From: a virus
Virus record (IMG/VR): IMGVR_UViG_3300020383_000006
Span: 62,001-126,000 of that record
Strand: one strand, 5' to 3'
Length of the DNA: 64,000 nucleotides
Shown here: piece by piece, positions 1 to 64,000 of the stretch
Position numbering within the stretch: position 1 is the stretch's first letter
How the letters are laid out: each line of letters starts with the position of its first letter
Translations under genes and position numbers: made by a program
Notes under the pieces: generated by a model
The model's input: the letters and a program-made list of their open reading frames with translations, nothing else
Databases searched by the model: none
Told to the model about the DNA's origin: nothing

Positions 1-102
1 AGGGACTACCAATTTGTGGTAAAGGCTGGTAATACCGCCAGTTCATCCACAGCAGCCGTTCTTAGGACGCTAGGAACCGCTCCACAGCGAAAAGTGGCGT
101 AA
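1..102 (+). CDS. Possible C-terminal fragment of an upstream gene (or structured non-coding DNA)
   Basis: Frame 1 is open from the window edge to a TAA at 100-102 and would encode the last 33 residues of an unknown protein rich in Ala, Ser and Thr. The stretch is clearly GC-richer than the rest of the arm and can fold. One imperfect hairpin pairs roughly 58-66 with 70-79, and CCAC pairs with GTGG near its end. A structured RNA, or the remains of something other than a protein, is therefore equally possible. I do not recognise the peptide. Confidence 0.35.
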   Translation, partial: RDYQFVVKAGNTASSSTAAVLRTLGTAPQRKVA

Positions 103-164
103 AGACCTTTACTTTTATTCAATAAAGTAGTAAGATACTTTTATTGTTTTTAGTAGAGGTCTTT
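101..164 (+). promoter_or_regulatory. Early-type promoter enclosed by an RBS-masking inverted repeat
   Basis: A -35 box TTTACT (108-113) and a -10 box TAAGAT (131-136) are 17 nt apart, which resembles T4 early promoters. The promoter lies between the arms AAAGACCT (101-108) and AGGTCTTT (157-164). The second arm overlaps the Shine-Dalgarno AGAGG of the gene at 170. Read-through RNA could mask the ribosome site, while RNA starting at this promoter (about 143) would lack the first arm. The masking effect is inference. Confidence 0.6.
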
Positions 165-169
165 TTGTT

Positions 170-673
170 ATGAGAGTATTATTTTTGCACGGTTATGGGT
201 CAAGTTCAGAAACTGACAAGTTTAAGGCAATCACTTCTAATAAAGTTACCCATAAGTTTTGTCCTTATATTGAGTACAACAAAACCGATTTCCTTTCTTT
301 GTTTACGAAATTATCCCATATTGTTGAAAAATTCAGACCTGATTTAATTATTGGTCATTCTCTAGGTGGGTATTGGGCTAAAGTGATGAGCAACGCTTAT
401 CATATTCCATGTATTCTATTGAACCCACAGTTATTTCCAAAGAAAAAGTATGGGTTTCCTAATTTGGATAAATCTGATTTTGAAACTGGGGTTTGGACTT
501 ATAGTTACCTTGAATCAGGCGACGACATTATTGATTATGAAAAAACTAAATTAATATTAGAAAATTATACTGACTTAGAAATCTACGAAGGCGGTCACCA
601 TAGAATTAAAAACCTAGATTCAATAAATAGTATTATTGAAAAACATTCTAGAATAGACGGGATTTATGATTAA
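170..673 (+). CDS. YqiA/UPF0227-like esterase, alpha/beta hydrolase
   Basis: This 167-residue protein has a single small alpha/beta-hydrolase domain. It opens with MRVLFLHGYGSS, the oxyanion-loop type start of the family. It carries the nucleophile elbow GHSLGG (residues 62-67, Ser64), an acidic residue in SGDDIIDY around 117 and a histidine in GGHHR around 142, which together make a complete Ser-Asp-His triad. The length fits the YqiA/UPF0227 family, whose members cleave short acyl esters; the natural substrate in a phage is unknown. It is the first gene after its own early-type promoter, starts behind a good AGAGG site and overlaps the next gene by 8 nt, so it is probably expressed early. 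Confidence 0.75.
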   Translation: MRVLFLHGYGSSSETDKFKAITSNKVTHKFCPYIEYNKTDFLSLFTKLSHIVEKFRPDLIIGHSLGGYWAKVMSNAYHIPCILLNPQLFPKKKYGFPNLDKSDFETGVWTYSYLESGDDIIDYEKTKLILENYTDLEIYEGGHHRIKNLDSINSIIEKHSRIDGIYD

Positions 674-1259
674 ATTTCAAGACTTCATCAACGAAAGATT
701 TGTTAACCTTTTTGGTGATGTAGAAGGAAAAGAAAAATACGTTGACCAAGTTTGGGATATGTTACAATCATCTTATAAACGTTCAGGCGGTATTAAAGGC
801 TCTGGTTTCGGTTCTAAGCAAGAAATGATAGACAAGCTACCGTTATGGAAGCTAGTCCGTAAAGACGGCAAGATTGTTGCTGGTGGACTCTATAAAGACA
901 AACGGGGTCGTAAGCGCGTAGCTTCATTTACTGATGGAACTGAACAAGGCAAAAAATGGTTAGGTAAAGTCGTAGAAGAAGATTTTGAACGTGCTTTCTT
1001 TGAAATGTCTAAAGCGGCATTTGGTTCAGCCGTTAAAAATTTGGGTATTGACTTCATGAAGCGTTGGGCTAAAACGCCACAAGAAGTAGAAAAAATTCTT
1101 AAAGGAAAGGAAATAGTTTATCCAGTACCGGAAAATGACCCGCATGTTATAAAAGTCCCAGAATTGAAGGAATTTTATTACCAACGTGAACTAGGTGGGA
1201 AATTAGAAACCAAAATTATGTTGGGTACAACTGGGAATAAAATAGTTGTAGAACAGTAA
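666..1259 (+). CDS. Putative internal head protein with capsid-targeting peptide
   Basis: This 197-residue protein starts with MIKFQDFINE. That matches the capsid-targeting peptide of T4 internal proteins (consensus like MKTYQEFIAE), which the gp21 protease cuts after an L/I-x-E motif, here I-N-E. Similar starts occur on three genes at 23330-24504. The body (residues about 55-130) has a lysine-rich beta-rich stretch that reminds me of GNAT-like phage proteins, but I cannot confirm an acetyl-CoA loop. If packaged, the mature protein would be injected with the DNA. It is unusual in lying in the early arm, overlapping the esterase gene and directly preceding the tRNAs. The packaging call rests on the N-terminus only. 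Confidence 0.5.
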   Translation: MIKFQDFINERFVNLFGDVEGKEKYVDQVWDMLQSSYKRSGGIKGSGFGSKQEMIDKLPLWKLVRKDGKIVAGGLYKDKRGRKRVASFTDGTEQGKKWLGKVVEEDFERAFFEMSKAAFGSAVKNLGIDFMKRWAKTPQEVEKILKGKEIVYPVPENDPHVIKVPELKEFYYQRELGGKLETKIMLGTTGNKIVVEQ

Positions 1260-1262
1260 ATT

Positions 1263-1339
1263 GGAGATGTAGCTCAGTCGGTCAGAGCACGAAACTCATA
1301 ATTTCGGGGTCGGTGGTTCAATTCCACTCATCTCCACCA
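1263..1339 (+). tRNA. tRNA-Met (anticodon CAT)
   Basis: A standard cloverleaf of 77 nt. The 7-bp acceptor is GGAGATG/CATCTCC, the D stem is GCTC/GAGC, and the anticodon stem CGAAA/TTTCG holds loop CTCATAA. The T arm is GGTGG-TTCAATT-CCACT and CCA is encoded. The CAT anticodon could be elongator Met or, if the wobble C is lysidinylated, Ile2; I cannot tell these apart by eye. Confidence 0.9.
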
Positions 1340-1347
1340 ATTTAAGA

Positions 1348-1355
1348 TATAAATA
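1348..1355 (+). promoter_or_regulatory. Late-type promoter box TATAAATA between the tRNAs
   Basis: An exact T4-late consensus TATAAATA lies 8 nt before the second tRNA, so transcription would start around 1361, just upstream of its first base. The same octamer precedes late genes on the other strand. In an AT-rich genome a chance match is possible. Confidence 0.4.
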
Positions 1356-1363
1356 TAGTTTAT

Positions 1364-1449
1364 AAGGGTGCTGATATTGGTGTGTCGAGCGGTCTCCAAA
1401 ACCGTGATCTTAACCGATCTTGGGGGTTCGAATCCCTCCACCTTTGCCA
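1364..1449 (+). tRNA. tRNA-Trp-like (anticodon CCA) with enlarged variable arm
   Basis: Acceptor arms AAGGGTG (1364-1370) and CACCTTT pair over 7 bp with one G-T. The anticodon stem GCGGT/ACCGT closes loop CTCCAAA, giving anticodon CCA. The T arm GGGGG-TTCGAAT-CCCTC and encoded CCA are clear. The total is 86 nt, about 10 too long for tRNA-Trp. The extra length is in the variable region, where GATCTT occurs twice, as if 10 nt had been duplicated; the copies could pair as GATC/GATC. The D arm is weak. It may be functional, degenerate or a class II oddity. Confidence 0.65.
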
Positions 1450-1471
1450 ATTTTAAATAGAAGAGGTTTTT

Positions 1472-1588
1472 ATGAAAAAGAATACATTTGTTGGTGGCGG
1501 CAATTACAACGAAAAATCATCGATTGGTTTTGATGAATACTGTAGCCGAGTTAAAGGTATGATTGATGGTGGTTTTACTGGCGCTTAA
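1472..1588 (+). CDS. Small protein of unknown function (38 aa)
   Basis: An ATG at 1472 follows a good AGAGG site 7 nt upstream and opens a 38-codon frame ending with TAA at 1586-1588. The peptide is hydrophilic, with a Gly-rich start (VGGGNY) and one Cys. It lies between the tRNA-Trp-like gene and the next promoter. I do not recognise it; the ribosome site and the tidy fit between neighbours are the only support. Confidence 0.5.
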   Translation: MKKNTFVGGGNYNEKSSIGFDEYCSRVKGMIDGGFTGA

Positions 1589-1597
1589 TAAAATCAC

Positions 1598-1626
1598 TTT
1601 ACTTTTAAAAACAATAAGCCTATAAT
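1598..1626 (+). promoter_or_regulatory. Early-type promoter (TTTACT-17-TATAAT)
   Basis: The -35 box TTTACT (1598-1603) and a perfect -10 box TATAAT (1621-1626) are separated by 17 nt. It shares the CTTTACTTTTA context with the promoter at 108. It should start RNA around 1633 for the genes at 1661 and 1867. Confidence 0.75.
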
Positions 1627-1653
1627 GACCTCATACTAATTTGTTATGAGGTC
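1627..1653 (+). promoter_or_regulatory. Inverted repeat over the ribosome binding site
   Basis: GACCTCATA (1627-1635) pairs with TATGAGGTC (1645-1653) around a 9-nt loop. The second arm contains the GAGG of the gene starting at 1661. Read-through RNA can form the whole hairpin. RNA from the promoter just upstream starts inside the first arm and would form only part of it. The leader GAGGTCTTTTGTTATG matches the leader of the gene at 170. Confidence 0.5.
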
Positions 1654-1660
1654 TTTTGTT

Positions 1661-1864
1661 ATGTTAAACCCTTTCTCTTCAATTATTCTAATAATTATTG
1701 GTTTAATCATGATTGCTTTAGGCATGATTTATAGTGAACCAACACCTACTGTCAAAATTTCTCACTCTTCTGGTGAATGTGTCGAAGTTATCAATTATAC
1801 TAAAGAAACTCGATTTAGTTGTGATAATCTGCCGGAAAAATATGACCACGTTTGGGTCAAGTAA
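1661..1864 (+). CDS. Small single-pass membrane protein, unknown
   Basis: This 67-residue protein has one strong hydrophobic segment at residues 7-24 (rich in Ile, Leu and Met) right after a short N-terminus. A hydrophilic tail with two Cys follows that could be periplasmic. I chose the ATG at 1661 over the one at 1646 because GAGG lies 8 nt before it and the leader matches that of the gene at 170. It could be an early host-takeover or superinfection protein, but nothing in the sequence assigns a function. Confidence 0.55.
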   Translation: MLNPFSSIILIIIGLIMIALGMIYSEPTPTVKISHSSGECVEVINYTKETRFSCDNLPEKYDHVWVK

Positions 1865-1866
1865 TA

Positions 1867-2061
1867 ATGGCTTCCTACCGTATAAAATGTTATTGTGGTT
1901 TTGATAAAGAAGTATCAGAAAGGGATTGTTTATTTGATTCCTTAAAAGAAACTCTTACTTGCCCACAATGCATGTACCGTCTTTCAAAATCAGTAGTCAA
2001 AAATTCTATTGGTTTTAGAGAAGTTGTACCTTTACTTTCTGTTTCTAAAAAGTTAAAGTGA
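1867..2061 (+). CDS. Small Cys-rich protein, possible zinc ribbon
   Basis: This 64-residue protein has a C-x-C pair near residues 8-10 and a CPQC knuckle near residues 33-36. Together with Cys21 this suggests a zinc ribbon. I use the ATG at 1867; the frame is open slightly further upstream but only through a TTG. It directly follows the membrane protein gene (2-nt gap), so it is probably co-transcribed. Its ribosome site is weak, which suggests translational coupling. Function unknown. Confidence 0.5.
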   Translation: MASYRIKCYCGFDKEVSERDCLFDSLKETLTCPQCMYRLSKSVVKNSIGFREVVPLLSVSKKLK

Positions 2062-2067
2062 TAACCG

Positions 2068-2085
2068 TCCCTCAAATACGAGGGA
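2068..2085 (+). promoter_or_regulatory. Intergenic hairpin
   Basis: TCCCTC and GAGGGA form a 6-bp stem around AAATAC just after the stop of the preceding gene. There is no following T run, so it may be an RNA-stabilising or processing element rather than a terminator. Confidence 0.35.
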
Positions 2086-2117
2086 TCTTGAAATCTTAGT
2101 TATTAGAGGATTATATT

Positions 2118-2858
2118 ATGAAGAACTACAAGAACCTTTACTTTAATGGTCTAGGTTTAGTATCCAACCGCAAAGGAAAATCAACGAAATATTGGGGCGT
2201 TTCTAAAGTTCCTAAAAGCCAACGCTATACAATTCGAGTTTTTAATGAATTAGTTGGTCAACCCCAATCAGTTTCCGGTAATTGGTCATCACTAGCCGTT
2301 GCCGCTGAAATTTCCGCTTTAATGTATTACCTTCTAACCCGTGGCGTTTTAAAACGGGCTAACAGTCGAGTCCTATACGAAACAAATAACAAAAATTATT
2401 TTTTGTTTGAATTTCGTTCAGCAGGTAACTGGGTTATTTCAAAACCAGTAAATACCCTTGTTCAAGATTACCAATCATCTTCTGAAATTCAACAAATCAC
2501 TTCTGACCAAGTTCATAAAGATTTGATGGAATCGGTTCACTTTGAACAAGAACCTGAAGAACTTCAGCTCCAAGAAAAACTTCCATTACAAGAAGAACAG
2601 GTCGACAAAGAACCTGTTGTTGATCAGAAAGAACCTTTAAATGAAATTGTTGATGATGATTCGCCTTCATTAGCTGAAGAAATAGTTGATGATGTTGTTG
2701 AAGAAAATGAAGAAGAATTGGTACAACATTCCGAATACCTACCGCATGAAAAAGAAGCGGCTAAAGCTATGTACAATGCTTTGGTTGAGAACGGGGTAGA
2801 AGCCAGCGATTCTTTCAAGAAATTCGTAGAGATTGTACATAATACAATCAACTCTTAA
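2118..2858 (+). CDS. Hypothetical protein, AP2-like N-terminus and acidic linker
   Basis: This 246-residue protein falls into three parts. Residues 1-70 contain a basic stretch with YWGVSKVPKSQRYTIRV, which faintly resembles an AP2-type DNA-binding sheet (the YxGV pattern followed by basic strands). Residues 120-205 are very acidic and rich in Glu, Gln and Val, probably a disordered linker. Residues 215-246 look like a short helical tail. It starts behind GAGG at a good distance and lies between two intergenic hairpins. The AP2 resemblance is weak, so DNA binding is a guess and the function is unknown. Confidence 0.6.
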   Translation: MKNYKNLYFNGLGLVSNRKGKSTKYWGVSKVPKSQRYTIRVFNELVGQPQSVSGNWSSLAVAAEISALMYYLLTRGVLKRANSRVLYETNNKNYFLFEFRSAGNWVISKPVNTLVQDYQSSSEIQQITSDQVHKDLMESVHFEQEPEELQLQEKLPLQEEQVDKEPVVDQKEPLNEIVDDDSPSLAEEIVDDVVEENEEELVQHSEYLPHEKEAAKAMYNALVENGVEASDSFKKFVEIVHNTINS

Positions 2859-2876
2859 ATTTTAATTAATGAAAAT

Positions 2877-2897
2877 GGGGTACTTTATTTGTGCCCC
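2877..2897 (+). promoter_or_regulatory. Intergenic GC hairpin
   Basis: GGGGTAC (2877-2883) pairs with GTGCCCC (2891-2897) through 7 bp with one T-G, around a TTTATTT loop. It lies just before the Shine-Dalgarno of the gene at 2914. A similar GGGG/CCCC hairpin precedes the polymerase gene. There is no T run. Confidence 0.4.
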
Positions 2898-2913
2898 AAA
2901 ATTGAGGTAATTT

Positions 2914-3867
2914 ATGTCTGAAGTTCATAAAGGTATGCAGAATAAAACAATTATCAAGGTTATCAAAAATAAAATTGATGATTGGGTTAAATCCGTTTTA
3001 GATCATGGCGAAGAATATGACCTTAATGAAGAAGCAAAATCAGTAACAAAAGCAATTAAAAAAGATTGTATTGTTACAGGCGGTTCTATTGCTTCAATGA
3101 TAATGGGTGAAAAAATTAATGATTTTGACGTCTACTTAAGAACTAAAGAATCTGCATTATTGGTTGCTAATTTTTACGTAGACATCTTTAATAAGAAAAA
3201 CCAAGACCAACAAAAAGTAACAGTTAAAGAAGAAACTCTTTCTAACATTTTAGGGGAAGATGAAGAACGTGTTGTTATTTGGGTTGATAGTTCAGGTCAA
3301 GCTTCTGAAAGTTATTCCGAAGAACAGGAAGATATTCCTGAAATCGGTGCGGATATTGGATCTGAGGAAATTGAAGAAGAAGAGTTACGTTATCGTCCAG
3401 TTTTTTTATCTGAAAATGCCATCACTTTAAGCAACAAAATACAAATCGTAACAAGGTTTTATGGTGAACCCGACCAAATTCACCGGAACTATGATTTTGT
3501 GCATGCTATGTGCTATTACGACGCTGGTACAAATAAATTGGTCACTCCTGAAAAAGCATTACGTTCTATGCAATCAAGAACCCTTTATTACGAAGGGAGT
3601 CTATACCCTGTATGTTCACTTTTCCGTTGCCGTAAATTCATTAAACGGGGTTGGTCTATTTCAGCTGGTGAAATGCTTAAAATTGTTTTACAAATTAGTG
3701 AAATTGATTTAACGATTACTTCTATTTTACGGGAGCAGTTAACTGGTGTAGATGCTTTGTATTTCAACCAACTAATTTCCGCAATTAAACAAAAAGAAGC
3801 TCAAGGCGAAGCGATAGATAAAACCTATATCGTTACTGTAATAGACCGTATTTTTAATGACCTGTAA
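2914..3867 (+). CDS. Nucleotidyltransferase-fold protein (Pol beta-like)
   Basis: This 317-residue protein has the Pol-beta-type signature VTGGSIASM (residues about 54-62) followed by NDFDVYL (about 69-75). This is the G-G/S ... D-x-D pattern that binds nucleotide and two metals. An acidic, low-complexity insert (residues about 125-155) separates this from a C-terminal half with a YDFVHAMCYYD segment and a helical region. Relatives in large phages are usually annotated only as nucleotidyltransferases. Substrate and product are unknown; it could modify RNA or protein or act as a toxin-like factor. The gene stands 11 nt before dexA, so co-expression is likely. Confidence 0.6.
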   Translation: MSEVHKGMQNKTIIKVIKNKIDDWVKSVLDHGEEYDLNEEAKSVTKAIKKDCIVTGGSIASMIMGEKINDFDVYLRTKESALLVANFYVDIFNKKNQDQQKVTVKEETLSNILGEDEERVVIWVDSSGQASESYSEEQEDIPEIGADIGSEEIEEEELRYRPVFLSENAITLSNKIQIVTRFYGEPDQIHRNYDFVHAMCYYDAGTNKLVTPEKALRSMQSRTLYYEGSLYPVCSLFRCRKFIKRGWSISAGEMLKIVLQISEIDLTITSILREQLTGVDALYFNQLISAIKQKEAQGEAIDKTYIVTVIDRIFNDL

Positions 3868-3878
3868 GGATTTATATT

Positions 3879-4523
3879 ATGAAAATTATTGACCATACGC
3901 TAGATTTTGAAACAATGGGTACTGACCCAGATAGCATAGTTTTAAGCTGTGCTATCACTTTCCATAGACGTGGTAAAGTCGACTACACGTTCCAAGAGCT
4001 AGTAGAGAAAACCCATTATTTTAAGTTTGATATAGAACACCAACAAAAAGAGTTCGGTCGAACGTATAGTGAACGCACGTTAGAGTGGTGGCAAAAACAA
4101 GACCCTGAAGTTAGAAAGGCACAATTTACCCCATCTGAGTATGATTTTACGTTGGGTGAATTTATAACAGCATATTACAATTTGTTGGAACAATATGGAT
4201 CAAATAACCTTTCTATGGCTTTTTGTCGTGGTCAGTCATTTGATTTCCCTATTCTTAAAAATATCCATCAGTCGGTTAGAAATAGTAATCCTGATTTCTT
4301 CCCTACTCCATTTTGGCAACAAAGTGATATCCGCTCTATTTTGCGTGGCTTAATGATGGATTTAACAGTAAGAAATATTCCTATGCCTGATGGAACATTA
4401 AAAGGGTTTAAAAAACATAATCCAATTCACGATAATGCTAAAGCTATTATGGAAATGCAATGGGCGTATCGGTATGCTGATGGTGAGGAACTTCCAGAAT
4501 ATATTGACCCTGAATCCTTGTAG
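3879..4523 (+). CDS. dexA: Exonuclease A (DexA-like 3'-5' exonuclease)
   Basis: This 214-residue protein resembles T4 DexA along its whole length. The DnaQ-type Exo I motif LDFETMG (Asp9, Glu11) is near the N-terminus, followed by ERTLEWW, FDFPIL and FWxQxDIR. A C-terminal Exo III-like HDNAKAI motif follows PMPDGTLKGF. DexA degrades single-stranded DNA 3'-5', probably in nucleotide salvage or recombination. It sits right after the nucleotidyltransferase-fold gene and before a strong terminator. The identification is from shared motifs in the same order. Confidence 0.85.
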   Translation: MKIIDHTLDFETMGTDPDSIVLSCAITFHRRGKVDYTFQELVEKTHYFKFDIEHQQKEFGRTYSERTLEWWQKQDPEVRKAQFTPSEYDFTLGEFITAYYNLLEQYGSNNLSMAFCRGQSFDFPILKNIHQSVRNSNPDFFPTPFWQQSDIRSILRGLMMDLTVRNIPMPDGTLKGFKKHNPIHDNAKAIMEMQWAYRYADGEELPEYIDPESL

Positions 4524-4545
4524 GGTTTAAAAATAATCTAAATAG

Positions 4546-4572
4546 AGGTAGGATATTGTTCCTACCTTTTTA
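4546..4572 (+). terminator. Rho-independent terminator after dexA
   Basis: AGGTAGGA (4546-4553) pairs with TCCTACCT (4560-4567) around a 6-nt loop and is followed by TTTTATTTT. This is a textbook terminator structure closing the 2914-4523 unit. Confidence 0.8.
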
Positions 4573-4588
4573 TTTTAGGAGAAATACG

Positions 4589-4831
4589 ATGCTAAATCTA
4601 AACGAATTTAAACAAATAGAAACTGACGTAGCTATGCTTGAAGAAAAAATTGATGAGTCAGTCTATGAAAAAAGTGAGACATTTGAACTGACTGAAAATG
4701 AAAACCTAACAACTACATTTAAACTGTACGACGCTGATGACAATTGTATCTTTGAAACTGAAGTTGAAGATTACTACACCGCCGAACAATACCTAAAAGA
4801 AAGATTTGACATCAGTGGTGAAGAAGAATAA
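4589..4831 (+). CDS. Small acidic protein, unknown (80 aa)
   Basis: The frame extends upstream to 4556, but that part lies inside the terminator. The ATG at 4589 has AGGAG 8 nt before it, so I start there. The 80-residue product is strongly acidic. It has a helical start and a C-terminal part that alternates like a small beta-rich domain (TFKLYDADDNCIFETEVEDY). I do not recognise it. It stands alone between the dexA terminator and the promoter of the hypermodification cassette. Confidence 0.6.
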   Translation: MLNLNEFKQIETDVAMLEEKIDESVYEKSETFELTENENLTTTFKLYDADDNCIFETEVEDYYTAEQYLKERFDISGEEE

Positions 4832-4838
4832 AATAGAT

Positions 4839-4867
4839 TTTTAATTTTCTTTTTAATCTATTATAAT
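4839..4867 (+). promoter_or_regulatory. Promoter with perfect -10, weak -35
   Basis: TATAAT at 4862-4867 lies 31 nt before the dioxygenase start. The best -35 at 17 nt spacing is TTTTAA, which is weak. An 8-bp inverted repeat (AATAGATT / AATCTATT) lies just upstream. It probably drives 4898-8627. Confidence 0.5.
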
Positions 4868-4897
4868 AAATCCTTCTTAAGAATTTCGGAGTTTTAA

Positions 4898-6289
4898 ATG
4901 GACAAATATATTGATGGTGTGAGAGTCATCGTAGCTGAAGAACACCATGATTGTGAACACCTACTTGGTAAATTTTTAGATGAAAGTCATTATGACGTTT
5001 TAATAGACGAAGATTGTGATTTTTACGCGCCACCAGAAAACACTTTATTCGGTGTAGAAGAAACCTCAGAAGAAAAATGTATTTTCAAACTGCGCAAAGG
5101 TTTTTTCAGTATGGAAGAACAACGTGGCGCATATGAAGGGTTACGTGATGCGGCAGTTGCTTCTAACAACCGTGGAATTGCTGCTGGCGACCGTACTGAA
5201 ATGACGGGCAACCGAGTTTTCGTTACTGAACGTCATTTACGTATTTTAGACATGATGATGAATCCTGCTGGTGCTGTTATTGATGATGCCTTTACGGTAG
5301 CTGATGCGGTAGCTGATAAGTCTTGGGGTAATCCTAATTCTAAAAAAGGTGAAGCATGGATTATTCGAGTTGTTGGGGATAACTTTGATTTTGAAAAATG
5401 GGCTGAAGAAACAGTAAAATTATCCCCCAGTGAAATGAATAAGAAAGCACGTGAACTTTCAAAAGGCGTTTCTACTACTACATACGCAAATGAAGTTCAT
5501 TCCGGTATTGCTGGTTGGTTTGACCGTTACCCAAGAATTCCTTTTGGGCGAGCAACTTCTTACACAGCAAACAACCCTGAAAAATTTGCTAAATCTTACC
5601 CTTTTCTACAAAAACTTTCGGATGGATTTTCTAAATTTTTGCCTGAACGTTTCGTTAAACAAAAGAAATGTGCCGACTCATTAGACCCTGCTTTTGTCGT
5701 ACCTGAAACGCCGTTTACTACCCTGACGGTTAATAAAACGTTCCGTACAGCAGCTCACAGGGACGCTGGTGACCTGAAAAAAGGGTTCTCTAACCTTAGC
5801 GTGATCACTAATAAAGAAAAGTGTTACACTGGCGGTTATTTAGTTTTACCTGAGTTCCGTGTAGCTGTAAACATTCGTCCTGGTGACTTATTACTTATTA
5901 ATAACCATGACGGGGTTCATGGTAATACGCCTATTGAAATTGATGATGATGGTGAGCGCGTTTCAGTTGTTTGTTATTTCCGTGAAAATATGTTAGAATT
6001 AGGTTCTAAACCATATGAAGATGCAAGAGCCAAATTTGTTGAACAAAGAAGAAATGATAAAAACCACCCAGAGTGGCGTCCATTGTGGAACGGTATTAGT
6101 CCAGGAATGTTTGAGACTGATGAATGGTACAAATTTCTTTACAACGAAATTGGTGAAGAAGAATTATTAAAATACCATCCAAGGGCAAAAGGTAGCATTG
6201 AAGAATTTGAATCTTGTACTAAAAGAAAGGTACATGGGGATGATGTTTGTAATGGATGTAACAAAATATGTAATGGTCGAGGTGAATAA
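4898..6289 (+). CDS. TET/JBP-like 2-oxoglutarate/Fe(II) dioxygenase (DNA base hydroxylase)
   Basis: This 463-residue protein has the double-stranded beta-helix iron site in its second half. HRD (His287, Asp289) lies in the context FRTAAHRDAGD, the distal His is in HDGVHGN (His341 or His337), and the 2-oxoglutarate Arg is in ERVSVV (Arg354). The surrounding pattern, with GGYLVLPEFRVAV and RPGDLLL, is that of the TET/JBP family, which oxidises the methyl of 5-methylcytosine or thymine in DNA. The N-terminal 200 residues are of unknown type. The tail has a Cys cluster (Cys440, 451, 454, 458) that may bind zinc. The next gene starts exactly at its last base, so the products are coupled. Whether C or T is the substrate cannot be read. 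Confidence 0.75.
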   Translation: MDKYIDGVRVIVAEEHHDCEHLLGKFLDESHYDVLIDEDCDFYAPPENTLFGVEETSEEKCIFKLRKGFFSMEEQRGAYEGLRDAAVASNNRGIAAGDRTEMTGNRVFVTERHLRILDMMMNPAGAVIDDAFTVADAVADKSWGNPNSKKGEAWIIRVVGDNFDFEKWAEETVKLSPSEMNKKARELSKGVSTTTYANEVHSGIAGWFDRYPRIPFGRATSYTANNPEKFAKSYPFLQKLSDGFSKFLPERFVKQKKCADSLDPAFVVPETPFTTLTVNKTFRTAAHRDAGDLKKGFSNLSVITNKEKCYTGGYLVLPEFRVAVNIRPGDLLLINNHDGVHGNTPIEIDDDGERVSVVCYFRENMLELGSKPYEDARAKFVEQRRNDKNHPEWRPLWNGISPGMFETDEWYKFLYNEIGEEELLKYHPRAKGSIEEFESCTKRKVHGDDVCNGCNKICNGRGE

Positions 6290-7113
6290 TGTTAATTTGT
6301 ATACCAACGTATAAGCGCGAAGAAAACCAAAAATGTTATGAACGTATGCCCGACGAAATTAAACGTCGGGTTTTATTGGCTACTCATTCTGATGAAGTAG
6401 AAAACCTTAAAAAAGCTAACCCAGAAGCAAATGTTGTGGATATTGGAGTCACTGACGGCATCGCTGACGTGAGACAAAGAATACTTAACTACGCAAAATC
6501 ACAAAATGAAGAAAAAGTTTTTATAATGGATGATTCTTGCACATTCAAGAAAAGAGTTAAAATGAAACTTACTGAAATGGGCGCTCAAGATTGGGAAGAA
6601 ATGATTGAAAGGGTTTCAGAAAGGCTAGATGAATACCCTATGGTCGGAATTTCTGACCAAGCCGGAAATAACCGCGTTGAGAAACCGGAATTAGAAAACC
6701 AACGTTCATACAGTTGTTATGGTATCAACGTAGAATTTTTTAAAGAAAACGGCATAAGATTTGATGCTATGTATCAAGAAGATAATGATATCAAGTTTTA
6801 TGAAGATTTTTACGTTATACTGAAATTATTGACTTCAGGGTTTAAGAACTTGGTTATCTATGAATACGCCTTTTCACACGCACACGGCAAAAAGGGCGGT
6901 AACAGTGTATTAAGAAGTAATAATACACATAAAAAATCAATAGATTCTTTGAAAACGTTTTTTCCTAAGTTTGTTGATGTCGTAAAGAAGGAAAACCCAT
7001 CTTGGAAAGCAGGTTTAAATGATGAAGAAAACTTTAGATGGGACGTGAAAATTTCTTGGAAAAAGGCTTTTGAATATGGACAATCTAAAGTAGAAAGCGT
7101 TTCTTTATTTTGA
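6289..7113 (+). CDS. TET-associated glycosyltransferase-like protein
   Basis: This 274-residue protein starts with MLICIPTYKR, the beginning of a GT-A nucleotide-sugar fold. It has the metal-binding Asp pair in VFIMDDS (Asp81, Asp82) and an EDFY segment near residue 162, likely acceptor side. Its place directly behind the TET/JBP-like gene fits the glycosyltransferases described next to phage TET enzymes, which are predicted to glycosylate the hydroxylated base. The protein ends in ESVSLF, and the polymerase at 9413 ends in QVSLF. C-terminal tails of this kind bind the T4-type sliding clamp, so modification may be coupled to replication. Function is inferred from fold and context; the sugar is unknown. 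Confidence 0.65.
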   Translation: MLICIPTYKREENQKCYERMPDEIKRRVLLATHSDEVENLKKANPEANVVDIGVTDGIADVRQRILNYAKSQNEEKVFIMDDSCTFKKRVKMKLTEMGAQDWEEMIERVSERLDEYPMVGISDQAGNNRVEKPELENQRSYSCYGINVEFFKENGIRFDAMYQEDNDIKFYEDFYVILKLLTSGFKNLVIYEYAFSHAHGKKGGNSVLRSNNTHKKSIDSLKTFFPKFVDVVKKENPSWKAGLNDEENFRWDVKISWKKAFEYGQSKVESVSLF

Positions 7114-7123
7114 GGAAGACTTT

Positions 7124-8173
7124 ATGAAATATGAGAAAAGGTTAGTCGTTGATTTTGATGACACACTATTTTTTACTAAAAACCGTGATTGGGAAAATGC
7201 GGAACCCAATTTAGAATTAATAGAAAAGATTAACGGTCTTTATGAAGAAGGCTGGAGAGTAGATATTTTTACTGCTAGAGGTTCAATATCTTGTGACAGT
7301 AGGGAACAAGCAAAGGAAAAATACCTTAATGGTATGTTGCGGTTGCTTGAAAAATATAACGTTATGTATCATGAAATATCTTTTGAAAAACCTTTGGCCG
7401 CTTATTACATTGATGACAAATCTATCACGCCAGAAGAATTTATTAAGAAAGATTTTAAGCAATTACAAGGCGGTCTATCAGGTAGTGATATTTATACTGA
7501 TGGTGAACAAGTCCATAAAACAGATGATAACAGCCATAATGTTGTTGAATGGTATAACGCCACGAATAATATATTAAATACGCCTGAGATACATAGGGTT
7601 GTTGGTAACACTGTTTCTATGGAGTATATTGAACATAATGAATCTTTTTTTGAATCTAATGTTTATTTTGCGTTAGCGTTAATCCAAGAGTCATTAGATT
7701 CAATGAGAAAATTGAAACCGATAAACAATTTAAGGTTTTCTGATTATAAGAAAAGAATTTTAACTAACCACCTTAAACCAGCTTTAGAAAATGATTCACT
7801 AAGTAAACAACAAAAAAAGGTTTTGTTGATAACATATGAAAATTTATCCCTTATTGACGTAAATCCATCATTTTCCCATGGCGATTTCGGTATAAAAAAT
7901 ATGCTTTTTAACGAAGACAAGAAGCTTTATTTGATAGACCCAATCCCACAAACATTCGGTTCTTTAGAAATAGATGTTGCGAAATTCATAGCTTCTATGT
8001 ACATAAATGAATATAATGAGCAACTAATTAATACCTCATTAAAAACCCTTTGTACATTCAATGGTCTAGAGCTGAGTTTAATTAATAAACTAATCAGTTC
8101 AGAATTAATGAGAGTCGTGAAATACCACCCTGACCCTGAAAAGATCGTGGAGCTTATATCGAATGTTTATTGA
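7124..8173 (+). CDS. Fusion of HAD-type phosphatase and choline/aminoglycoside-kinase-like domain
   Basis: This 349-residue protein has two catalytic parts. Residues 1-115 are a small HAD domain with DFDDT (Asp10, Asp12), TARG (Thr50) and YYIDDK (Asp97, Asp98), complete for phosphoryl transfer. Residues about 120-349 resemble aminoglycoside/choline kinases. They carry the loop SHGDFGIKN (Asp254, Asn259) and metal ligand LYLIDP (Asp272), while the N-lobe Lys is not obvious. HAD, kinase and TagD-like nucleotidyltransferase folds also occur together in bacterial surface-polysaccharide loci, where they make CDP-activated groups. Here the fusion follows the glycosyltransferase by 10 nt and overlaps the nucleotidyltransferase gene, so it probably makes a phosphorylated small molecule. 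The substrate is unknown. Confidence 0.65.
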   Translation: MKYEKRLVVDFDDTLFFTKNRDWENAEPNLELIEKINGLYEEGWRVDIFTARGSISCDSREQAKEKYLNGMLRLLEKYNVMYHEISFEKPLAAYYIDDKSITPEEFIKKDFKQLQGGLSGSDIYTDGEQVHKTDDNSHNVVEWYNATNNILNTPEIHRVVGNTVSMEYIEHNESFFESNVYFALALIQESLDSMRKLKPINNLRFSDYKKRILTNHLKPALENDSLSKQQKKVLLITYENLSLIDVNPSFSHGDFGIKNMLFNEDKKLYLIDPIPQTFGSLEIDVAKFIASMYINEYNEQLINTSLKTLCTFNGLELSLINKLISSELMRVVKYHPDPEKIVELISNVY

Positions 8174-8627
8174 TAGGAAATCGTTGTCTGAGAAATTAAA
8201 TAAAGAGATGGATGAGGTTAAGATAGGTTTTACTTGTTCCACCTTTGATTTATTTCATGCTGGACACGTTGTTATGTTAGAAGAAGCCAAAACTATGTGT
8301 GATTACCTTATAGTGGGGCTTCTTTCTGACCCGACAATAGATAGACCAGATTCTAAAAATAAACCTATACAAAGTATGTTTGAGCGATATATTCAAGTTT
8401 CTTCTTGTAAATATGTCGACGAAGTTATACCTTTCCAAACTGAACAAGAAATTATCGATATAATTTTAACCATACAACCTGATGTGAGGGTTGTTGGGGA
8501 AGAATATAAAGGTGAAAATTTTACTGGAAACGATTTGTGTTTCGTACATTTTAATAAAAGAAGACACTCTTTTTCTTCAACTGATTTAAGAAAAAGAGTT
8601 TTTGAAAATGAAAATAAAGGTGAATAA
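8163..8627 (+). CDS. HxGH nucleotidyltransferase (TagD/CTP-type)
   Basis: This 154-residue protein has the nucleotidyltransferase signature TFDLFHAGHV with HAGH at residues 32-35, and the second phosphate-binding motif SSTDLR at 138-143. It is close in length to glycerol-3-phosphate cytidylyltransferase and related CTP or ATP enzymes. These join a nucleotide to a phosphorylated alcohol and release pyrophosphate. It overlaps the HAD-kinase fusion gene by 11 nt, so the two should be made together: the kinase could supply the phosphorylated substrate and this enzyme could activate it. Which nucleotide and which alcohol are used cannot be told from sequence. Confidence 0.75.
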   Translation: MFIDRKSLSEKLNKEMDEVKIGFTCSTFDLFHAGHVVMLEEAKTMCDYLIVGLLSDPTIDRPDSKNKPIQSMFERYIQVSSCKYVDEVIPFQTEQEIIDIILTIQPDVRVVGEEYKGENFTGNDLCFVHFNKRRHSFSSTDLRKRVFENENKGE

Positions 8628-8631
8628 AACT

Positions 8632-9336
8632 ATGTCATTAGAAATTACATTTCCACTGTATAATTATTTTTTAAAGCAAGTGATTGATTGGAACCATGCA
8701 GCAAATAACCCACCAGCAACAAAAATGGGCGCTAGAAAACTTCAAATTATGCGCCAAGCTGAATATACTCGCTCTGAAGTTCAAGAAACCATGGACGCAG
8801 TATTTGTTCATGATTTAAAAGAAATTGTTGATGGTGTTTGTGACGTTTTCGTTACGGCTGGTTATATGGCACATTTGCAATCACATAAACCCGAAGATGC
8901 TGGATTGATGTCCTTCAAACAAGGGTTTTTACCTAAAACCCAAATGGAACTTATTCCTCAGTTGTTTGCACTAAGGGAAGATTGTAACGTATTTGGTAAC
9001 ATTACTCACGAAAAAGTACAAATGTTACTGTTATCATTGGTCTCAGTTTTTCGAACTACGTTTGACATTGAAAAACCCGTTTCTAAAGTAGAAAGTTTTG
9101 TACAAGAAGTATTGGATTCTAATAATTCTAAGTTTATACCTTTGCAAGAGTATGAGAAATATAAAGTCCTTCATAATGAATACGTTAATAAGAAGTATGA
9201 AGGTAAATTTGAAAACATTGTTCCTGTATACACTAAACTTGGAACCCGTGACGTCGTAGTTTTCCGAGCGGATAATGGCGAAGGTAAAATTCTTAAACCT
9301 TCAACGTTCCGTGAACCGAAATTCGACCTTTCATAA
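8632..9336 (+). CDS. MazG-like nucleotide pyrophosphohydrolase family protein
   Basis: I start this 234-residue protein at the ATG at 8632, which has AAAGGTG upstream; a start at 8602 would lie inside the previous gene and lacks a ribosome site. Residues about 40-90 have the all-alpha pyrophosphohydrolase pattern, with EVQETMDAV, a second acidic helix DLKEIVDGVCDV and the following GYMAHL. Enzymes of this fold hydrolyse (d)NTPs to monophosphates. In a phage with modified bases that could remove an unwanted nucleotide, but family members also act on ppGpp or have other roles. The C-terminal 90 residues have no recognised domain. It lies last before the polymerase hairpin. Confidence 0.55.
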   Translation: MSLEITFPLYNYFLKQVIDWNHAANNPPATKMGARKLQIMRQAEYTRSEVQETMDAVFVHDLKEIVDGVCDVFVTAGYMAHLQSHKPEDAGLMSFKQGFLPKTQMELIPQLFALREDCNVFGNITHEKVQMLLLSLVSVFRTTFDIEKPVSKVESFVQEVLDSNNSKFIPLQEYEKYKVLHNEYVNKKYEGKFENIVPVYTKLGTRDVVVFRADNGEGKILKPSTFREPKFDLS

Positions 9337-9359
9337 ATTCCACTTTAAATAAGAAATGA

Positions 9360-9392
9360 AACGGGGTATATTATTGCCCCGTTCCTTTTAAT
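9360..9392 (+). terminator. Hairpin with short T tract before the polymerase gene
   Basis: AACGGGG (9360-9366) pairs with CCCCGTT (9377-9383) around a 10-nt loop and is followed by CCTTTTAATT. It can serve as a terminator for 4898-9336, although the T run is short. Confidence 0.55.
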
Positions 9393-9412
9393 TCTATACA
9401 GGGATTACGAAT

Positions 9413-11980
9413 ATGATATATACCTATTACCGCCAGCTTGGTAATAAAATCCTACTTAGATATATTGATGAAGAAGGTGAAACCCATTCCAAAAAAATTG
9501 ATTTTTATAAACCGAAACTATACTTGAGAAGCGAAAAAGAATGTTCCCATCGTTCAATTTATGGGGAACCGTTGCGTGAAGTCGAATTTCCTGACATTAA
9601 TGCGGCAAAACAATTTGCTGAAGAACACAAGTATATTCCTGAAATCGGTTTGAACGGCAATTCAAATTATGCAAACCAATTCATTATTGAAGTTTTTGAT
9701 GGAAAAACGCCTAAGTTTGATATCAATACCTTTAATATCGGTATGTTTGATATCGAGGTTGATGCTGATGAATTTCCTTTACCTGAAGAAGCCAAATATG
9801 TGGTTAATGCTTTCTCACTCTACTCTAGTAAGGAAAACAAGTTCTATGCTAGGGCTATACCTCATAAACCTGAAGATAATTGGTCTAAGGATGCTTCAGA
9901 AGAGGATGAAATCAAAAAATTAGATATTGATTTCAAACTTTGTCAAGATGAAACTGAATTGTTGATGGAATTTTTGACGTTGGTTTCTTCGGGAGATTAC
10001 CATATTATTTCAGGATGGAACTCACAAGGCTTTGACGTTCCTTACTTAGTAAACCGTTGCAGTAAAATCGTCGGTGAAAAAACCACAAGGAAAATGCTTT
10101 CCCCGTTTAATAAAATTGATGAACGTGAAAGTATTGATAACTACGGCAAAAAGAAAGTCAAATATATTTTGAGCGGTTTGCCTCACCTTGATTTCATGGA
10201 TTTATATAAGAAACACGTTTTTACACCAAGGGAATCATATAAACTTGATTTCATTGCTTCCGAAGAATTGGGTGAAAATAAAATTGAATATGAAGATACG
10301 CTTCATGATTTGTATCGTGAAAACTTTCAGAAGTTTGTAGATTACAATATTCAAGATAGTAATCTAATTAAGCGACTAGATGACAAACTCGGATTATTTC
10401 AATTGACGCTTTCTTTGGCTTATATTTCTTTATCTAATTTTGAAGATACAATGGGTACGGTTAAAATTTGGGAACAATTAGTTGCTAAATTTTTGTATCA
10501 AAAAGGGAATAAAGTTCCGTTATTCAGGAAAGAAGCGATAACTGATGAACGTGATTTTGAAGGCGCTTTCGTTAAAGAACCTGTTCCTGGGTTTTATAAT
10601 TGGATAGTGAGCTTTGACTTAAATTCACTTTACCCGCATATCGAACAACAATGGAATATCGGTCCAGAAACGCTAGTTCCTTATGACCAATTACCTAGTG
10701 AATTAAAAGAAATCGTTGATAACTATACGTTCAATGATATTTTAGACATGAAAGTTAACATAAAACCGTTATTAGAAAAACATAATTTAACAATGGCGGC
10801 AAACTTTGAATTTTACAAGATTGATGAAATGTCATTCTTTTCTGAGATTAAACGTGAGTTGTATAGTGAACGTAAAGTACATAAAAAAGCAATGCTTGGT
10901 TATGAACAGAAAAAGGTAGATGCTGAATCAAGTTCAGAACAATTCAAGTATGAATCACTTGAATCTTCAGAAAATTCTATGCAAATGGGATTAAAAATCT
11001 TGCTCAACGGAGGCTACGGAGCCCTTGGCAATACGTCTTTTCTTTACTATAAGGTTGAGAATGCTGAAGCGATTACGTTATCCGGTCAATACGTTAACAA
11101 GTATGTTTCTCAGAAAATTGAAACGTTCTTACAAAAATTATTTTCTTCAGAAAAACGTTATTGGGTTTACTCTGATACGGATTCAGCGTATCTTACTATT
11201 GAAGATTTTGTTAATACGTTAGATGGTTCTAAAGGGGTTGAGTATCTAGTAGAACAAACTGATCGTTTCTGTGAAGATGTTATTTCACCTGAAATTAAAA
11301 AGTTGTGTGATGAAATTTGCGAGTACATGAATTGTTATGAACAACGCATGTTCTGGGAACGTGAAGTTATTTCTAATGTAGCTGTTTGGGTTGCTAAGAA
11401 AAAATATGTAATGTCGGTTCTTGATTCAGAAGGAACGAAATATTACAAAGAGCCCAAAATTAAAATCATGGGTATGGAGTCCGTAAAATCTTCAACCCCA
11501 GGATGGGCTAGGGTGGCTCTTAAAAGTTGCTATAAATCCTGTTTAGGGAAGGATAAGAGTGATTTTTATTCATTGTTGAGTGATATCACTGATTCTTATT
11601 ACAATAAACAACCAAATGAAATTGCTATTCCAACCAAAGTAAACGGATTAGAAAAATACCATGATCCTGAAAAAATATTCGCTAAGGGTGCACAGGCTCA
11701 TGTTAAAGCGGCTCTGTTCCATAATTACGTTTTGGAACAACAAGAATATAAACATATCGGCAAAATTAATAGCGGAGATAGTATTAAATACGTTATACTG
11801 AAAGAACCGAACCCAACTGGATTCCCTGTTATCGGTTTTGATACTTACCTTCCTAAAGAATTTAATGTTGAGGATTATATTGATAAAGACACTATGTTTG
11901 AAAAATCATTTATGTCTGCATTAAGAATATTCCTAAATGCTATTAAATGGGAAGAAGAAGAACAAGTCAGTTTATTTTAA
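9413..11980 (+). CDS. 43: DNA polymerase, T4 gp43 type (family B)
   Basis: This 855-residue protein is slightly shorter than T4 gp43 (898). It has the 3'-5' exonuclease Exo I motif FDIEVDADEF (Asp113, Glu115). It also has motif A DLNSLYPH near 403, motif B with KILLNGGYG near 531, and motif C YSDTDSAY near 586, so both activities look intact. It ends in EEEQVSLF, a C-terminal clamp-binding tail as in T4/RB69 gp43. It replicates the phage genome with gp41, UvsX and the clamp; the clamp and clamp-loader genes are not in this window. There is no sign of an intein or intron here. Confidence 0.95.
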   Translation: MIYTYYRQLGNKILLRYIDEEGETHSKKIDFYKPKLYLRSEKECSHRSIYGEPLREVEFPDINAAKQFAEEHKYIPEIGLNGNSNYANQFIIEVFDGKTPKFDINTFNIGMFDIEVDADEFPLPEEAKYVVNAFSLYSSKENKFYARAIPHKPEDNWSKDASEEDEIKKLDIDFKLCQDETELLMEFLTLVSSGDYHIISGWNSQGFDVPYLVNRCSKIVGEKTTRKMLSPFNKIDERESIDNYGKKKVKYILSGLPHLDFMDLYKKHVFTPRESYKLDFIASEELGENKIEYEDTLHDLYRENFQKFVDYNIQDSNLIKRLDDKLGLFQLTLSLAYISLSNFEDTMGTVKIWEQLVAKFLYQKGNKVPLFRKEAITDERDFEGAFVKEPVPGFYNWIVSFDLNSLYPHIEQQWNIGPETLVPYDQLPSELKEIVDNYTFNDILDMKVNIKPLLEKHNLTMAANFEFYKIDEMSFFSEIKRELYSERKVHKKAMLGYEQKKVDAESSSEQFKYESLESSENSMQMGLKILLNGGYGALGNTSFLYYKVENAEAITLSGQYVNKYVSQKIETFLQKLFSSEKRYWVYSDTDSAYLTIEDFVNTLDGSKGVEYLVEQTDRFCEDVISPEIKKLCDEICEYMNCYEQRMFWEREVISNVAVWVAKKKYVMSVLDSEGTKYYKEPKIKIMGMESVKSSTPGWARVALKSCYKSCLGKDKSDFYSLLSDITDSYYNKQPNEIAIPTKVNGLEKYHDPEKIFAKGAQAHVKAALFHNYVLEQQEYKHIGKINSGDSIKYVILKEPNPTGFPVIGFDTYLPKEFNVEDYIDKDTMFEKSFMSALRIFLNAIKWEEEEQVSLF

Positions 11981-11998
11981 TAAAAGGTACATTTCTTT

Positions 11999-12544
11999 AT
12001 GTATGAGATATCAGTAAACGTGATGGATCCTAAAAACGTAGAAAACGTCCGGACTTTAGTTCTGGGCGTCCTCTATAAATTACAGGGTCAAGGTCATGAT
12101 ATAGGCAACGAATTCCCTTCCAAAGATAAATATAGGATTAATTTATATTCTGAAAAAGAAGAATCGCTAGAATTAGCGATACAAAAACTTTATGACCATA
12201 AACATTCTCCATTAAGAGGTCACGAAAAAGTTAAAAGTTTTGATTTAGAAATAGAAATATTGGAAGATGACGGTTACTTATTGAACTGTTTGTTTGAAGA
12301 AGAAAAAATTTTTAATCGTCGCTTAACTAATATGCTTTCTACTTCAGCATTTAACCATGAAAAAGATATTCAGGAATTGGAACAAAAAATAAAATCTATC
12401 AATGATTACCTAAGCAATAGCGGTATTATTCATTATAAGAATTTTATGGTACAGTTCATTGAAATGTTGGGTCATAATCAATTATTACCGAACACCGATT
12501 ACGTTAAAGAACGTATGTTTAATAGTAATGAAAACACGCATTAA
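11999..12544 (+). CDS. Unknown protein between gene 43 and uvsX
   Basis: This 181-residue protein is mixed alpha/beta in its first 90 residues (MYEISVNVMDPKNVENVR start). A Lys/Glu-rich helical, possibly coiled-coil stretch covers residues 105-140, with a short hydrophilic tail. It has no motif I recognise. It starts 18 nt after the polymerase and stops 11 nt before uvsX, so it is part of the replication unit and probably an early accessory protein. Confidence 0.6.
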   Translation: MYEISVNVMDPKNVENVRTLVLGVLYKLQGQGHDIGNEFPSKDKYRINLYSEKEESLELAIQKLYDHKHSPLRGHEKVKSFDLEIEILEDDGYLLNCLFEEEKIFNRRLTNMLSTSAFNHEKDIQELEQKIKSINDYLSNSGIIHYKNFMVQFIEMLGHNQLLPNTDYVKERMFNSNENTH

Positions 12545-12555
12545 GGAACTTTAGT

Positions 12556-13515
12556 ATGTCTCTAGCTGAAAAATTTGCTAAAAACTCAAAATTGAAAGGT
12601 AGTGGAACGTTTTCTAAAACATTAGAAAAACCAGTGAAACTATATGACACTGGCGTACCAGCATTAAACCTTGCTTATAGCGGTGACCTATTTGGTGGAA
12701 CTAAATCAGGCGTTACTTGTATAGCAGGTAAATCAAAATCATTTAAAACGTTATTTGGGTTGATTGCTTGTAAAGCGTATATGGATGAACACCCTGACGC
12801 ATATATGTTATTTTATGATTCAGAAGGCGGTGCGTCGAAAGAATACTATGAACAAATTGGTATTGATACCGACCGAGTTATTTATCTACCTATCATGAAT
12901 ATTGAGGAACTAAAATTTGATTTAGTTCCTAAACTTGAAGAAATCAAAAAAGAACATGATGAAGCTAAAAAAGAAGAAGATAAACCAAGGTTCATCGTAT
13001 TCTGTGACTCAATCGGAAACTTAGCATCAATTAAAGAAGTAACTGATGCAATGAATGACAATTCAGCTACTGATATGGGTATCAGAGCTAAAACACTAAA
13101 AGCATTATTCCGTATCATGACACCTTATTTCAAGCGTTGTGAAATACAAATGATTGCTATTATGCACACGTATGATGAAATGGCTGCTATGGGTGCACCA
13201 AAACAAATTATGAGCGGTGGTTGTGTTACTGAAGGAACCCGTATTATGCTTGAAAACGGGGATTTTGTAGAAATACAAAATATCCAAGAAGGTGACATGG
13301 TAATGTCAAAAGAAGGTCCTAGAAAAGTAGACCATATTTGGGATCCTGAAACTCTTGAAGAAGGAAACCCAGAATGCTTGCGTTTAACTTTCGATGATGG
13401 ATATCAAGTAGAATGTTCCGAGAAACATAGATTCTTAGTTAAAAATGAAAACGGTGATGAAGAATGGGTTATGGCTAAGGATTTAACTGAAGGAATGGAC
13501 TTAATTTCTATTTAA
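12556..13515 (+). CDS. uvsX: UvsX recombinase N-terminal half fused to split-intein N part
   Basis: Residues 1-222 are the N-terminal part of T4-type UvsX (RecA-like strand exchange). They carry Walker A GKSKSFKT (58-65) and Walker B-like FIVFCDS (about 147-153), and end at KQIMSGG. Residue 223 is Cys, and the last 97 residues are an intein N-fragment. Block A begins CVTEGTRIMLENGDF. Block B, DGYQVECSEKHRFLV, keeps its His but has Ser for the usual Thr. A stop follows, with no intein C part in this gene. The rest is at 14733. Protein trans-splicing with that gene would give a 373-residue UvsX, close to T4's roughly 390. The break is in the conserved loop before TGPLYSSDQ, the sort of site inteins favour. 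Confidence 0.9.
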   Translation: MSLAEKFAKNSKLKGSGTFSKTLEKPVKLYDTGVPALNLAYSGDLFGGTKSGVTCIAGKSKSFKTLFGLIACKAYMDEHPDAYMLFYDSEGGASKEYYEQIGIDTDRVIYLPIMNIEELKFDLVPKLEEIKKEHDEAKKEEDKPRFIVFCDSIGNLASIKEVTDAMNDNSATDMGIRAKTLKALFRIMTPYFKRCEIQMIAIMHTYDEMAAMGAPKQIMSGGCVTEGTRIMLENGDFVEIQNIQEGDMVMSKEGPRKVDHIWDPETLEEGNPECLRLTFDDGYQVECSEKHRFLVKNENGDEEWVMAKDLTEGMDLISI

Positions 13516-13522
13516 TTTGAAT

Positions 13523-13583
13523 TTTAAACCTCTAGGATAATAAATACTTTATGCGAAGAGTACAAAAGTCCTAGAGGTTTAAA
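13523..13583 (+). promoter_or_regulatory. 15-bp inverted repeat masking the endonuclease ribosome site
   Basis: A perfect 15-nt arm at 13523-13537 (containing AAACCTCTAGGA) is complementary to 13569-13583 (containing TCCTAGAGGTTT), around a 31-nt loop. The second arm contains the Shine-Dalgarno AGAGG and the A of the start codon of the endonuclease gene. RNA reading through from uvsX would hide that start. The loop holds a late-type promoter box (separate entry). Confidence 0.8.
13538..13546 (+). promoter_or_regulatory. Late-type promoter box TAATAAATA inside the hairpin loop
   Basis: The box matches the AATAAATA variant seen before late genes at 25711, 29491 and 56229. A transcript starting about 6-8 nt downstream would lack the first arm of the hairpin and leave the endonuclease start open. 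This agrees with the late-only translation known for T4 homing endonucleases such as I-TevI. Confidence 0.6.
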
Positions 13584-14746
13584 TGAATATAGTTTATAAA
13601 ATAACTTTTTTAGATAGAAAAGAAAATAACATATACCCATATATCTATATAGGTTCTAAATCAAATTGTAATTTTGTTGATGGTAAAATTATAGATAGAA
13701 ACGGTAATAGTTATTATGGAAGTTCAACTTGGCCAAATTATTATGAAATAGTAAAAAAGGGTAATCTGAAAATTGAATTATTATTTCATTCAGAAAATTA
13801 TAATGAATGTTTAATGAAAGAAAAAGAATTACATTTAAAAGAAGATGTTGTAGCGAACCCTGAATATTTTAATAAGACAATAGCTTCTATAAGTAATTAC
13901 TCTGACCCTAGTTATGCAACTTATAAACATACATTATATGGTAAAATAGTTAGGTTGCCTAGAAACCATCCGTTAGTCGAAAACGGTACTTATGTTGGGG
14001 TTACAAAAGGGGATACAGTTAAACATTCAGGCAATGGTTCTAGGTTTGGAATGTTTAATTCTTTTTATGGAAAAACGCATAGTGAACAAACTAAACAAAA
14101 ATTAAGAGAACATAATTTAGGCAAAGTTCATTCTGAAGAATCAAGAAGAAAAATGTCTAAATCTAGGAAAGGTAAAAAGAAGACTAAAGAACACAAAGAA
14201 AAGATAGGTAGGAAAGGTATGGTTAATTTTGTTAACGTAAAAACAAAAGAAACCATTAGGGTGTATAGGGAAGAATTTGAGTTGAGGGATGACAAAAAAG
14301 ATTGGTTGACCCAAGCAAAATATAATTCTATCTATAACAAACCTGAAGAAATTATTTGTGAGTATTGTGGAATGAGCTTATCTCCTGGTAATTATTCTCG
14401 GTTTCATGGTAAAAATTGTTCTAAAGTAAAAGTCAGAGAATATAACCCATTCAAAAAATTACTGGAAGGTAAAGGGAAAAACAAAACTATTGAGGAGGTT
14501 CTTTATTTCTTTGATGAGATTGTAAATTTTTTAAAAGAAAATAAAAAGCCTGAAAATATGAGTAGTAAAAGGTATTCATTAGAAGTTTTAATACCTTTTA
14601 CAAAAAATAAATTCGGTGATGTAGAACCCTTTTACGCTGTGATAAAAAGAGTATATAATTCATTTCGAGAAGGGAAAATTGGTGAAGAGACATTTTCATA
14701 TTTCTATAAATGGAAACAAAAGGTAGATTTTAATGCTATTAAGTAA
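13583..14746 (+). CDS. GIY-YIG homing endonuclease between the uvsX halves
   Basis: This 387-residue protein has an N-terminal GIY-YIG-like nuclease domain with IVYKI near residue 3, YIYIGSK near 20-26, SYYGSS near 43-48, and a Glu-rich helix at about 80. Residues 165-215 hold two to three NUMOD3-type DNA-binding repeats of the form FYGKTHSEQTKQKL. A CEYCG...HGKNC zinc knuckle is near 259-279. Such enzymes cut an unoccupied copy of the target gene and so spread themselves. It lies exactly between the two intein-bearing uvsX genes, so the likely target is an intact uvsX. Its start is hidden in a hairpin, and its last 14 nt overlap the next gene. The sequence looks intact. Confidence 0.85.
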   Translation: MNIVYKITFLDRKENNIYPYIYIGSKSNCNFVDGKIIDRNGNSYYGSSTWPNYYEIVKKGNLKIELLFHSENYNECLMKEKELHLKEDVVANPEYFNKTIASISNYSDPSYATYKHTLYGKIVRLPRNHPLVENGTYVGVTKGDTVKHSGNGSRFGMFNSFYGKTHSEQTKQKLREHNLGKVHSEESRRKMSKSRKGKKKTKEHKEKIGRKGMVNFVNVKTKETIRVYREEFELRDDKKDWLTQAKYNSIYNKPEEIICEYCGMSLSPGNYSRFHGKNCSKVKVREYNPFKKLLEGKGKNKTIEEVLYFFDEIVNFLKENKKPENMSSKRYSLEVLIPFTKNKFGDVEPFYAVIKRVYNSFREGKIGEETFSYFYKWKQKVDFNAIK

Positions 14747-15293
14747 AATTGAAAAAATTGGTAAGCGTCCTGTTTTCGACATATCCGTTAATGGTTCACA
14801 AAATTATGTTTTAGAGAACGGGGTTATAAGTCATAATACCGGACCACTATATTCCTCAGACCAAGTTTTCATCGTTCGCAAGCGCCAAATCAAAGAAGGC
14901 AAAGAAATTATTGGTTGGGAATTTATTCTTGATATTGAAAAATCAAGAACGATTCGCGAAAAATCATCAATCCCATTTGAAGTGAAATACGGGGAAGGAT
15001 TAAATCGTTTTTCTGCTCTACTTGACTTAGCTATTGCTTCGGGTCACGTGATTAAACCTAAGATGGGTTGGTATTCTCGTGCTAACGTAGAAGATGATAA
15101 AAATTGGCGTAGAAAAGAAACTTCTTCAGATGAATTTTGGGATCCTATTCTTAATGACCAAACGTTTGTCGATGCCGTTAAAAATATGTATCGTTTGGAT
15201 GGTGGCGACCCAATTCTACAAAAGAAACTTGATAATTTAGTTCAAGATGAAGATTTTGACCCTGAAACAGGTGAAATCTTCGATAAAGAATAA
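14733..15293 (+). CDS. uvsX: Split-intein C part fused to UvsX C-terminal half
   Basis: Residues 1-35 are an intein C-fragment: block F VFDISVNGSQNYVLENG and block G VISHN, ending in the required His-Asn. The next residue is Thr36, a legal +1 nucleophile. Residues 36-186 are the C-terminal part of UvsX, beginning TGPLYSSDQVFIVRKRQIK, which joins in register to the upstream half. The C-terminal tail is acidic, as in T4. The ATG at 14733 has AAGGTAG at a usable distance and lies inside the endonuclease gene. All parts for trans-splicing are present, so this is a working fractured gene rather than a pseudogene. Confidence 0.9.
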   Translation: MLLSKIEKIGKRPVFDISVNGSQNYVLENGVISHNTGPLYSSDQVFIVRKRQIKEGKEIIGWEFILDIEKSRTIREKSSIPFEVKYGEGLNRFSALLDLAIASGHVIKPKMGWYSRANVEDDKNWRRKETSSDEFWDPILNDQTFVDAVKNMYRLDGGDPILQKKLDNLVQDEDFDPETGEIFDKE

Positions 15294-15314
15294 ATAAATC
15301 ACTTTTAATGAAAT

Positions 15315-15350
15315 GGGCGGTAGGTTAAACTATCGCCCTCTAACTATAAT
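15315..15350 (+). promoter_or_regulatory. Hairpin followed by TATAAT before gene 41
   Basis: GGGCGGTAG (15315-15323) pairs with CTATCGCCC (15330-15338) over 9 bp with one G-T, and TATAAT follows at 15345-15350. No good -35 lies at the right distance because the hairpin occupies it. It may be a terminator without T run or an RNA-processing element; the promoter call is weak. Confidence 0.35.
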
Positions 15351-15371
15351 AATGAGCGCGAAGGATGATTA

Positions 15372-16778
15372 ATGGTTTCTTTTGAAGACACTCTGTTTAA
15401 ATCTCTTTTGTATGATAGCAATTATGTTAGAAAAGTTTTACCGTACCTTGATGATTCATATTTTGACGGTAGCAGAAAAACATTATTCAATATCTACAAA
15501 AATTTATTTGATGAGTATAATGAAGTCCCGACCCTTGAAGCAATAGGCGTAGTCTTACAAAAAAGTCCAGTCGGGGAATCTGAATTTGAGGAAATTGCTG
15601 AACTACTTACAACATGCCATAAAAATAGAAAAGATTTACCAAATACAGAATTCCTAGTTAAGGAAACTGAAGAGTATTGTAGAGATAAAAAATTATACGA
15701 TTCAATTTACCAATCCATTTCGATTTTAGAAGATGAAAAGTCAAACAAAAATTCTATACCTGATTTATTAGAAGATGCGTTGTCTATATCGTTTGACACT
15801 TCTATTGGTATGGATTTTTTCGAAGATGCGGAAAAGCGATATGAAGCCTATACAGCTGAAGACGCAAGAATTCCTTTTCCACTTAACGCATTAAACCGTT
15901 TATCCAATGGCGGTCACAAAAAGAAGTCATTGAGTTGCGTGTTAGCAGGAACAAACACGGGTAAATCTGCTCTTATGTGTTATCTTTGTGGTGAGTTTTT
16001 AAGAAGAGGATTAAATGTACTGTATATTTCTTTAGAAATGGCTGAAGAGGATGTTCAAGAACGTATTGAAGCTAACTTACTGAACGTTTCTACTGATGAA
16101 CTTAAAAAGTTGACTAAAGAACAGTACATGGGTAAAATTAGGAATTTACAAAGTAAAACAAACGGCAAATTTGTTGCTAAAGAATACCCTACCTCGGCTG
16201 GTCACGTTGGTCATTTTAGACACTTGATAAAAGAACTGAAACAAAAGAAAAAGTTTGAACCTGATTTCATATTTGTAGATTACATTAATATTTGCGCATC
16301 TTATCGTATTAGTGCCCAAGGTAGTAACTCATACAGTTACATTAAGGCGATTGCCGAAGAACTGCGTGGATTGTCTATGGAAATGAATACGCCTATTATG
16401 ACGGCAACTCAGGTTAATCGAAGCGGTATGGATAAATCACCTGAAATGACTGATACTTCAGATTCATTCGGTTTGCCTATGTCACTTGATTTCTTTATAT
16501 CATTGTCCCAAAATGAGGTTCACCAAGAAAACGGTCAACAATTAATCAATTGTATAAAAACCCGTTGGGGTAACAAATCAAAAATTAAACCTGAGTTAGT
16601 TAATATTGATTGGGATAAAATGCGATATAGTGATATTGATAGCGCAACTTCGGTTGCTTCTAAAGTAGGCAACAATAAGCCTAAAACAAGCAAAGGTTCT
16701 AATGAGAGTTCTACTGGCAGTTCATTGAGAGATAAAAAGAAACGTAAAGGTTCTTCAGCAGAATTTCAATGGGAATAG
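15372..16778 (+). CDS. 41: Replicative DNA helicase, T4 gp41 type (DnaB-like)
   Basis: This 468-residue protein is close to T4 gp41 (475). The N-terminal helical domain spans residues 1-150. The RecA-like motor domain has Walker A AGTNTGKSAL near 193, Walker B DFIFVDYIN near 296, and the ATQVNRS motif with downstream arginine-containing loop near 352. The last 35 residues are Lys/Ser-rich and end in SAEFQWE. It unwinds DNA ahead of the gp43 fork with the primase. AAGGATG gives a good ribosome site. It directly follows split uvsX, as helicase and uvsX are close in T4. Confidence 0.93.
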   Translation: MVSFEDTLFKSLLYDSNYVRKVLPYLDDSYFDGSRKTLFNIYKNLFDEYNEVPTLEAIGVVLQKSPVGESEFEEIAELLTTCHKNRKDLPNTEFLVKETEEYCRDKKLYDSIYQSISILEDEKSNKNSIPDLLEDALSISFDTSIGMDFFEDAEKRYEAYTAEDARIPFPLNALNRLSNGGHKKKSLSCVLAGTNTGKSALMCYLCGEFLRRGLNVLYISLEMAEEDVQERIEANLLNVSTDELKKLTKEQYMGKIRNLQSKTNGKFVAKEYPTSAGHVGHFRHLIKELKQKKKFEPDFIFVDYINICASYRISAQGSNSYSYIKAIAEELRGLSMEMNTPIMTATQVNRSGMDKSPEMTDTSDSFGLPMSLDFFISLSQNEVHQENGQQLINCIKTRWGNKSKIKPELVNIDWDKMRYSDIDSATSVASKVGNNKPKTSKGSNESSTGSSLRDKKKRKGSSAEFQWE

Positions 16779-16804
16779 GTTATAAAAACTTGTTCCTTTA
16801 TAAC
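16779..16804 (+). promoter_or_regulatory. Hairpin at the gene 41 stop
   Basis: GTTATAAA (16779-16786) pairs with TTTATAAC (16797-16804) around a 10-nt loop starting at the base after the stop codon. It is AT-rich and has no T run, so any terminator function is uncertain. Confidence 0.35.
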
Positions 16805-16814
16805 TAATCGTTAT

Positions 16815-16843
16815 TATACTTTTATCATTTGTTTTATTATAAT
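16815..16843 (+). promoter_or_regulatory. Early-type promoter (TATACT-17-TATAAT)
   Basis: TATAAT at 16838-16843 has TATACT 17 nt upstream, in the context TATACTTTTA, which resembles the TTTACTTTTA of the promoters at 108 and 1598. It should drive the small genes 16890-18256. Confidence 0.6.
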
Positions 16844-16889
16844 GAATTCAAGTTAAGGAATTAATCTCAAACCTGAGGAAGTTTATATT

Positions 16890-17108
16890 ATGAAAAACCC
16901 GTACCCATTTCTTCTTTCTTTCAAAAAGAAATTTACCCGTGATGCTACTCTTTACAAGAAAGGCGAAGTATCTAAAGAACAACAAATTGGTATGGTTAGT
17001 ATTGAAGAAGCAGAACGCTATATTGATGTGGTTAATAACCAAAATGAAATGGGTAATCTAGAATATAAAATTGAAGATTATACTATCGTAGAAAAAGAGG
17101 AAGCTTAA
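16890..17108 (+). CDS. Small protein, unknown (72 aa)
   Basis: A 72-residue Lys/Glu-rich protein, with start MKNPYPFLLSFKKKF and a helical C-terminal half ending in acidic residues. GAGG precedes the start by 10 nt. It is the first gene of a tightly packed run of small unknowns behind its own promoter (next gap 4 nt). No recognised motif. Confidence 0.55.
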   Translation: MKNPYPFLLSFKKKFTRDATLYKKGEVSKEQQIGMVSIEEAERYIDVVNNQNEMGNLEYKIEDYTIVEKEEA

Positions 17109-17112
17109 GATT

Positions 17113-17310
17113 ATGAAAAATAATCTAACCAGTGAAGAAATTGAATTGATTTATGAAGGTACTTGCAGAACCCGTCGTTCCGTTAACGATCAAGGTGAAA
17201 AATGTATTTCCTACTTCAAACCAGGACATGGAAATATTACTTCCCCAATTAATGAATTACCTTCAACGGTGTATAATCGTCGATTAAACTTATTAAGGAA
17301 TTCTGATTAA
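17113..17310 (+). CDS. Small protein, unknown (65 aa)
   Basis: A 65-residue basic protein with two Cys and a Ser/Pro-containing middle. Its stop overlaps the start of the next gene by one base, so the two are probably translated together. I do not recognise it; the tight packing on both sides is the support. Confidence 0.55.
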   Translation: MKNNLTSEEIELIYEGTCRTRRSVNDQGEKCISYFKPGHGNITSPINELPSTVYNRRLNLLRNSD

Positions 17311-18014
17311 TGGATATTTCCGAGTTGGAAGGGATCACCTTACCAAATTTAGTTAAATTCAAATTTGAAGGTGACCCCGTTTCAGAAGAAACCGCTAAAG
17401 ATTTTATACTTAAAACTGACCCAAGGCTTTTCTATAAAGAAGAGCTTTCTGGAATCATTAATGAGTTTTTACAGGAAAAATCGGGTTTCACTGAACCTCA
17501 AATTGATGCTTGGTTGAGGGATGACTTTTATGAGTTATCTGAACAAGAAAGGTTAAATCAGTTAGTAGATTTATCTGATTACCTAATGTCAGAGTACGGG
17601 ATAATTGAACTCAAAACTTTAGCCAGTAATTACATTTATTCTAAAGACGAAGAATACGGTGGTTATGGGTTAATAAACCCGAAAGGATTTATATTAGGAG
17701 AATTTCATTTAGGTAGTGAACATTCTTTTGACATTTATGACGTTCATGGTGACTTAGTAAAAATTGTATCTAATTTTAACCTAGATTTTAAACTGAGCCT
17801 TTACAATGAAGATGAATCTACTTTGTACGGAACTTTTATTTGTTCAGGGGATAGTATTGAGTTTGAACCAAATTTAAATCCAGTTATTGTCGATACTGGT
17901 CGAAGTAAAGTTTACAACCAAGTTGATAATTTGGGCGTACCGAGTCCTTGGGTATCAGAAATGTTATATTGGATTCGTACTAGAATTAAAAGAACTTTGG
18001 GGATTAGGTTATGA
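17310..18014 (+). CDS. Hypothetical protein (234 aa)
   Basis: A 234-residue acidic protein. Residues 1-110 are mainly helical. Residues 110-195 have a beta-rich pattern with many aromatic and Gly residues (EEYGGYGLINPKGFILGEFHLG). The C-terminus ends in a basic helix (WIRTRIKRTLGIRL). It overlaps the next gene by 4 nt. No known domain recognised; probably an early host-directed or replication accessory protein, which is context only. Confidence 0.55.
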   Translation: MDISELEGITLPNLVKFKFEGDPVSEETAKDFILKTDPRLFYKEELSGIINEFLQEKSGFTEPQIDAWLRDDFYELSEQERLNQLVDLSDYLMSEYGIIELKTLASNYIYSKDEEYGGYGLINPKGFILGEFHLGSEHSFDIYDVHGDLVKIVSNFNLDFKLSLYNEDESTLYGTFICSGDSIEFEPNLNPVIVDTGRSKVYNQVDNLGVPSPWVSEMLYWIRTRIKRTLGIRL

Positions 18015-18256
18015 ATAATTTTGACTTTGATTTACTTAAAGAAAAAGAACTTATTGTAGTTGAGCATTATGGTTCTTTACCTAGTAACCCAATTAAACGT
18101 TTTCTTTGTATGGTTAACAAAAAATACAAAGAAAAATATGTTACCTTGATTAAAGATGAAGAAGTTATTGTTCATGGCGAATACGTATTAATGAACCATA
18201 ACACAACCTTAAAGTTGATTGAAATCATTGAAAATAGCTTACCAGAAGAACGCTAA
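18011..18256 (+). CDS. Small basic protein, unknown (81 aa)
   Basis: An 81-residue protein with a Lys-rich middle (CMVNKKYKEKYV) and an amphipathic C-terminal helix. Its ATG overlaps the end of the preceding gene (ATGA-type), so translation is likely coupled. It is followed by a U-rich terminator. No family recognised. Confidence 0.55.
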   Translation: MNNFDFDLLKEKELIVVEHYGSLPSNPIKRFLCMVNKKYKEKYVTLIKDEEVIVHGEYVLMNHNTTLKLIEIIENSLPEER

Positions 18257-18267
18257 AGGTTTTTTAT

Positions 18268-18305
18268 GGGTTATGGTAAGTAACCCTATTATTTTATTTT
18301 TATTA
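18268..18305 (+). terminator. Rho-independent terminator
   Basis: GGGTTA (18268-18273) pairs with TAACCC (18281-18286) around a 7-nt loop and is followed by a T-rich stretch (TATTATTTTATTTTTATTATT). It ends the 16890-18256 unit. Confidence 0.65.
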
Positions 18306-18333
18306 TTGCTTAAAACATCTATGAGGAACTATT

Positions 18334-18780
18334 ATGATTACTATTGAAGAAGCCATCAAAGAAGCTAATTCTGAAGAACAAACTATGATTGACCCACGTT
18401 CTTTAGTGCGTTTGTCCCAGTTCATGACAGTTGAACAAATTGAAGAAGCTGGGTTAGAATTTAATTCAGAAGAAGCAAAACAAAATCACGAACCTAAACC
18501 TTTTACGGAAGAAGCTGTTATTCAACAATTAAAAAATGATGTTGAATTTGGTTTTGAAAAGGCATTAAACAAACGCGGAATCTCTGCAAGCCTTATGTTT
18601 CAAGTCGTTATGTTCTGGAATTATGTTCTTCAAAATGAATTAAAAGACTTTGATGAAAATAATTATGCTCAATACGGTTTACCGTTGTTCAAACAAACGG
18701 CAGTATTATATGGGTTTGAAAATCCTATTGGTGATGATGATGGTGATGAATTTGATTATTCATCAGAAGCTGATTGGTGA
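18334..18780 (+). CDS. Hypothetical acidic protein (148 aa)
   Basis: A 148-residue, mostly helical, strongly acidic protein that begins MITIEEAIKEANSEEQ and ends in a DDDGDEFDYSSEADW tail. GAGGAAC precedes its start. A compact helical middle with aromatic residues (FQVVMFWNYVLQ) suggests a folded domain. No family recognised. The acidic tail could mimic DNA, but that is speculation. Confidence 0.55.
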   Translation: MITIEEAIKEANSEEQTMIDPRSLVRLSQFMTVEQIEEAGLEFNSEEAKQNHEPKPFTEEAVIQQLKNDVEFGFEKALNKRGISASLMFQVVMFWNYVLQNELKDFDENNYAQYGLPLFKQTAVLYGFENPIGDDDGDEFDYSSEADW

Positions 18781-19009
18781 AGTTGGTTATGATCCTCTGG
18801 GTCAATAAAGAATCGAAGCGAGGGAATAATTTTATTCCCTACCTATCGAAGTGCGGGTGAAAGAACCGTTGCTCTTTAAATTCTTATGCCTTTTATTTGG
18901 GCGTTTAAAGAATGTTGTTGACTGTAGGAATAGACTACACGTGGTTGAAAAGACACATTACGAACCTTACTTCGCCACACAATTCTTAAAATAAAGGAAA
19001 TTTTCGTTT
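18781..19009 (+). other. Non-coding stretch with an inverted repeat
   Basis: These 229 bases carry no convincing gene. They hold a near-perfect hairpin, AGGGAATA/TATTCCCT (about 18821-18841), and a CTTTAAA / TTTAAAG pair further on. A tiny frame of 23 codons from 18789 has no real ribosome site. A small RNA or a long leader for the gene at 19010 is possible. No clear promoter was found. Confidence 0.4.
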
Positions 19010-19264
19010 ATGAGTAAAAAATCAAAAGCCGAAAAACAAGAAGAAACTAGGGTATTGGCTGGGAAATTAACTTCAAACGTAATTGAAACTTGGGAAACGG
19101 TTGGTGCATCATTAACTGAAGCGCCTATTAAGTATGATCCTGAACTTGACATGGTTGCAGTGATTTACCCAAACAAAATTAATTTATTTTTTAATCGTGA
19201 TGATTCAGGATTCAAAGAACCATATCCTTGTTGGTTTGAGGAATCATTAGAAATTCCAAGATAA
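19010..19264 (+). CDS. Small protein, unknown (84 aa)
   Basis: An 84-residue protein with a Lys/Glu-rich first 15 residues (MSKKSKAEKQEE) and a mixed remainder ending in a Pro/aromatic segment (FKEPYPCWFEE). AAAGGAAA lies upstream at a good distance. It is the last + strand gene and stops 3 nt before a bidirectional terminator. No family recognised. Confidence 0.6.
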   Translation: MSKKSKAEKQEETRVLAGKLTSNVIETWETVGASLTEAPIKYDPELDMVAVIYPNKINLFFNRDDSGFKEPYPCWFEESLEIPR

Positions 19265-19266
19265 AG

Positions 19267-19294
19267 AAAAGGGACTTCTTAAAGTCCCTTTTTT
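19267..19294. terminator. Bidirectional terminator at the convergent junction
   Basis: AAAGGGACTT (19268-19277) pairs with AAGTCCCTTT (19282-19291) around CTTA, with TTTT after it on the + strand and TTTTCTTT on the - strand. It separates the early arm from the late arm and lies over the end of the endonuclease gene. Confidence 0.8.
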
Positions 19295-21045
19295 ATTACC
19301 AGTTTATACCTTAATGAACCTGCATCATATATTCTAAGAAACCCATTCTTCCTCATATTTTGGTATTCAGTTAAAGATTCATCGTATTTATCTAATTTTT
19401 CTTCTAATTTATGTTTCATGAATTTATTTCGTGAATGTCGTTTACCATCATAATAAAAGTAATTAGGGTTCGTCATTCCGTTATATTCAAACCCATTTTT
19501 CTCATACATTATTCCATTACCGTAGTCTAATGACACATAAGTATGTATAATTGATGGATTATGTTTTCTTATAAAAGATTTAAGCAACTTTCCGAAGCCA
19601 CCTACGCAATTCAGCGAGGCATACCTAATAATTTCGTATTCGTCCTTACAGGAAGGATTTAACCCTAAAACGGATACGAGCTTACCTTCATAAATTAAAC
19701 CATAATAATATTTTGCGTCACGTGAACCTTGAATATGTGTTTTTTCTAAAAATGGAAAATATTCTTCTTTTGTTAATTTAACAACTGAACATTTTCTAGC
19801 ATAATATCGTTCATTTGATTTACCACACATATGTAATATTTTAGATTTAATCACTTCAGGTTTTTGTTCCCACCAATCTTCATACACATGGATAATTCTA
19901 TATCCTTTATCTAAAACCTCAAGGGATTTATTTTGATGGTAATTCCTATCACCTTTCATTTCAAACGAATGCCAAAACATGCCGTTAAATTCTATAACGA
20001 TTTTATGTTCAGGTATAATGATATCACATTCTTTGGGTGAAATTAATGAACGGTCATTTGGAATGTAATCAATATTGTTTTCTTCTAGAAATTTTCTAAC
20101 TTCCATTTCTTTTGATGAAACAGAATAAGAATTTTTCCTATCTATACCTAAAGCAATCATTGCTTGTAAAACAGTTCTATGAGAACCAACTCCAATTACT
20201 TCAGCAATTTTCCTAGAACATTGATACTTTTCGTATAATTCTAACAATAATTGTTTATTTGTTAATGCTTCTATAATTTCATCAGTAAAATGTATTTTAG
20301 AATAATTGTCATGCCCGTATCGTTCTTGGTTTGTTTCAATAACTTTTTGGAGTATATCCTTAGACTGAAGTGGGCGTTCAACACCATGATTTTGTAAACA
20401 AGTACCTTTTGATTTATCTAATATTTCAGGTGATTGTAATACATGGTTAACACCATATTTTTCAAGAACAGTTTCGGTGGATTTTTCTTTAGTAGATTCT
20501 AATTGAAATACGTTATCAACACCATATCTTTCATTTACGGAATCTACTCTATTTTGTTTAACTTGTTCACTTGAACGATAATCTTCTACACCATATTTTT
20601 CTTTTGAAGTTTGTTTAACTTTTTCTTTAAACTCATTAGAAGTAAAAACGTGTTCAGAACCATAACGTTCTTTATTTGTTTGTTTAATCTTTTCTTTAAT
20701 AGAATCATCTTTCATATGGTGACCACCATATTTTTCTGATGAAATTTTTCTAGCATTTTCTGATGAACATTTAACTGAACAGAATTTAGCAAAACCGCCT
20801 TTTTTATAATAAGGGGATTGTTTATCTATTCCCTTTGGTAAAATATTACCGCATGAGCATTTTGGAATTGAATTTATTTCATACAAAACGCAATATAATC
20901 TTTGAACCAAAGGTACGTTATTATATTGTTCATCTAAGAAAGAAGTTTTGATCAATAATTCTTTAACAAAATTTGTATGTTTACTGGAACGAATTTCCCT
21001 TCCATTAGGGTAATTATTTTCAATGATATATTCTTTCAAGTTCAT
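19279..21045 (-). CDS. Free-standing homing endonuclease, Vsr/EDxHD-like with DNA-binding repeats
   Basis: From the ATG at 21045 this is 588 residues; a TTG at 21078 with AAGG upstream is an alternative start. A zinc-knuckle-like CSCG...FCSVKC is near residues 63-94. About six tandem repeats of roughly 23 residues, with the core ERYGVENV, follow (residues about 100-240). Then come a helix-turn-helix-like stretch and a PD-(D/E)xK/Vsr-type core: CDIIIPEHKIVIEFNGMFWHS and HQNKSLEVLDKGYRIIHVYED. The last 190 residues, with VKLTKEEYFPFLEKTHIQGS, match a C-terminal domain common in T4-like phage homing enzymes. It sits just behind the gene 23 terminator. The target may lie in the neighbouring capsid gene of other phages. 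Confidence 0.75.
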   Translation of the reverse strand: MNLKEYIIENNYPNGREIRSSKHTNFVKELLIKTSFLDEQYNNVPLVQRLYCVLYEINSIPKCSCGNILPKGIDKQSPYYKKGGFAKFCSVKCSSENARKISSEKYGGHHMKDDSIKEKIKQTNKERYGSEHVFTSNEFKEKVKQTSKEKYGVEDYRSSEQVKQNRVDSVNERYGVDNVFQLESTKEKSTETVLEKYGVNHVLQSPEILDKSKGTCLQNHGVERPLQSKDILQKVIETNQERYGHDNYSKIHFTDEIIEALTNKQLLLELYEKYQCSRKIAEVIGVGSHRTVLQAMIALGIDRKNSYSVSSKEMEVRKFLEENNIDYIPNDRSLISPKECDIIIPEHKIVIEFNGMFWHSFEMKGDRNYHQNKSLEVLDKGYRIIHVYEDWWEQKPEVIKSKILHMCGKSNERYYARKCSVVKLTKEEYFPFLEKTHIQGSRDAKYYYGLIYEGKLVSVLGLNPSCKDEYEIIRYASLNCVGGFGKLLKSFIRKHNPSIIHTYVSLDYGNGIMYEKNGFEYNGMTNPNYFYYDGKRHSRNKFMKHKLEEKLDKYDESLTEYQNMRKNGFLRIYDAGSLRYKLVIKKGL

Positions 21046-21111
21046 ATTATAATTCTGGTTCTTTATAAGATCATTCAATTATACCTTAATTTATTGGTGT
21101 TTTATAGGCAT

Positions 21112-21137
21112 AAAAAAGAGGAGCCAAAAGGCTCCTC
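21112..21137 (-). terminator. Terminator of gene 23
   Basis: Read on the - strand, GAGGAGCC pairs with GGCTCCTC around TTTT and is followed by TTTTTT. It is a strong terminator ending the head transcript 36 nt after the major capsid gene and before the endonuclease gene. Confidence 0.85.
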
Positions 21138-21172
21138 AAGTTAGCTATGAATTATTATTGTTATAATTCAGA

Positions 21173-22453
21173 TTAGCCTTTAAGGTTAGTTACCGCGAAT
21201 TTACGGAAGTATTGGTTTTCACCTTGACCTAAACCTTTACCAGCTTTAGCAGAACCGTTAGCTTGGGTTTCAACGAAAGGATTCGCCTTAATACCGTAAC
21301 GAGTCTGGAAACCGATACGTGGCTGGAAGCTATCTTCCGCAGTAGCACGTACCATTTCTAGTGGAACGTATGGGCACCAGTATACGCCAGCATCCCAAGC
21401 GTTTTGACCTTTATAACCCAATGTGATATAATCACGAGTTGCATAAGGGTCAACGTGAACTTGATAACGACCAAGCAAGATACCTGCAAAGGTGTTAGAA
21501 GTAACGTCAACGTTCAAGCGAGAAGCCAACTCAGGGTTGTAATCCAATACGCCAGCCATGTTCAATGCAGAAGCAACGTTAGCTGAACAGATTACGCGGT
21601 TTGCTTTACCACGACGAGTTGAAATTGCGATTGCGTTAGCTTCAAGTTCAAGTTGGAACATAAGCCCTTTGAACTTCTCAACCAACCAACGACCGTCAGA
21701 GTCAGCAGAAAGGTCAAACATACCTGGAGTTGCAGCATCTTGAGCACCAATTTGTGCTGAAGTGTTGATTGTACGTAACAACTCACGGTCTTGTTCCGCT
21801 ACAATTTCAGTAGAAAGAACGTTAGCCAATTCACTTTCAGCGTCCAAGTTGTGGATTTGCTTCAAGTCGTGACGCAGTTCGTGGGTGAAAGAAGCTTTCA
21901 ATTTACGTGCTTTAGTTGAAACGTCAGTACGCTCAATTGAGAACGTCATTTCTTGCCAAGGATCGCCAGCTGTTGTACCAAGTTCTTCAGCTGCATTAGT
22001 TGACATACCAGTACCAGTAGAAGTACCTTCTGAAGGATCGCCTGTACCGAAGAAATCAGCAGGGAAACCTGAAGTATCACCAGCTTGAGTTCCAGCACCA
22101 GAGTGCGCAGTATTCGCTTCGTCGTGTAATGCTTCAGCGCCAGTTTGTGAAGTATAACGAGCACGCATAGCGAAGATTGAACCAGTTGGTCCAGATAGTG
22201 GTTGAACGCCAGCTAAATCAAAAGCCATAAGCTGAGGACCAGCACGACGAACCATACGGATCAATACTGGATCCCAGTTTGAAACACCACCAGTTTGAGT
22301 AGAATGCTCAGAAGATTCGTTCATGCCTTGCATAAATTTGATCTGATTCGTAAGCATTGACTCAGTTACGTATTTTTTGTGACTTTCACCGATCTGAGGG
22401 AACTTTTCGCTCTCAATCAGCTCATTCACTTTTTCAGTAATCATATTATCCAT
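21173..22453 (-). CDS. 23: Major capsid protein, T4 gp23 type
   Basis: This 426-residue protein is shorter than T4 gp23 (521). The gp23 core is clear in RMVRRAGPQLMAFDLAGVQPLSGPTG (residues about 67-92, of which I quote the motif positions), followed by the FAMRARY strand. T4 gp23 loses its N-terminus to gp21. A candidate L/I-x-E site here is IGE at residues 21-23, but the true site cannot be fixed by eye. It has its own late promoter and a strong terminator, as expected for the most abundant virion protein. It follows the scaffold gene as in T4. Confidence 0.93.
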   Translation of the reverse strand: MDNMITEKVNELIESEKFPQIGESHKKYVTESMLTNQIKFMQGMNESSEHSTQTGGVSNWDPVLIRMVRRAGPQLMAFDLAGVQPLSGPTGSIFAMRARYTSQTGAEALHDEANTAHSGAGTQAGDTSGFPADFFGTGDPSEGTSTGTGMSTNAAEELGTTAGDPWQEMTFSIERTDVSTKARKLKASFTHELRHDLKQIHNLDAESELANVLSTEIVAEQDRELLRTINTSAQIGAQDAATPGMFDLSADSDGRWLVEKFKGLMFQLELEANAIAISTRRGKANRVICSANVASALNMAGVLDYNPELASRLNVDVTSNTFAGILLGRYQVHVDPYATRDYITLGYKGQNAWDAGVYWCPYVPLEMVRATAEDSFQPRIGFQTRYGIKANPFVETQANGSAKAGKGLGQGENQYFRKFAVTNLKG

Positions 22454-22495
22454 TTTAAAACCTCTTGAATGAGAATTAATTAACCGTTATTAATT

Positions 22496-22503
22496 ATTTA
22501 TAT
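22496..22503 (-). promoter_or_regulatory. Late promoter of gene 23 (TATAAATA)
   Basis: An exact T4-late octamer on the - strand, 43 nt before the capsid start. The position and the highly expressed gene behind it make this the best supported late promoter in the window. Confidence 0.8.
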
Positions 22504-22513
22504 AAATTGAAAT

Positions 22514-23260
22514 TTAAACTCGAGACATTACGCTGTCTAACCAAGAATTAGTTGGTTGATTCTGATTATTTTGCTCATTAAGCGTGTTATCTGAATCTTC
22601 TTTACTATTTTCTTGACCAGGAGCTAAAGACTCTTTTAAATCTTCCAATGCGCCTTTATACTGTGACTCATCAATGAATTTAACTTTAGAAGCCATTTCC
22701 TGAAGTTTTTCACGTTTAGTCTCAGTCATGTCCTCAGAAACGGTTTCAAATACTTTAGAGCGTTTAGACTCAGTAATTGTCGCTTCCAATTCAGTTTGCT
22801 TGTCTAATAGCTTATCAATTTTCTGATTAGCTTCAGCAAGATTTTGATTTGCTTTATCCAATTCATTTTCTGAACCATGAGGAACTTGAACGTTGAATTG
22901 TTCAGCAATACTACCTAAACCACCAAGGAAACTTTCAGCAAGTTTAACCTTGATACCGTTGTCGACAGCCAGTTTGTTTTCAGACATAAACTCTGAAGCG
23001 GCATGATCAACATATTTACCAATTTGAGGAATAACTTCTTCGTTAATATATTGTTCCGTTTTGTCTTCCATCTCGGTAACAACATATTCTGAATAGTTTT
23101 CGGCCAATGCTGAATACTTATCTTCAGCCTTAGCTTCCTCTTCAGTTCTAATTTCTTCTCGGGCTTCAGAAATCTGATTTTCCAAGACCTTAGAAACCTT
23201 CGTTTTAAAGTCTTCACTGATTTCAACGCCATCGAAGATTTTCATTAGATCTTCGTTCAT
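22514..23260 (-). CDS. 22: Prohead scaffolding core protein, T4 gp22 type
   Basis: A 248-residue, highly charged and helical protein. It has long coiled-coil stretches rich in Glu, Lys and Gln (residues about 20-95 and 130-205), a GGLGSIAEQF turn at about 113-122, and a Gln/Asn-rich tail ending SWLDSVMSRV. The tail is the likely contact with the shell, as in scaffold proteins. T4 gp22 forms the inner core of the prohead and is degraded by gp21. The place between the protease module and gene 23 matches T4. Confidence 0.88.
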   Translation of the reverse strand: MNEDLMKIFDGVEISEDFKTKVSKVLENQISEAREEIRTEEEAKAEDKYSALAENYSEYVVTEMEDKTEQYINEEVIPQIGKYVDHAASEFMSENKLAVDNGIKVKLAESFLGGLGSIAEQFNVQVPHGSENELDKANQNLAEANQKIDKLLDKQTELEATITESKRSKVFETVSEDMTETKREKLQEMASKVKFIDESQYKGALEDLKESLAPGQENSKEDSDNTLNEQNNQNQPTNSWLDSVMSRV

Positions 23261-23300
23261 TTTCTTGACCTCGCTTTATGAAAATAACTCATATAAACTA

Positions 23301-23308
23301 TATTTATA
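23301..23308 (-). promoter_or_regulatory. Late promoter of gene 22 (TATAAATA)
   Basis: An exact octamer on the - strand, 41 nt before the scaffold gene start. Confidence 0.7.
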
Positions 23309-23329
23309 TGTACTATAAATTAAAATTAT

Positions 23330-23749
23330 TTACTGTATGGAACTTAGAATAGTTTCTTTATTCTTTTTAATTGATCTTTCTATCTTTTTAAATAAATTTT
23401 CAACGCTTTTAGAAGAAGAAACGGTTCTTATATCGTATAATCTAAACCCTTTCCACTCAGCCACTAATTTATCAGCCAAACGCATACCAGAAATATGAGT
23501 TTCACCTTTTTCATGACCATATATTTCTAAAGTAGCAAATTTTCCACTTTGACCAATTAGATTAATTTTCATTAAATCTGAATGAAATTCCCCATCCTTT
23601 ACTTTTACTTTTATTCCATCTTGATCAAATATTTTTGGGAATAATTTCATAGCTTCTTTTTTTGCTGATGAAAATAGTTCATTTTTATTATTGCGAAAAT
23701 CAAATGTTCCTGTTGGGGATTCATTCAGAAATTCTTTAAACGTTTTCAT
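23330..23749 (-). CDS. Putative internal head protein with capsid-targeting peptide (139 aa)
   Basis: The product begins MKTFKEFLNE, a near copy of the T4 internal-protein targeting peptide, with a gp21-type L-N-E cut site. The mature part (about 129 residues) is basic and Lys-rich, with a small mixed alpha/beta pattern, as expected for a protein packed with DNA and injected. It is the last of three genes with the same start, lying between the protease and scaffold genes. The body is unlike the other two, so only the address tag is shared. Function after injection is unknown; T4 internal proteins include anti-restriction factors. Confidence 0.65.
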   Translation of the reverse strand: MKTFKEFLNESPTGTFDFRNNKNELFSSAKKEAMKLFPKIFDQDGIKVKVKDGEFHSDLMKINLIGQSGKFATLEIYGHEKGETHISGMRLADKLVAEWKGFRLYDIRTVSSSKSVENLFKKIERSIKKNKETILSSIQ

Positions 23750-23752
23750 TGT

Positions 23753-24229
23753 TTATAAAAACCTCTTTGCTGATTCATTTGCAAGTTTTTTAATTTTTGC
23801 TAATGTTAAACCACTTGCATCATGATTTCTATGACCTTTTACACTACCGCTAATTGAAGTTTTTTCAATTCCATTGACCACACCCCTACTATTGAATGTT
23901 AATTTGAATCTAAAAGAAACATCGACATCATCTAATGGAAATCCGTCACTACTAGAACCTCTGAATGTAGCTCTCGCATCAATAGTGGCTGAATCAGAAT
24001 GAATATTTAATTGGGAACTAATATAGCTTGTTGTTAACCTACCATTGCCAGAATTTAAACTCCAACTTAACATTTTTGCTATTTTAGAATATCCTTTTTC
24101 AAGTACTTTTAGATTAGCAATTTCTTGTGGAATTCTACCATTCAAATCATAAGTCTTATTAAAGAACTCAGGATTTTTTAAAAATTCTGGGAAATTTGAT
24201 TCATTCAAAAATTCTTTAAACGTTTTCAT
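23753..24229 (-). CDS. Putative internal head protein with capsid-targeting peptide (158 aa)
   Basis: I start at the ATG at 24229 because it gives MKTFKEFLNES, the same targeting peptide as the neighbours; the frame runs upstream to 24253 without a good site. After the L-N-E cut site, the body has a helical first part. A beta-rich second part follows (residues about 70-140), with alternating charged and hydrophobic residues like a small sandwich domain, ending in a basic helix. It is 3 nt from the next gene. Packaging is inferred from the N-terminus and location. Confidence 0.65.
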   Translation of the reverse strand: MKTFKEFLNESNFPEFLKNPEFFNKTYDLNGRIPQEIANLKVLEKGYSKIAKMLSWSLNSGNGRLTTSYISSQLNIHSDSATIDARATFRGSSSDGFPLDDVDVSFRFKLTFNSRGVVNGIEKTSISGSVKGHRNHDASGLTLAKIKKLANESAKRFL

Positions 24230-24246
24230 TATTTTAAACCTATATG

Positions 24247-24504
24247 TTACCACTGTTTAAATACATAATCATCTTTACTTAAATACCAATTTTCGGTGTT
24301 GCCGTTTTCTAATTCTACAGCAACTTCATAATTGTATCTATCTTCTCTTTCTATATCCTTTACGATCACGACAATAGGTTTTTCGAAAGAATCAGGATTA
24401 TCTACTTCAGCAGCCAAATAGCTTTTTCCTTTTCTTAATGAAGGCGGATTCATCCAACCTTCATCATTCATGTCTTCATTTAAAAAATCTTTGAATGTTT
24501 TCAT
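24247..24504 (-). CDS. Putative internal head protein with capsid-targeting peptide (85 aa)
   Basis: An 85-residue product beginning MKTFKDFLNED, again with an L-N-E site. The rest is short, acidic and beta-rich, perhaps one small barrel-like domain (IVVIVKDIEREDRYNYEVAVE). Its start overlaps the end of gene 21 by 4 nt, so it is translated with the protease that should trim it. Confidence 0.6.
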   Translation of the reverse strand: MKTFKDFLNEDMNDEGWMNPPSLRKGKSYLAAEVDNPDSFEKPIVVIVKDIEREDRYNYEVAVELENGNTENWYLSKDDYVFKQW

Positions 24505-25148
24505 TTCTTAAGTCCTTTAACATAATCTTCTAATTTCTGAAGGAATATTCCTTCATCAAATTGATGAACAGGTTCTTGACCTTCTTTCTGAACCCAAATA
24601 CCTGATTCAGTAAGCATCCATTGCTTTGATTCGTTAATAGCGTTAACATAAGCATCAGGAGCTGAAGGGTTGTCAACACAATCGGTTGCTGTGAACATTA
24701 AATCATCTTGAACGTATTTAGTACCGTTTCTTTCTTTAAGTGACCCTAAAGCACGAGTTGAAACGCCAAGGTTAAACCCGCCTTCTAATAAACCTTTAAC
24801 GATTTCACCTTTTGGCGTATTTAAAACCAATGCTTTACCGTAGACGTCATTGCCTTGCCATTCTAATTCCTTAATAAGGATAGCCGCTTGGCTAGGATCA
24901 GCAAAAGGATATTCTGGGTGGTTTAATTCACCCAAAGCTCTACGTCTACTAACATAATCTCTGTCATAACGGTCAATAGCTTTTTCCATAACTGAACGTT
25001 CATAGAAACGACCATTACCGTTTTTGATTTCTGATTGTGCAAAGATACCCTCAATGAAAACTTGTTTACCGCTTTCGGTGTTTTCAGTAAGCATCTCAAC
25101 TTTATCAGATGATTCTACTAATAGATTGTACATTTTATTTTTATCCAT
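24501..25148 (-). CDS. 21: Prohead maturation protease, T4 gp21 type
   Basis: A 215-residue protein, similar in size to T4 gp21 (212). The catalytic His is in GELNHPEY (His77), and the Ser is in NLGVSTRALGS (Ser130), a herpes/phage prohead protease arrangement. A third acidic residue probably lies in TDCVDNPSAPDA (about 155-166). It cuts capsid, scaffold and internal proteins after L/I-x-E. It sits directly before three genes whose products carry that site. Confidence 0.92.
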   Translation of the reverse strand: MDKNKMYNLLVESSDKVEMLTENTESGKQVFIEGIFAQSEIKNGNGRFYERSVMEKAIDRYDRDYVSRRRALGELNHPEYPFADPSQAAILIKELEWQGNDVYGKALVLNTPKGEIVKGLLEGGFNLGVSTRALGSLKERNGTKYVQDDLMFTATDCVDNPSAPDAYVNAINESKQWMLTESGIWVQKEGQEPVHQFDEGIFLQKLEDYVKGLKK

Positions 25149-25150
25149 TT

Positions 25151-25417
25151 TTATAGCCCCATAGAACTACGTTTCTTCAGAGCCTTTTTTCTTTTGTACT
25201 GTGATCTTTTCTTAGCACCTGAACCCTTTGAACGCTTAGTTCTTACTGCCTTTCTAATAGAACGTTTTTTAGAAGATTTTTCTGAACCAGACATAGGAAC
25301 ACAAGAAGTTCCTTTAGAGTTTAATTTAAACCCTTTTTTACATTTAACTCTTTTGGTCTTTTTACCTTTTGAGTTAACTCTGGTTACTTTACGCGCTTCT
25401 TCAATTTGGTCAGACAT
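25151..25417 (-). CDS. Basic prohead core protein, gp68 position
   Basis: An 88-residue, extremely Lys/Arg/Ser-rich protein (SEKSSKKRSIRKAVRTKRS and similar) with a CKKGFKLNSKGTSC segment at residues 26-39. It lies between the gp67-like gene and the protease gene, where T4 has gene 68. T4 gp68 is 141 residues and I see little direct similarity, so the call is mainly positional. A charge-neutralising DNA or core-binding role is plausible. The gap to gene 21 is 2 nt. Confidence 0.55.
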   Translation of the reverse strand: MSDQIEEARKVTRVNSKGKKTKRVKCKKGFKLNSKGTSCVPMSGSEKSSKKRSIRKAVRTKRSKGSGAKKRSQYKRKKALKKRSSMGL

Positions 25418-25438
25418 AATATTTACCTCCAGTGAGGA

Positions 25439-25675
25439 TTATTCTTCGTCTTTATCTTTTTCTTCATCATCAGAATCTGAATATTTTTCATCATCAAGGT
25501 CTTCTTCGTCATCTTCTTCAGGTTCTTTTTCTTCAGAAACGAAGCTGTAACCAGTAAGGATTTCAGATTCACGTTCATTAATTTTATAACCAACTGATTC
25601 TTTTAGTTTATCTTTAATACCATTGATAACTTCGTTAGAGTTACCTTCTTTTAATTTTGTGTACAAGTCTTTCAT
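25439..25675 (-). CDS. 67: Prohead core protein, T4 gp67 (PIP) type
   Basis: A 78-residue protein with a helical first half (MKDLYTKLKEGNSNEV) and a very acidic C-terminal third made almost only of Glu, Asp, Ser and Lys. T4 gp67 is 80 residues with the same acidic tail and lies in the same place after gene 20. It is a core component cleaved to small internal peptides. It follows its own late-type box. Confidence 0.75.
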   Translation of the reverse strand: MKDLYTKLKEGNSNEVINGIKDKLKESVGYKINERESEILTGYSFVSEEKEPEEDDEEDLDDEKYSDSDDEEKDKDEE

Positions 25676-25710
25676 TTTAAAAACCTCTAGTTAAATTTAT
25701 TCCTTTAATT

Positions 25711-25718
25711 TATTTATT
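25711..25718 (-). promoter_or_regulatory. Late-type box AATAAATA before gene 67
   Basis: The - strand reads TTAATAAATAAA, 36 nt before the gene 67 start. It is a one-base variant of the TATAAATA consensus; the same variant is before the sheath gene and the 1254-residue fibre gene. Confidence 0.5.
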
Positions 25719-25729
25719 AAAGAAAAATA

Positions 25730-27250
25730 TTAAAATCTTCCTGGTTCTTCTTTAGGCTGATATTGTTCAATATTTTTCTCTTCTTTAATTTCTTTATCCA
25801 TTTCCTTCATTTGTTCTTCATTTTGTTTAAATATTTCACGGCGAACGTAATTGTGGGAAATATATTTACCAGTATATTGGTCTAATTCTCTAGCTAAATT
25901 TAAACGTTCTTGAAGGATTTCGTTTCTAGTCGCTTCTTCTAAATACAAATCATGTGAATAGTTAAAAACGATTTTGTCTTTAATATCATCAAATTCCTTT
26001 GACGTCATTATTTTAGTAAGAATACATTCGGTTCTTAATAAATCCAAGAACACTTCATTAAAGCGGGTTCTAACTCTAGAAACAAATTTACTAAACTTCA
26101 ACTCATCCCTAGTAATTTCAGTTGTTCTGCCGCCCATAAATGTGGATTCAGGTTCTAATCTAGAAACAGGTAAATTAAGTGACTTATAAACTTTTTTCTG
26201 GAAATAGACAATATCTTCAATATCACCTAAGTTTTGACCACCAGGAAGCGTAGTAACTTCAGTTCCTTTACCGTTAGAATCACGAGGCAACCAAAAGTCC
26301 TCTTGCATCGTATAAAAGGCTTTTCCATCCTTGAACGTACCCTTTTCAGGGTCAAATTGCATTTTGTTCCTGTAGGATGTTTGGAGCTTCTTAAGATATG
26401 CTTGTCCTTTAGACTTTTGAAGTTTAGAAGTATCAACATAAAAAACACGACGTTCAGGTGCGCGAGTAATACGGTAAATTAAAAGCGCATTTTCCATCAT
26501 TCGTAATTGGTTAACAGGCTTAACTGCTTTATGCAAATAAGAAACCGCGTAACCTGTTTTATCATCAGTCATTCCAGTAGTAACGTAAACAACTGCATCA
26601 GGGTTTAATTCTACTGCTTCAATATATTGGTTTCTATCAGTTTTCTTATTCTTTTTATTTGTACCAACGTTTTCATTATAGATAATTTTTTCTATAATTC
26701 CAGTAATTGCTTTAGTTTGTCTATCATATTCAGTTTGTTTAACCTTAGATACAAATCTAGGGTCTAACTGAACAACTTTCAAAATACCGTCTTTGGGTCT
26801 ACTTTTGTCTATAACTTTTTGGTAAGTTGCGCGACCATCTATGTAAAAATCACGTGCTTTTTTGTAAATAGTTTTCTTTAATTCCATTACTCGGGTTATT
26901 TTATCCCAAGCATCATAAATTTTATTTCTTACATTTTCAGAAAGGTCATCTTCTAATCCCGTTAAATCCATAGAAACAGGTTCTTCATTTTCATGGAAAG
27001 AAACCATTTCGTTAATAATGTCATCAATAGCTAAATCAACCAATTCATAATTAGCTATTTCCCTGTAGTCTTCAATTAATGCCGCTTGGTCAGAATATTT
27101 TGGGTCAAAGTTTAGGAAGTTTTGGTAGTATCCCTCAGAAAACTCAATAGCACCATCATCATTTTCGTCTGCTATCTGATTGGTCTGAATCCTTTCTTCA
27201 TCAGGATTATCAAACTTAAATTTTTCTAGAAAATCACCAAATACACTCAT
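25730..27250 (-). CDS. 20: Portal protein, T4 gp20 type
   Basis: I start at the ATG at 27250 behind AAGGA; one codon further upstream is only a TTG. This gives 506 residues (T4 gp20: 524). The T4 portal pattern is visible in the acidic start, the YELVDLAIDDIINEM helix near 66-80, the LDPRFVSKVKQ strand and the FWLPRD...TLPGGQNLGDIEDI tunnel-loop region near 305-330. A charged helical C-terminus (crown) follows. It forms the dodecamer at the head vertex through which terminase packs DNA. Gene order 19-20-67 is as in T4. Confidence 0.93.
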   Translation of the reverse strand: MSVFGDFLEKFKFDNPDEERIQTNQIADENDDGAIEFSEGYYQNFLNFDPKYSDQAALIEDYREIANYELVDLAIDDIINEMVSFHENEEPVSMDLTGLEDDLSENVRNKIYDAWDKITRVMELKKTIYKKARDFYIDGRATYQKVIDKSRPKDGILKVVQLDPRFVSKVKQTEYDRQTKAITGIIEKIIYNENVGTNKKNKKTDRNQYIEAVELNPDAVVYVTTGMTDDKTGYAVSYLHKAVKPVNQLRMMENALLIYRITRAPERRVFYVDTSKLQKSKGQAYLKKLQTSYRNKMQFDPEKGTFKDGKAFYTMQEDFWLPRDSNGKGTEVTTLPGGQNLGDIEDIVYFQKKVYKSLNLPVSRLEPESTFMGGRTTEITRDELKFSKFVSRVRTRFNEVFLDLLRTECILTKIMTSKEFDDIKDKIVFNYSHDLYLEEATRNEILQERLNLARELDQYTGKYISHNYVRREIFKQNEEQMKEMDKEIKEEKNIEQYQPKEEPGRF

Positions 27251-27277
27251 CAATAGATTCCTTTTTGAAAATACAAA

Positions 27278-27300
27278 TCGAGGGAATTAACTTCCCTCGA
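27278..27300 (-). terminator. Hairpin between genes 19 and 20
   Basis: TCGAGGGAA (27278-27286) and TTCCCTCGA (27292-27300) form a 9-bp stem around 5 nt. On the - strand it is followed by TTTGTATTTTC. It can end the tube/sheath transcript. It lies just downstream of a late box, so RNAs from that box would begin at its edge. Confidence 0.55.
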
Positions 27301-27303
27301 ATA

Positions 27304-27311
27304 TATTTATA
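27304..27311 (-). promoter_or_regulatory. Late promoter of gene 20 (TATAAATA)
   Basis: An exact octamer on the - strand, 54 nt before the portal start, between the tail tube stop and the hairpin at 27278-27300. Confidence 0.65.
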
Positions 27312-27320
27312 TCATAATAA

Positions 27321-27845
27321 TTAGGTTGAGTTACCGTTATCAATGTCAGAATAAGCAAACGTTGTTGAGAACGTTTCAATCTGGTCATTAGAGTCTTGGG
27401 CTAACTCAATAGGCGTAATGATTTGTGGCCAAGCGTATAACATAGCAACCGATTTAACGCGGTTGTCATTATTATCTAATTGGTGAACTTCCACTGTACC
27501 GAACATTTCTTCCGGTGCAGTTAACCCAGTATTAGAATTATACGCATTAATGGCGTTTTGCCAACGTTCCAACGCATTTTGAATAGCGAAATCAGTATCG
27601 TTATAAAATGTTGCTTCCCAATCTTCAAAAGTACGATCACCAGGAAGTTTTAATTGACGACCACGGAAACCGACTTCTTTAACGCCTAGATTAGATCCAG
27701 GAATTTGCGAAGCTTGTACTAAGAAAGCCGTTTTTCTGATTTCTTCTTGCGTTGCCGCGAAAGCAGGAAAATCAATTACAACCTCGAAGCGGTTGGGACT
27801 AGCCCCACCGCCTTTAAGGTTAGAAAGAAAATTCTGAATACTCAT
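27321..27845 (-). CDS. 19: Tail tube protein, T4 gp19 type
   Basis: A 174-residue protein (T4 gp19: 163) starting MSIQNFLSNLKGGGASPNRF. It has the tube-fold strands around FRGRQLKLPGDRTFEDWEATF (residues about 60-80, a hallmark of T4-type tubes) and the conserved WQNAINAYNS helix near 93-102. It polymerises to the inner tube of the contractile tail. It overlaps the sheath gene stop by one base and lies between genes 18 and 20 as in T4. Confidence 0.93.
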   Translation of the reverse strand: MSIQNFLSNLKGGGASPNRFEVVIDFPAFAATQEEIRKTAFLVQASQIPGSNLGVKEVGFRGRQLKLPGDRTFEDWEATFYNDTDFAIQNALERWQNAINAYNSNTGLTAPEEMFGTVEVHQLDNNDNRVKSVAMLYAWPQIITPIELAQDSNDQIETFSTTFAYSDIDNGNST

Positions 27846-29446
27846 TAGAACGATTCCCCTTCAATTTCTTCAAAACTAACTCCAGCGCCAACGGCAGTGA
27901 AGTTAAGGCGAATATTGTTAATTGAACGTGCTGGGTCAATCATAATATCACCAACAAATTCAAAATTATCAATAACTTGTTCGGTGTTATTAGTATCATC
28001 AGCGACTACTTTGAAACGACGAATACCTCTACGCCCTTGAACGCCACCTAAGTAACGATCACTTGAGTTCTTAAATGAAGAACGCGTGATTTGGTCGTTA
28101 AATTCAAATAACTGATAACGAGCCGCACGAGCAATAGATTTCTTGACAACTATAAACAAGTTACGAACGTTTACCCTACTGAAAGCAGAAGGACGTTTTA
28201 GCATTGTTTTATCACCAAATAAAACTTTACCTTCACCTTCAAAATCAACAATTGAATTGATATTGTATTTATATAACTCATTCCTTGTTGTTTCGTCAGG
28301 ATTCCAGGCAAGTTCAATAGCGTTAAGCAATTGTCCACGATTTAGTCCAGCGAATGAGAACCAAGGTTCGTTTCTAGCGAACGTTCTAGCTTCAAGACCA
28401 GCTGTATCAGAATCACAAGGAATCCATACGTTAGTATCATTGTACTTATCGTAAACTTTTTTCCAGTTATCTGAACCGAACGCATAAGAAGTATTTTTAT
28501 TAATTGTAGAGTTAAAATAATCTTTAACATCTTCCAATGCACTTGCATTATTTAAAACGTCAGACAATTCTGGAGCAAAGTGAGTTTTACAATCTTGGCG
28601 TTGGTCGCATAAATCAATTAATGATGCAACTGATGTTGCAGGCATGACTGAAGCAAATGCGCTAATGAAATCAAGTTTTTCTTTATTAGAAAGGACTTGA
28701 ATTGCTGTATCAAAGTCGGCAGCAGTAGAATCATTTCCATCTACACCACCAGAAAATGAAGCTTCAAAAACGCCTTCACTACCAGTTTCATCTAACAAGA
28801 CAGCAGAAAAATCACCAAGGTAAATGTATTCTGATTGCTCCATCAATACTTTTTCGATGAAAGCTGAAGTTCCATCAGGTTTTTTACTTCCTTGAACGTT
28901 AGTCATTAATTCATAACTTTCAAGAATTGCGCCTTTTGAACCAGAAATCAATCCACCTTCGTCTACCACAACTAAGTTGAATTCACCTTCTTCTGGTACA
29001 TATTGAAATTCACCAGCATAAGCCCAGTTGTCATAATCAAAATTATCAGCAACTGATACTTTTAATGAATTACCTAATGCCCCAGGATATTTAGCAATAA
29101 ACGCCTTTCCTGTTGTATCAGTAGTTTCTAATTCACTTTCATTTTTAATTAAAACACCTGTGCCTGAAGAATCAGCGTTTTTTGCAACTAAATCATCAAT
29201 AGCACGAACCACAAATAATGGGTTTGCGTATTTAAGATAATTTGCTGCTGATAAGAAAAACTGTGATACTTCATTATTAGGGCGACCAAACTTTTGTAAA
29301 AGTTCTTTTTCATCAGTCGTAATTCTAATCGCCTTGTTCACAGGTCCCCAACGAAATAGACCCACCATTGCAGAAGCAGAACTATTCTGTCCTGCAACGT
29401 ACAGGCTTCTATCACGTTCAAATGTTTGTACATTTGGACTGCTCAT
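27845..29446 (-). CDS. 18: Tail sheath protein, T4 gp18 type
   Basis: A 533-residue protein (T4 gp18: 659). The N-terminal linker is SPNVQTFERDRS. Variable surface domains lie in the middle. A conserved C-terminal core is seen in FIVVKKSIARAARYQLFEFND (residues about 435-455), then RGIRRFKVVADDTNNT and the final beta strand INNIRLNFTAVGAG, which forms the mesh between subunits. The shorter length means smaller outer domains. It has its own late-type box. Confidence 0.93.
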   Translation of the reverse strand: MSSPNVQTFERDRSLYVAGQNSSASAMVGLFRWGPVNKAIRITTDEKELLQKFGRPNNEVSQFFLSAANYLKYANPLFVVRAIDDLVAKNADSSGTGVLIKNESELETTDTTGKAFIAKYPGALGNSLKVSVADNFDYDNWAYAGEFQYVPEEGEFNLVVVDEGGLISGSKGAILESYELMTNVQGSKKPDGTSAFIEKVLMEQSEYIYLGDFSAVLLDETGSEGVFEASFSGGVDGNDSTAADFDTAIQVLSNKEKLDFISAFASVMPATSVASLIDLCDQRQDCKTHFAPELSDVLNNASALEDVKDYFNSTINKNTSYAFGSDNWKKVYDKYNDTNVWIPCDSDTAGLEARTFARNEPWFSFAGLNRGQLLNAIELAWNPDETTRNELYKYNINSIVDFEGEGKVLFGDKTMLKRPSAFSRVNVRNLFIVVKKSIARAARYQLFEFNDQITRSSFKNSSDRYLGGVQGRRGIRRFKVVADDTNNTEQVIDNFEFVGDIMIDPARSINNIRLNFTAVGAGVSFEEIEGESF

Positions 29447-29490
29447 TTATAACACCTCTCTAAATGTAGGATAAAAATTACCGTTTTATT

Positions 29491-29498
29491 TATTTATT
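29491..29498 (-). promoter_or_regulatory. Late-type box AATAAATA before gene 18
   Basis: The - strand reads TTAATAAATAAATAA, 45 nt before the sheath start. Same variant box as before gene 67. Confidence 0.5.
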
Positions 29499-29509
29499 AA
29501 ACGTTAATC

Positions 29510-31354
29510 TTAAAATTCTCCGAACGTTGGATCTTCAATTATTCTGTAACCAACATCTGGATCAACATCTTCACCTAATTCCATAAACGAATCACCATCA
29601 AATAAACTTCTACCGTCATCTATAATACCGAACGGCATTAATTCTTCTTCTCTTTCTTTTTTCGCTTGGTCAACTAATGAACTTCTGACATTAACATCAG
29701 TTAATTCTTTAAAGAATTCTGAGTTAGATAACCAAGCAAACATAACCAAAGGCATAACTAAATCATCATGAGCACCCTCAGCCGCAGCATACGAACCGCC
29801 TTTAGGCACAAAATCACCTAATTCATCAACTATGTTCATATGGTTAGGGTTAAATCTTCCTCGCTCAATCATTGTTTTAAGGTTTGCACACCCAATACGC
29901 TTGACGGACTTAGACATTTTCACGCCTATTCTACCATCAACTCTAAACGTTGGTGATTGCTGACCTTTTTCAGCAACGGTAAAGATAACATTTTCGTATT
30001 CTAAATCGTGGTATAAATCGCTACTGACTTGATGACCTGTACTTTCGTTTTCTATAAGTACCCAAGCCGCATTATATTCACCAGCCACGTTATAAATTAA
30101 TTCAGGTAATATAAGGCTTGATAACTTATTGTCGTGATACACACAAACAACTTCATACGGGTCTACAGATATATCTACAACTATCACTCCGTGGTAATCA
30201 CCACCAACGCCTTCTGAACAGTCCACTAAGCAGACATATTCATGACCCTCTATAGGTTTATGATATATGAATAACTTCCCTTCATTTAGCTCTTCAAGAG
30301 GTTCCTTAGTAATTAACTGCTCTAAGTAATTACCGGAAATAAGTGAGTTTGTGCTTCCACGGAAATGGCATTCGTGTTCTTGACGGAACTGTTCAGGTGA
30401 AGTGTTATTGATCGTTTCTTCTTTCCACGCCTGATCACGTCCAGGAACCATATCCCAAGTAACAAGTTTTTGAGCGTATGAGTTTTTACCAGCTTCAGAT
30501 TCTTGCCAAAGTTTATAGAACATTCCACGAGTACCGTTCGGTGTAGAAGTCACGATAACTTTAGAATTTTTACCAGAAGCAATTGTTGGATAGGTAGACT
30601 CATAGAAAGCCATATCATTGGGAATAAATGCCGCTTCATCAATATAAAGTAATGCAATAGATTTACCACGAATTGAACTTGATGAAGAAGCCGCTGAAAA
30701 GGCTTTAGAATTATTACTGAATACAACACTTTGTTTGTTGTAAACTTTAACTCCAGGTTGCAAAAAACAAGGAATTGATTCGTAAGATAATTGGACACGC
30801 TCAAGGATTTCTTGTGCTTGTGATGATTTGTTGGCTAATATTGCAGAAGTTTTAGCTTCTGAAAATATACTAAACCATAACAAATATGATGCCGTGGTCT
30901 GGGTTTTACCTGTTTGGCGCGATTGCATTGAAATAATGAATCGGTTGTTTTGGTACAAATCAAGTAAGTCTTCTTGGAAATCCCAAAGGTCAAATGGTAT
31001 GATACCATCATCAATAGATATAATTTTTACATATTTTCTAGTAAAATAAACAACGTCTAAAGCACATTTAATCCATTCCAGTTTTTGCTTAACTGTAAAT
31101 TTCTTTTCGTTCTTTTTTATGCCGTGACGAAGTAACCCTTCTTTATTTTGGTACCACCAATGTTCAGGAACTTCTTCAAAATTCCAATCATCAACAGTAA
31201 TACCCATCGTATCCTTTCTTAGGAATTTCTTTACAAGACCTTTATTTTCGTCATAAAATTCTTTTAAGTTTGGAAATGGACAAACATTTTCAAACTCATA
31301 AATTTTATTCGTTATAGTTGTATCATTACTTGTATCAATCTTCCTGATTTTCAT
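29510..31354 (-). CDS. 17: Terminase large subunit, T4 gp17 type
   Basis: A 614-residue packaging motor (T4 gp17: 610). It has Walker A SRQTGKT (residues 145-151), Walker B LLYIDEAAF with Asp239/Glu240, the coupling motif VTSTPNG near 268-274, and an RNase-H-like nuclease whose first metal Asp is in CLVDCSEG (Asp378). A second acidic site lies in VLIENEST near 433-440, with a third in GAHDDLVMP near 555. All catalytic parts are intact. It overlaps the gene 16 end by 20 nt. No intron or intein is seen. Confidence 0.95.
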   Translation of the reverse strand: MKIRKIDTSNDTTITNKIYEFENVCPFPNLKEFYDENKGLVKKFLRKDTMGITVDDWNFEEVPEHWWYQNKEGLLRHGIKKNEKKFTVKQKLEWIKCALDVVYFTRKYVKIISIDDGIIPFDLWDFQEDLLDLYQNNRFIISMQSRQTGKTQTTASYLLWFSIFSEAKTSAILANKSSQAQEILERVQLSYESIPCFLQPGVKVYNKQSVVFSNNSKAFSAASSSSSIRGKSIALLYIDEAAFIPNDMAFYESTYPTIASGKNSKVIVTSTPNGTRGMFYKLWQESEAGKNSYAQKLVTWDMVPGRDQAWKEETINNTSPEQFRQEHECHFRGSTNSLISGNYLEQLITKEPLEELNEGKLFIYHKPIEGHEYVCLVDCSEGVGGDYHGVIVVDISVDPYEVVCVYHDNKLSSLILPELIYNVAGEYNAAWVLIENESTGHQVSSDLYHDLEYENVIFTVAEKGQQSPTFRVDGRIGVKMSKSVKRIGCANLKTMIERGRFNPNHMNIVDELGDFVPKGGSYAAAEGAHDDLVMPLVMFAWLSNSEFFKELTDVNVRSSLVDQAKKEREEELMPFGIIDDGRSLFDGDSFMELGEDVDPDVGYRIIEDPTFGEF

Positions 31355-31859
31355 TATTTGGTTCTTCTTTTTTATTATCTAGTTCTTCAAGTTCACGTTC
31401 TAGATCATCAATTTCTTTTTTATCAGAGTTGTAGTAATGGTTATTGACTTGGGTATAATTAGATTGACCTTCACCACCTTCATCTAATTTATCTTTCAAC
31501 GTTTTATGTAAATTAATAAGTTCTTTTGAAATATTAGACGAATTATTCATCAACTGCCCAGCAACTTCTAATGCTCTTGGGTGTTCACTTAACATAGCCA
31601 ATTTTAATGCTTGTTCTATAGCAAAGTTAGTTCTACCCATTAACCCGTATAAATTAGAACGTGCGTTCTTATAATCTTCAAGCAAATCCGCTTGTGAAGA
31701 AATTGCTGTAGAATCTTTATTATCATAAGTTACTGGTGTTATTTCAATATTATCGAATACTGAACCTTCTTGTTCCTGAACTTCTGTATTAGAATTATCC
31801 CCAGGAACTTCTTTTTCCAGTAACTCAGTTAATTGTTTTTCAAAATTAGAATTTGGCAT
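31335..31859 (-). CDS. 16: Terminase small subunit, T4 gp16 type
   Basis: A 174-residue protein (T4 gp16: 164) with a helical central domain (SNLYGLMGRTNFAIEQALK, residues about 88-106, and the helix around HPRALEVAGQLM) that builds the ring. The N- and C-termini are charged and disordered. It regulates gp17 and recognises DNA to start packaging. It starts on the last base of gene 15 and overlaps gene 17 by 20 nt. Confidence 0.88.
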   Translation of the reverse strand: MPNSNFEKQLTELLEKEVPGDNSNTEVQEQEGSVFDNIEITPVTYDNKDSTAISSQADLLEDYKNARSNLYGLMGRTNFAIEQALKLAMLSEHPRALEVAGQLMNNSSNISKELINLHKTLKDKLDEGGEGQSNYTQVNNHYYNSDKKEIDDLERELEELDNKKEEPNNENQED

Positions 31860-32554
31860 TATTCAGTTATCACCTGTTGTTCATCAGTCAATTCAACTTT
31901 GGGGTCTAATTCAAAATAATTGACATTAACTTGTTTAATAACTTTTTGGTTTCTGGTTGCTCTATACAACCAACCTTTTAACGTAATACTAAACGATGAT
32001 TCTATAATTTGAGGGTCTTCAAATTCCCCTTCATAATTATTTTCTAATGAGGAATCATCTAACGTAACTATAACCGAAGAACTTGAATTTAAATCGTTGT
32101 TATCTTTGACAACAACTTCTATTTCAGGGTCTATTGCTGTTAATATTTGTTCAACAATTTGTAAATTATCTTCAAGGTATTTTGTTTTCGCTCTAACTTC
32201 AAATTGGAAATTATAAGGAATTCTATTATATTGGAAATCTGAACTACCATCAGTTTCTCTATTGAAACTGTTACTAGATAACTTATTGTTTCTATTAGTC
32301 ATCCTAGAATCGTCACGTTCCCAACCTGTTAATAAGAAAGCCATTCTAGGTAAATTCATATTATACCCAAGGTCATCCCGACCGCTTCTATCAACTTCAT
32401 TGGCTTCGTTATTCTTTTGTTTACCAGAATACTGGATAGGTACTTTAATCACTTTACCGTTATGGCGTTTTATTTTTATGTCATTGAATATTGACCCAAT
32501 AATCCCAGTATAGATCCATATTGTTTTATGGTAAGAATATTTTTCTAATAACAT
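31859..32554 (-). CDS. 15: Tail sheath stabiliser/terminator, T4 gp15 type
   Basis: I start at the ATG at 32554, which overlaps the TGA of gene 14 (TGATG); one codon upstream is GTG. The 231-residue product (T4 gp15: 272) has the T4 pattern IGSIFNDIKIKR, VPIQYSGK near 38-45, LPRMAFLLTGW, and RAKTKYLEDNLQIVEQIL near 125-142. It caps the tail after sheath assembly and joins it to the neck. Gene order 13-14-15-16-17 is kept. Confidence 0.88.
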   Translation of the reverse strand: MLLEKYSYHKTIWIYTGIIGSIFNDIKIKRHNGKVIKVPIQYSGKQKNNEANEVDRSGRDDLGYNMNLPRMAFLLTGWERDDSRMTNRNNKLSSNSFNRETDGSSDFQYNRIPYNFQFEVRAKTKYLEDNLQIVEQILTAIDPEIEVVVKDNNDLNSSSSVIVTLDDSSLENNYEGEFEDPQIIESSFSITLKGWLYRATRNQKVIKQVNVNYFELDPKVELTDEQQVITE

Positions 32555-33180
32555 CACTTAACTCCGAACGGGTTGTTTGGGTCAAATTCTAAATATTCAT
32601 TAGATTCAAAATCATCATTATCACCGCCTGATGATTCAGTATCATTTTCAGAATCATAAATTTCCATTTCAACTAAGTAATCTTCAATATCATAACCGAT
32701 TGTATCAATATCTTCATGAGAATAATCAAACGCAACTACTTTAAGTTCATAAACGTAGTTTTTTCCTTTTTCGAAAAATTCAGATTCTTCTTCACAATAT
32801 TTTAATTCTAATAACGAATTGGTTACTGGGATATAAAGTAAATCGCCAGCTTGGGGTTTATCAATATTGGGAAACTTTTCTCCGAATACTTTCTTAGATA
32901 CAACATAAGAAGCAGTATCCTGAAACTCATGTGCAAAGAAAGTCATTCCTTCCATTCCACCAAACCCATCAACGCTTACTGGATACATTGGTAATCTTTC
33001 AAAATGTTCATAATAAGCAGAAGAATCTTCATTGTATAAAAAATCAATATTATCTTGTGAACGACGGATGTAAAAAACCTCAAGACCCATATTGAATATT
33101 GTTTCATCAACTAGGTCTTGAATTAGGTTTTGTTCATTACTTGCGTTGTAATGATTAAAATGCTTATTAGTTACACTCAT
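32554..33180 (-). CDS. 14: Neck protein, T4 gp14 type
   Basis: A 208-residue protein (T4 gp14: 256) with the gp14-like start around DLVDETIFNMGLEVFYIRR (residues 22-40). A sheet-rich middle includes FFAHEFQDTASYVVSKK and DLLYIPVTNSLLELKY, and the C-terminal tail is acidic (ESSGGDNDDFESNEYLEF). With gp13 it seals the filled head and binds the tail. Confidence 0.88.
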   Translation of the reverse strand: MSVTNKHFNHYNASNEQNLIQDLVDETIFNMGLEVFYIRRSQDNIDFLYNEDSSAYYEHFERLPMYPVSVDGFGGMEGMTFFAHEFQDTASYVVSKKVFGEKFPNIDKPQAGDLLYIPVTNSLLELKYCEEESEFFEKGKNYVYELKVVAFDYSHEDIDTIGYDIEDYLVEMEIYDSENDTESSGGDNDDFESNEYLEFDPNNPFGVK

Positions 33181-33189
33181 TATAATTTT

Positions 33190-33219
33190 TATTTATAGAA
33201 ACCATAAGTATTATTTATA
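33190..33219 (-). promoter_or_regulatory. Two late-type boxes before gene 14
   Basis: TATAAATA occurs on the - strand at 33190-33197 and again at 33212-33219, the latter overlapping the end of the preceding gene. The proximal one is only about 10 nt from the gene 14 start, so the distal box (32 nt away) is the better placed promoter. Confidence 0.5.
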
Positions 33220-33501
33220 CTGGGTTATACTACCATTAATAGTTTTTTCTGAATACGTTACAGCCCCAACATAAGCAATAACGATAGAAGAAAAGAAACC
33301 TATAAGAGCAATGAATATCCCATTAAACTCTGAAGCGGCTTTTGCTTGTTCAATATCAACAAGGTACGCTCCAGCTAAAAAAATAATTGAAATTAGCATC
33401 AAAAACCCGAATGAAGCTAATGCTAACCTTCTTCTAATTTTCCATTTTCTACGATCCCTTTCAAATTCAGCTTGTTCTTTTTCTTTTTCAAAGGTATCCA
33501 T
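33211..33501 (-). CDS. Two-TM membrane protein, holin candidate
   Basis: A 96-residue protein. The first 26 residues are charged and end in RRKWKIRRR. Two hydrophobic segments at about 28-48 and 60-82 are separated by a short acidic loop (VDIEQAKAASEF), with a short polar tail. The positive N-terminus and two spans fit a class II holin with both ends inside. It lies three genes from the predicted endolysin on the same strand. T4 holin t is quite different, so this is a candidate only; a virion or envelope role is possible. Confidence 0.45.
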   Translation of the reverse strand: MDTFEKEKEQAEFERDRRKWKIRRRLALASFGFLMLISIIFLAGAYLVDIEQAKAASEFNGIFIALIGFFSSIVIAYVGAVTYSEKTINGSITQYK

Positions 33502-33790
33502 TTTTATTTCCCAAAAATTGATTCCAACTAATTAATTCAGGTGATTTTACTTTTGGCCATAGACCATAACCAAAGAAATTAAATTGTTTGTATTTCATGA
33601 TTCCTATTGGTGTTATACCTTCTCTTTCTTCAGGTTCTAACCTTAAAAAAGTTCTTGCGTCACAAAAAGGTTCAAGAACTTTTTGATCATTAAATTTAAA
33701 ACCTGAATCATACATAACCATATATTCAGTAACAAATCTAGGGACAATAAAATCATAAATATCAAACAATAATTCTTTTATATTACCCAT
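33488..33790 (-). CDS. Unknown protein between gene 13 and the membrane protein
   Basis: A 100-residue protein, aromatic-rich (FVTEYMVMYDSGFKF and QFNFFGYGLWPKV), with no transmembrane stretch. It is 3 nt from gene 13 and overlaps the membrane protein gene by 14 nt, so it belongs to the late unit. No family recognised; a small neck or lysis accessory protein would fit the place. Confidence 0.5.
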   Translation of the reverse strand: MGNIKELLFDIYDFIVPRFVTEYMVMYDSGFKFNDQKVLEPFCDARTFLRLEPEEREGITPIGIMKYKQFNFFGYGLWPKVKSPELISWNQFLGNKNGYL

Positions 33791-33793
33791 ATT

Positions 33794-34537
33794 TTACCCC
33801 ACGATAAATGAAAGAGGTTCGCTATATTTTTCTTCAAGTTCAACTTCTAATTGTTCTATTTCTTCTACTGCTTCATCATATATTTGTTGACCGTTTAATT
33901 CGACGCCACCGAGAAGTTGAACACCGCTCATTTTCTTCATGTTGTTCCCCCACTGCTTCTTAATTAAAGCAGTCGTATACTTCTTCAGCCATACCTCATT
34001 AAACATGCTAGGGGCATTTTGTGGGTCTAATAAGCGGATAACTTTAAACCCTAAAGGATAATCAACACCAAGTTCACCTAAAGAAGAAGCTGAATTAATA
34101 TAAATTCTGTTTTGGTGTCTAACAAAATTATATGAACTTGCACCTGATAACATGTCAGAAACAGAATTGTAATTAAACATTTTCATAAAATAATCTGAAG
34201 AATCAAATGGAGTAAAATTACTTAATTCTTGCATTGCTACTTGATACTGATATGAAAATAAGCTATTGTGAGCAACAATTTCATTAATAGGCATAATATC
34301 GGTTACAACTAAAATATTATCCGGTAATGACATATAACCGTTATCGATATCTTCTTGAGTTATTTTGTAACTAACCCATTCTTCTACTGAACCGTCATAG
34401 TGTTCTTCGGTATATTTTTGTAGAGCATCATCAATTCTGTCCTGAATTTGTTCTTCAGCGACATTAATATTAATGACTGGTTTACCCAATTGTCTTAGGC
34501 AATATTCTTTTAATTTTTCTCTACTATTAACAGACAT
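33794..34537 (-). CDS. 13: Neck protein, T4 gp13 type
   Basis: A 247-residue protein (T4 gp13: 309) with the head-completion pattern: an N-terminal helix starting SREKLKEYCLRQLGKPV, then IQDRIDDALQKYTEEHYDG (residues about 31-49). A middle region with MPINEI and the C-terminal helices FNEVWLKKYTTALIKKQWG (residues about 180-198) and LEVELEEKYSEP follow. It attaches to the portal after packaging. Confidence 0.88.
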   Translation of the reverse strand: MSVNSREKLKEYCLRQLGKPVININVAEEQIQDRIDDALQKYTEEHYDGSVEEWVSYKITQEDIDNGYMSLPDNILVVTDIMPINEIVAHNSLFSYQYQVAMQELSNFTPFDSSDYFMKMFNYNSVSDMLSGASSYNFVRHQNRIYINSASSLGELGVDYPLGFKVIRLLDPQNAPSMFNEVWLKKYTTALIKKQWGNNMKKMSGVQLLGGVELNGQQIYDEAVEEIEQLEVELEEKYSEPLSFIVG

Positions 34538-34538
34538 C

Positions 34539-35126
34539 TTATTTTACCTTTTCAAAATGCGGTGCATCAATAAAAGGCTTTTCACCTTTCTTTTTCTTGA
34601 ATTGTTTGTACTGGTTAACGTCCCTTTCAGGATCATTTATAAAACGCAACTTTTTCCAACAACCACCCCACCTCATTTCAAGGTTAGGGTATTTTTCCTC
34701 TCTTAATCTTTCTTGCGCCTTTTTAAATGCTTCTACAATAGGAAAATAATAACGATAATCCCAAACAGCTTTACCATCAACATAAGCAAAAACGTCTACT
34801 GCCAATCCATCTAAGTGTTTAGATTTCAGTGTTTGGGTTTTGCCCTCATCCAATAATTTCTTTTGTCTTTCTAAAGAACGTAGACCTTCAGAAACACCGA
34901 AATCAACTTCTGAATAAGAAATTGCTAACTTAGCCAATTCCGCAATTTCTTTATCTACTCCTTCAAGGTTTTTTAAGCTGTTATTAGAAAACTTAAATTT
35001 GTTTATTGGTTTCGGTAAGTTGTCTAATTGTTGATTCGAGGGTTGTGACTCTTTTTTCGAGGTCTGCAACGACCCGAAACAATTCACGACTTTTCTTTTT
35101 AGACCGTTTATAATTTTCATACTCAC
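34539..35126 (-). CDS. Endolysin, VanY/M15-type L,D-peptidase
   Basis: Counted from a GTG at 35126, the product is 195 residues; the ATG two codons later is an alternative start. Residues 42-192 are a zinc peptidase like T5 endolysin, with SEGLRSLERQKKLL, zinc ligands in SKHLDGLAVD (His104, Asp111) and the third in DAPHFE (His190), catalytic Asp near 187. It should cut the peptide side chain of peptidoglycan. T4 instead uses a lysozyme. The first 40 residues are a basic, low-complexity leader encoded across the neighbouring coiled-coil gene. Neither start has a good ribosome site. Confidence 0.8.
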   Translation of the reverse strand: MSMKIINGLKRKVVNCFGSLQTSKKESQPSNQQLDNLPKPINKFKFSNNSLKNLEGVDKEIAELAKLAISYSEVDFGVSEGLRSLERQKKLLDEGKTQTLKSKHLDGLAVDVFAYVDGKAVWDYRYYFPIVEAFKKAQERLREEKYPNLEMRWGGCWKKLRFINDPERDVNQYKQFKKKKGEKPFIDAPHFEKVK

Positions 35127-35199
35127 TCACATTTGTATTTGAAATTGTACCAGTATGAGGGTCTTTAACAAGACCCTCTTTACCCGTTATCCTATGCAT
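34993..35199 (-). CDS. Small coiled-coil protein overlapping the endolysin gene
   Basis: A 68-residue protein with a strong ribosome site (GAAAGG, 9 nt before ATG). The first 25 residues, MHRITGKEGLVKDPHTGT, look like a conserved peptide seen in small structural proteins of T4-like phages. Residues 35-65 form a heptad coiled coil (RVVADLEKRVTTLESTIRQL). Its last 134 nt overlap the endolysin leader in another frame. The better ribosome site argues this is the real gene in that stretch. Confidence 0.6.
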   Translation of the reverse strand: MHRITGKEGLVKDPHTGTISNTNVSEYENYKRSKKKSRELFRVVADLEKRVTTLESTIRQLTETNKQI

Positions 35200-35203
35200 A
35201 TAT

Positions 35204-38200
35204 TTAACCTTTCAAGTTTGCTATACAACGCAACCTTTTACAAATAGGTGCCATAGAAGCGTTTTTAGATTTAAGTTGAATCATTACTTGGTAATGAGTA
35301 AACTCGCTTCTACCTTCTACAGCAAATTCACATTCCCTATATTCATTAGGTGAAGTATTATAAACAATTTGATTTAATGGTTCCCATGAAGATTCTAATA
35401 CTTCTTCTTCAGAATTACCGTATCTAGCTGTGATTACTGTATCAGCTTCATCACCTTGCATAATATCCAAGAATATATTCAATGAATCGGCTGGTAATTT
35501 AAGACCAGAAACTCTAGTTCTATAATTAGCGAAGTTATTAGAACCATCATTTAAATCTTGATCTTTATAATCTACCAAAACACAAGGCGTAATTACTGAC
35601 AACCCTTGTAAATCTAATACTGGAGAAATATTAGAATTACCTGAATTCATTCTTAAACGGAATGAAAGGCTTCTAGAACCACCAATATTATTTTGTTCAT
35701 CAAGTCTATTAGTAATAACCCAAGGTTGAGGTAATAGATTGTTCCTATCGTTAGCAACAGGGAAATATTGTGTCAGTTGACTATATGAGTTTTCATTGCC
35801 GTCAATTGATTGCCCTCTTGTACCCTTAACACCGTATTCGACAGAAGTACCGTCTAATTCAATAGTAGGTACGTTCGGTCTCAATAAAGTTGCTTGTATC
35901 GTGTTTGAGACAGTTACTGTATCTTCCCCAATAAACCCTGAAGCGTTAGCAATCCCTGTAGAAGTTATTTCAATTCTATTAGGATCTAAAACATCAGTAA
36001 TTGTCCAATCACCGTTAATTTCATTCAAAGCAAATCCATTACCGCCTGTTGCATTCTGAATAGTAATTGTACCACCCTGAATGTAGTTGTGTCTTGGTGC
36101 ATGAATAATTAATTTAGAACTTCCGTCTACTGTTTCAATTGGATTATTTTCCAATACAATTTTATCCAACTCAGTATTTTCTAAATATACCAATCCATTA
36201 GAAGAAGTATCAAAGTTAGCCATATAAATTCTAAATTGAAGGTCAGCCGTTTGGTCAGCTGTCCAAGTAGAATTATTTTGTGACTTAAACAATACACCCG
36301 CATAAGGTTGTTCAACAATATATTGGTTATTACCTAAGTTTCTTTCACCTAATCTACCAATCCATGCATTATAGTTATTTGAGTTGGACAAAATAACAAA
36401 ACAATATTCACTTTGATCAAGAAGGTGTACAGGGTACTCAAATTCAAACGTAGTAGGAACTGACCCGTCCTCAGAAGTATTAACTTCTGAAGGGTATAAC
36501 ATAACGTCAGCCCCAGGAACAATCCTCTGAGTAGGTTGTCCATTTTCCATTTCGCGAACTTGTAACGTTACTGGTACGCGCTGATCTTTAGTAGCAAAGA
36601 AAACATCAATTTTCGTAATGAACCCGCCACCGTTTCTTTCTACTAAGAAAGATTGAGCTAATGGGTCAACCCAACGAGTTTGAGTGGTAGTTCTAGACGT
36701 TACCGAAGTTTCGATATTTCTAGTTGCTACAATCGTTCTACGTCTAACTTGACGAATACCGCTTGCAGTAAACATAGTTTCCGCATAAGAAGTAGATAAT
36801 TGACGATTATTATTTGGTTCATCCGTAACAATAAATTGCTTTTGACCCGTCTTAAACCTTCTTTGGCTTGTATTAGGGATTAAGAATACTGCTTCAAATT
36901 TACCATCACCGTCAGTAACCACATCATTCCCATAAGAACCACCTACAGGCTTAACGTAATTGTTGATTTTAACGCTATCAAAGAAGAAGTGCATTTTAGC
37001 ATTCGGTCTATTCCCTTCACCTTCAATAAGAATTTCTTTTGAACGCATATAAGGAATAACCGAAGTATCAATAACTTTGTCGTTAACAACTTCAATATTT
37101 GTTCTAGTTGTAGTGGTTGTATTAACAACAGTGGTTGAAATTCTTCGCTCCCTTCTACCTCTCATCGTTCTATTAGTAGAAGTTTCAGTTTCAGTTTCTG
37201 AAGTTTCTCCACCAACCCAATTCAATTCCCAAGAATTCCAAGTTTGAGTTAATTCACCATTATTGAATATTCTGTAAGTTACATCAGGTTGAGTATATAT
37301 TGGGTCAATCCATGAATCAACTGAAGGAGTTAATGTAACTGCTCCATCCCAACGGAATACCGCATATGGGTTAACATTCATTGTTTCTGAACGTTGGTTT
37401 TGGGTAACATACGTTTCATGCGTAAATGGTAGTGTTACAATTTGGCCATTAACAACCACGCCCGTAGATGAAGAAGTATTCATTTCTAAATCTACAGCAT
37501 TTAGTGAAAATTCAGGTCTAAGTTCGCCCTGTTCAGACATAGATACATGATAATTTTGCCAAGCAAAATCACCAACACTATGGTCAACGAAACGGTCAGT
37601 CAAGAAACCGTTTTTAAAACGATTCATACCTGTTTCGCCGTCAATAATTTGACGTGAATCAGCTTCTGATTCCAATGAATTTAGTGATACATAATATTCT
37701 ACGTTAGATACACGTTGAGCAATATTACCAATATCCCTCATTGTATATCTTCTATTTTTAACCTTAATAGAATCAATTTCAGAAATATCCGGTGTGTACG
37801 CAGGGATTTCTATCTTATAAAGAACCATTGAATTCGGTGGATCGTTTGGTTCTTTAGGTTGTAACGCTGGTACACCTTTAGCAACTCTAAAGTTTTGACG
37901 TGAATCCACATACAATTTGTCAATTCTAGGAAGGTAATGTTCAATATCAGAGCGCATGACACTATAAGGCGTCGGAATAGCCCCTGAAACGCTCCCTGTG
38001 GAGAAGAAGTCATCACCGCTATCGCTTACCCTTGGTCTAAAATCAATAACGTCTGACAGTCTTCTACCGTCCTCAGTTGGTACTTCGCCAAAAGGAATGT
38101 TTACATAAGAATCAGGACCAAAGAAATCACCGTCAGAATGACCGTAATATTTGAAACTGATAGTAACAGGCATAACCGCAGTTTCACCTGACTTTAATTC

Positions 38201-40096
38201 AACTTCAGAAACATCATAAAAAGATTTTCTAACGTTTCTTCTCAAAGTAAATTTATTTGTAACGTCATTACCTTGATCATCAGTGATATTAGTAATTTCG
38301 TAAGCATCCGCTTTATTCAAAGAGATTCTACTATTAGAATCAACTGAACCAGTAGCAGTAGAATTTTCTAATGATTTAACTTTTTGTTGTACTTGCTGTT
38401 TAGCCATTTGCAAGAAAACAGTAACAGGTCTACCTGCTGAACCAGAACCAACATCAATCGTTAAACCAGAACCGTTTGGGTTTCCAGTTAAAACGTAATT
38501 ATTTGTAACGTCCAATTCCGTATTGTCATCAGTGAACTGACCGATCGCGTAAACTGGGTTTTGTTCAAGGAAAACTTGATTAGAACCAGCACTGAAAGAT
38601 ATTTGGCCACTTGTGTTTAATGTTCCAGTGAAACGTTTAATTGTAGAGAATGAAGTATCTGACTCACCTAATTCATTATAAAGTGACCTAACGAATTCTA
38701 CGTTCATTGGAAACACTAATGAATTTTCAGACGTTTCTTGTAAACCAGAAGTAACGTTTACATCAAAGCCTAGTCCTTCAGTAGAAACAAAAGAATCAGA
38801 ACTAGAAATAAAAGATGAACTCGGTGTTCCATCCGGCAACCTTAAATCAAATAAGTAGAATTGATATTCGTTCCCTGATTTTCTAATTGCTCTAACTCTA
38901 CCAGTACCAACAGGTGTACCTGTTAAGTTTCTGAATGTTCCCTTTTGAAATGATTCAGTATCAGGCAAATGAGAATTAGCGTTTAATTGAACGTTAATGT
39001 AATAACCTAACGCAGTAGAAATAGAACTGTTATTGATTATAGATGTTGTTCTAGCTTTATCCATAATCACGTTAGTTTTAGAAAGCGTTTCTACTCTATA
39101 ACCTTTAACGTATGCAATACCAGGATCTAGTTGTGCCACAAATTGGTCTTGTGATTCAGTACCAAAAACCGTATCATGTTCTTCTAAACCAATACCAAAT
39201 GATTTAACAGTATAATCACCAGATTCTTCATAAGTTCTTTGCGCAAGCGTATCATTTAGTAAACTATAATCTGATTTATCAACTTTGCGTTGAACTTCAC
39301 CATCTTTAATACGGAATATTTCAAAACAATTATCCGGTAAATCATCCAATTGGTTTAATTCAAATTGAACAAGGCGCGTATTGACTCTTAAACGATCTGC
39401 TCCAGGAGCTGTTTCATTAGGCTCACCACTAGCGTTATCATAAAGGGAAGAGTCTTCATTGTGTGTTACAACCTCTTCTTCGTATTCAATACATACTGAC
39501 TTAGAAGGTTCATTAGAATATTTGTCTAATAGGATTGTTTCATCAGCAACTAGAACGAATTTACCATTTAAGTAATAAACGCCACTAGAGATTGAAAATT
39601 TAGAACCTTTTCCTTTAGTAATTACTGAAGCAGTACCGATGGTTGTTGTACCGTCTTCCGCGTAAATCGTAATAGAATCAGTTTCTTCAAAAATGTTTGA
39701 TGAGTTTGTATTAGAACCATCAGTATATTCAATGTATGCTGTATGGTTATCCGTTTGAGTTGCTTCAACGAATTGTTTAAGGATAGCTTTGACTCCGCTA
39801 CCGTTTTCTAATACTATGCCATCAACCAATTGAGATGAGATATTTGAAAAATTGTTAATGTTTAGTGTAATAAAAGAATATTCTGTCGAATAGTTTGTTT
39901 GCCCTGGAATAACGACCGACCCCTCTTCAAACGTATGGTCAGCGAACCGTTTAATTTGTTCATTAAACATACTTTGAAGTTGGTTCATTTCACGAACTTG
40001 CACACCCCTTGCAGGTCTGAACAACATTTCGTGAAAGTTTTTAGTTTTATCGTAGTCGTCATAATATGGAGCTACTGATTTATTAACTTCAGTCAT
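35204..40096 (-). CDS. Large virion protein, DUF4815-like, baseplate/wedge associated
   Basis: A 1630-residue protein. The start has YYDDYDKTKNFHEMLFRPARG and VREMNQLQSMFNEQIKRF (residues about 10-52), the mark of DUF4815 virion proteins of large T4-like phages. A long chain of beta-rich modules follows, with Ser/Thr-rich linkers (RERRISTTVVNTTTTTRTN around 985-1003) and a C-terminal region with lectin-like strands. It is most likely a baseplate wedge or proximal fibre attachment protein. It lies next to the gp8-like gene and ends 5 nt before the coiled-coil gene. No internal repeats as strong as in the fibre genes. Confidence 0.65.
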   Translation of the reverse strand: MTEVNKSVAPYYDDYDKTKNFHEMLFRPARGVQVREMNQLQSMFNEQIKRFADHTFEEGSVVIPGQTNYSTEYSFITLNINNFSNISSQLVDGIVLENGSGVKAILKQFVEATQTDNHTAYIEYTDGSNTNSSNIFEETDSITIYAEDGTTTIGTASVITKGKGSKFSISSGVYYLNGKFVLVADETILLDKYSNEPSKSVCIEYEEEVVTHNEDSSLYDNASGEPNETAPGADRLRVNTRLVQFELNQLDDLPDNCFEIFRIKDGEVQRKVDKSDYSLLNDTLAQRTYEESGDYTVKSFGIGLEEHDTVFGTESQDQFVAQLDPGIAYVKGYRVETLSKTNVIMDKARTTSIINNSSISTALGYYINVQLNANSHLPDTESFQKGTFRNLTGTPVGTGRVRAIRKSGNEYQFYLFDLRLPDGTPSSSFISSSDSFVSTEGLGFDVNVTSGLQETSENSLVFPMNVEFVRSLYNELGESDTSFSTIKRFTGTLNTSGQISFSAGSNQVFLEQNPVYAIGQFTDDNTELDVTNNYVLTGNPNGSGLTIDVGSGSAGRPVTVFLQMAKQQVQQKVKSLENSTATGSVDSNSRISLNKADAYEITNITDDQGNDVTNKFTLRRNVRKSFYDVSEVELKSGETAVMPVTISFKYYGHSDGDFFGPDSYVNIPFGEVPTEDGRRLSDVIDFRPRVSDSGDDFFSTGSVSGAIPTPYSVMRSDIEHYLPRIDKLYVDSRQNFRVAKGVPALQPKEPNDPPNSMVLYKIEIPAYTPDISEIDSIKVKNRRYTMRDIGNIAQRVSNVEYYVSLNSLESEADSRQIIDGETGMNRFKNGFLTDRFVDHSVGDFAWQNYHVSMSEQGELRPEFSLNAVDLEMNTSSSTGVVVNGQIVTLPFTHETYVTQNQRSETMNVNPYAVFRWDGAVTLTPSVDSWIDPIYTQPDVTYRIFNNGELTQTWNSWELNWVGGETSETETETSTNRTMRGRRERRISTTVVNTTTTTRTNIEVVNDKVIDTSVIPYMRSKEILIEGEGNRPNAKMHFFFDSVKINNYVKPVGGSYGNDVVTDGDGKFEAVFLIPNTSQRRFKTGQKQFIVTDEPNNNRQLSTSYAETMFTASGIRQVRRRTIVATRNIETSVTSRTTTQTRWVDPLAQSFLVERNGGGFITKIDVFFATKDQRVPVTLQVREMENGQPTQRIVPGADVMLYPSEVNTSEDGSVPTTFEFEYPVHLLDQSEYCFVILSNSNNYNAWIGRLGERNLGNNQYIVEQPYAGVLFKSQNNSTWTADQTADLQFRIYMANFDTSSNGLVYLENTELDKIVLENNPIETVDGSSKLIIHAPRHNYIQGGTITIQNATGGNGFALNEINGDWTITDVLDPNRIEITSTGIANASGFIGEDTVTVSNTIQATLLRPNVPTIELDGTSVEYGVKGTRGQSIDGNENSYSQLTQYFPVANDRNNLLPQPWVITNRLDEQNNIGGSRSLSFRLRMNSGNSNISPVLDLQGLSVITPCVLVDYKDQDLNDGSNNFANYRTRVSGLKLPADSLNIFLDIMQGDEADTVITARYGNSEEEVLESSWEPLNQIVYNTSPNEYRECEFAVEGRSEFTHYQVMIQLKSKNASMAPICKRLRCIANLKG

Positions 40097-40106
40097 TTCT
40101 TATCCT

Positions 40107-41357
40107 TTAAAATGATACAATAAATTTGTATTCTTCGGTTTTTTCTTCTGACCTCGTAACGGGTTTTATATTTTTAAACCACAACAAGTTACCAGAGTTT
40201 TTCAAGTAATTACCTTTATTTATAACTTCTTCCGTTAACGGTAAATGTTCAGTATTAATTTTGTTAATGATTTCAGTGGTAAAACCTTCACCGTGTATTT
40301 TTGTATCAAAACCGCTTAATATGGAGTCGGTGTAAAACATAGAGTTATCTTTATCAACCATTAATACATTAATTTCTTCACCGCTAGAGGTACGTAATTT
40401 TTGACCTCTTTTAATTTTTCTTATACAGGTTACTTTTACAACACAACCTTTTTTATTAGATAATCCTTTAGATACTACTCCAATTCTTCTATACGTTATA
40501 CCAGTCGGCAACCCTTCTTTAGATCCTTCCAATTTTATATCAAGTAATTTGTATATTGCGTGTAATTCTTCTTTAGGGTTATAACCATGCCCACCTACTG
40601 GAGAAACAACAGGACGCATCACCGTATTACATGAGCATTCGTTAGATTGAACCTCAACGAACGCTCTTCTATACCCCTTCCCTGGATTTATAATTTTTAC
40701 TTTTTCAATTTTACCATCTTTAATTATTGCTTTTGCTTCGCAACCGTAACCATCACCTTTTATGATAATTTTTGGTGATGTTTTAAAACAATTATTTTCA
40801 TTACCGGAAACTATATCTATTCTATCTATAGAACCATCATTTTTCCATTTTTCTTTCATTTGTACAGTATCGTAACAAGGAATATAACCAGTACCAGAAA
40901 AATTTCTTCTGTCCTCTTTATTAACGGAATACATATAAACCCAAACGTATCCGTCTTGACAAGAAAAAGGTTTTTCTAAATTACCTCTCGGCATAACAGT
41001 AGAAACTTCATAATTGTTATTATCAAGACATTTATAGACACCCCACTCTTCATTAATAACGTAAAAGTCTACAGGTTTATCTAAATCAACTTCATCATCG
41101 TATTGAGAATAAACTTTCCCTGAAATCCAAGTATTATCTTCTATGACCGTATGTAAATCTTCGGAATTGATTCTTTTAAGACAAAGAACATCATTTAAAA
41201 CATCAATGTGAGTTTTAACTTCGTTCTTTGCTTCAGGCGGTTCTTGTTCATTTTCCCAAGGACTAGAATTCCCTAAAAAGAAATAATAAGGAACACAATT
41301 AAGTGATTTTTTAAATATGTCACTTGCCGCAATTTTCAGGGAATTTGTTGGTTTCAT
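40107..41357 (-). CDS. 8: Baseplate wedge protein, gp8-like
   Basis: A 416-residue protein with the gp8 hallmark near the start, YYFFLGNSSPWENEQEPP (residues about 24-41), followed by TWISGKVYSQYDD and VYKCLDNNN. The middle has GYVWVYMYSV and PKIIIKGDGYGCEAKA, a Gly-rich beta domain repeated once in KIINPGKGYRRAFVEV. T4 gp8 is 334 residues; cyanophage-type gp8 proteins are larger, as here. It is a wedge component of the baseplate. A late box lies 43 nt upstream. Confidence 0.75.
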   Translation of the reverse strand: MKPTNSLKIAASDIFKKSLNCVPYYFFLGNSSPWENEQEPPEAKNEVKTHIDVLNDVLCLKRINSEDLHTVIEDNTWISGKVYSQYDDEVDLDKPVDFYVINEEWGVYKCLDNNNYEVSTVMPRGNLEKPFSCQDGYVWVYMYSVNKEDRRNFSGTGYIPCYDTVQMKEKWKNDGSIDRIDIVSGNENNCFKTSPKIIIKGDGYGCEAKAIIKDGKIEKVKIINPGKGYRRAFVEVQSNECSCNTVMRPVVSPVGGHGYNPKEELHAIYKLLDIKLEGSKEGLPTGITYRRIGVVSKGLSNKKGCVVKVTCIRKIKRGQKLRTSSGEEINVLMVDKDNSMFYTDSILSGFDTKIHGEGFTTEIINKINTEHLPLTEEVINKGNYLKNSGNLLWFKNIKPVTRSEEKTEEYKFIVSF

Positions 41358-41398
41358 TTTATTGCCTATGCAATTGATTAAAAATTATACTTATACCA

Positions 41399-41590
41399 TT
41401 ATTTATATATTCCAATTTTTACCTTATGTTCTATTAACCGTTCTTCAATTCTTTTTACATCTTCTTTGTTGGTCACTATATCTTTTTGGGCTATTGCTAC
41501 ATCTGTCTCAATTGACCTAATGGCCAGACTATTCTCTTTTATAGTTTCTTTTTCCCAGGCATTTAATCCATCTGACACAACAAGCTCCAA
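41399..41590 (-). CDS. Possible short coiled-coil protein (weak)
   Basis: A 63-codon frame that opens only from TTG (41590), with no ribosome site. The product is amphipathic (IETDVAIAQKDIVTNKEDVK) and looks like a short coiled coil, which is why I list it. The frame could equally be the remains of a longer gene: the stretch upstream of it (41591-41727) has no gene. Confidence 0.3.
   Translation of the reverse strand: MELVVSDGLNAWEKETIKENSLAIRSIETDVAIAQKDIVTNKEDVKRIEERLIEHKVKIGIYK
41400..41407 (-). promoter_or_regulatory. Late promoter of the gp8-like gene (TATAAATA)
   Basis: An exact octamer on the - strand, 43 nt before the gene start at 41357, overlapping the end of the weak coiled-coil frame. 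Confidence 0.65.
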
Positions 41591-41633
41591 CTGAATATAT
41601 TAATTATTAAAAGTATTTAATCAGAAGAGTATA

Positions 41634-41641
41634 TATAAATA
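41634..41641 (+). promoter_or_regulatory. TATAAATA box pointing against the late genes
   Basis: An exact late octamer on the + strand in the gene-free stretch 41591-41727. It would produce RNA antisense to the tail fibre chaperone and fibre genes. It may be chance in AT-rich DNA. Confidence 0.25.
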
Positions 41642-41727
41642 AAGAGATACCCCCAGCTGACCCTAAAAATACTTTCCTAGCCTATTCACTTTCTTCATTC
41701 TCTCATTCACCGGATACTCGTTTGTTC

Positions 41728-42120
41728 TCAAACATTTTCAAGGTCCGGTTTTTCGGGATACGTAAAGTTAAACGGGTAACCAGGCTGATCGGTGATATCT
41801 AGCAAAGATTTTCTGTAATTCTTGATCTCTTCTTTTAAATCTCCACTAACACTTTCCCACCTCAATGGGTTGCTTGCTACCTTATCTATTTCCTGCAGTA
41901 GCCGTGCTCTTTTCATCCTTGCCTCGGCATCCTTTTCTTCATAGGAGGGCTGATACTCGGCATATCCTTGTACTTTAACTAATTCATACACCTCTCTTCC
42001 CAGTTCCTCTGAGTCATCTGGTGATGCTGTAAAAGGAATCCACCCAAAACCTGGGTGGTTCAATTGAAGATCAATAGTGCCGTCTTTATTCTCTATGCAG
42101 TTTTTTATAGTGTAACTCAT
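41728..42120 (-). CDS. Tail fibre assembly chaperone-like protein
   Basis: I start at the ATG at 42120 with the strong site GAGGTAAAG directly before it; this gives 130 residues. The C-terminal half has the pattern of phage tail assembly chaperones: ARLLQEIDKVASNPLRW, then EEIKNYRKSLLDITDQPGYPFNFTYPEKP spread over residues about 95-125. Such proteins help the distal fibre fold. The gene directly follows the fibre gene whose tip ends in LPGTWRCMGW, the usual pairing. GC is higher than in neighbouring DNA, matching the fibre tip. Confidence 0.7.
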   Translation of the reverse strand: MSYTIKNCIENKDGTIDLQLNHPGFGWIPFTASPDDSEELGREVYELVKVQGYAEYQPSYEEKDAEARMKRARLLQEIDKVASNPLRWESVSGDLKEEIKNYRKSLLDITDQPGYPFNFTYPEKPDLENV

Positions 42121-42127
42121 CTTTACC

Positions 42128-44263
42128 TCACGCAATTCTTACAAATAATGTAGTACTTTCCGAAGCATTCCAGTCGGCATTCGCCCACCCCATACACCGC
42201 CATGTGCCTGGCAAACTGATTTTATCCCTTGCTTCAAAAGAGTTAACCGATGAAGCGTCCAGTTTGCTTCCGCTTATTGTATCGCCAGGTCTATATGTTG
42301 GTCCTCCGTCCACATACGCAACGTGTGCTAGCATATATGACCCTACAGCATTAGCATTTGGTTTTCTTGCTGAATATCTTTCATCTGATTCAGACTTACT
42401 GTAGCACGATACGTTTCTAACACTAGATAGACCTACATCTGATTTAGTCGTGCCGCTTCTAATAGAAGAAACCGATGTAGTAGCCGCATCAGATAACCCT
42501 AGATTACTTCTTGCCGTTGACTTATCAGGTAAATCGGCTAGGTTACTTGATTCATTTAAATACCGAGCATCATAATGTGCTCTAGAATAGTTATCTACAA
42601 AACTTAGACCTACATCAGATTTAGTAGTTGCTTGTGCTCTTAGTCCAGAATATGTACCAGAGGTATTGGCTTTGGAAGATGGATTGAAATTACCCGCATG
42701 CCAAACCTTGCTACCGTCCGTGTATAATCCATCGGATTTCATTTCTATGGGGTGGTAAGAAGACCCGTCATACCAGTTCTCCCTGTAAAATGAGTACCCG
42801 CTTGAGCTGTTACGGAATTTGTGAATGGTAGCTGTCGTACCATCATCACGAGCGTCCCAATTTACATGTGCAGAAGTAGCAGAATCATAAAGCCTGAATC
42901 TAGTGGATATCGTTTGCGATCCTGATGTTCTTATAAACCCACTTGAGCTAATACCGTCCAACTTATCAGCATCAACTGCTTTACCTCCAGCAGCCAAATA
43001 ACGACTGTCATAATGTGCTCTTGAGTAGTTATCCACCGAACCTAAACCCACATCGGATTTAGTTGTTCCCTTAGCACGTAAACTAGCAGTTCCTGTTAAT
43101 CCAGAACCACTTCCAGAAAACGATGTTGCTGTTATACTCCCACCAAAATTGGCATTGCCATTAGTATCTATTAGTGTGGTTACTCGATTTAGCCCACTAC
43201 TTAGATTATCACTAGAAGCATAAACTTTAACACCATTTTCACCAGCTATATGAACAATTTCACCACCGAAACCGCCCATGCTACTCATAGATTCACCAGC
43301 ACCAATCTTTATCTCGGTGCCATTGCCAACATATTGAGTACTGGATACTTGATTAAAATCTACATTACTATTTGTGTTTAAACTCTGATTAGCAAAGTTA
43401 ACCATTGATGTAGTAATAGTAGGTAATCTAGAACTACTTAAAGTACCACTAGAAATATTGCCAGCATTTGTAGCGTCTACATTAGGAACATTACCTAAAC
43501 CAACATCAGCTTTTGTAGTACCTGTAGCTCTTAATGAAGCTGTTCCAGTCAAACCAGAACCATTTCCTGAAATGTTTCCTGATACGTTTAAATCGCCATC
43601 AGTTTTAATGGAACCCTTAACATATAAACCGTTGGTAGGTACTTTAGATGAATCACTATATGAACTTGAAACAAGTAATTCATTTGTATTGATGGGTAAA
43701 GCTCCATTACCTTTTAGAAAACTTAACCTATCGTTACTCCCTTGAATAGCTCCAGATAAATATAAATTATCTCCATGATAATTACCTGTAACATATAAAC
43801 TTTTTGTGCTTCCTTCATATTCAATACCAGAATGGGTGTATATTCTATTGTCATCTATAACTGTGCCTATAGAATATCTACCACTAAAAGTTGTACCACC
43901 TTTATAAAAAGCACCGACTTGTGTAGCTGTTATACTTGTTAATCCTGAACCGTTTCCTGAAATTGTACCTGAGACTTCTAAATCAGTTGATACTTCAACT
44001 TTAGAGTTATCGTTATAAACATTAATAGCTCTACGCAAAGTACCATCATAAGAAAACCATGTGGATACTGAATTACCATTACCAAAAGCAAACCCATTAG
44101 TTCCATTAGGGTCAGTATATAATGCATTACCTTCTAAATTTACTGCGTCCCAAGAGTTTTCTTTTATTTGTACATTTTCACTGAATTTAGCTTTTAACCC
44201 TACAGATAGCTCTCCTGTAACAGTTAAATCACCATAGTTTATTGAATCAAATAATTTTGCCAT
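42128..44263 (-). CDS. Tail fibre protein with modular repeats (711 aa)
   Basis: A 711-residue fibre. It begins MAKLFDSINYGDLTVTGELS, like the 705-residue fibre at 46962. It carries repeated short modules, ISGNGSGLT (several copies) and TTKSDVGLGSVDNYSRAHY-type units (about five, residues 240-620), typical of trimeric fibre shafts. The tip ends in LPGTWRCMGWANADW and LFVRIA, a known receptor-binding tip style. The DNA of the tip (42130-42400) is clearly GC-richer than the shaft, suggesting that the tip and chaperone were acquired together. Confidence 0.75.
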   Translation of the reverse strand: MAKLFDSINYGDLTVTGELSVGLKAKFSENVQIKENSWDAVNLEGNALYTDPNGTNGFAFGNGNSVSTWFSYDGTLRRAINVYNDNSKVEVSTDLEVSGTISGNGSGLTSITATQVGAFYKGGTTFSGRYSIGTVIDDNRIYTHSGIEYEGSTKSLYVTGNYHGDNLYLSGAIQGSNDRLSFLKGNGALPINTNELLVSSSYSDSSKVPTNGLYVKGSIKTDGDLNVSGNISGNGSGLTGTASLRATGTTKADVGLGNVPNVDATNAGNISSGTLSSSRLPTITTSMVNFANQSLNTNSNVDFNQVSSTQYVGNGTEIKIGAGESMSSMGGFGGEIVHIAGENGVKVYASSDNLSSGLNRVTTLIDTNGNANFGGSITATSFSGSGSGLTGTASLRAKGTTKSDVGLGSVDNYSRAHYDSRYLAAGGKAVDADKLDGISSSGFIRTSGSQTISTRFRLYDSATSAHVNWDARDDGTTATIHKFRNSSSGYSFYRENWYDGSSYHPIEMKSDGLYTDGSKVWHAGNFNPSSKANTSGTYSGLRAQATTKSDVGLSFVDNYSRAHYDARYLNESSNLADLPDKSTARSNLGLSDAATTSVSSIRSGTTKSDVGLSSVRNVSCYSKSESDERYSARKPNANAVGSYMLAHVAYVDGGPTYRPGDTISGSKLDASSVNSFEARDKISLPGTWRCMGWANADWNASESTTLFVRIA

Positions 44264-44264
44264 T

Positions 44265-46952
44265 TTAACCTTCTATAAATTCTTTTGAGTAAACTGTTTT
44301 GGAATCAAAATTACTTTTTAAAGCTGAATTAGCTTCATCCATTATTTCTTTTTCTGTTAAAGGTTTACTGAAAATTTTAAAATTAGCCATTTCACCATGA
44401 AAACTTGGTGCATAAGTATAGCTTGCTGATCCTGTAGACTGACCTATAGAACTAAAACTAAAGTATTCCCCACCAGGATTATTTCCGTCGTCCATTGAAC
44501 CCGTGTAAAATAATTTTCCATTCTGGTACCAACGAACAGGTCTATTTGTTTCTCCATTAGCAAAAACAATAACAAAATTTGACCAAACACCTCGAACGTC
44601 ATCGGGGAAGTTACTAGAACCGAAACTATAATTATTTTGTGTTGCTGCTTCAGTCCTAAAATACTTCCCTTGGCTATAAATTTCTATATGCCTGATAGTC
44701 GATGAGCCAAATAAAACAGCCAACCTATCCGCTGCGGACTCATCTACCTTGAGCCAAAAACTATATGAACACCCTTCAGGATAATTATTTGTGTTTGTAA
44801 TATTTTCTGGGACAGAAATATATTCTCCGGCTACACCAGCACCGTCTCCTGAACCAGGAAAATAATAACAACTTTTTCCATTAAGAAAATTGCCATCTAA
44901 AACAACTGTTGAAGACGATCCGTTATGTTTATTGCCGGAGTAGTCTAAGAAATTTTTAGACAACGGCCAAAATGCTACCAAATTATTATTTATTCCAACT
45001 TCGTTTATTTCACCACAATTCATTCTTTTGTTTTCTACTTGCATCCCTTTTTGGGTATCGCTAGAACCATTAATTTCCTTGACGTATTCGTAGTTAGAAG
45101 AATCATAGCCAGTAGCTAAAGCATGGACTGATGGTTCAGTTCCATCAACTACATCTAACCTAGGATAAACAAATTGTTGCTTAGTTGCTGTATCAGTAGA
45201 GTAATAAAGGTAAGAACGGTGACGTAGTGAAGTAGTTCCTGAAGCAAAAACATAGTCTCTTTCTATGTCACTTACTTTATTCCCCTTTATATCATAAAAG
45301 CCTGAATCCGGATGGTTGCCCCCTGTACCTGATCCGGCTGGCCATACATGACCTACCAATAAAAACCATTCTCCTTCAGGATAACCCCAACCTCCTGACC
45401 AAAAATATGGGTTACTGTTTGAGGAACCATTGCTTCTATTCAAAACGTTGGAACCACCGCCATTACAACCTAAATAAGTTGATCCATTACCACGAACGGT
45501 TCTTCTAATCCAAACTGAAAAACGGTGTAATTTATTATTATCAATAGACTTGTAGCTGGTATTCCACCCACCATCAGCGTTTGAACTTGAATCCGTTCTT
45601 GCTTCCCATATAACAGATTTTTTCCCGTGCGGATCAACATCAATTATTCTGTAATTTTCTGAATCAGCACCATTTCTACTAAATCCAGAAGCTGAACCCG
45701 TAGTACCTTCAACCCAAGTAGTATAGTCAAGCAAGTTACTACCGATATTACCTGTTTCATTAATCATCTTTGTGGATGCGTTAGCATGCTTATCAAAGGC
45801 TAAACTTGTTTTATATGCGTTAGCTACCTCTTCATCAGAAAAAGCTCTTGCGTACTGTTTAACGCCCTGTAATTTACCAACAAAATCACTAGTATATCCT
45901 GTACCTATTTGGAGATCATACGTAGATGCACCAATTGAGGTTAGGTTCATAGGTTCACTAAGATCGGGTTGACCATTAATATAAAACTGCCAAATTTGGT
46001 TTTTAATGTTTCTAACTACAGTAATATGAACCCACTTATTTAAAGGTATTCCACCACTACTTCTTAAAGATCTATAACCACTACCATCGTTTCCGTTTGG
46101 TCCGGAATAAAACCTGAAAAACCTTCCTGCCTCAAAATTTAAAGTGCCTTCCCCACTATACCCCTTATTCCATATTGTTTGTCTTCTGCTATCAGTAGTA
46201 GGGTAAACCCACATAGAAATGGTCATATTACCTGTGATAGTAGGCGAATTAGGTACAGTTATGTGTTTACCGGAATCATCAGAATTATCATTTACTTCTT
46301 GTAATTTAGATAGAGAAAGAAGTTTGTATTCCTCTTCAACTTCTTTTGTGCTTAGTACATGGTCAAAAAATTTGAACTGGCTTAACTGCATACCATCACC
46401 GTTCAAAGAATTTGACCCTACACCACCACCAGAGCCAATAGTGTAATCAGTGTCATTAAAAGACCAATTTTTAAAATCACTGGGAGGAGTCAAACTTTCT
46501 ACTAAATTACCGTCAAGATAAATTTTTGTGTAACCATCAATACTTCTGGTTCCAACTATGTGATACCATTTGTCTACTTCTAACCCATAAATTCCAGGCC
46601 ATGCTCTATAAGCTTCAATTGAACCATCATCTTTTTCATAGTGTGAATACCATCTGAAAAACCCATCAATATCTCTACTATTTCTATAAAGCATGAAACC
46701 AGTATTACCTCTTCTGTTACCTAATATAGCAATACTTTTCCAAGTAGCGTCCGTTTTTCTAAACCAGACACTGAAAGACCAATTTCTAAACTTAGATTCA
46801 TTTATTTTTGTTTGTATTTGTCCATATGAGAATTCAGCACAGTCATCAACAATGCCGTCTACAAAAGAAACATTGTCGCTTATATTTCCACCAAAATTAC
46901 CCTTCAAATCTTTTTCATTTCCATTTAAAGGAAAATATGCAATTAAACTCAT
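44265..46952 (-). CDS. LamG/concanavalin-like adhesin (895 aa)
   Basis: An 895-residue protein with three LamG-type jelly-roll domains (residues about 1-210, 225-395 and 675-895). Each has the GxxxxxAxxF, W-FSVWFR and IYLDGNL-like strands and a final KFFDHVLSxxEV motif. Between them lies a carbohydrate-binding-like module (about 400-600). It starts MSLIAYFPLNGNEKDLKGN, which parallels the 974-residue protein at 49505. These domains bind sugars or surface polymers. It stands between two fibre genes and is likely part of the same adhesion apparatus. Confidence 0.7.
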   Translation of the reverse strand: MSLIAYFPLNGNEKDLKGNFGGNISDNVSFVDGIVDDCAEFSYGQIQTKINESKFRNWSFSVWFRKTDATWKSIAILGNRRGNTGFMLYRNSRDIDGFFRWYSHYEKDDGSIEAYRAWPGIYGLEVDKWYHIVGTRSIDGYTKIYLDGNLVESLTPPSDFKNWSFNDTDYTIGSGGGVGSNSLNGDGMQLSQFKFFDHVLSTKEVEEEYKLLSLSKLQEVNDNSDDSGKHITVPNSPTITGNMTISMWVYPTTDSRRQTIWNKGYSGEGTLNFEAGRFFRFYSGPNGNDGSGYRSLRSSGGIPLNKWVHITVVRNIKNQIWQFYINGQPDLSEPMNLTSIGASTYDLQIGTGYTSDFVGKLQGVKQYARAFSDEEVANAYKTSLAFDKHANASTKMINETGNIGSNLLDYTTWVEGTTGSASGFSRNGADSENYRIIDVDPHGKKSVIWEARTDSSSNADGGWNTSYKSIDNNKLHRFSVWIRRTVRGNGSTYLGCNGGGSNVLNRSNGSSNSNPYFWSGGWGYPEGEWFLLVGHVWPAGSGTGGNHPDSGFYDIKGNKVSDIERDYVFASGTTSLRHRSYLYYSTDTATKQQFVYPRLDVVDGTEPSVHALATGYDSSNYEYVKEINGSSDTQKGMQVENKRMNCGEINEVGINNNLVAFWPLSKNFLDYSGNKHNGSSSTVVLDGNFLNGKSCYYFPGSGDGAGVAGEYISVPENITNTNNYPEGCSYSFWLKVDESAADRLAVLFGSSTIRHIEIYSQGKYFRTEAATQNNYSFGSSNFPDDVRGVWSNFVIVFANGETNRPVRWYQNGKLFYTGSMDDGNNPGGEYFSFSSIGQSTGSASYTYAPSFHGEMANFKIFSKPLTEKEIMDEANSALKSNFDSKTVYSKEFIEG

Positions 46953-46961
46953 TAATTCACC

Positions 46962-49079
46962 TTAAAAGAAATTAAATTCCATTGACTGATTGGTAGCATT
47001 GTATTGTATTTTGCAACCTTCAGAACCATCAGCGCTACTATAAGAAGAAGCGTTATCTTTGTGGTCTAGTTCACCTAACATAACGTCATCAGTATCACTA
47101 CGTAAAAATTGCGTTGAATTTACACCATCTAGGGAACCGGCATTTGTTGCATATTCGGCTTCGTCAGCAATACCTTTTAACCTTCCTTGAAAAACCTCAG
47201 CAATTAGTTTTGCATTGGCAGATATACCATCACCCCAAAAAATAAATTCAGAGCCTGCCGAATCAGTATTACCATCAGTAACTTCTATTCTAGCGTCAGT
47301 ACCAGTTATAAAATTTAAAAAATTGCCATACACAGCAAGCTGACCATTAACTTGCAAACTTTGGAAAATTGGCGTGCTGTCAGTATTAAGTTCTTGATCA
47401 GCAAAATTAACATGAGATGTAGTAATTGTGCCTAGTTCAGAATACGTAGGTTTACGCCCTCCGTGATACACATAATTACCATTTAATTTAATCTCAGCAG
47501 TTTCAGGGGTATTATCATTTGGAAATATAGTCCAAGTACCATCCCTTACATACGATTTCAACCCTGTTTCAACATTCTCATCATCGTAATCTCTTAAATA
47601 TATGTATCTACCAAGCCTAGGACTTTCAAAGTATTCGCTTTGTGTACGCGCTATTTGGCTTGGGATACGAGCAGTACTTAAAGTACCAGTTGTAATGTTA
47701 CTGGCATCATGGTTATGGCTAAGATTAGTTGTATATGAACTACCGTCTTGTTTAGAGAGCGTTAAAGTCCCATTACCGCTACCACTGATAGAGGTCAGGC
47801 TTCTATCATAAGAAGTGTCCCAAAGTGATTTGTTATAGCCTGTTTTAGAGATTGAACCAGAAAAATAACTGGTTATTTCTGACTTTGTATTGTACCTTGA
47901 ATCATGGGTATGACTATCATTATCTACAGTAGCACTAATAGTGACGTTTGAAGAGCCGTCAAAGGACACAGAACCGCTTAAATCACCACTTAATGATATA
48001 GTCCTAGCCGTAGATAATTTAGTCGCTTGGTCTGCTGTAGACACCGCATCATTTATTTGAACATAAGAAGAACCAGACCATCTATACACGGACTCGGTAT
48101 CTAAAGCCAAATACAATTTACCCGTTTCACCTGTTGCTGGAAACGCTGTTGTACTAGAATATTCCAATACATCATCAACGAAAGAAGGTAATTGTGAAGA
48201 AGGAACAACGCCATTGGAATTTAGTGAAGCGTACCCATTAGCAACACCTTTATTTGAAGCTGATTCATACCCAGCTGAAGCGTGATTACCCCAAGAATAA
48301 GCTGTGTTCCAGTTAGAAAGGTTTAATGTAGGTTTACCGCTTATATTATTCCATTGCAAATTTGTTAAACCAGAACCATTACCTGAAATAACTCCACTGC
48401 TACTAATCCCCAATAATTCATTACCTGAGGAACTTCCCGCGTGACTTCTTATACTTAACCCATTGGGTACACCACTACCAACGTTTCTATTGGCAACTAT
48501 ACTATAACCATAGTTATCCGTAGTAGAAGTTGCTATAGAAATCCCTACTTTACCATTATCAGTTAAAGCGGCAGGATCTACATGTAAGCCAGAATATTCA
48601 AAGTTATAAACGGAATCTGCTGTACTTTGTTTTACCTTAGTGGTCCCGAAATTAACATTACTTCCAATGTTCAGTGATTGGTTAGCAAAATTAACGTCAC
48701 TAGTTGTAATAGTCGGTAAACGGGAAGAACTTAATGTACCACTAACTATGTCACTAGCATCATGATTATGCGAACTAGGTGTAAATGTACTTGGTACGTT
48801 GGTTAAATCGTTATATGAACCCGTTTTACCAACTGTACTTATTGTTGAATCTAATGCGTAACCAACTGAGGCATGATTGCCCCAAGAATAAGCGGTATCC
48901 CAATTAGAAACTTGAGTAGAAGAAAATGGTAATCTAGCATAATCTATTGTACCAGAACTAATATTATTTGCGTTTATGTTATAAACGCCACTACCGTCAC
49001 CTGAAATAATGCCTTTAACATTTAAATCATGTGTTACAGTTAATTTACCAAAAACTCTACTTGAACCTAAATCAGCCAT
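46962..49079 (-). CDS. Tail fibre protein with modular repeats (705 aa)
   Basis: A 705-residue fibre that starts MADLGSSRVFGKLTVTHDLN. It has ISGDGSG and ISGNGSGLT modules, TAYSWGNHASVGYALDSTIS and SHNHDASDIVSGTLSSSRLP units. The latter recur in the 711-residue and 1254-residue proteins. The last 25 residues (CKIQYNATNQSMEFNFF) resemble the end of the 1254-residue fibre (IQYNSSTKSLDFNFIGA). It probably trimerises; the tip is different from that of the 711-residue fibre. Confidence 0.7.
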   Translation of the reverse strand: MADLGSSRVFGKLTVTHDLNVKGIISGDGSGVYNINANNISSGTIDYARLPFSSTQVSNWDTAYSWGNHASVGYALDSTISTVGKTGSYNDLTNVPSTFTPSSHNHDASDIVSGTLSSSRLPTITTSDVNFANQSLNIGSNVNFGTTKVKQSTADSVYNFEYSGLHVDPAALTDNGKVGISIATSTTDNYGYSIVANRNVGSGVPNGLSIRSHAGSSSGNELLGISSSGVISGNGSGLTNLQWNNISGKPTLNLSNWNTAYSWGNHASAGYESASNKGVANGYASLNSNGVVPSSQLPSFVDDVLEYSSTTAFPATGETGKLYLALDTESVYRWSGSSYVQINDAVSTADQATKLSTARTISLSGDLSGSVSFDGSSNVTISATVDNDSHTHDSRYNTKSEITSYFSGSISKTGYNKSLWDTSYDRSLTSISGSGNGTLTLSKQDGSSYTTNLSHNHDASNITTGTLSTARIPSQIARTQSEYFESPRLGRYIYLRDYDDENVETGLKSYVRDGTWTIFPNDNTPETAEIKLNGNYVYHGGRKPTYSELGTITTSHVNFADQELNTDSTPIFQSLQVNGQLAVYGNFLNFITGTDARIEVTDGNTDSAGSEFIFWGDGISANAKLIAEVFQGRLKGIADEAEYATNAGSLDGVNSTQFLRSDTDDVMLGELDHKDNASSYSSADGSEGCKIQYNATNQSMEFNFF

Positions 49080-49088
49080 TTAATTACC

Positions 49089-49505
49089 TTAACTTGTACT
49101 TGATTCTTCTATAATATATTGTTCTTCTGCTAAATAATCTTCTTCGTCAGTTCCACCGACCGTAGGATCATAATCAGGTTGTGGTGGGTTATCCCTTCTT
49201 TTAGCAAAAAACAAATATGCTGAATGAACTGCGGCATATATTTCCGCGTATGTCATGTCCTTACCAATATATTTACCTGTTGATGGATCGACGATTCTTA
49301 TAGTTAAATCCATTGTTTCAGGGGAAGATTCAACCTCAATCGATCCACTATCTTGGTTCATTACTGAACCGTCTTGTAGGTTTACACGTTTTTCTTCAAC
49401 AAATTTGACTTTTGGGTATGTTCCGAACTCATTTTCAATAACGATGCGTTTTGTTCTTACCCATGCTTCACCTGATATTGTTGTTTGTTTGTAATTCTCG
49501 GACAT
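49089..49505 (-). CDS. Small unknown protein of the fibre region (138 aa)
   Basis: A 138-residue protein with a beta-rich first half (AWVRTKRIVIENEFGTYPKV), a DPSTGKYIGKDMTYAEIYAAVHSA segment near 74-97 and an acidic tail (DEEDYLAEEQYIIEESS). It starts one base before the 974-residue gene ends. It occurs in only one of the two LamG-fibre pairs. Function unknown; it may connect adhesin and fibre. Confidence 0.55.
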   Translation of the reverse strand: MSENYKQTTISGEAWVRTKRIVIENEFGTYPKVKFVEEKRVNLQDGSVMNQDSGSIEVESSPETMDLTIRIVDPSTGKYIGKDMTYAEIYAAVHSAYLFFAKRRDNPPQPDYDPTVGGTDEEDYLAEEQYIIEESSTS

Positions 49506-52429
49506 TATGCAATTACCTCTTTAATTTGGCCTCGGGTGTAGAGACAGTCTTTTGAGATTAAAACTTTACTGCCGCCTTGAACGGTTAATTTGTAAAGCGT
49601 TGCTATTTCTTCAGAGCTTAATGCTCGGTTGTAAATTCGAATATCACGCATACCGCCAATTAGATTACTTCCGAACGTTGTAGTTTCAAGAATACCTGAT
49701 GGAGTATCTGTCGAATCGACATTACCTGATGTTGCTGTTAGTTGACCATCGGTATAAATTTGAACAAGCATTTGAGACTGATCAAATACGAATACAATAT
49801 GTTTCCATACATTATTTTGATTCGGTGCTCCATAAACGTAATGGTCGTTTTCTCCTCCGTTTAGATATAAAAGTGACTTGGTGGTTGAGCTATAAACAAA
49901 CGTATTTCCACGGTTGTAATTATTTACCTTTTGGTTTGTTCTGGAAACATCACTCGTCATAACCCAAGCACTAACAGTCCACAATTGCGGATCTTGTTTT
50001 ATTTCTTCCGGAGTTTTCGCAGTGAAGTTGCTTGAGCCATTAAAAACACCACCATCAGCATTAAATGTGACTCCATTATTTGTACCGTGGTTGTCACCTA
50101 ACAAGTCCTTTGTGTCATTTGTTAATGGGTACCAAGCAACAATATTTTTGGTTGGCCCTAGTTCCGAAAACGCGGGACTATTTACCCCTAATTCATTTAT
50201 TCCAGGAACCGTTTTAGGTAAGATTTCGTGTTTAGAAAAACCATCAGGTATTGGTCCATTTCTTGTTACATATACATCGTCTACCCAACAAGCACCACTA
50301 TTATCTCTGTAGTTAAAAAGCCAAACAGAAGCTTCATAAGCTCCTTCAGGAATAGTTATATAAGAGTCGTATGTTTCCATCCATTCAGTAGGTTCAGGAT
50401 GACTGAAATAACTATAACCAGCACCATAGAACACTAATCCAAAATAGAATTTTGCTCCTGACTCAGATTTAGTTACACAACGCCCATATATTTTTTCTCC
50501 AGGTTTTACTGAAAACCGTTCAGACCTTATTCTATTGTATGTACCGTCACCAGGAAAATATAAAGATTTAGATCCCTTATAACTTTCATCGTCAACCACA
50601 TACATGGAACCTGATTCAGCACTCCATCCTTCAGGAATTTCCCCTACTACAGAACCTTCAAAATTAGGGTTAACAACTAAATTATCCATTTCTTTTAAAT
50701 TTGATACAATTACTGAGCCATTACTATCAATAGAAGCTTTTGTTTGGTAAAGCTCTTTTATTTCCGGTTCTTTTAATGCAGTTGAAAAAACATTAATATC
50801 TTTTATATTGCCATCGATTAAATAATTGTTATTCCAAGAATACAACCCAAATTGGACTTCTCCTGTCAGATTTAAAGGGTTAGTATATGTATGATCAATT
50901 ACATTCACCCCATTCTCATAAACTTTTATTCTTTTGTTTTTTATTGTTAACGTTATTTGTGTACCAACTGAAAATAATTTTGAACTTGGGACCCACGTTA
51001 AATTTGTTCCTTCATCAGACCAATACCTTACTCTAAGTGAGTTATTGCCTGATGCTGTTATAACTAACCCATTTTCATGTCCTCCAACACCCTTTAACTC
51101 AAGAAAACCTTGATAACTACTAATTGTTTCACTTTTAGCAATAAAAGAAACAGTAATTTCTTCAGGATCACCATTGATTCCTATTTGTTTAACTAACTTC
51201 TGCTCTCCATTGAAATGAAAAGATTTTTTTAAGTCTTTACTTAACGAAGGGGAAGTATCTAAATCAGGAACTAAGTCATATCCTTGGGTAGAACTGTCTG
51301 TAATTAATCCAATTCTTTCGCCAACGACAAAATCTGTCGCATGGTCTTTCGGTTCAAGTTGAGGTGCGCAAAACCAAGTTCTTTGACCTTCCCCCTGCGG
51401 AGCTCCAAAACTAAATCTAAAAGATAAAGAATCCGATTGGCTGTCAGAAGGGTTTGTGAATGATGGCCAAATAATACGATGCCACTTTCCATCGTTAGGA
51501 ACGGTTATGTATGATGAACTGTAACGCCCTGTTTCGCTATTATCTGCTGTGTAAAACCTAATTTGAAAATTGGGATCTACGGTTTTCACGTACAAAGAGG
51601 CTGTGTATGTTTGTCCAGGCAATTGCGGAGCATAATCTCCATAGGAATACCAGTAACCAATCTGATTATCTGAGTCTATAAAGCTAACAACTTGAGATTC
51701 AACACCTTCTGGAGGATCAATGTCATTCCAACGTATATCTGCGCAGTAACCTTTACTCCATCCAGTATCCAGGTTTGTATTTTGGATAACGTTGACTGTC
51801 GGCTCTATAAAGCTGTCAGGTCTCAAATCCAAAATGGTTGCTTGGCTTAAATCGCGAACTTCTCTTTCTGACAAGGCATGATCGTAAATTCGAACGTCCT
51901 GTATATCCCCTAGAAGTACCCGTTCTGCCCCCCTAGAACCAATCCAAGTACTTGAGATATCCAACCGTGGTCTGGCTGCTACTACGGAACCTTTCAGGGC
52001 TCCGTTGACGTAGAGTAGATTGTGGGTGCCAGTATGAACAGCCGCAAAATGGAACCACTCGTTTTGTGGGTATTCCGGAGTAGTTACCAGGCTACTACCC
52101 CCGCCTTCGGCGTAGGTGAAGAAGCGGAACATGGAACTATAAAAATCCACCGCAAAGGTCGTCGAGGAATAGCTGGTAGACACAGAAACTAGAGTATCTG
52201 TACTTGATGCACCTGTGCCATTAAATTTCACCCACCCTGCGATACTAAATACTGCGAAAGGCTGAAGACCAGTAAGTTCCCCTAGAAAAATCCCGGTCTG
52301 ACCAGACAGTCCAGCCGCTTGCCCAATCTTTCCATCAACCCAATTAACTCCACCGACAACCGTTCCGTGGTTATCACCAATAGAGTCCTTTGCATCACCG
52401 TCTAATTTATAATGAGCTATTAAAGCCAT
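49505..52429 (-). CDS. LamG/concanavalin-like adhesin (974 aa)
   Basis: A 974-residue protein with LamG domains at about 1-200, 400-570 and 755-965. Each has IAHYKLDGDAKDS-type starts and a closing IYDHALSEREV or YNRALSSEEI motif. Two carbohydrate-binding-like modules lie between them (about 215-370 and 585-735; the second starts MDNLVVNPNFEGSVVGE). It is organised like the 895-residue protein. The DNA of the first 200 residues (about 51850-52400) is near 47% GC against about 25% in the middle (50881-50940), a sign of mosaic origin. Confidence 0.7.
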   Translation of the reverse strand: MALIAHYKLDGDAKDSIGDNHGTVVGGVNWVDGKIGQAAGLSGQTGIFLGELTGLQPFAVFSIAGWVKFNGTGASSTDTLVSVSTSYSSTTFAVDFYSSMFRFFTYAEGGGSSLVTTPEYPQNEWFHFAAVHTGTHNLLYVNGALKGSVVAARPRLDISSTWIGSRGAERVLLGDIQDVRIYDHALSEREVRDLSQATILDLRPDSFIEPTVNVIQNTNLDTGWSKGYCADIRWNDIDPPEGVESQVVSFIDSDNQIGYWYSYGDYAPQLPGQTYTASLYVKTVDPNFQIRFYTADNSETGRYSSSYITVPNDGKWHRIIWPSFTNPSDSQSDSLSFRFSFGAPQGEGQRTWFCAPQLEPKDHATDFVVGERIGLITDSSTQGYDLVPDLDTSPSLSKDLKKSFHFNGEQKLVKQIGINGDPEEITVSFIAKSETISSYQGFLELKGVGGHENGLVITASGNNSLRVRYWSDEGTNLTWVPSSKLFSVGTQITLTIKNKRIKVYENGVNVIDHTYTNPLNLTGEVQFGLYSWNNNYLIDGNIKDINVFSTALKEPEIKELYQTKASIDSNGSVIVSNLKEMDNLVVNPNFEGSVVGEIPEGWSAESGSMYVVDDESYKGSKSLYFPGDGTYNRIRSERFSVKPGEKIYGRCVTKSESGAKFYFGLVFYGAGYSYFSHPEPTEWMETYDSYITIPEGAYEASVWLFNYRDNSGACWVDDVYVTRNGPIPDGFSKHEILPKTVPGINELGVNSPAFSELGPTKNIVAWYPLTNDTKDLLGDNHGTNNGVTFNADGGVFNGSSNFTAKTPEEIKQDPQLWTVSAWVMTSDVSRTNQKVNNYNRGNTFVYSSTTKSLLYLNGGENDHYVYGAPNQNNVWKHIVFVFDQSQMLVQIYTDGQLTATSGNVDSTDTPSGILETTTFGSNLIGGMRDIRIYNRALSSEEIATLYKLTVQGGSKVLISKDCLYTRGQIKEVIA

Positions 52430-52430
52430 A

Positions 52431-55400
52431 TCATGCCCCTATAAAGTTAAAATCAAGTGACTTAGTTGATGAATTGTATTGGATTGCAAAGTCACCTAGT
52501 TTCATCTGACCTTCACCACGTACCTGAACGTTACCATCAGTATCAATACTTTCTTGAGCATTCTGAACACCACCAGCCGCTAACGTATCAGTTCTTGTAC
52601 CACCTTCAACTTGTAAACTGTTAATGCCGTCATCAGTTGCACCGCCAGTATGGATTTCAGCGTGTTTAACCGTTGAATTCGTATTTAGGTTTTGGTTAGC
52701 AAAACTCGCTTTAGAATAATCAAGTACAGGAATTCTTGATGAACTTAAAACGCCCGAATTTATGTCACTTGCATCATGCGTATGTGATGAAGGATTATAA
52801 GAACTAGGTTTATTTAAAAGATCATTCCAAGAACCTGTTTTACCAACAGTGCTTATAGAAGAATCTAAAGCATAACCCGCATTCGCGTGATTACCCCAAG
52901 AATAAGCAGTGTCCCAATTACCAGCATTCCAAGATGAATCAGTTTTTATTGCTGTTCTGGCTCTAGAAGTCGTAAAATATTGTCTAGAACCTTCAGACAC
53001 ATCGGTTGTACTTAATACAACCGCACCAATTTTACCGTTGACGCTATCAACTTTATCAGAACCATCAAGTTTAAACCAAGTATCAGCAATGTTATTGTAT
53101 ACGATAGAGTCGCCAATAGCATACTGAACCGCGTTAATCGCCCCAGGAGCAGTTATTTTATAGAAAGCTGACCCTTCAGTCGGGGTCGGTGGAGTGCTCC
53201 CGCTAGAGGCATCCCATTCGCCCCCAAAGAACATACCACCGGATAAAGATTGAGCCGCTAATTGGGCTTCATCTCTATATTGCATTGCGTATTCAGAATA
53301 ATGTTTAGCTGAATATTTCCCTGATTCTACTTCTACATCTTTAGTTTCTTCAGCCCATTTTTCTGATTTTAATTCACTTGAATGAGCGGCATTTTCACTG
53401 GCTAAAGCATTTGCTTCCGAAGTTGAAGCATTATCTTCACTTAGTTGAGCCGCGTTTTCGCTCGCTAAAGCATTAGATGCACTTGTAGATGCAGATGAAG
53501 CTGAATTTTCTGCATCAATAGCCCAATGTTTAGCTGAATATTTACCTGATTCTACTTCTACCCCGTAATTATTTTCAGCCCAAGAATTTGCTTTTAATTC
53601 ACTTGACTGAGCCGCGTTTTCACTTGCCAAGGCGTTTGCTTCAGAAGTTGAAGCCGCGTCTTCTGAATTAGAAGCAGAAAATTCACTGGCTGCCGCATTA
53701 GATTCAGAAGTTGAAGCCGCATTAGCTGAATTTTGTGCGTCAACTGCCCAGTGTCTAGCTGAATATTTTCCAGTTTCTACGGAATTACCGTAACTGTTGT
53801 CTGCCCAAGCCATCGCTTTATTTTCACTTGCTAAAGCATTTGCTTCAGAAGTATCAGCATTTGCTTCAGAAGTCGAAGCGGCATTTTCACTAGCCTTTGC
53901 ATTTGCTTCTGAAGTTGAAGCCGCATTTTCACTGGCTAAAGCATTTGCTTCAGAAGTTGAAGCATTATTAGCCGCTGATATACTAATTTCTTGTGGAGCT
54001 ATCCAGCTAGAACCCGTATAATATTTCAACACGTTTAAATTAGTATCGAAATAAGAAGAACCTTCTTGTAAAGAACCACCTTCATTATCAGTAGTTGGGT
54101 CGGAAGTTTTCCCTCCCAAATATCTTTTATCGAAACTTGTATACATACCAGAAACGCTATTTTCTAAATTAGTAACGTTTGTTTCTGATTGTAATACAAT
54201 ATTTTCGCTTGTTTTTGCGGCATTTTCACTTGCTAAGGCATTTGTTTCCGAGGTTGAAGCCGCATTTTCACTTGCTAATGCGTTTGCTTCAGAAGTTGAA
54301 GCATTTGTTTCACTTGTTTTTGCCGCATTTTCGCTTGCTAATGCGTTTGCTTCCGAAGTTGACGCGTTATCTTCTGAAACTGATGCCGCCTGTTCACTCG
54401 CTAAAGCATTTGCCTCCGAAGCTGAAGCCGCATTTTCACTGTCTAAAGCATTTGACTCTGAAATAGAAGCGGCATTAGCTGAATTTTGTGCTTGCGTAGC
54501 ATAAGTAGAAGCAACGTTTTCCGGAGCAACCCAATCAGTTCCTGTATAAAATTTAAGGACTTTATTCGTTGTGTTCCAATATACTGCACCATCAACTAAA
54601 GGATCGCCATCATTATCAGTAGTTGGATCTGAGGTTAAAGAACCTAAGTATCTATCACCGAATTGATCAAATATTTGTTCAGCCGCTAATCTTGAACTTT
54701 CGGAGGCAGAAGCACTATCTGCAGCGTTCATTTCGGAAGTTGAAGCCGCTAAAGCACTATCTGAAGCATTTTGTTCACTAATAGAAGCATTATTTGCAGC
54801 AGTTAATGCTGTATTTTCGCTATTTTCAGCATTCGTTTCGCTCGCCGAAGCCGCTATTTCACTAGCCTTTGCATTAGTTTCACTTGTTTTAGCCGCTTGC
54901 TCACTAGCTAAAGCATTTGTTTCTGAAGTTGAAGCCGCATTTTCGCTTGCTAATGCGTTAGATGCGCTTATACTTGCATTTGTTTCCGAAGTTTCTGCCG
55001 CCTGTTTACTCGCTAAAGCATTTGCTTCAGAAGTTTCAGCCGCTAATTGAGCATCAATAGCCTTTTCTTTATGGTGTAAAGCTGAATAACTTCCTGTTTC
55101 TACTTCTACATTTTCAGGGTTTTCAGCCCATTTCTGAGATTTATCTTCAGAAGAAGAAGCATTTGTCTCAGAAATACTTGCCGCATTAGCTGAACTTGAT
55201 GCTTCTTGTGCTTTTATATCAGCAAATTGAGCTGAATCACTTGCGGCATTTTCACTTACTAAAGCATTATCTTCACTTGTTTTTGCCGCATTTTCACTAG
55301 CCTTTGCATTTGCTTCCGAGGTTGAAGCCGCTTGCTCACTTGCTAAAGCATTATCTTCACTTGTTTTTGCCGCATTTTCACTTGATAAGGCATTTGCCTC

Positions 55401-56195
55401 CGAAGCTGAAGCCGCATTTTCACTGTCTAAAGCATTTGTCTCAGAAATACTTGCCGCATTAGCTGAACTTGATGCTTCTTGTGCTTTTATATCAGCAAAT
55501 TGGGCGGAGTTTAGTGATTCTTGTGCTTCGGTCTCAGCAAATTGTGCTGAACTAGCTGCTGCTTGCTCACTGGCTAAAGCGTAATCCGCAGAATCTTTTG
55601 CTGCTTGTTCACTAGCTAAAGCATAGTCTGCTGAATCTTCTGCTTCCCCAGCCGCTATTTCTGCTCTATCACCTGAAGCAATAGCCGTATCAATTAATTG
55701 CCAGTTAGCAATTTTATCTGAAAGGTAAGCTGTACCGCTATCATTAAGATAAAGTTCCAAAAATATATCAGGATCTTCAGAAGGAACTGCAAAATAAGAA
55801 CCGTTACCAACTTCTTGCATTGCTTCATCAATGGTCGTATAGATACCGTTTCCAAGTAATTGGAGTTTTAACGCCCTATTTTCAGCTAGAATATCCTCTG
55901 AACGATTTATAAGGGATCTAATCTTTTCAATAAGTTCAGCCAATTCAGCAGCTGTAGGAGCCGCTAAACAAGGTTGATCTACAACCGACCCATACGCCCA
56001 AGGTTTAACCAATTCTATCTTCTGGTTCCCTTGGTCGTCCTTAAACGTCGTTTTAATCTCAACAATAGGGTTATCAGCTATCTGCAAGAAACTATGATTC
56101 TTTACATCTGACAACACATCTTGGAGCGTTTCATTAACGCTCACTATTGTTTCTTGATCAACTACCGAAACTTTTGTAGCATAGAAAAATGCCAT
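52431..56195 (-). CDS. Long heptad-repeat tail fibre (1254 aa)
   Basis: A 1254-residue protein. Residues 1-180 are a distinct head domain, with a helix around LAELIEKIRSLINRSEDIL. Residues about 180-985 are dozens of heptads of the form NALASEN-AASTSEA, predicted to form a long trimeric coiled coil. They are broken by two RYLGS(L/K)TSDPTTDN...FYTGTDW modules and by GKYSAKHWAIDA units. The C-terminus has TAYSWGNHANAGYALDSS, DASDINSGVLSSSR and a final LDFNFIGA, shared with the 705-residue fibre. It is likely a long side fibre shaft between baseplate and adhesins. Confidence 0.7.
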   Translation of the reverse strand: MAFFYATKVSVVDQETIVSVNETLQDVLSDVKNHSFLQIADNPIVEIKTTFKDDQGNQKIELVKPWAYGSVVDQPCLAAPTAAELAELIEKIRSLINRSEDILAENRALKLQLLGNGIYTTIDEAMQEVGNGSYFAVPSEDPDIFLELYLNDSGTAYLSDKIANWQLIDTAIASGDRAEIAAGEAEDSADYALASEQAAKDSADYALASEQAAASSAQFAETEAQESLNSAQFADIKAQEASSSANAASISETNALDSENAASASEANALSSENAAKTSEDNALASEQAASTSEANAKASENAAKTSEDNALVSENAASDSAQFADIKAQEASSSANAASISETNASSSEDKSQKWAENPENVEVETGSYSALHHKEKAIDAQLAAETSEANALASKQAAETSETNASISASNALASENAASTSETNALASEQAAKTSETNAKASEIAASASETNAENSENTALTAANNASISEQNASDSALAASTSEMNAADSASASESSRLAAEQIFDQFGDRYLGSLTSDPTTDNDGDPLVDGAVYWNTTNKVLKFYTGTDWVAPENVASTYATQAQNSANAASISESNALDSENAASASEANALASEQAASVSEDNASTSEANALASENAAKTSETNASTSEANALASENAASTSETNALASENAAKTSENIVLQSETNVTNLENSVSGMYTSFDKRYLGGKTSDPTTDNEGGSLQEGSSYFDTNLNVLKYYTGSSWIAPQEISISAANNASTSEANALASENAASTSEANAKASENAASTSEANADTSEANALASENKAMAWADNSYGNSVETGKYSARHWAVDAQNSANAASTSESNAAASEFSASNSEDAASTSEANALASENAAQSSELKANSWAENNYGVEVESGKYSAKHWAIDAENSASSASTSASNALASENAAQLSEDNASTSEANALASENAAHSSELKSEKWAEETKDVEVESGKYSAKHYSEYAMQYRDEAQLAAQSLSGGMFFGGEWDASSGSTPPTPTEGSAFYKITAPGAINAVQYAIGDSIVYNNIADTWFKLDGSDKVDSVNGKIGAVVLSTTDVSEGSRQYFTTSRARTAIKTDSSWNAGNWDTAYSWGNHANAGYALDSSISTVGKTGSWNDLLNKPSSYNPSSHTHDASDINSGVLSSSRIPVLDYSKASFANQNLNTNSTVKHAEIHTGGATDDGINSLQVEGGTRTDTLAAGGVQNAQESIDTDGNVQVRGEGQMKLGDFAIQYNSSTKSLDFNFIGA
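53240..55655 (-). repeat. Tandem heptad-coding repeats
   Basis: The DNA encodes many copies of a 42-nt (14-residue) unit built from two 7-residue halves with consensus NALASEN and AASTSEA. Copies differ at silent and non-silent sites, so the repeats are old and diverged but still alignable. Such DNA is prone to expansion and contraction by recombination. Confidence 0.8.
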
Positions 56196-56228
56196 ATTCT
56201 TAAACCCTTATTCTTATCATATACAGTT

Positions 56229-56236
56229 TATTTATT
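56229..56236 (-). promoter_or_regulatory. Late-type box AATAAATA before the 1254-residue fibre gene
   Basis: The - strand reads ATAATAAATAAAC, 34 nt before the start at 56195, overlapping the stop of the preceding gene. Same variant box as at 25711 and 29491. Confidence 0.5.
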
Positions 56237-59200
56237 ATGCTTCTTCCGAAATAATTGATAAACGTTGAGTATTGTCGTATGTAGGCACTGAGTGAGTAAC
56301 CTCTAGCCTGTATGTCCTATTTGTTGTGGTCTGAAGCGAATCCGTAAACGTGAACGAACCATTAAGGTTCCATTCCTCTTTGTATTTAATAGTGCCTCCA
56401 TAAGCTATATACGAACCCTGAATGGTATGTGAAGAAACCAGTATCTCACCACTTGAAGTCTGTCTGTAAAGTTTGAGCGTTGCTGTCGGGTCGCCTATAC
56501 CGACAGGTTGGCCACCGTTAGGTATATCTCTAAATGCAGATACAGCAATCGAGCTTTTGATTTCAATAATACCACCATTTGAACCAAACGGACCCAGTAC
56601 AACGTCAACAGGTGAGCCTATGGTTGAGTTTTGTATTGCATTTTTCAGTGTACCAGCAGTAATTGATCCGCCGAAGTAAGCGCCACCTTGGTCATCTAGG
56701 TAAGTAATTGCATTGGCTTTTGTTAAGTTTCCGTACCTTGGTCCAGAAGAATTCCATGTATTAGAATTTCTTTCTCCATACCATTCTATAAGATTATTTG
56801 GTCCGAATGAATTAGCCGCTTGAACTTTCATGTAGTTAGAACCAATCATTTCAACTTTACCACCACGGATAACAGGTCCTGAAATCATAGTCCCAGCAAT
56901 TAATCTATCACCACCAACAGTACCGGAAGCAATAATGTCACCATTAACCATCAACCCTACTGCTTCCCAATCATTATTCGCAGAATTTCTTTTTCTTGCT
57001 TGAGAATCTGTCCCATCGCTTCTAGTTTGTACAAAAATATCGTTGGGTACTGGATTTCTTCCTGCTATATTGGTAAATCTAGAATACCCTAAAGACCAAC
57101 TGATTGAACTATAAGTTCCACCAAAGAAACCAGGACCAGTAGCACCGTCCTGACCATCAGTACCGTTGGAACCATCTTGACCATCTTGACCATCTTGACC
57201 TATGTATCTAACAAAAGTTTGACCAGAAACAGGTAAATTTGGTTGGTTAACACTTTCATAAAACGTTACCCATTCTTTTCCAGTTCCACTAAATGATTGC
57301 CCACTACCGCTTGAATTGTCTGCATATATTGGCCAAATACTTTGTCCATCATTACCATCTTGGCCATCAGAACCGTCAGAACCATCTCTACCTTTAAACC
57401 TAACAAAAGTCCCACCTACGGGCAGGGATGGTTTTGTTCCTACATATTCTACATATTGAACAAATTCCCTAGTTCCTTCTGTTAGGCTTTGATTTGAACC
57501 TGAAGAATTAGTAGCATAAACAACCAAAACTGAAGTTCCATCAGTTCCATCAGTTCCTGGAAGTCCTCGGTCACCTTTATCACCCTTGTCACCCTTGTCG
57601 CCCTTTTCACCTTTAACCTTATTCAAATCCCATGAACTGGCTGTACCATTTTCTATTTTTCTGGTAGCCATCCAAATAGTAGAAGTAGAGGAACTAGAAC
57701 TCCAATTTCCTGGATCAGTTCCTGGATTTCCTGGACTATTTTCTACTGAACTGTATTGAACTTGAAAATCAGCAGTATTAGTTAATTGTCTAGGCGTAGT
57801 CCATCCTGATTGCTGAGGGGAAGCCCCGTCATTGGTAAATATTCTAGTAGACTGCCATAATTTAGCTTCTCCACTAGGGACTCCATCACTCCAACCACTT
57901 GGAACAGGTGAAGAATATGAGCCGCCAGAAGGAGTAGACGGTGTTCCATTAGTTCTTTTAAACACAATAGATTTAAATGAACTTTGTCCAGTATCACCTT
58001 TTTCACCAACAACTTCTATAGTAAAACTATCTATTAAAGTAATACCAGTATCACTGCTGTAGTTTACAATAAATAAAGGTCTAAAGAAATAGGCATTATC
58101 CCTTAGTGTGTTTGGATTATCTATTGTCCCATTACCAGAAGAATTAGCGGATTTTCCAGAAAAATACCCTTCATAAGTAGTCCATTCTGATGGAACATTT
58201 TCAGAACTCGCTGCAACGTAATATTGACTACTTGTAGAATCATCTCCATTATTATTGACATAACCAGTATCAGTCTGATTTCTACCAGCAACACCAAAAT
58301 ACGCAGTCCCATTACCAGCTGTTTGTTTAGCGACTACAGTAATTTTGTATTTCTTATTTGGGTCGTAAGGAATTGAACGGTTATTAACCATCCATCTTTG
58401 GTCATTCCCACTATTATTCCCTATTTTTACTGAAGTCCCTCCAGTAAAAGAATCATTGTCTAGGGTCATTTCGCCTGAACCGGAAGTGGAGATCCAACCA
58501 TTATTTTGAGGTAACGTTTTAAAATAATCAGAATAATTACCTACCGCGTCATCACCCACATATCTAACAAAAGTTTGACCAGAAACAGGTAATGATGGCT
58601 GATTTACGCTTTCATAAAACGTTACCCAAGTTTTTCCTGCTTCACTAAATGATTGGTTTGAACCTGCTTCATCTTCCGCGTATATTGGCCAAATACTTTG
58701 TCCATCATTACCATCTTGACCATCTTGACCATCAGTACCAATAAATCTAACAAATGTACCACTGACTGGTAATGACGGTTGGTTTCCTGTGTATTCTACG
58801 TACTGAACGAACTCCCTAGAACCTTGTGATAAACTTTGATTTGACCCTGAAGAATTAGTTGCATAAACAACTAAAACTGATGCCCCATCATTCCCGTCAG
58901 AACCATTTGACCCGTCTACGCCATCTATAGATAAAACAACTGGTGCAGACCATTCTGAAGAAGGTATTGAGTCAGTTGTGTTTCTACTGAACGCAGTTGC
59001 TTGAGTCACCCATAGTACAGGACCTTCAGAATTATCTGGTGCAGTTTTACTCCAATCCGTATCTAAATTAGATAAAGAACCGTTACTGAAATTGTACGTA
59101 GTTGTGTTATTAACAATTCCTGGAGAACCGCCATATGATGTCCTTTTATAAAGGTAAATTGTTGCTGTATTATACCCGTCTACACCATCACTACCATCAC

Positions 59201-62200
59201 TACCGTCCGATCCATCTTCAGATAATATTTCTGGAGAAGTCCACTCAGAACTAGAAATAGTATCAGTATTAGAACGACTAGAAGCTGTGGCAACTGTTAC
59301 CCATAATGGATTGCCATTTTTACTAGGCATAGTTTTGCTCCAACCTGATGGAGCATTCCAAGATTTCGTAGAAAACGTATATGAAACGTTTGTGCTAACT
59401 GGGCTAGGACTAGAAGCTGATCTTGTATACAAATAAAGGGTAGCTTGGTTATACCCGTCTACGCCATTAACTCCATCAGTACCGTCTTCACCCTTATCAC
59501 CTTTTTCACCTTTAACTTTACTAACTTCCCAAGGTTGTTCTTGGTTATCAATAATTCTTCTTGTCGCCATCCATATAGTATTCTCAGAAGCAGTAGATGA
59601 CCAACCTGCAGAATTACTTAATGGCGTTCCTGGTGCTTCCAAAATAGAACTGTATTGAACTTCAAAATCAGATGTATTGGTTAGCTTCTGTGGTTCTGTC
59701 CAATTATTTTCTTGTGGTGATTGACCATCATCAGTGAAAATTCTAGTTGATTGCCATAAAGGATTTTGACCTGAAGGGACTCCGTCACTCCAACCACTTG
59801 GTACAGGTGATGAATAAGAACCACCACTAGGGACAGAAGGCTTAGAGGTAGCACGTTTAAACACAATGGATTTAAACGAACTTTGTCCAACGTTACCCGT
59901 TACACCTTGCTTAGATTTTGAGATGGTGTAACTTTTTGTTATTGTTGTCCCTTCAAACGTTGCAGATAATTCAAACGTTTCAGAATCAGAACTCCATGAA
60001 GAACCGGATAACGTATAATTACCGCTCGTATCTATAGAAATGGATAGACCGTTTTTAGTTGTTGATCCGCTATAACTAACACCTGATGTTACTTTATTAG
60101 ATCCTTTGAATATTTCAAAAGTACCACCTGAACTAGCAAGGGAATATGAATCACCTGAACTATTCGCTGATACAATATGACTTTCATTAGAAAGGTATCC
60201 AATTATATTTTTAGAACCATCAACTAATCTTACAACCGTTATTTCATCAGATAAACCATCTTTAGAAGCAGTAACAGTAACTGATTGGTTGTTGCCGAAT
60301 TCATTTACGTCTAATGTTTTGTTTCCATTGGTATCAGTACCGAACGTTAACGACCTATTATTATAAAAAGATAATGACCCGTCTAAATTAGATTCTTGGA
60401 CAGTAAACGTTATTAATTGGTTACTTGGGTCGGCATTATTATCCCCATCAAAATGGAAAGATTGTGAATCTGAACTAAGTTTTAAAACCTTAGCGTTTTC
60501 TCCTTTCTGCCCTTCTTTAGACTTAGATAAAGAGAATTGCTTAGTGATCGTGGTTCCTTCATAAGAAGCTGATATATCAAAAACTTCAGATTCAGTAGAC
60601 CATGAACTTCCGCTGACAGAATATGAACCATCAGAACCAACGTTCAATACTAATCCATTTTTGGTTGCGTCACCACTAAATGAAGCCGATGAAGTAACTT
60701 CTTCAGAACCTTTAAATATTCTAAATTGTCCCGAAGCACCAGAAAAACTTATAGGTGTACCGTTCGGAGTAGCACTGATATTGTGGCTCTCATTTGATAA
60801 GAAACCTGTTATAACTTCTGAACCATCTTCTAATCTAACGATTGTTATTTCATCAGAAAGCCCATCTTGAGTAACAGTCACTGTCACATAATTATTAGAC
60901 CCAAAAGAAGAAACAGGGATATTAATTTGATTTGTTGAATCATTAAAATATGTAATTCCTGGGTCAGTAGAAAATGACGGTGAACCATTTAGATTAGAAG
61001 ATTGTGTGTATAAGGCAATTTGTTGACCTGTAGGGTCAGGTTCGCCGTCTCCATTATATCTAAACGCTTGGGCACTAGCAACCAGTTTTAATGATTTAGC
61101 ATTATCACCTTTTTCACCTTTAATTAATGAAACGTTCCAAGGTTTAGGTTCACCGTTTTCAATTTTTCTTTGTGCTAACCAATTTGTAGAATTAGTTGCA
61201 TTATCCAACCAATTAGTAGGATTATCATCTGGGTTACCAGGATTACTACTTTGTGAAATTTCACTGTATTTAAAAATATTGTTTTCAGTTGTAGCAATTT
61301 CTCTAGGTGTAGTCCAGCTTGATTGTTGCGGTGATTCACCGTCATCAGTAAAGATACGGGTTGTTTGCCACAACTTAGCTTCGCCTGTAGGAATACCGTC
61401 TGACCAACCGTTTGGTAAAGGATCAGAGTATGAACCGCCTGTTGGGGTGGCTGGCGTAACATTAGAACGTAAAAATGCAATAGATTTAAACGTACTTTGG
61501 CTATCCGGTGATTTAAAGTTAGAAGGTGATGACCAAGTAGAACCAGCCGCGAATTGTGTACCATCAGCAATTTTTGTTGAAGTAATAACCCAAACTTTAC
61601 CAACTGTATTCGGTGGTGTTAAGCTCCACCCATTAGGTTCTAATGCAGTAGGTGTGGCTGGTTGTGTTTCAGAAGCTTTATATCTGAATTCAACGTAATT
61701 ACCGTCTAATGCACGAATGTCATTTTCACCGCCTACTTCATATCCGTCATTTTGTAGACGTAATTTACCTTTTATGACTAGTGTATCTTCCGCTTCGTCA
61801 TAATACAAACGGTCACTATTTTGTACAGTAACTTTAAACCCTTTATTCGCAACGGCATTACCAAACTTATCAACATAAAATACTGAGTTCGCTTGGTTAA
61901 TTCCACCTGATAGAGAATCATCACCGTACCAATAAGGGAAATTATCATCACCAATAACGACTCTTACTCCAGGATCAGATTCAGTCGTGATAGTTGAACC
62001 AACAACTGTACCACCTGTAACTGTACCACCCAGAATATTAGGTGATGAAATAGAACTCCCAACGGCTAAATCACCGTCAAATACCATTCTTCTTTCGTTG
62101 GTATTAAGATATAAAGCATTGATTAAATTATCGCTGTTGTCATAATAATTAACACTGAATGTATCGGCAATCACTGAAAAATCAGAAGTTGAACCATCGT

Positions 62201-63647
62201 TCGTATTAATAAACCCTGATACATATCCATCAACATCAGTTAATACCGCTCCGCGTGCTATTACCCCGCCGTCTTGAGTACTTTCAAATGCTTCTGCGAT
62301 TTGTGACACTCTAGCTGTTTGTCCATCAGCGGTAGTAACCCCAACCTTTCTGACAGCTGTAGATAATGGGGAACCGACCCATTCACCGCCTTGTAAAGAG
62401 CATTCGTCAGGTGTTTCCGCTGAAGTAGGTGAACCATCAATTTGACAATAACCGACTCTAGAATTTAACTCATCAGTTGCATCAGCTCTAGCGTAACCAA
62501 TTTCAGCGTCTAATTGTGTTATATCAGAAGCCAACGCTTGGTAGTTATTTGAAACGGTAATTTGTAAAGAATCTAATTCTGAAGTGATAATATAATTTTC
62601 GGTAGCAAAAACTGTATCCAATTCAGTTATAGATTTTGCAATAGCGCCATTAGGACCTGTTAATGTTACTAAGTCCTGAACTGCCAATGCAAGCTGAGTT
62701 CCTTCTTCCACTGCACCTAATCTATATAATCCGACATCAATCTCAGTCAGAGCTTGCTGAATCTCTTTACTAAGGATTCTATCTTCATTATTAGATATTC
62801 TTGTTTGTGTTGAGGTAAGGGTAGTTGTTTGTTGTGCTAAGGAACTATTTAAATCAGAAACAGTTCTTTCTACTGTATCAACGCTTGCTATAGAAGCATA
62901 TTCTTCGGCAACAAAAGATAATAGATTATCTTCTGATTGAGCAATTGCCCCACCAGGACCTGTTATGGCTGTATCTAATTCAGATATTGCCGCGTTTCTT
63001 TGGTATTGTTCGTCATCAATTTGTGATTCTAAATCAGTGCGTGTTTGTGCTATCGCTTCATCTTGATAAACTAGGGTAGTTTGTATGTTAGAAATTTCAG
63101 CTTGGCGATAAGAAGCTTCATCATTTAATTCAGCCGTTAATTCTTCTCTGGTTTGAGTAATGGCAAACTCATTATCAGCGACAGAAACAGCAAGGTTTTC
63201 TAATCCAGCTAACACATAATTATCACCGTCGATAATTTGTGCTTCTAGATTAGATTGTACGTAATCAATTTCCCCTTGGAAATAGTTTTGGTTGTCAATA
63301 ATATCATCAATAGTCATAGAAAAACTTTCAACTCTATCATTAACTTCATTGACTTTGTCGTTAGCTTCTGTTTCTATACGTTCAATTTCATTATTAAACA
63401 ATGAAAATCGGTCGTCAACGTCTTGAATCGTGTAATCAATTAAGCTATTAATTTCGGAAATGTCATAATTTAAATCATCAACGTATTGCGAAATTTCATA
63501 TTGAATCGCATCGTTAAGTTGAGAAGCTATTTCTGAATTGGAAAGGTTAAAGTTTCCTTCGTGATAAACTTCATTACCACCTTCAGCAAACATTTTACCG
63601 TCGGCGGCAAGCGTACCTTTAATTTGAGTATCTTTTAACTGAGCCAT
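56235..63647 (-). CDS. Giant collagen-like tail/host-recognition protein (2470 aa)
   Basis: At 2470 residues this is the largest gene here. Residues about 30-430 are helical coiled coil. Residues about 440-640 contain an IGDDNFPYWYGDDS module. The middle holds three diverged copies of a unit with SFKSI(V/A)F, PxGWSDGxPxG, LWQSTRIFTDDG and a following GEKGD (starting near residues 716, 1260 and 1895). Ig-like strands follow the first copy (VTVTQDGLSDEITIV and ASKDGLSDEITVV). Collagen-like Gly-X-Y runs lie around residue 2020. The end has VNGDIIASGTVGGDRLIAGTM, a style seen in host-specificity proteins. It is probably a central or proximal fibre, but no T4 counterpart is recognised. Confidence 0.65.
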   Translation of the reverse strand: MAQLKDTQIKGTLAADGKMFAEGGNEVYHEGNFNLSNSEIASQLNDAIQYEISQYVDDLNYDISEINSLIDYTIQDVDDRFSLFNNEIERIETEANDKVNEVNDRVESFSMTIDDIIDNQNYFQGEIDYVQSNLEAQIIDGDNYVLAGLENLAVSVADNEFAITQTREELTAELNDEASYRQAEISNIQTTLVYQDEAIAQTRTDLESQIDDEQYQRNAAISELDTAITGPGGAIAQSEDNLLSFVAEEYASIASVDTVERTVSDLNSSLAQQTTTLTSTQTRISNNEDRILSKEIQQALTEIDVGLYRLGAVEEGTQLALAVQDLVTLTGPNGAIAKSITELDTVFATENYIITSELDSLQITVSNNYQALASDITQLDAEIGYARADATDELNSRVGYCQIDGSPTSAETPDECSLQGGEWVGSPLSTAVRKVGVTTADGQTARVSQIAEAFESTQDGGVIARGAVLTDVDGYVSGFINTNDGSTSDFSVIADTFSVNYYDNSDNLINALYLNTNERRMVFDGDLAVGSSISSPNILGGTVTGGTVVGSTITTESDPGVRVVIGDDNFPYWYGDDSLSGGINQANSVFYVDKFGNAVANKGFKVTVQNSDRLYYDEAEDTLVIKGKLRLQNDGYEVGGENDIRALDGNYVEFRYKASETQPATPTALEPNGWSLTPPNTVGKVWVITSTKIADGTQFAAGSTWSSPSNFKSPDSQSTFKSIAFLRSNVTPATPTGGSYSDPLPNGWSDGIPTGEAKLWQTTRIFTDDGESPQQSSWTTPREIATTENNIFKYSEISQSSNPGNPDDNPTNWLDNATNSTNWLAQRKIENGEPKPWNVSLIKGEKGDNAKSLKLVASAQAFRYNGDGEPDPTGQQIALYTQSSNLNGSPSFSTDPGITYFNDSTNQINIPVSSFGSNNYVTVTVTQDGLSDEITIVRLEDGSEVITGFLSNESHNISATPNGTPISFSGASGQFRIFKGSEEVTSSASFSGDATKNGLVLNVGSDGSYSVSGSSWSTESEVFDISASYEGTTITKQFSLSKSKEGQKGENAKVLKLSSDSQSFHFDGDNNADPSNQLITFTVQESNLDGSLSFYNNRSLTFGTDTNGNKTLDVNEFGNNQSVTVTASKDGLSDEITVVRLVDGSKNIIGYLSNESHIVSANSSGDSYSLASSGGTFEIFKGSNKVTSGVSYSGSTTKNGLSISIDTSGNYTLSGSSWSSDSETFELSATFEGTTITKSYTISKSKQGVTGNVGQSSFKSIVFKRATSKPSVPSGGSYSSPVPSGWSDGVPSGQNPLWQSTRIFTDDGQSPQENNWTEPQKLTNTSDFEVQYSSILEAPGTPLSNSAGWSSTASENTIWMATRRIIDNQEQPWEVSKVKGEKGDKGEDGTDGVNGVDGYNQATLYLYTRSASSPSPVSTNVSYTFSTKSWNAPSGWSKTMPSKNGNPLWVTVATASSRSNTDTISSSEWTSPEILSEDGSDGSDGSDGVDGYNTATIYLYKRTSYGGSPGIVNNTTTYNFSNGSLSNLDTDWSKTAPDNSEGPVLWVTQATAFSRNTTDSIPSSEWSAPVVLSIDGVDGSNGSDGNDGASVLVVYATNSSGSNQSLSQGSREFVQYVEYTGNQPSLPVSGTFVRFIGTDGQDGQDGNDGQSIWPIYAEDEAGSNQSFSEAGKTWVTFYESVNQPSLPVSGQTFVRYVGDDAVGNYSDYFKTLPQNNGWISTSGSGEMTLDNDSFTGGTSVKIGNNSGNDQRWMVNNRSIPYDPNKKYKITVVAKQTAGNGTAYFGVAGRNQTDTGYVNNNGDDSTSSQYYVAASSENVPSEWTTYEGYFSGKSANSSGNGTIDNPNTLRDNAYFFRPLFIVNYSSDTGITLIDSFTIEVVGEKGDTGQSSFKSIVFKRTNGTPSTPSGGSYSSPVPSGWSDGVPSGEAKLWQSTRIFTNDGASPQQSGWTTPRQLTNTADFQVQYSSVENSPGNPGTDPGNWSSSSSTSTIWMATRKIENGTASSWDLNKVKGEKGDKGDKGDKGDRGLPGTDGTDGTSVLVVYATNSSGSNQSLTEGTREFVQYVEYVGTKPSLPVGGTFVRFKGRDGSDGSDGQDGNDGQSIWPIYADNSSGSGQSFSGTGKEWVTFYESVNQPNLPVSGQTFVRYIGQDGQDGQDGSNGTDGQDGATGPGFFGGTYSSISWSLGYSRFTNIAGRNPVPNDIFVQTRSDGTDSQARKRNSANNDWEAVGLMVNGDIIASGTVGGDRLIAGTMISGPVIRGGKVEMIGSNYMKVQAANSFGPNNLIEWYGERNSNTWNSSGPRYGNLTKANAITYLDDQGGAYFGGSITAGTLKNAIQNSTIGSPVDVVLGPFGSNGGIIEIKSSIAVSAFRDIPNGGQPVGIGDPTATLKLYRQTSSGEILVSSHTIQGSYIAYGGTIKYKEEWNLNGSFTFTDSLQTTTNRTYRLEVTHSVPTYDNTQRLSIISEEA
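57530..57618 (-). repeat. Collagen-like Gly-X-Y repeat
   Basis: Read on the - strand this encodes about nine consecutive Gly-X-Y triplets (GEKGDKGDKGDKGDRG and GTDGTDG) in the 2470-residue protein. Shorter GxDGxDG runs lie at about 57125-57200, 58690-58740 and 59455-59505. They are expected to form triple helix in a trimer. Confidence 0.8.
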
Positions 63648-63688
63648 TTTTACCCTAAATTTTTACTTAAAAAGCATTATATTTAAGA

Positions 63689-63696
63689 TATTTATA
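63689..63696 (-). promoter_or_regulatory. Late promoter of the 2470-residue gene (TATAAATA)
   Basis: An exact octamer on the - strand, 42 nt before the gene start at 63647 and just past the stop of the partial gene at the right edge. Confidence 0.65.
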
Positions 63697-64000
63697 TTAC
63701 TCAATAAAAAGTTTAAACCCTGCTGGAGCTAAATTATTTCTAATGTATTCAGCGTAGTCATTTATTTGTTGATTTGTTCTAACCACAAAAGAATATACTG
63801 AGTAATAATAACTATCTTGTAATAATGAATTGTTTGACAGGTGACTTTTTTCTGTTATATAAAACCCTTGCGTTTTTTCTGAATTTTGTATAACATTAAA
63901 CGTATTATCACCGATTTGTATCGTATCCCCAATACTGTAAGTTGTTTTTGGTTTAACGAATATTAACTCTATTGTTTCATTTCCTGGAGTTACATCACTT
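63697..64000 (-). CDS. C-terminal part of a virion structural protein (runs off the window)
   Basis: The - strand is open from the window edge to a TAA at 63697-63699, giving the last 100 residues. They include ELIFVKPKTTYSIGDTIQIG, SLLQDSYYYSVYSFVVRT and the end NNLAPAGFKLFIE. The last segment, with the S-F/Y-V...AGF-K-L-F pattern, is typical of wedge/baseplate structural proteins of large T4-like phages. The start lies outside the window, so the exact gene cannot be named. Confidence 0.7.
   Translation of the reverse strand, partial: SDVTPGNETIELIFVKPKTTYSIGDTIQIGDNTFNVIQNSEKTQGFYITEKSHLSNNSLLQDSYYYSVYSFVVRTNQQINDYAEYIRNNLAPAGFKLFIE

What the first reader, a model, noticed from the sequence alone, without database searches (positions are those of the whole stretch)
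12556..15293. uvsX is a fractured gene: split intein halves with a GIY-YIG endonuclease gene between them
Seen: the first gene ends in a 97-residue intein N part (Cys223 start, block A and B). The third starts with a 35-residue intein C part ending in His-Asn followed by Thr. The extein halves join in register at MSGG/TGPLYSSDQ, giving a 373-residue UvsX. Each piece has its own start and stop. Known: split-intein fractured genes have been described from phage metagenomes, mainly with EDxHD-type endonucleases. A GIY-YIG enzyme in this place, and UvsX as host protein, look unusual to me. Inference: the phage depends on protein trans-splicing for recombination.
Basis: partly seen in the sequence, partly recalled or inferred. 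Interest (0 to 1): 0.92.

Follow-up and report, generated by a model that had tools for sequence, protein, structure and literature searches.

The report
Phage recombinase gene split by mobile intein
A T4-like phage makes its main DNA-recombination protein in two pieces that a split intein should join after translation, with a homing-endonuclease gene between them; this is one member of a widespread, still-moving family that is sitting unnamed in many deposited phage genomes.

Summary
uvsX is carried as N-extein + 97-aa class-1 intein half, a 387-aa Seg/GIY-YIG-type endonuclease gene, and a 35-aa intein half + C-extein. The predicted 373-aa product aligns without a gap at the junction to an intein-less relative (70%) and to T4 UvsX. 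The same split site occurs in 19 deposited T4-like phages and in all 80 IMG/VR loci kept from 197 hits; none of the 12 phage regions read names a split intein. A published fractured gene (AceL NrdHF) also has a GIY-YIG enzyme. New evidence: (1) intein residues are nearly invariant and under purifying selection; (2) the unit moved recently between Klebsiella, Enterobacter and Salmonella phages (unit 99-100%, flanking uvsX 70-88% identical); (3) the endonuclease start is buried in a hairpin with a T4-type late-promoter motif, the I-TevI control layout, across 17 loci; (4) HNH enzymes at the same site share the window enzyme's C-terminal module; (5) endonuclease loss leaves the intein split. One relative has uvsX in three pieces, with an 11-residue middle extein. 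Splicing and homing are untested. New member of a known kind; interest moderate.

The parts
12556..13515 (+). uvsX-N: N-extein plus intein N half, own start and stop
   Evidence: UvsX phrog_97 res. 1-222 E 4.5e-54; 3io5 E 2.9e-45
12556..13221 (+). N-extein, UvsX residues 1-222, ends MSGG
13222..13512 (+). split intein N half (97 aa), Cys1, block A CVTEGTRI, block B CSEKHRF
   Evidence: TIGR01445 over cut-off; gp41-1 intein 6qaz E 4.6e-5; invariant columns
13523..13583 (+). RNA hairpin, two 15-nt arms 13523-13537 / 13569-13583, burying the endonuclease Shine-Dalgarno (AGAGG 13573-13577) and the A of its ATG
   Evidence: 100% complementary arms; -25.8 kcal/mol, z -5.9, 0 of 200 shuffles; same layout in 17 loci
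13539..13546 (+). T4-type late-promoter-like box AATAAATA (7 of 8 of TATAAATA) just 3' of the hairpin's 5' arm; an RNA started from it (about 13552) would lack that arm
   Evidence: several of the window's late genes have TATAAATA about 40-50 nt before their starts
13583..14746 (+). homing endonuclease gene (387 aa), Seg/GIY-YIG-type N domain, NUMOD3, zinc-ribbon-like C part
   Evidence: NUMOD3 5.1e-10; phrog_314 3.7e-21, phrog_7504 1.4e-19 homing endonuclease; fold matches to Seg/GIY-YIG enzymes; SegE_GIY-YIG in 3 of 10 family members
14048..14512 (+). C-terminal module (about residues 156-310) shared with HNH endonucleases at the same uvsX site
   Evidence: (E 1e-17 to 1e-44)
14733..15293 (+). 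uvsX-C: intein C half plus C-extein, own start (Shine-Dalgarno-like AAGG 14720-14723 inside the endonuclease gene) and stop
   Evidence: phrog_18112 3.1e-57
14733..14837 (+). split intein C half (35 aa) ending VISHN
   Evidence: TIGR01443 over cut-off; Intein_splicing PF14890 positions 125-155
14838..15290 (+). C-extein, starts at +1 Thr (TGPLYSSDQ), UvsX residues 223-373
   Evidence: 3io5 E 5e-36; PF21134 T4_UVSX_C

Best explanation
A mobile split-intein unit sits in the recombinase gene uvsX. SHOWN from sequence: two separately encoded uvsX halves with matching class-1 intein halves, an endonuclease gene between them with its own buried start site, and conservation and recent spread of this kind of unit in other phages. 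INFERRED: the two halves associate through the intein, which cuts itself out by the class-1 pathway (Cys1 acyl shift, transfer to +1 Thr, Asn cyclisation) and leaves a 373-aa UvsX. On early/middle transcripts the hairpin keeps the endonuclease silent while both uvsX halves are translated from their own starts; late transcripts starting at the box lose the 5' arm and allow endonuclease synthesis. The endonuclease cuts intein-less uvsX alleles of co-infecting phages near MSGG|TG, and repair copies intein halves plus endonuclease gene into them. That repair itself needs UvsX, so the element sits in the gene whose product it needs to spread. When the endonuclease is lost or replaced, the intein stays split because precise healing is hard.
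For: Exact junction against intact UvsX. Intein profiles over curated cut-offs; model of the continuous relative L085 best matches the gp41-1 intein (6qaz E 1.2e-8, TM 0.79/0.81). In 63 non-redundant loci Cys1 and block B His are 63/63, ends HN 60 and SN 2, +1 Thr 60 and Ser 2. dN/dS 0.05-0.25 for the N half, 0.00-0.31 for the C half, near the exteins. Homing signature: three phages of Klebsiella, Enterobacter and Salmonella share N half 100%, endonuclease region 99%, C half 99-100%, while uvsX flanks are 70-88%. Single uvsX in the record. Hairpin plus late box over 17 loci: mean z -4.3; a box of 7/8 or better in 16 of 17 vs 6.9 expected; PMC2988022 describes this control for I-TevI, segB and Aeh1 mobE and says homing uses UvsX. 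Window-type endonucleases at E below 1e-30 all lie inside fractured uvsX; 18 loci retain one, 16 have only a short gap.
Against: No splicing, cleavage or homing has been measured. The window copy is diverged from all others seen and has no close relative, so purifying selection and recent transfer are shown for other members, not for this copy. The general GIY-YIG Pfam profile PF01541 does not hit the window protein and the PDB fold search with its low-confidence model found nothing. The window's late box has one mismatch (P 0.23 alone). The cut site is unknown.
Confidence: 0.9

Rival explanations
1. The uvsX gene was broken by an endonuclease gene and the intein halves are dead remains; the phage uses another recombinase or none.
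For: No activity shown; two relatives end SN instead of HN.
Against: All catalytic residues are kept in the window; family-wide purifying selection on both halves; both exteins are full length and junction-exact; the arrangement is kept in 19 isolates that grow.
Confidence: 0.04
2. The two UvsX halves work as a non-covalent pair without splicing.
For: Nothing direct; split RecA-fold proteins are conceivable.
Against: Both pieces carry matching intein halves with conserved splicing residues; if splicing were not needed Cys1 and Asn would drift.
Confidence: 0.03
3. The intervening stretch is removed at RNA level (a group I or II intron), not as protein.
For: A relative, L019, does have a group I intron two codons after the intein site.
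Against: Rfam finds no intron in the window; intein halves are in frame with the exteins and have their own start and stop.
Confidence: 0.01
4. The intein works but in this phage the endonuclease is an inactive passenger, so the unit is fixed and no longer mobile.
For: Endonuclease decay is common in relatives: truncated in VmeM-32, TG1 and L079, absent in 16 of 63 loci; the window enzyme has an extra C-terminal stretch of about 100 aa.
Against: Open 387-aa frame with all conserved N-domain positions, intact hairpin, late box and start.
Confidence: 0.25
5. Assembly or sequencing error made one gene look like three.
For: Single metagenomic record.
Against: Three long open frames, a recognisable extra gene, and independent isolates with the same layout.
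Confidence: 0.005

Closest known systems
Same fractured uvsX in deposited T4-like phages (PspYZU05, Thanatos-1, Yersinia TG1, Klebsiella Lion_ER11, Escherichia HY03 and ELT1, Proteus Pm5461 and PM2, Vibrio EniLVp02 and VmeM-32, Enterobacter EnC07, Salmonella CF-SP2 and SEA1)
   Same: Same insertion residue, 96-97-aa N half, 35-aa C half, same family of GIY-YIG-type endonuclease in most, same hairpin control
   Different: About 40-49% identical to the window; their endonucleases lack its extra C-terminal stretch; Thanatos-1 has a SegE-type enzyme; product names in the regions read do not say split intein
AceL NrdHF fractured gene with GIY-YIG endonuclease (PMC7891396)
   Same: Gene in two parts, split intein 98 + 48 aa, GIY-YIG gene between
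   Different: Host is a ribonucleotide reductase subunit; class 3 intein without Cys1; here class 1 with Cys1 and HN
gp41-1 split intein (PDB 6qaz) and other fractured genes of Dassa et al. 2009
   Same: Best sequence and fold match; similar size and split point
   Different: Dassa 2009 could not be read, so whether UvsX is among its enzyme types is unknown to me
T4 SegA (free-standing GIY-YIG enzyme beside uvsX that cuts uvsX) and I-TevI, segB, mobE control hairpins (PMC2988022)
   Same: GIY-YIG-type enzyme tied to uvsX; SegA is the best of three T4 enzymes tested with the window family's profile; same late-only hairpin layout
   Different: SegA lies outside uvsX and is not tied to an intein; similarity is weak (12.2 bits)

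Membership tests
Fractured gene with split intein | Conserved enzyme gene broken in two, each part with its own start and stop and one intein half | tested here: met
Fractured gene with split intein | Free-standing endonuclease gene between the parts | tested here: met
Fractured gene with split intein | Protein trans-splicing restores the enzyme | not testable with these tools
   needs co-expression
Class 1 intein | Cys or Ser at position 1, block B His, terminal Asn, +1 Cys/Ser/Thr | tested here: met
   window C1, H69, HN, +T; 63/63, 63/63, HN 60 and SN 2, T 60 and S 2 in the family
Class 1 intein | Hint fold | tested here: met
   modelled on the continuous relative L085, mean pLDDT 77.6, best PDB match gp41-1 intein TM 0.79/0.81; the window halves were not modelled together
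GIY-YIG (Seg-type) homing endonuclease | GIY-YIG catalytic domain | tested here: inconclusive
   PF01541 not hit; PF19835 SegE_GIY-YIG hits 3 of 10 family members, best E 3.8e-4; VYK..YIG motif and conserved Glu80; fold matches to Seg/GIY-YIG enzymes in BFVD; PDB search negative
GIY-YIG (Seg-type) homing endonuclease | NUMOD3 / I-TevI-type DNA-binding part | tested here: met
   NUMOD3 5.1e-10, 10 of 10 members; family profile hits the I-TevI DNA-binding domain 1i3j E 2.7e-4
GIY-YIG (Seg-type) homing endonuclease | Cuts the empty allele and promotes its own inheritance | not testable with these tools
   indirect: unit 99-100% identical in diverged uvsX of three phages
UvsX recombinase | Spliced product is a full UvsX | tested here: met
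   373 aa, 70% to L096, 43% to T4 UvsX (157/362)

The most novel reading that the evidence does not exclude
uvsX carries a self-sufficient split mobile intein whose C-terminal target-reading module stays with the site while nuclease domains (GIY-YIG, HNH) are exchanged on it, whose endonuclease is timed late by a hairpin and late promoter so that it does not compete with making the recombinase it needs for homing, and which can invade the same gene twice, leaving a recombinase assembled from three proteins by two trans-splicing steps (L035).
Probability: 0.5. Interest if true: 0.72.

Novelty: new member of a known kind. Interest (0 to 1): 0.52.

Why it matters
It puts a whole family of split inteins into phages that can be grown: ELT1 is deposited with E. 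coli K-12 MG1655 as host. That makes it possible to test, in crosses with intein-less T4 relatives, whether a split intein with a separate endonuclease gene really homes. The host gene is the recombinase that homing depends on, so splicing efficiency, phage fitness and element spread can be measured together. Sixty-three natural variants, including one continuous form and endonuclease-free forms, are a ready set for studying how inteins become and stay split, and a source of new trans-splicing tools. Current annotations give these halves as two recombination proteins and miss the link.

Tried and rejected
Intron instead of intein: no Rfam intron in the window. Pseudogene: rejected by family-wide selection and residue conservation. 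Rarity of UvsX host and GIY-YIG type: rejected. PDB fold search with the endonuclease model: nothing below E 3 (model mean pLDDT 66). hhalign of the endonuclease N domain to three T4 GIY-YIG enzymes: not significant (probability 0.6). A mixed alignment of N and C halves was misaligned by MAFFT and dropped for an N-half alignment on the continuous L085 intein. Finding the cut site from conversion tracts: identity falls off gradually on both sides, no site resolved. Dassa 2009 is not in the library; no paper held contains both uvsX and split intein, and none of 10 paper searches surfaced a fractured uvsX. An earlier count gave the late box as 13537-13544; the correct place is 13539-13546. Sigma-70 promoter scan of the region: not above shuffles.

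Full report
WHAT IS THERE. The window is positions 62001-126000 of a 145.5-kb IMG/VR virus record. It is T4-like: DNA polymerase B at 9413-11980 and a DnaB-type helicase (gp41) at 15372-16778 flank uvsX, and the nearest isolate by major head protein is Pseudomonas phage pf16 at 64%. The N half of the intein (13222-13512) and the C half (14733-14837) pass the NCBIfam cut-offs for intein_Nterm and intein_Cterm. The exteins fit T4 UvsX 3io5 residues 8-186 and 187-331, that is, with nothing missing or extra at the junction, and the joined 373-aa protein is 70% identical to L096, an intein-less uvsX with the empty site MSGG|TGGMYSSN. No second uvsX and no second intein were found in the record.

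HOW COMMON. tblastn against 50,697 phage records shows the C half matched from residue 1, intein included, in 19 distinct deposited phages (25 rows with duplicates) among 1,800 records with a uvsX C part, and the N half in the same phages. I read 12 of these regions: hosts are Pseudomonas, Shewanella, Yersinia, Klebsiella, Escherichia, Proteus, Vibrio, Enterobacter, Salmonella and Shigella. They are annotated as two recombination or hypothetical proteins, often with a homing endonuclease between; VmeM-32 has a note 'HintC'. A scan of IMG/VR with the N-half alignment gave 197 relatives; the 80 kept are all uvsX with the intein at the same residue.

IS THE INTEIN ALIVE. Over 63 non-redundant loci Cys1 and the block B His are invariant, the end is HN in 60 and SN in 2, and +1 is Thr in 60 and Ser in 2. 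Pairwise dN/dS of the N half is 0.05-0.25, like the exteins. The continuous form L085, a single ORF with the same halves joined, gives a model whose best PDB match is the gp41-1 intein. These are family results; the window copy itself has no close relative for such a test.

IS IT MOBILE. Klebsiella phage Lion_ER11, Enterobacter phage EnC07 and Salmonella phage CF-SP2 share the N half at 100%, the endonuclease region at 99% and the C half at 99-100%, while the rest of uvsX is 70-88% identical and the next region 75-78%. That is what recent homing of the whole unit would leave. Identity declines gradually away from the junction, compatible with co-conversion, but no cut site can be read from it.

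THE ENDONUCLEASE. The 387-aa product has NUMOD3, matches PHROG homing-endonuclease families, and its model matches Seg/GIY-YIG enzymes in BFVD. The GIY-YIG domain is supported at family level rather than for this protein alone. Relatives at E below 1e-30 all sit inside fractured uvsX; more distant ones are free-standing near other genes. At the same site other loci carry HNH-type enzymes (by the HHIIPxCMGG..NLVxLTAREHFIAH motif), a Vsr-like one (L049) or another GIY-YIG-like type (L024, L026). The HNH enzymes share the C-terminal part of the window enzyme (NUMOD3, then KIGRKG..IRV, then CxYC..RWHNxNC): E 8e-18 to 2e-31 for the part after NUMOD3, against no match (E above 0.4) for the free-standing GIY-YIG relatives that are closer in nuclease domain. 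In IMG/VR the strong matches to this module (E 2e-6 or better) lie in fractured uvsX, the others are weaker; in isolates weaker relatives (about 35%) also lie beside gene 46, so the module is not exclusive to uvsX. My reading is that the target-reading part stays with the site and nuclease domains are exchanged. That is inference from sequence.

CONTROL. Between the N-half stop and the endonuclease start lies a perfect 15-nt inverted repeat (13523-13537/13569-13583) that buries the Shine-Dalgarno and the first base of the ATG. An AATAAATA box (13539-13546) sits just behind the 5' arm, so an RNA started from it would free the start. The phage has TATAAATA about 40-50 nt before gp23, the prohead gene, the portal and a fibre gene. 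A similar layout, with unrelated sequences, is found over 17 loci: mean z -4.3; box of at least 7/8 in 16 of 17 against 6.9 expected; summed box score above all 200 shuffles. It is not perfect everywhere: in some loci the box overlaps the 5' arm, and in L035 and L095 the hairpin is weak. Some of the 17 are related, so this is not 17 independent tests. PMC2988022 describes exactly this control for I-TevI, segB and Aeh1 mobE.

LOSS AND RE-INVASION. Of 63 loci, 18 have the window-type enzyme, 27 another insert, 16 only a short gap, one is continuous, and one runs off its contig. In L025 the N half ends with GNLNRWHNENCKHK, the tail of a lost endonuclease. So the intein stays split after the enzyme is gone. 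In L035 uvsX is in three pieces..AHTYSTM|intein a//AHN|SMFPTAVISGG|intein b//THN|TGLMYS.., with a different endonuclease in each gap; sister L100 has only intein a. L019 has a group I intron two codons after the intein site. The MSGG|TG stretch is a hot spot for intervening elements.

VERDICT. Observation right, mechanism very likely right, rarity claim wrong. A well-formed, diverged member of a widespread uvsX family of fractured genes that I did not find described in the papers I could search; Dassa 2009 could not be read.

Noticed in passing
L035:2400-6365 (same contig as L097, L106 and L115: IMGVR_UViG_3300025502_000435): uvsX in three pieces by two split inteins, with a middle extein of only 11 residues (SMFPTAVISGG) and a different endonuclease gene in each gap. 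Sister L100 has only the first intein. Seen complete on one contig only.
   Followed up: partly
L019:5903-6107: Group I intron (Rfam RF00028, 103.8 bits) inserted about two codons after the split-intein junction of uvsX, so both element types target the same stretch.
   Followed up: partly
L016, L018, L027, L029, L043, L045, L063, L081, L094 and others, between the uvsX halves: HNH-type endonucleases at the same site share the C-terminal module of the window's GIY-YIG-type enzyme: nuclease-domain exchange on a common module.
   Followed up: yes
L025:4501-4821; L147:2924-3058: Remains of lost endonucleases: the tail of one is fused to the intein N half in L025, and only a short tail module is left in L147.
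   Followed up: partly
L085 and L086: A continuous (cis) form of the uvsX intein in a single ORF, the joined counterpart of the split family.
   Followed up: yes
window 19279-21078 (-): 599-aa Vsr/EDxHD-like endonuclease (DUF7487, HTH, weak Vsr) directly downstream of the major head protein gene, the place where T4 has segD.
   Followed up: no
window 4898-8627: TET/JBP oxygenase, TET-associated glycosyltransferase, a kinase-like protein and a cytidylyltransferase in a row: probable DNA base hypermodification cluster.
   Followed up: no
L008 (Vibrio phage vB_VmeM-32) 929-2498; L023, L067, L072, L079 and L082 downstream of uvsX: Further split-intein halves in the DNA polymerase gene and in the gene just after uvsX (by position the gp41 helicase) in the same phages: several replication genes may be fractured at once.
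   Followed up: no
L109:2554-4332: A UvsX-like gene with two inteins, one inside the P-loop (GESG|C..HN|SGKS) and one at the same GG site, with an in-frame TAG just before the GG of the second; recoded stop or broken copy.
   Followed up: no
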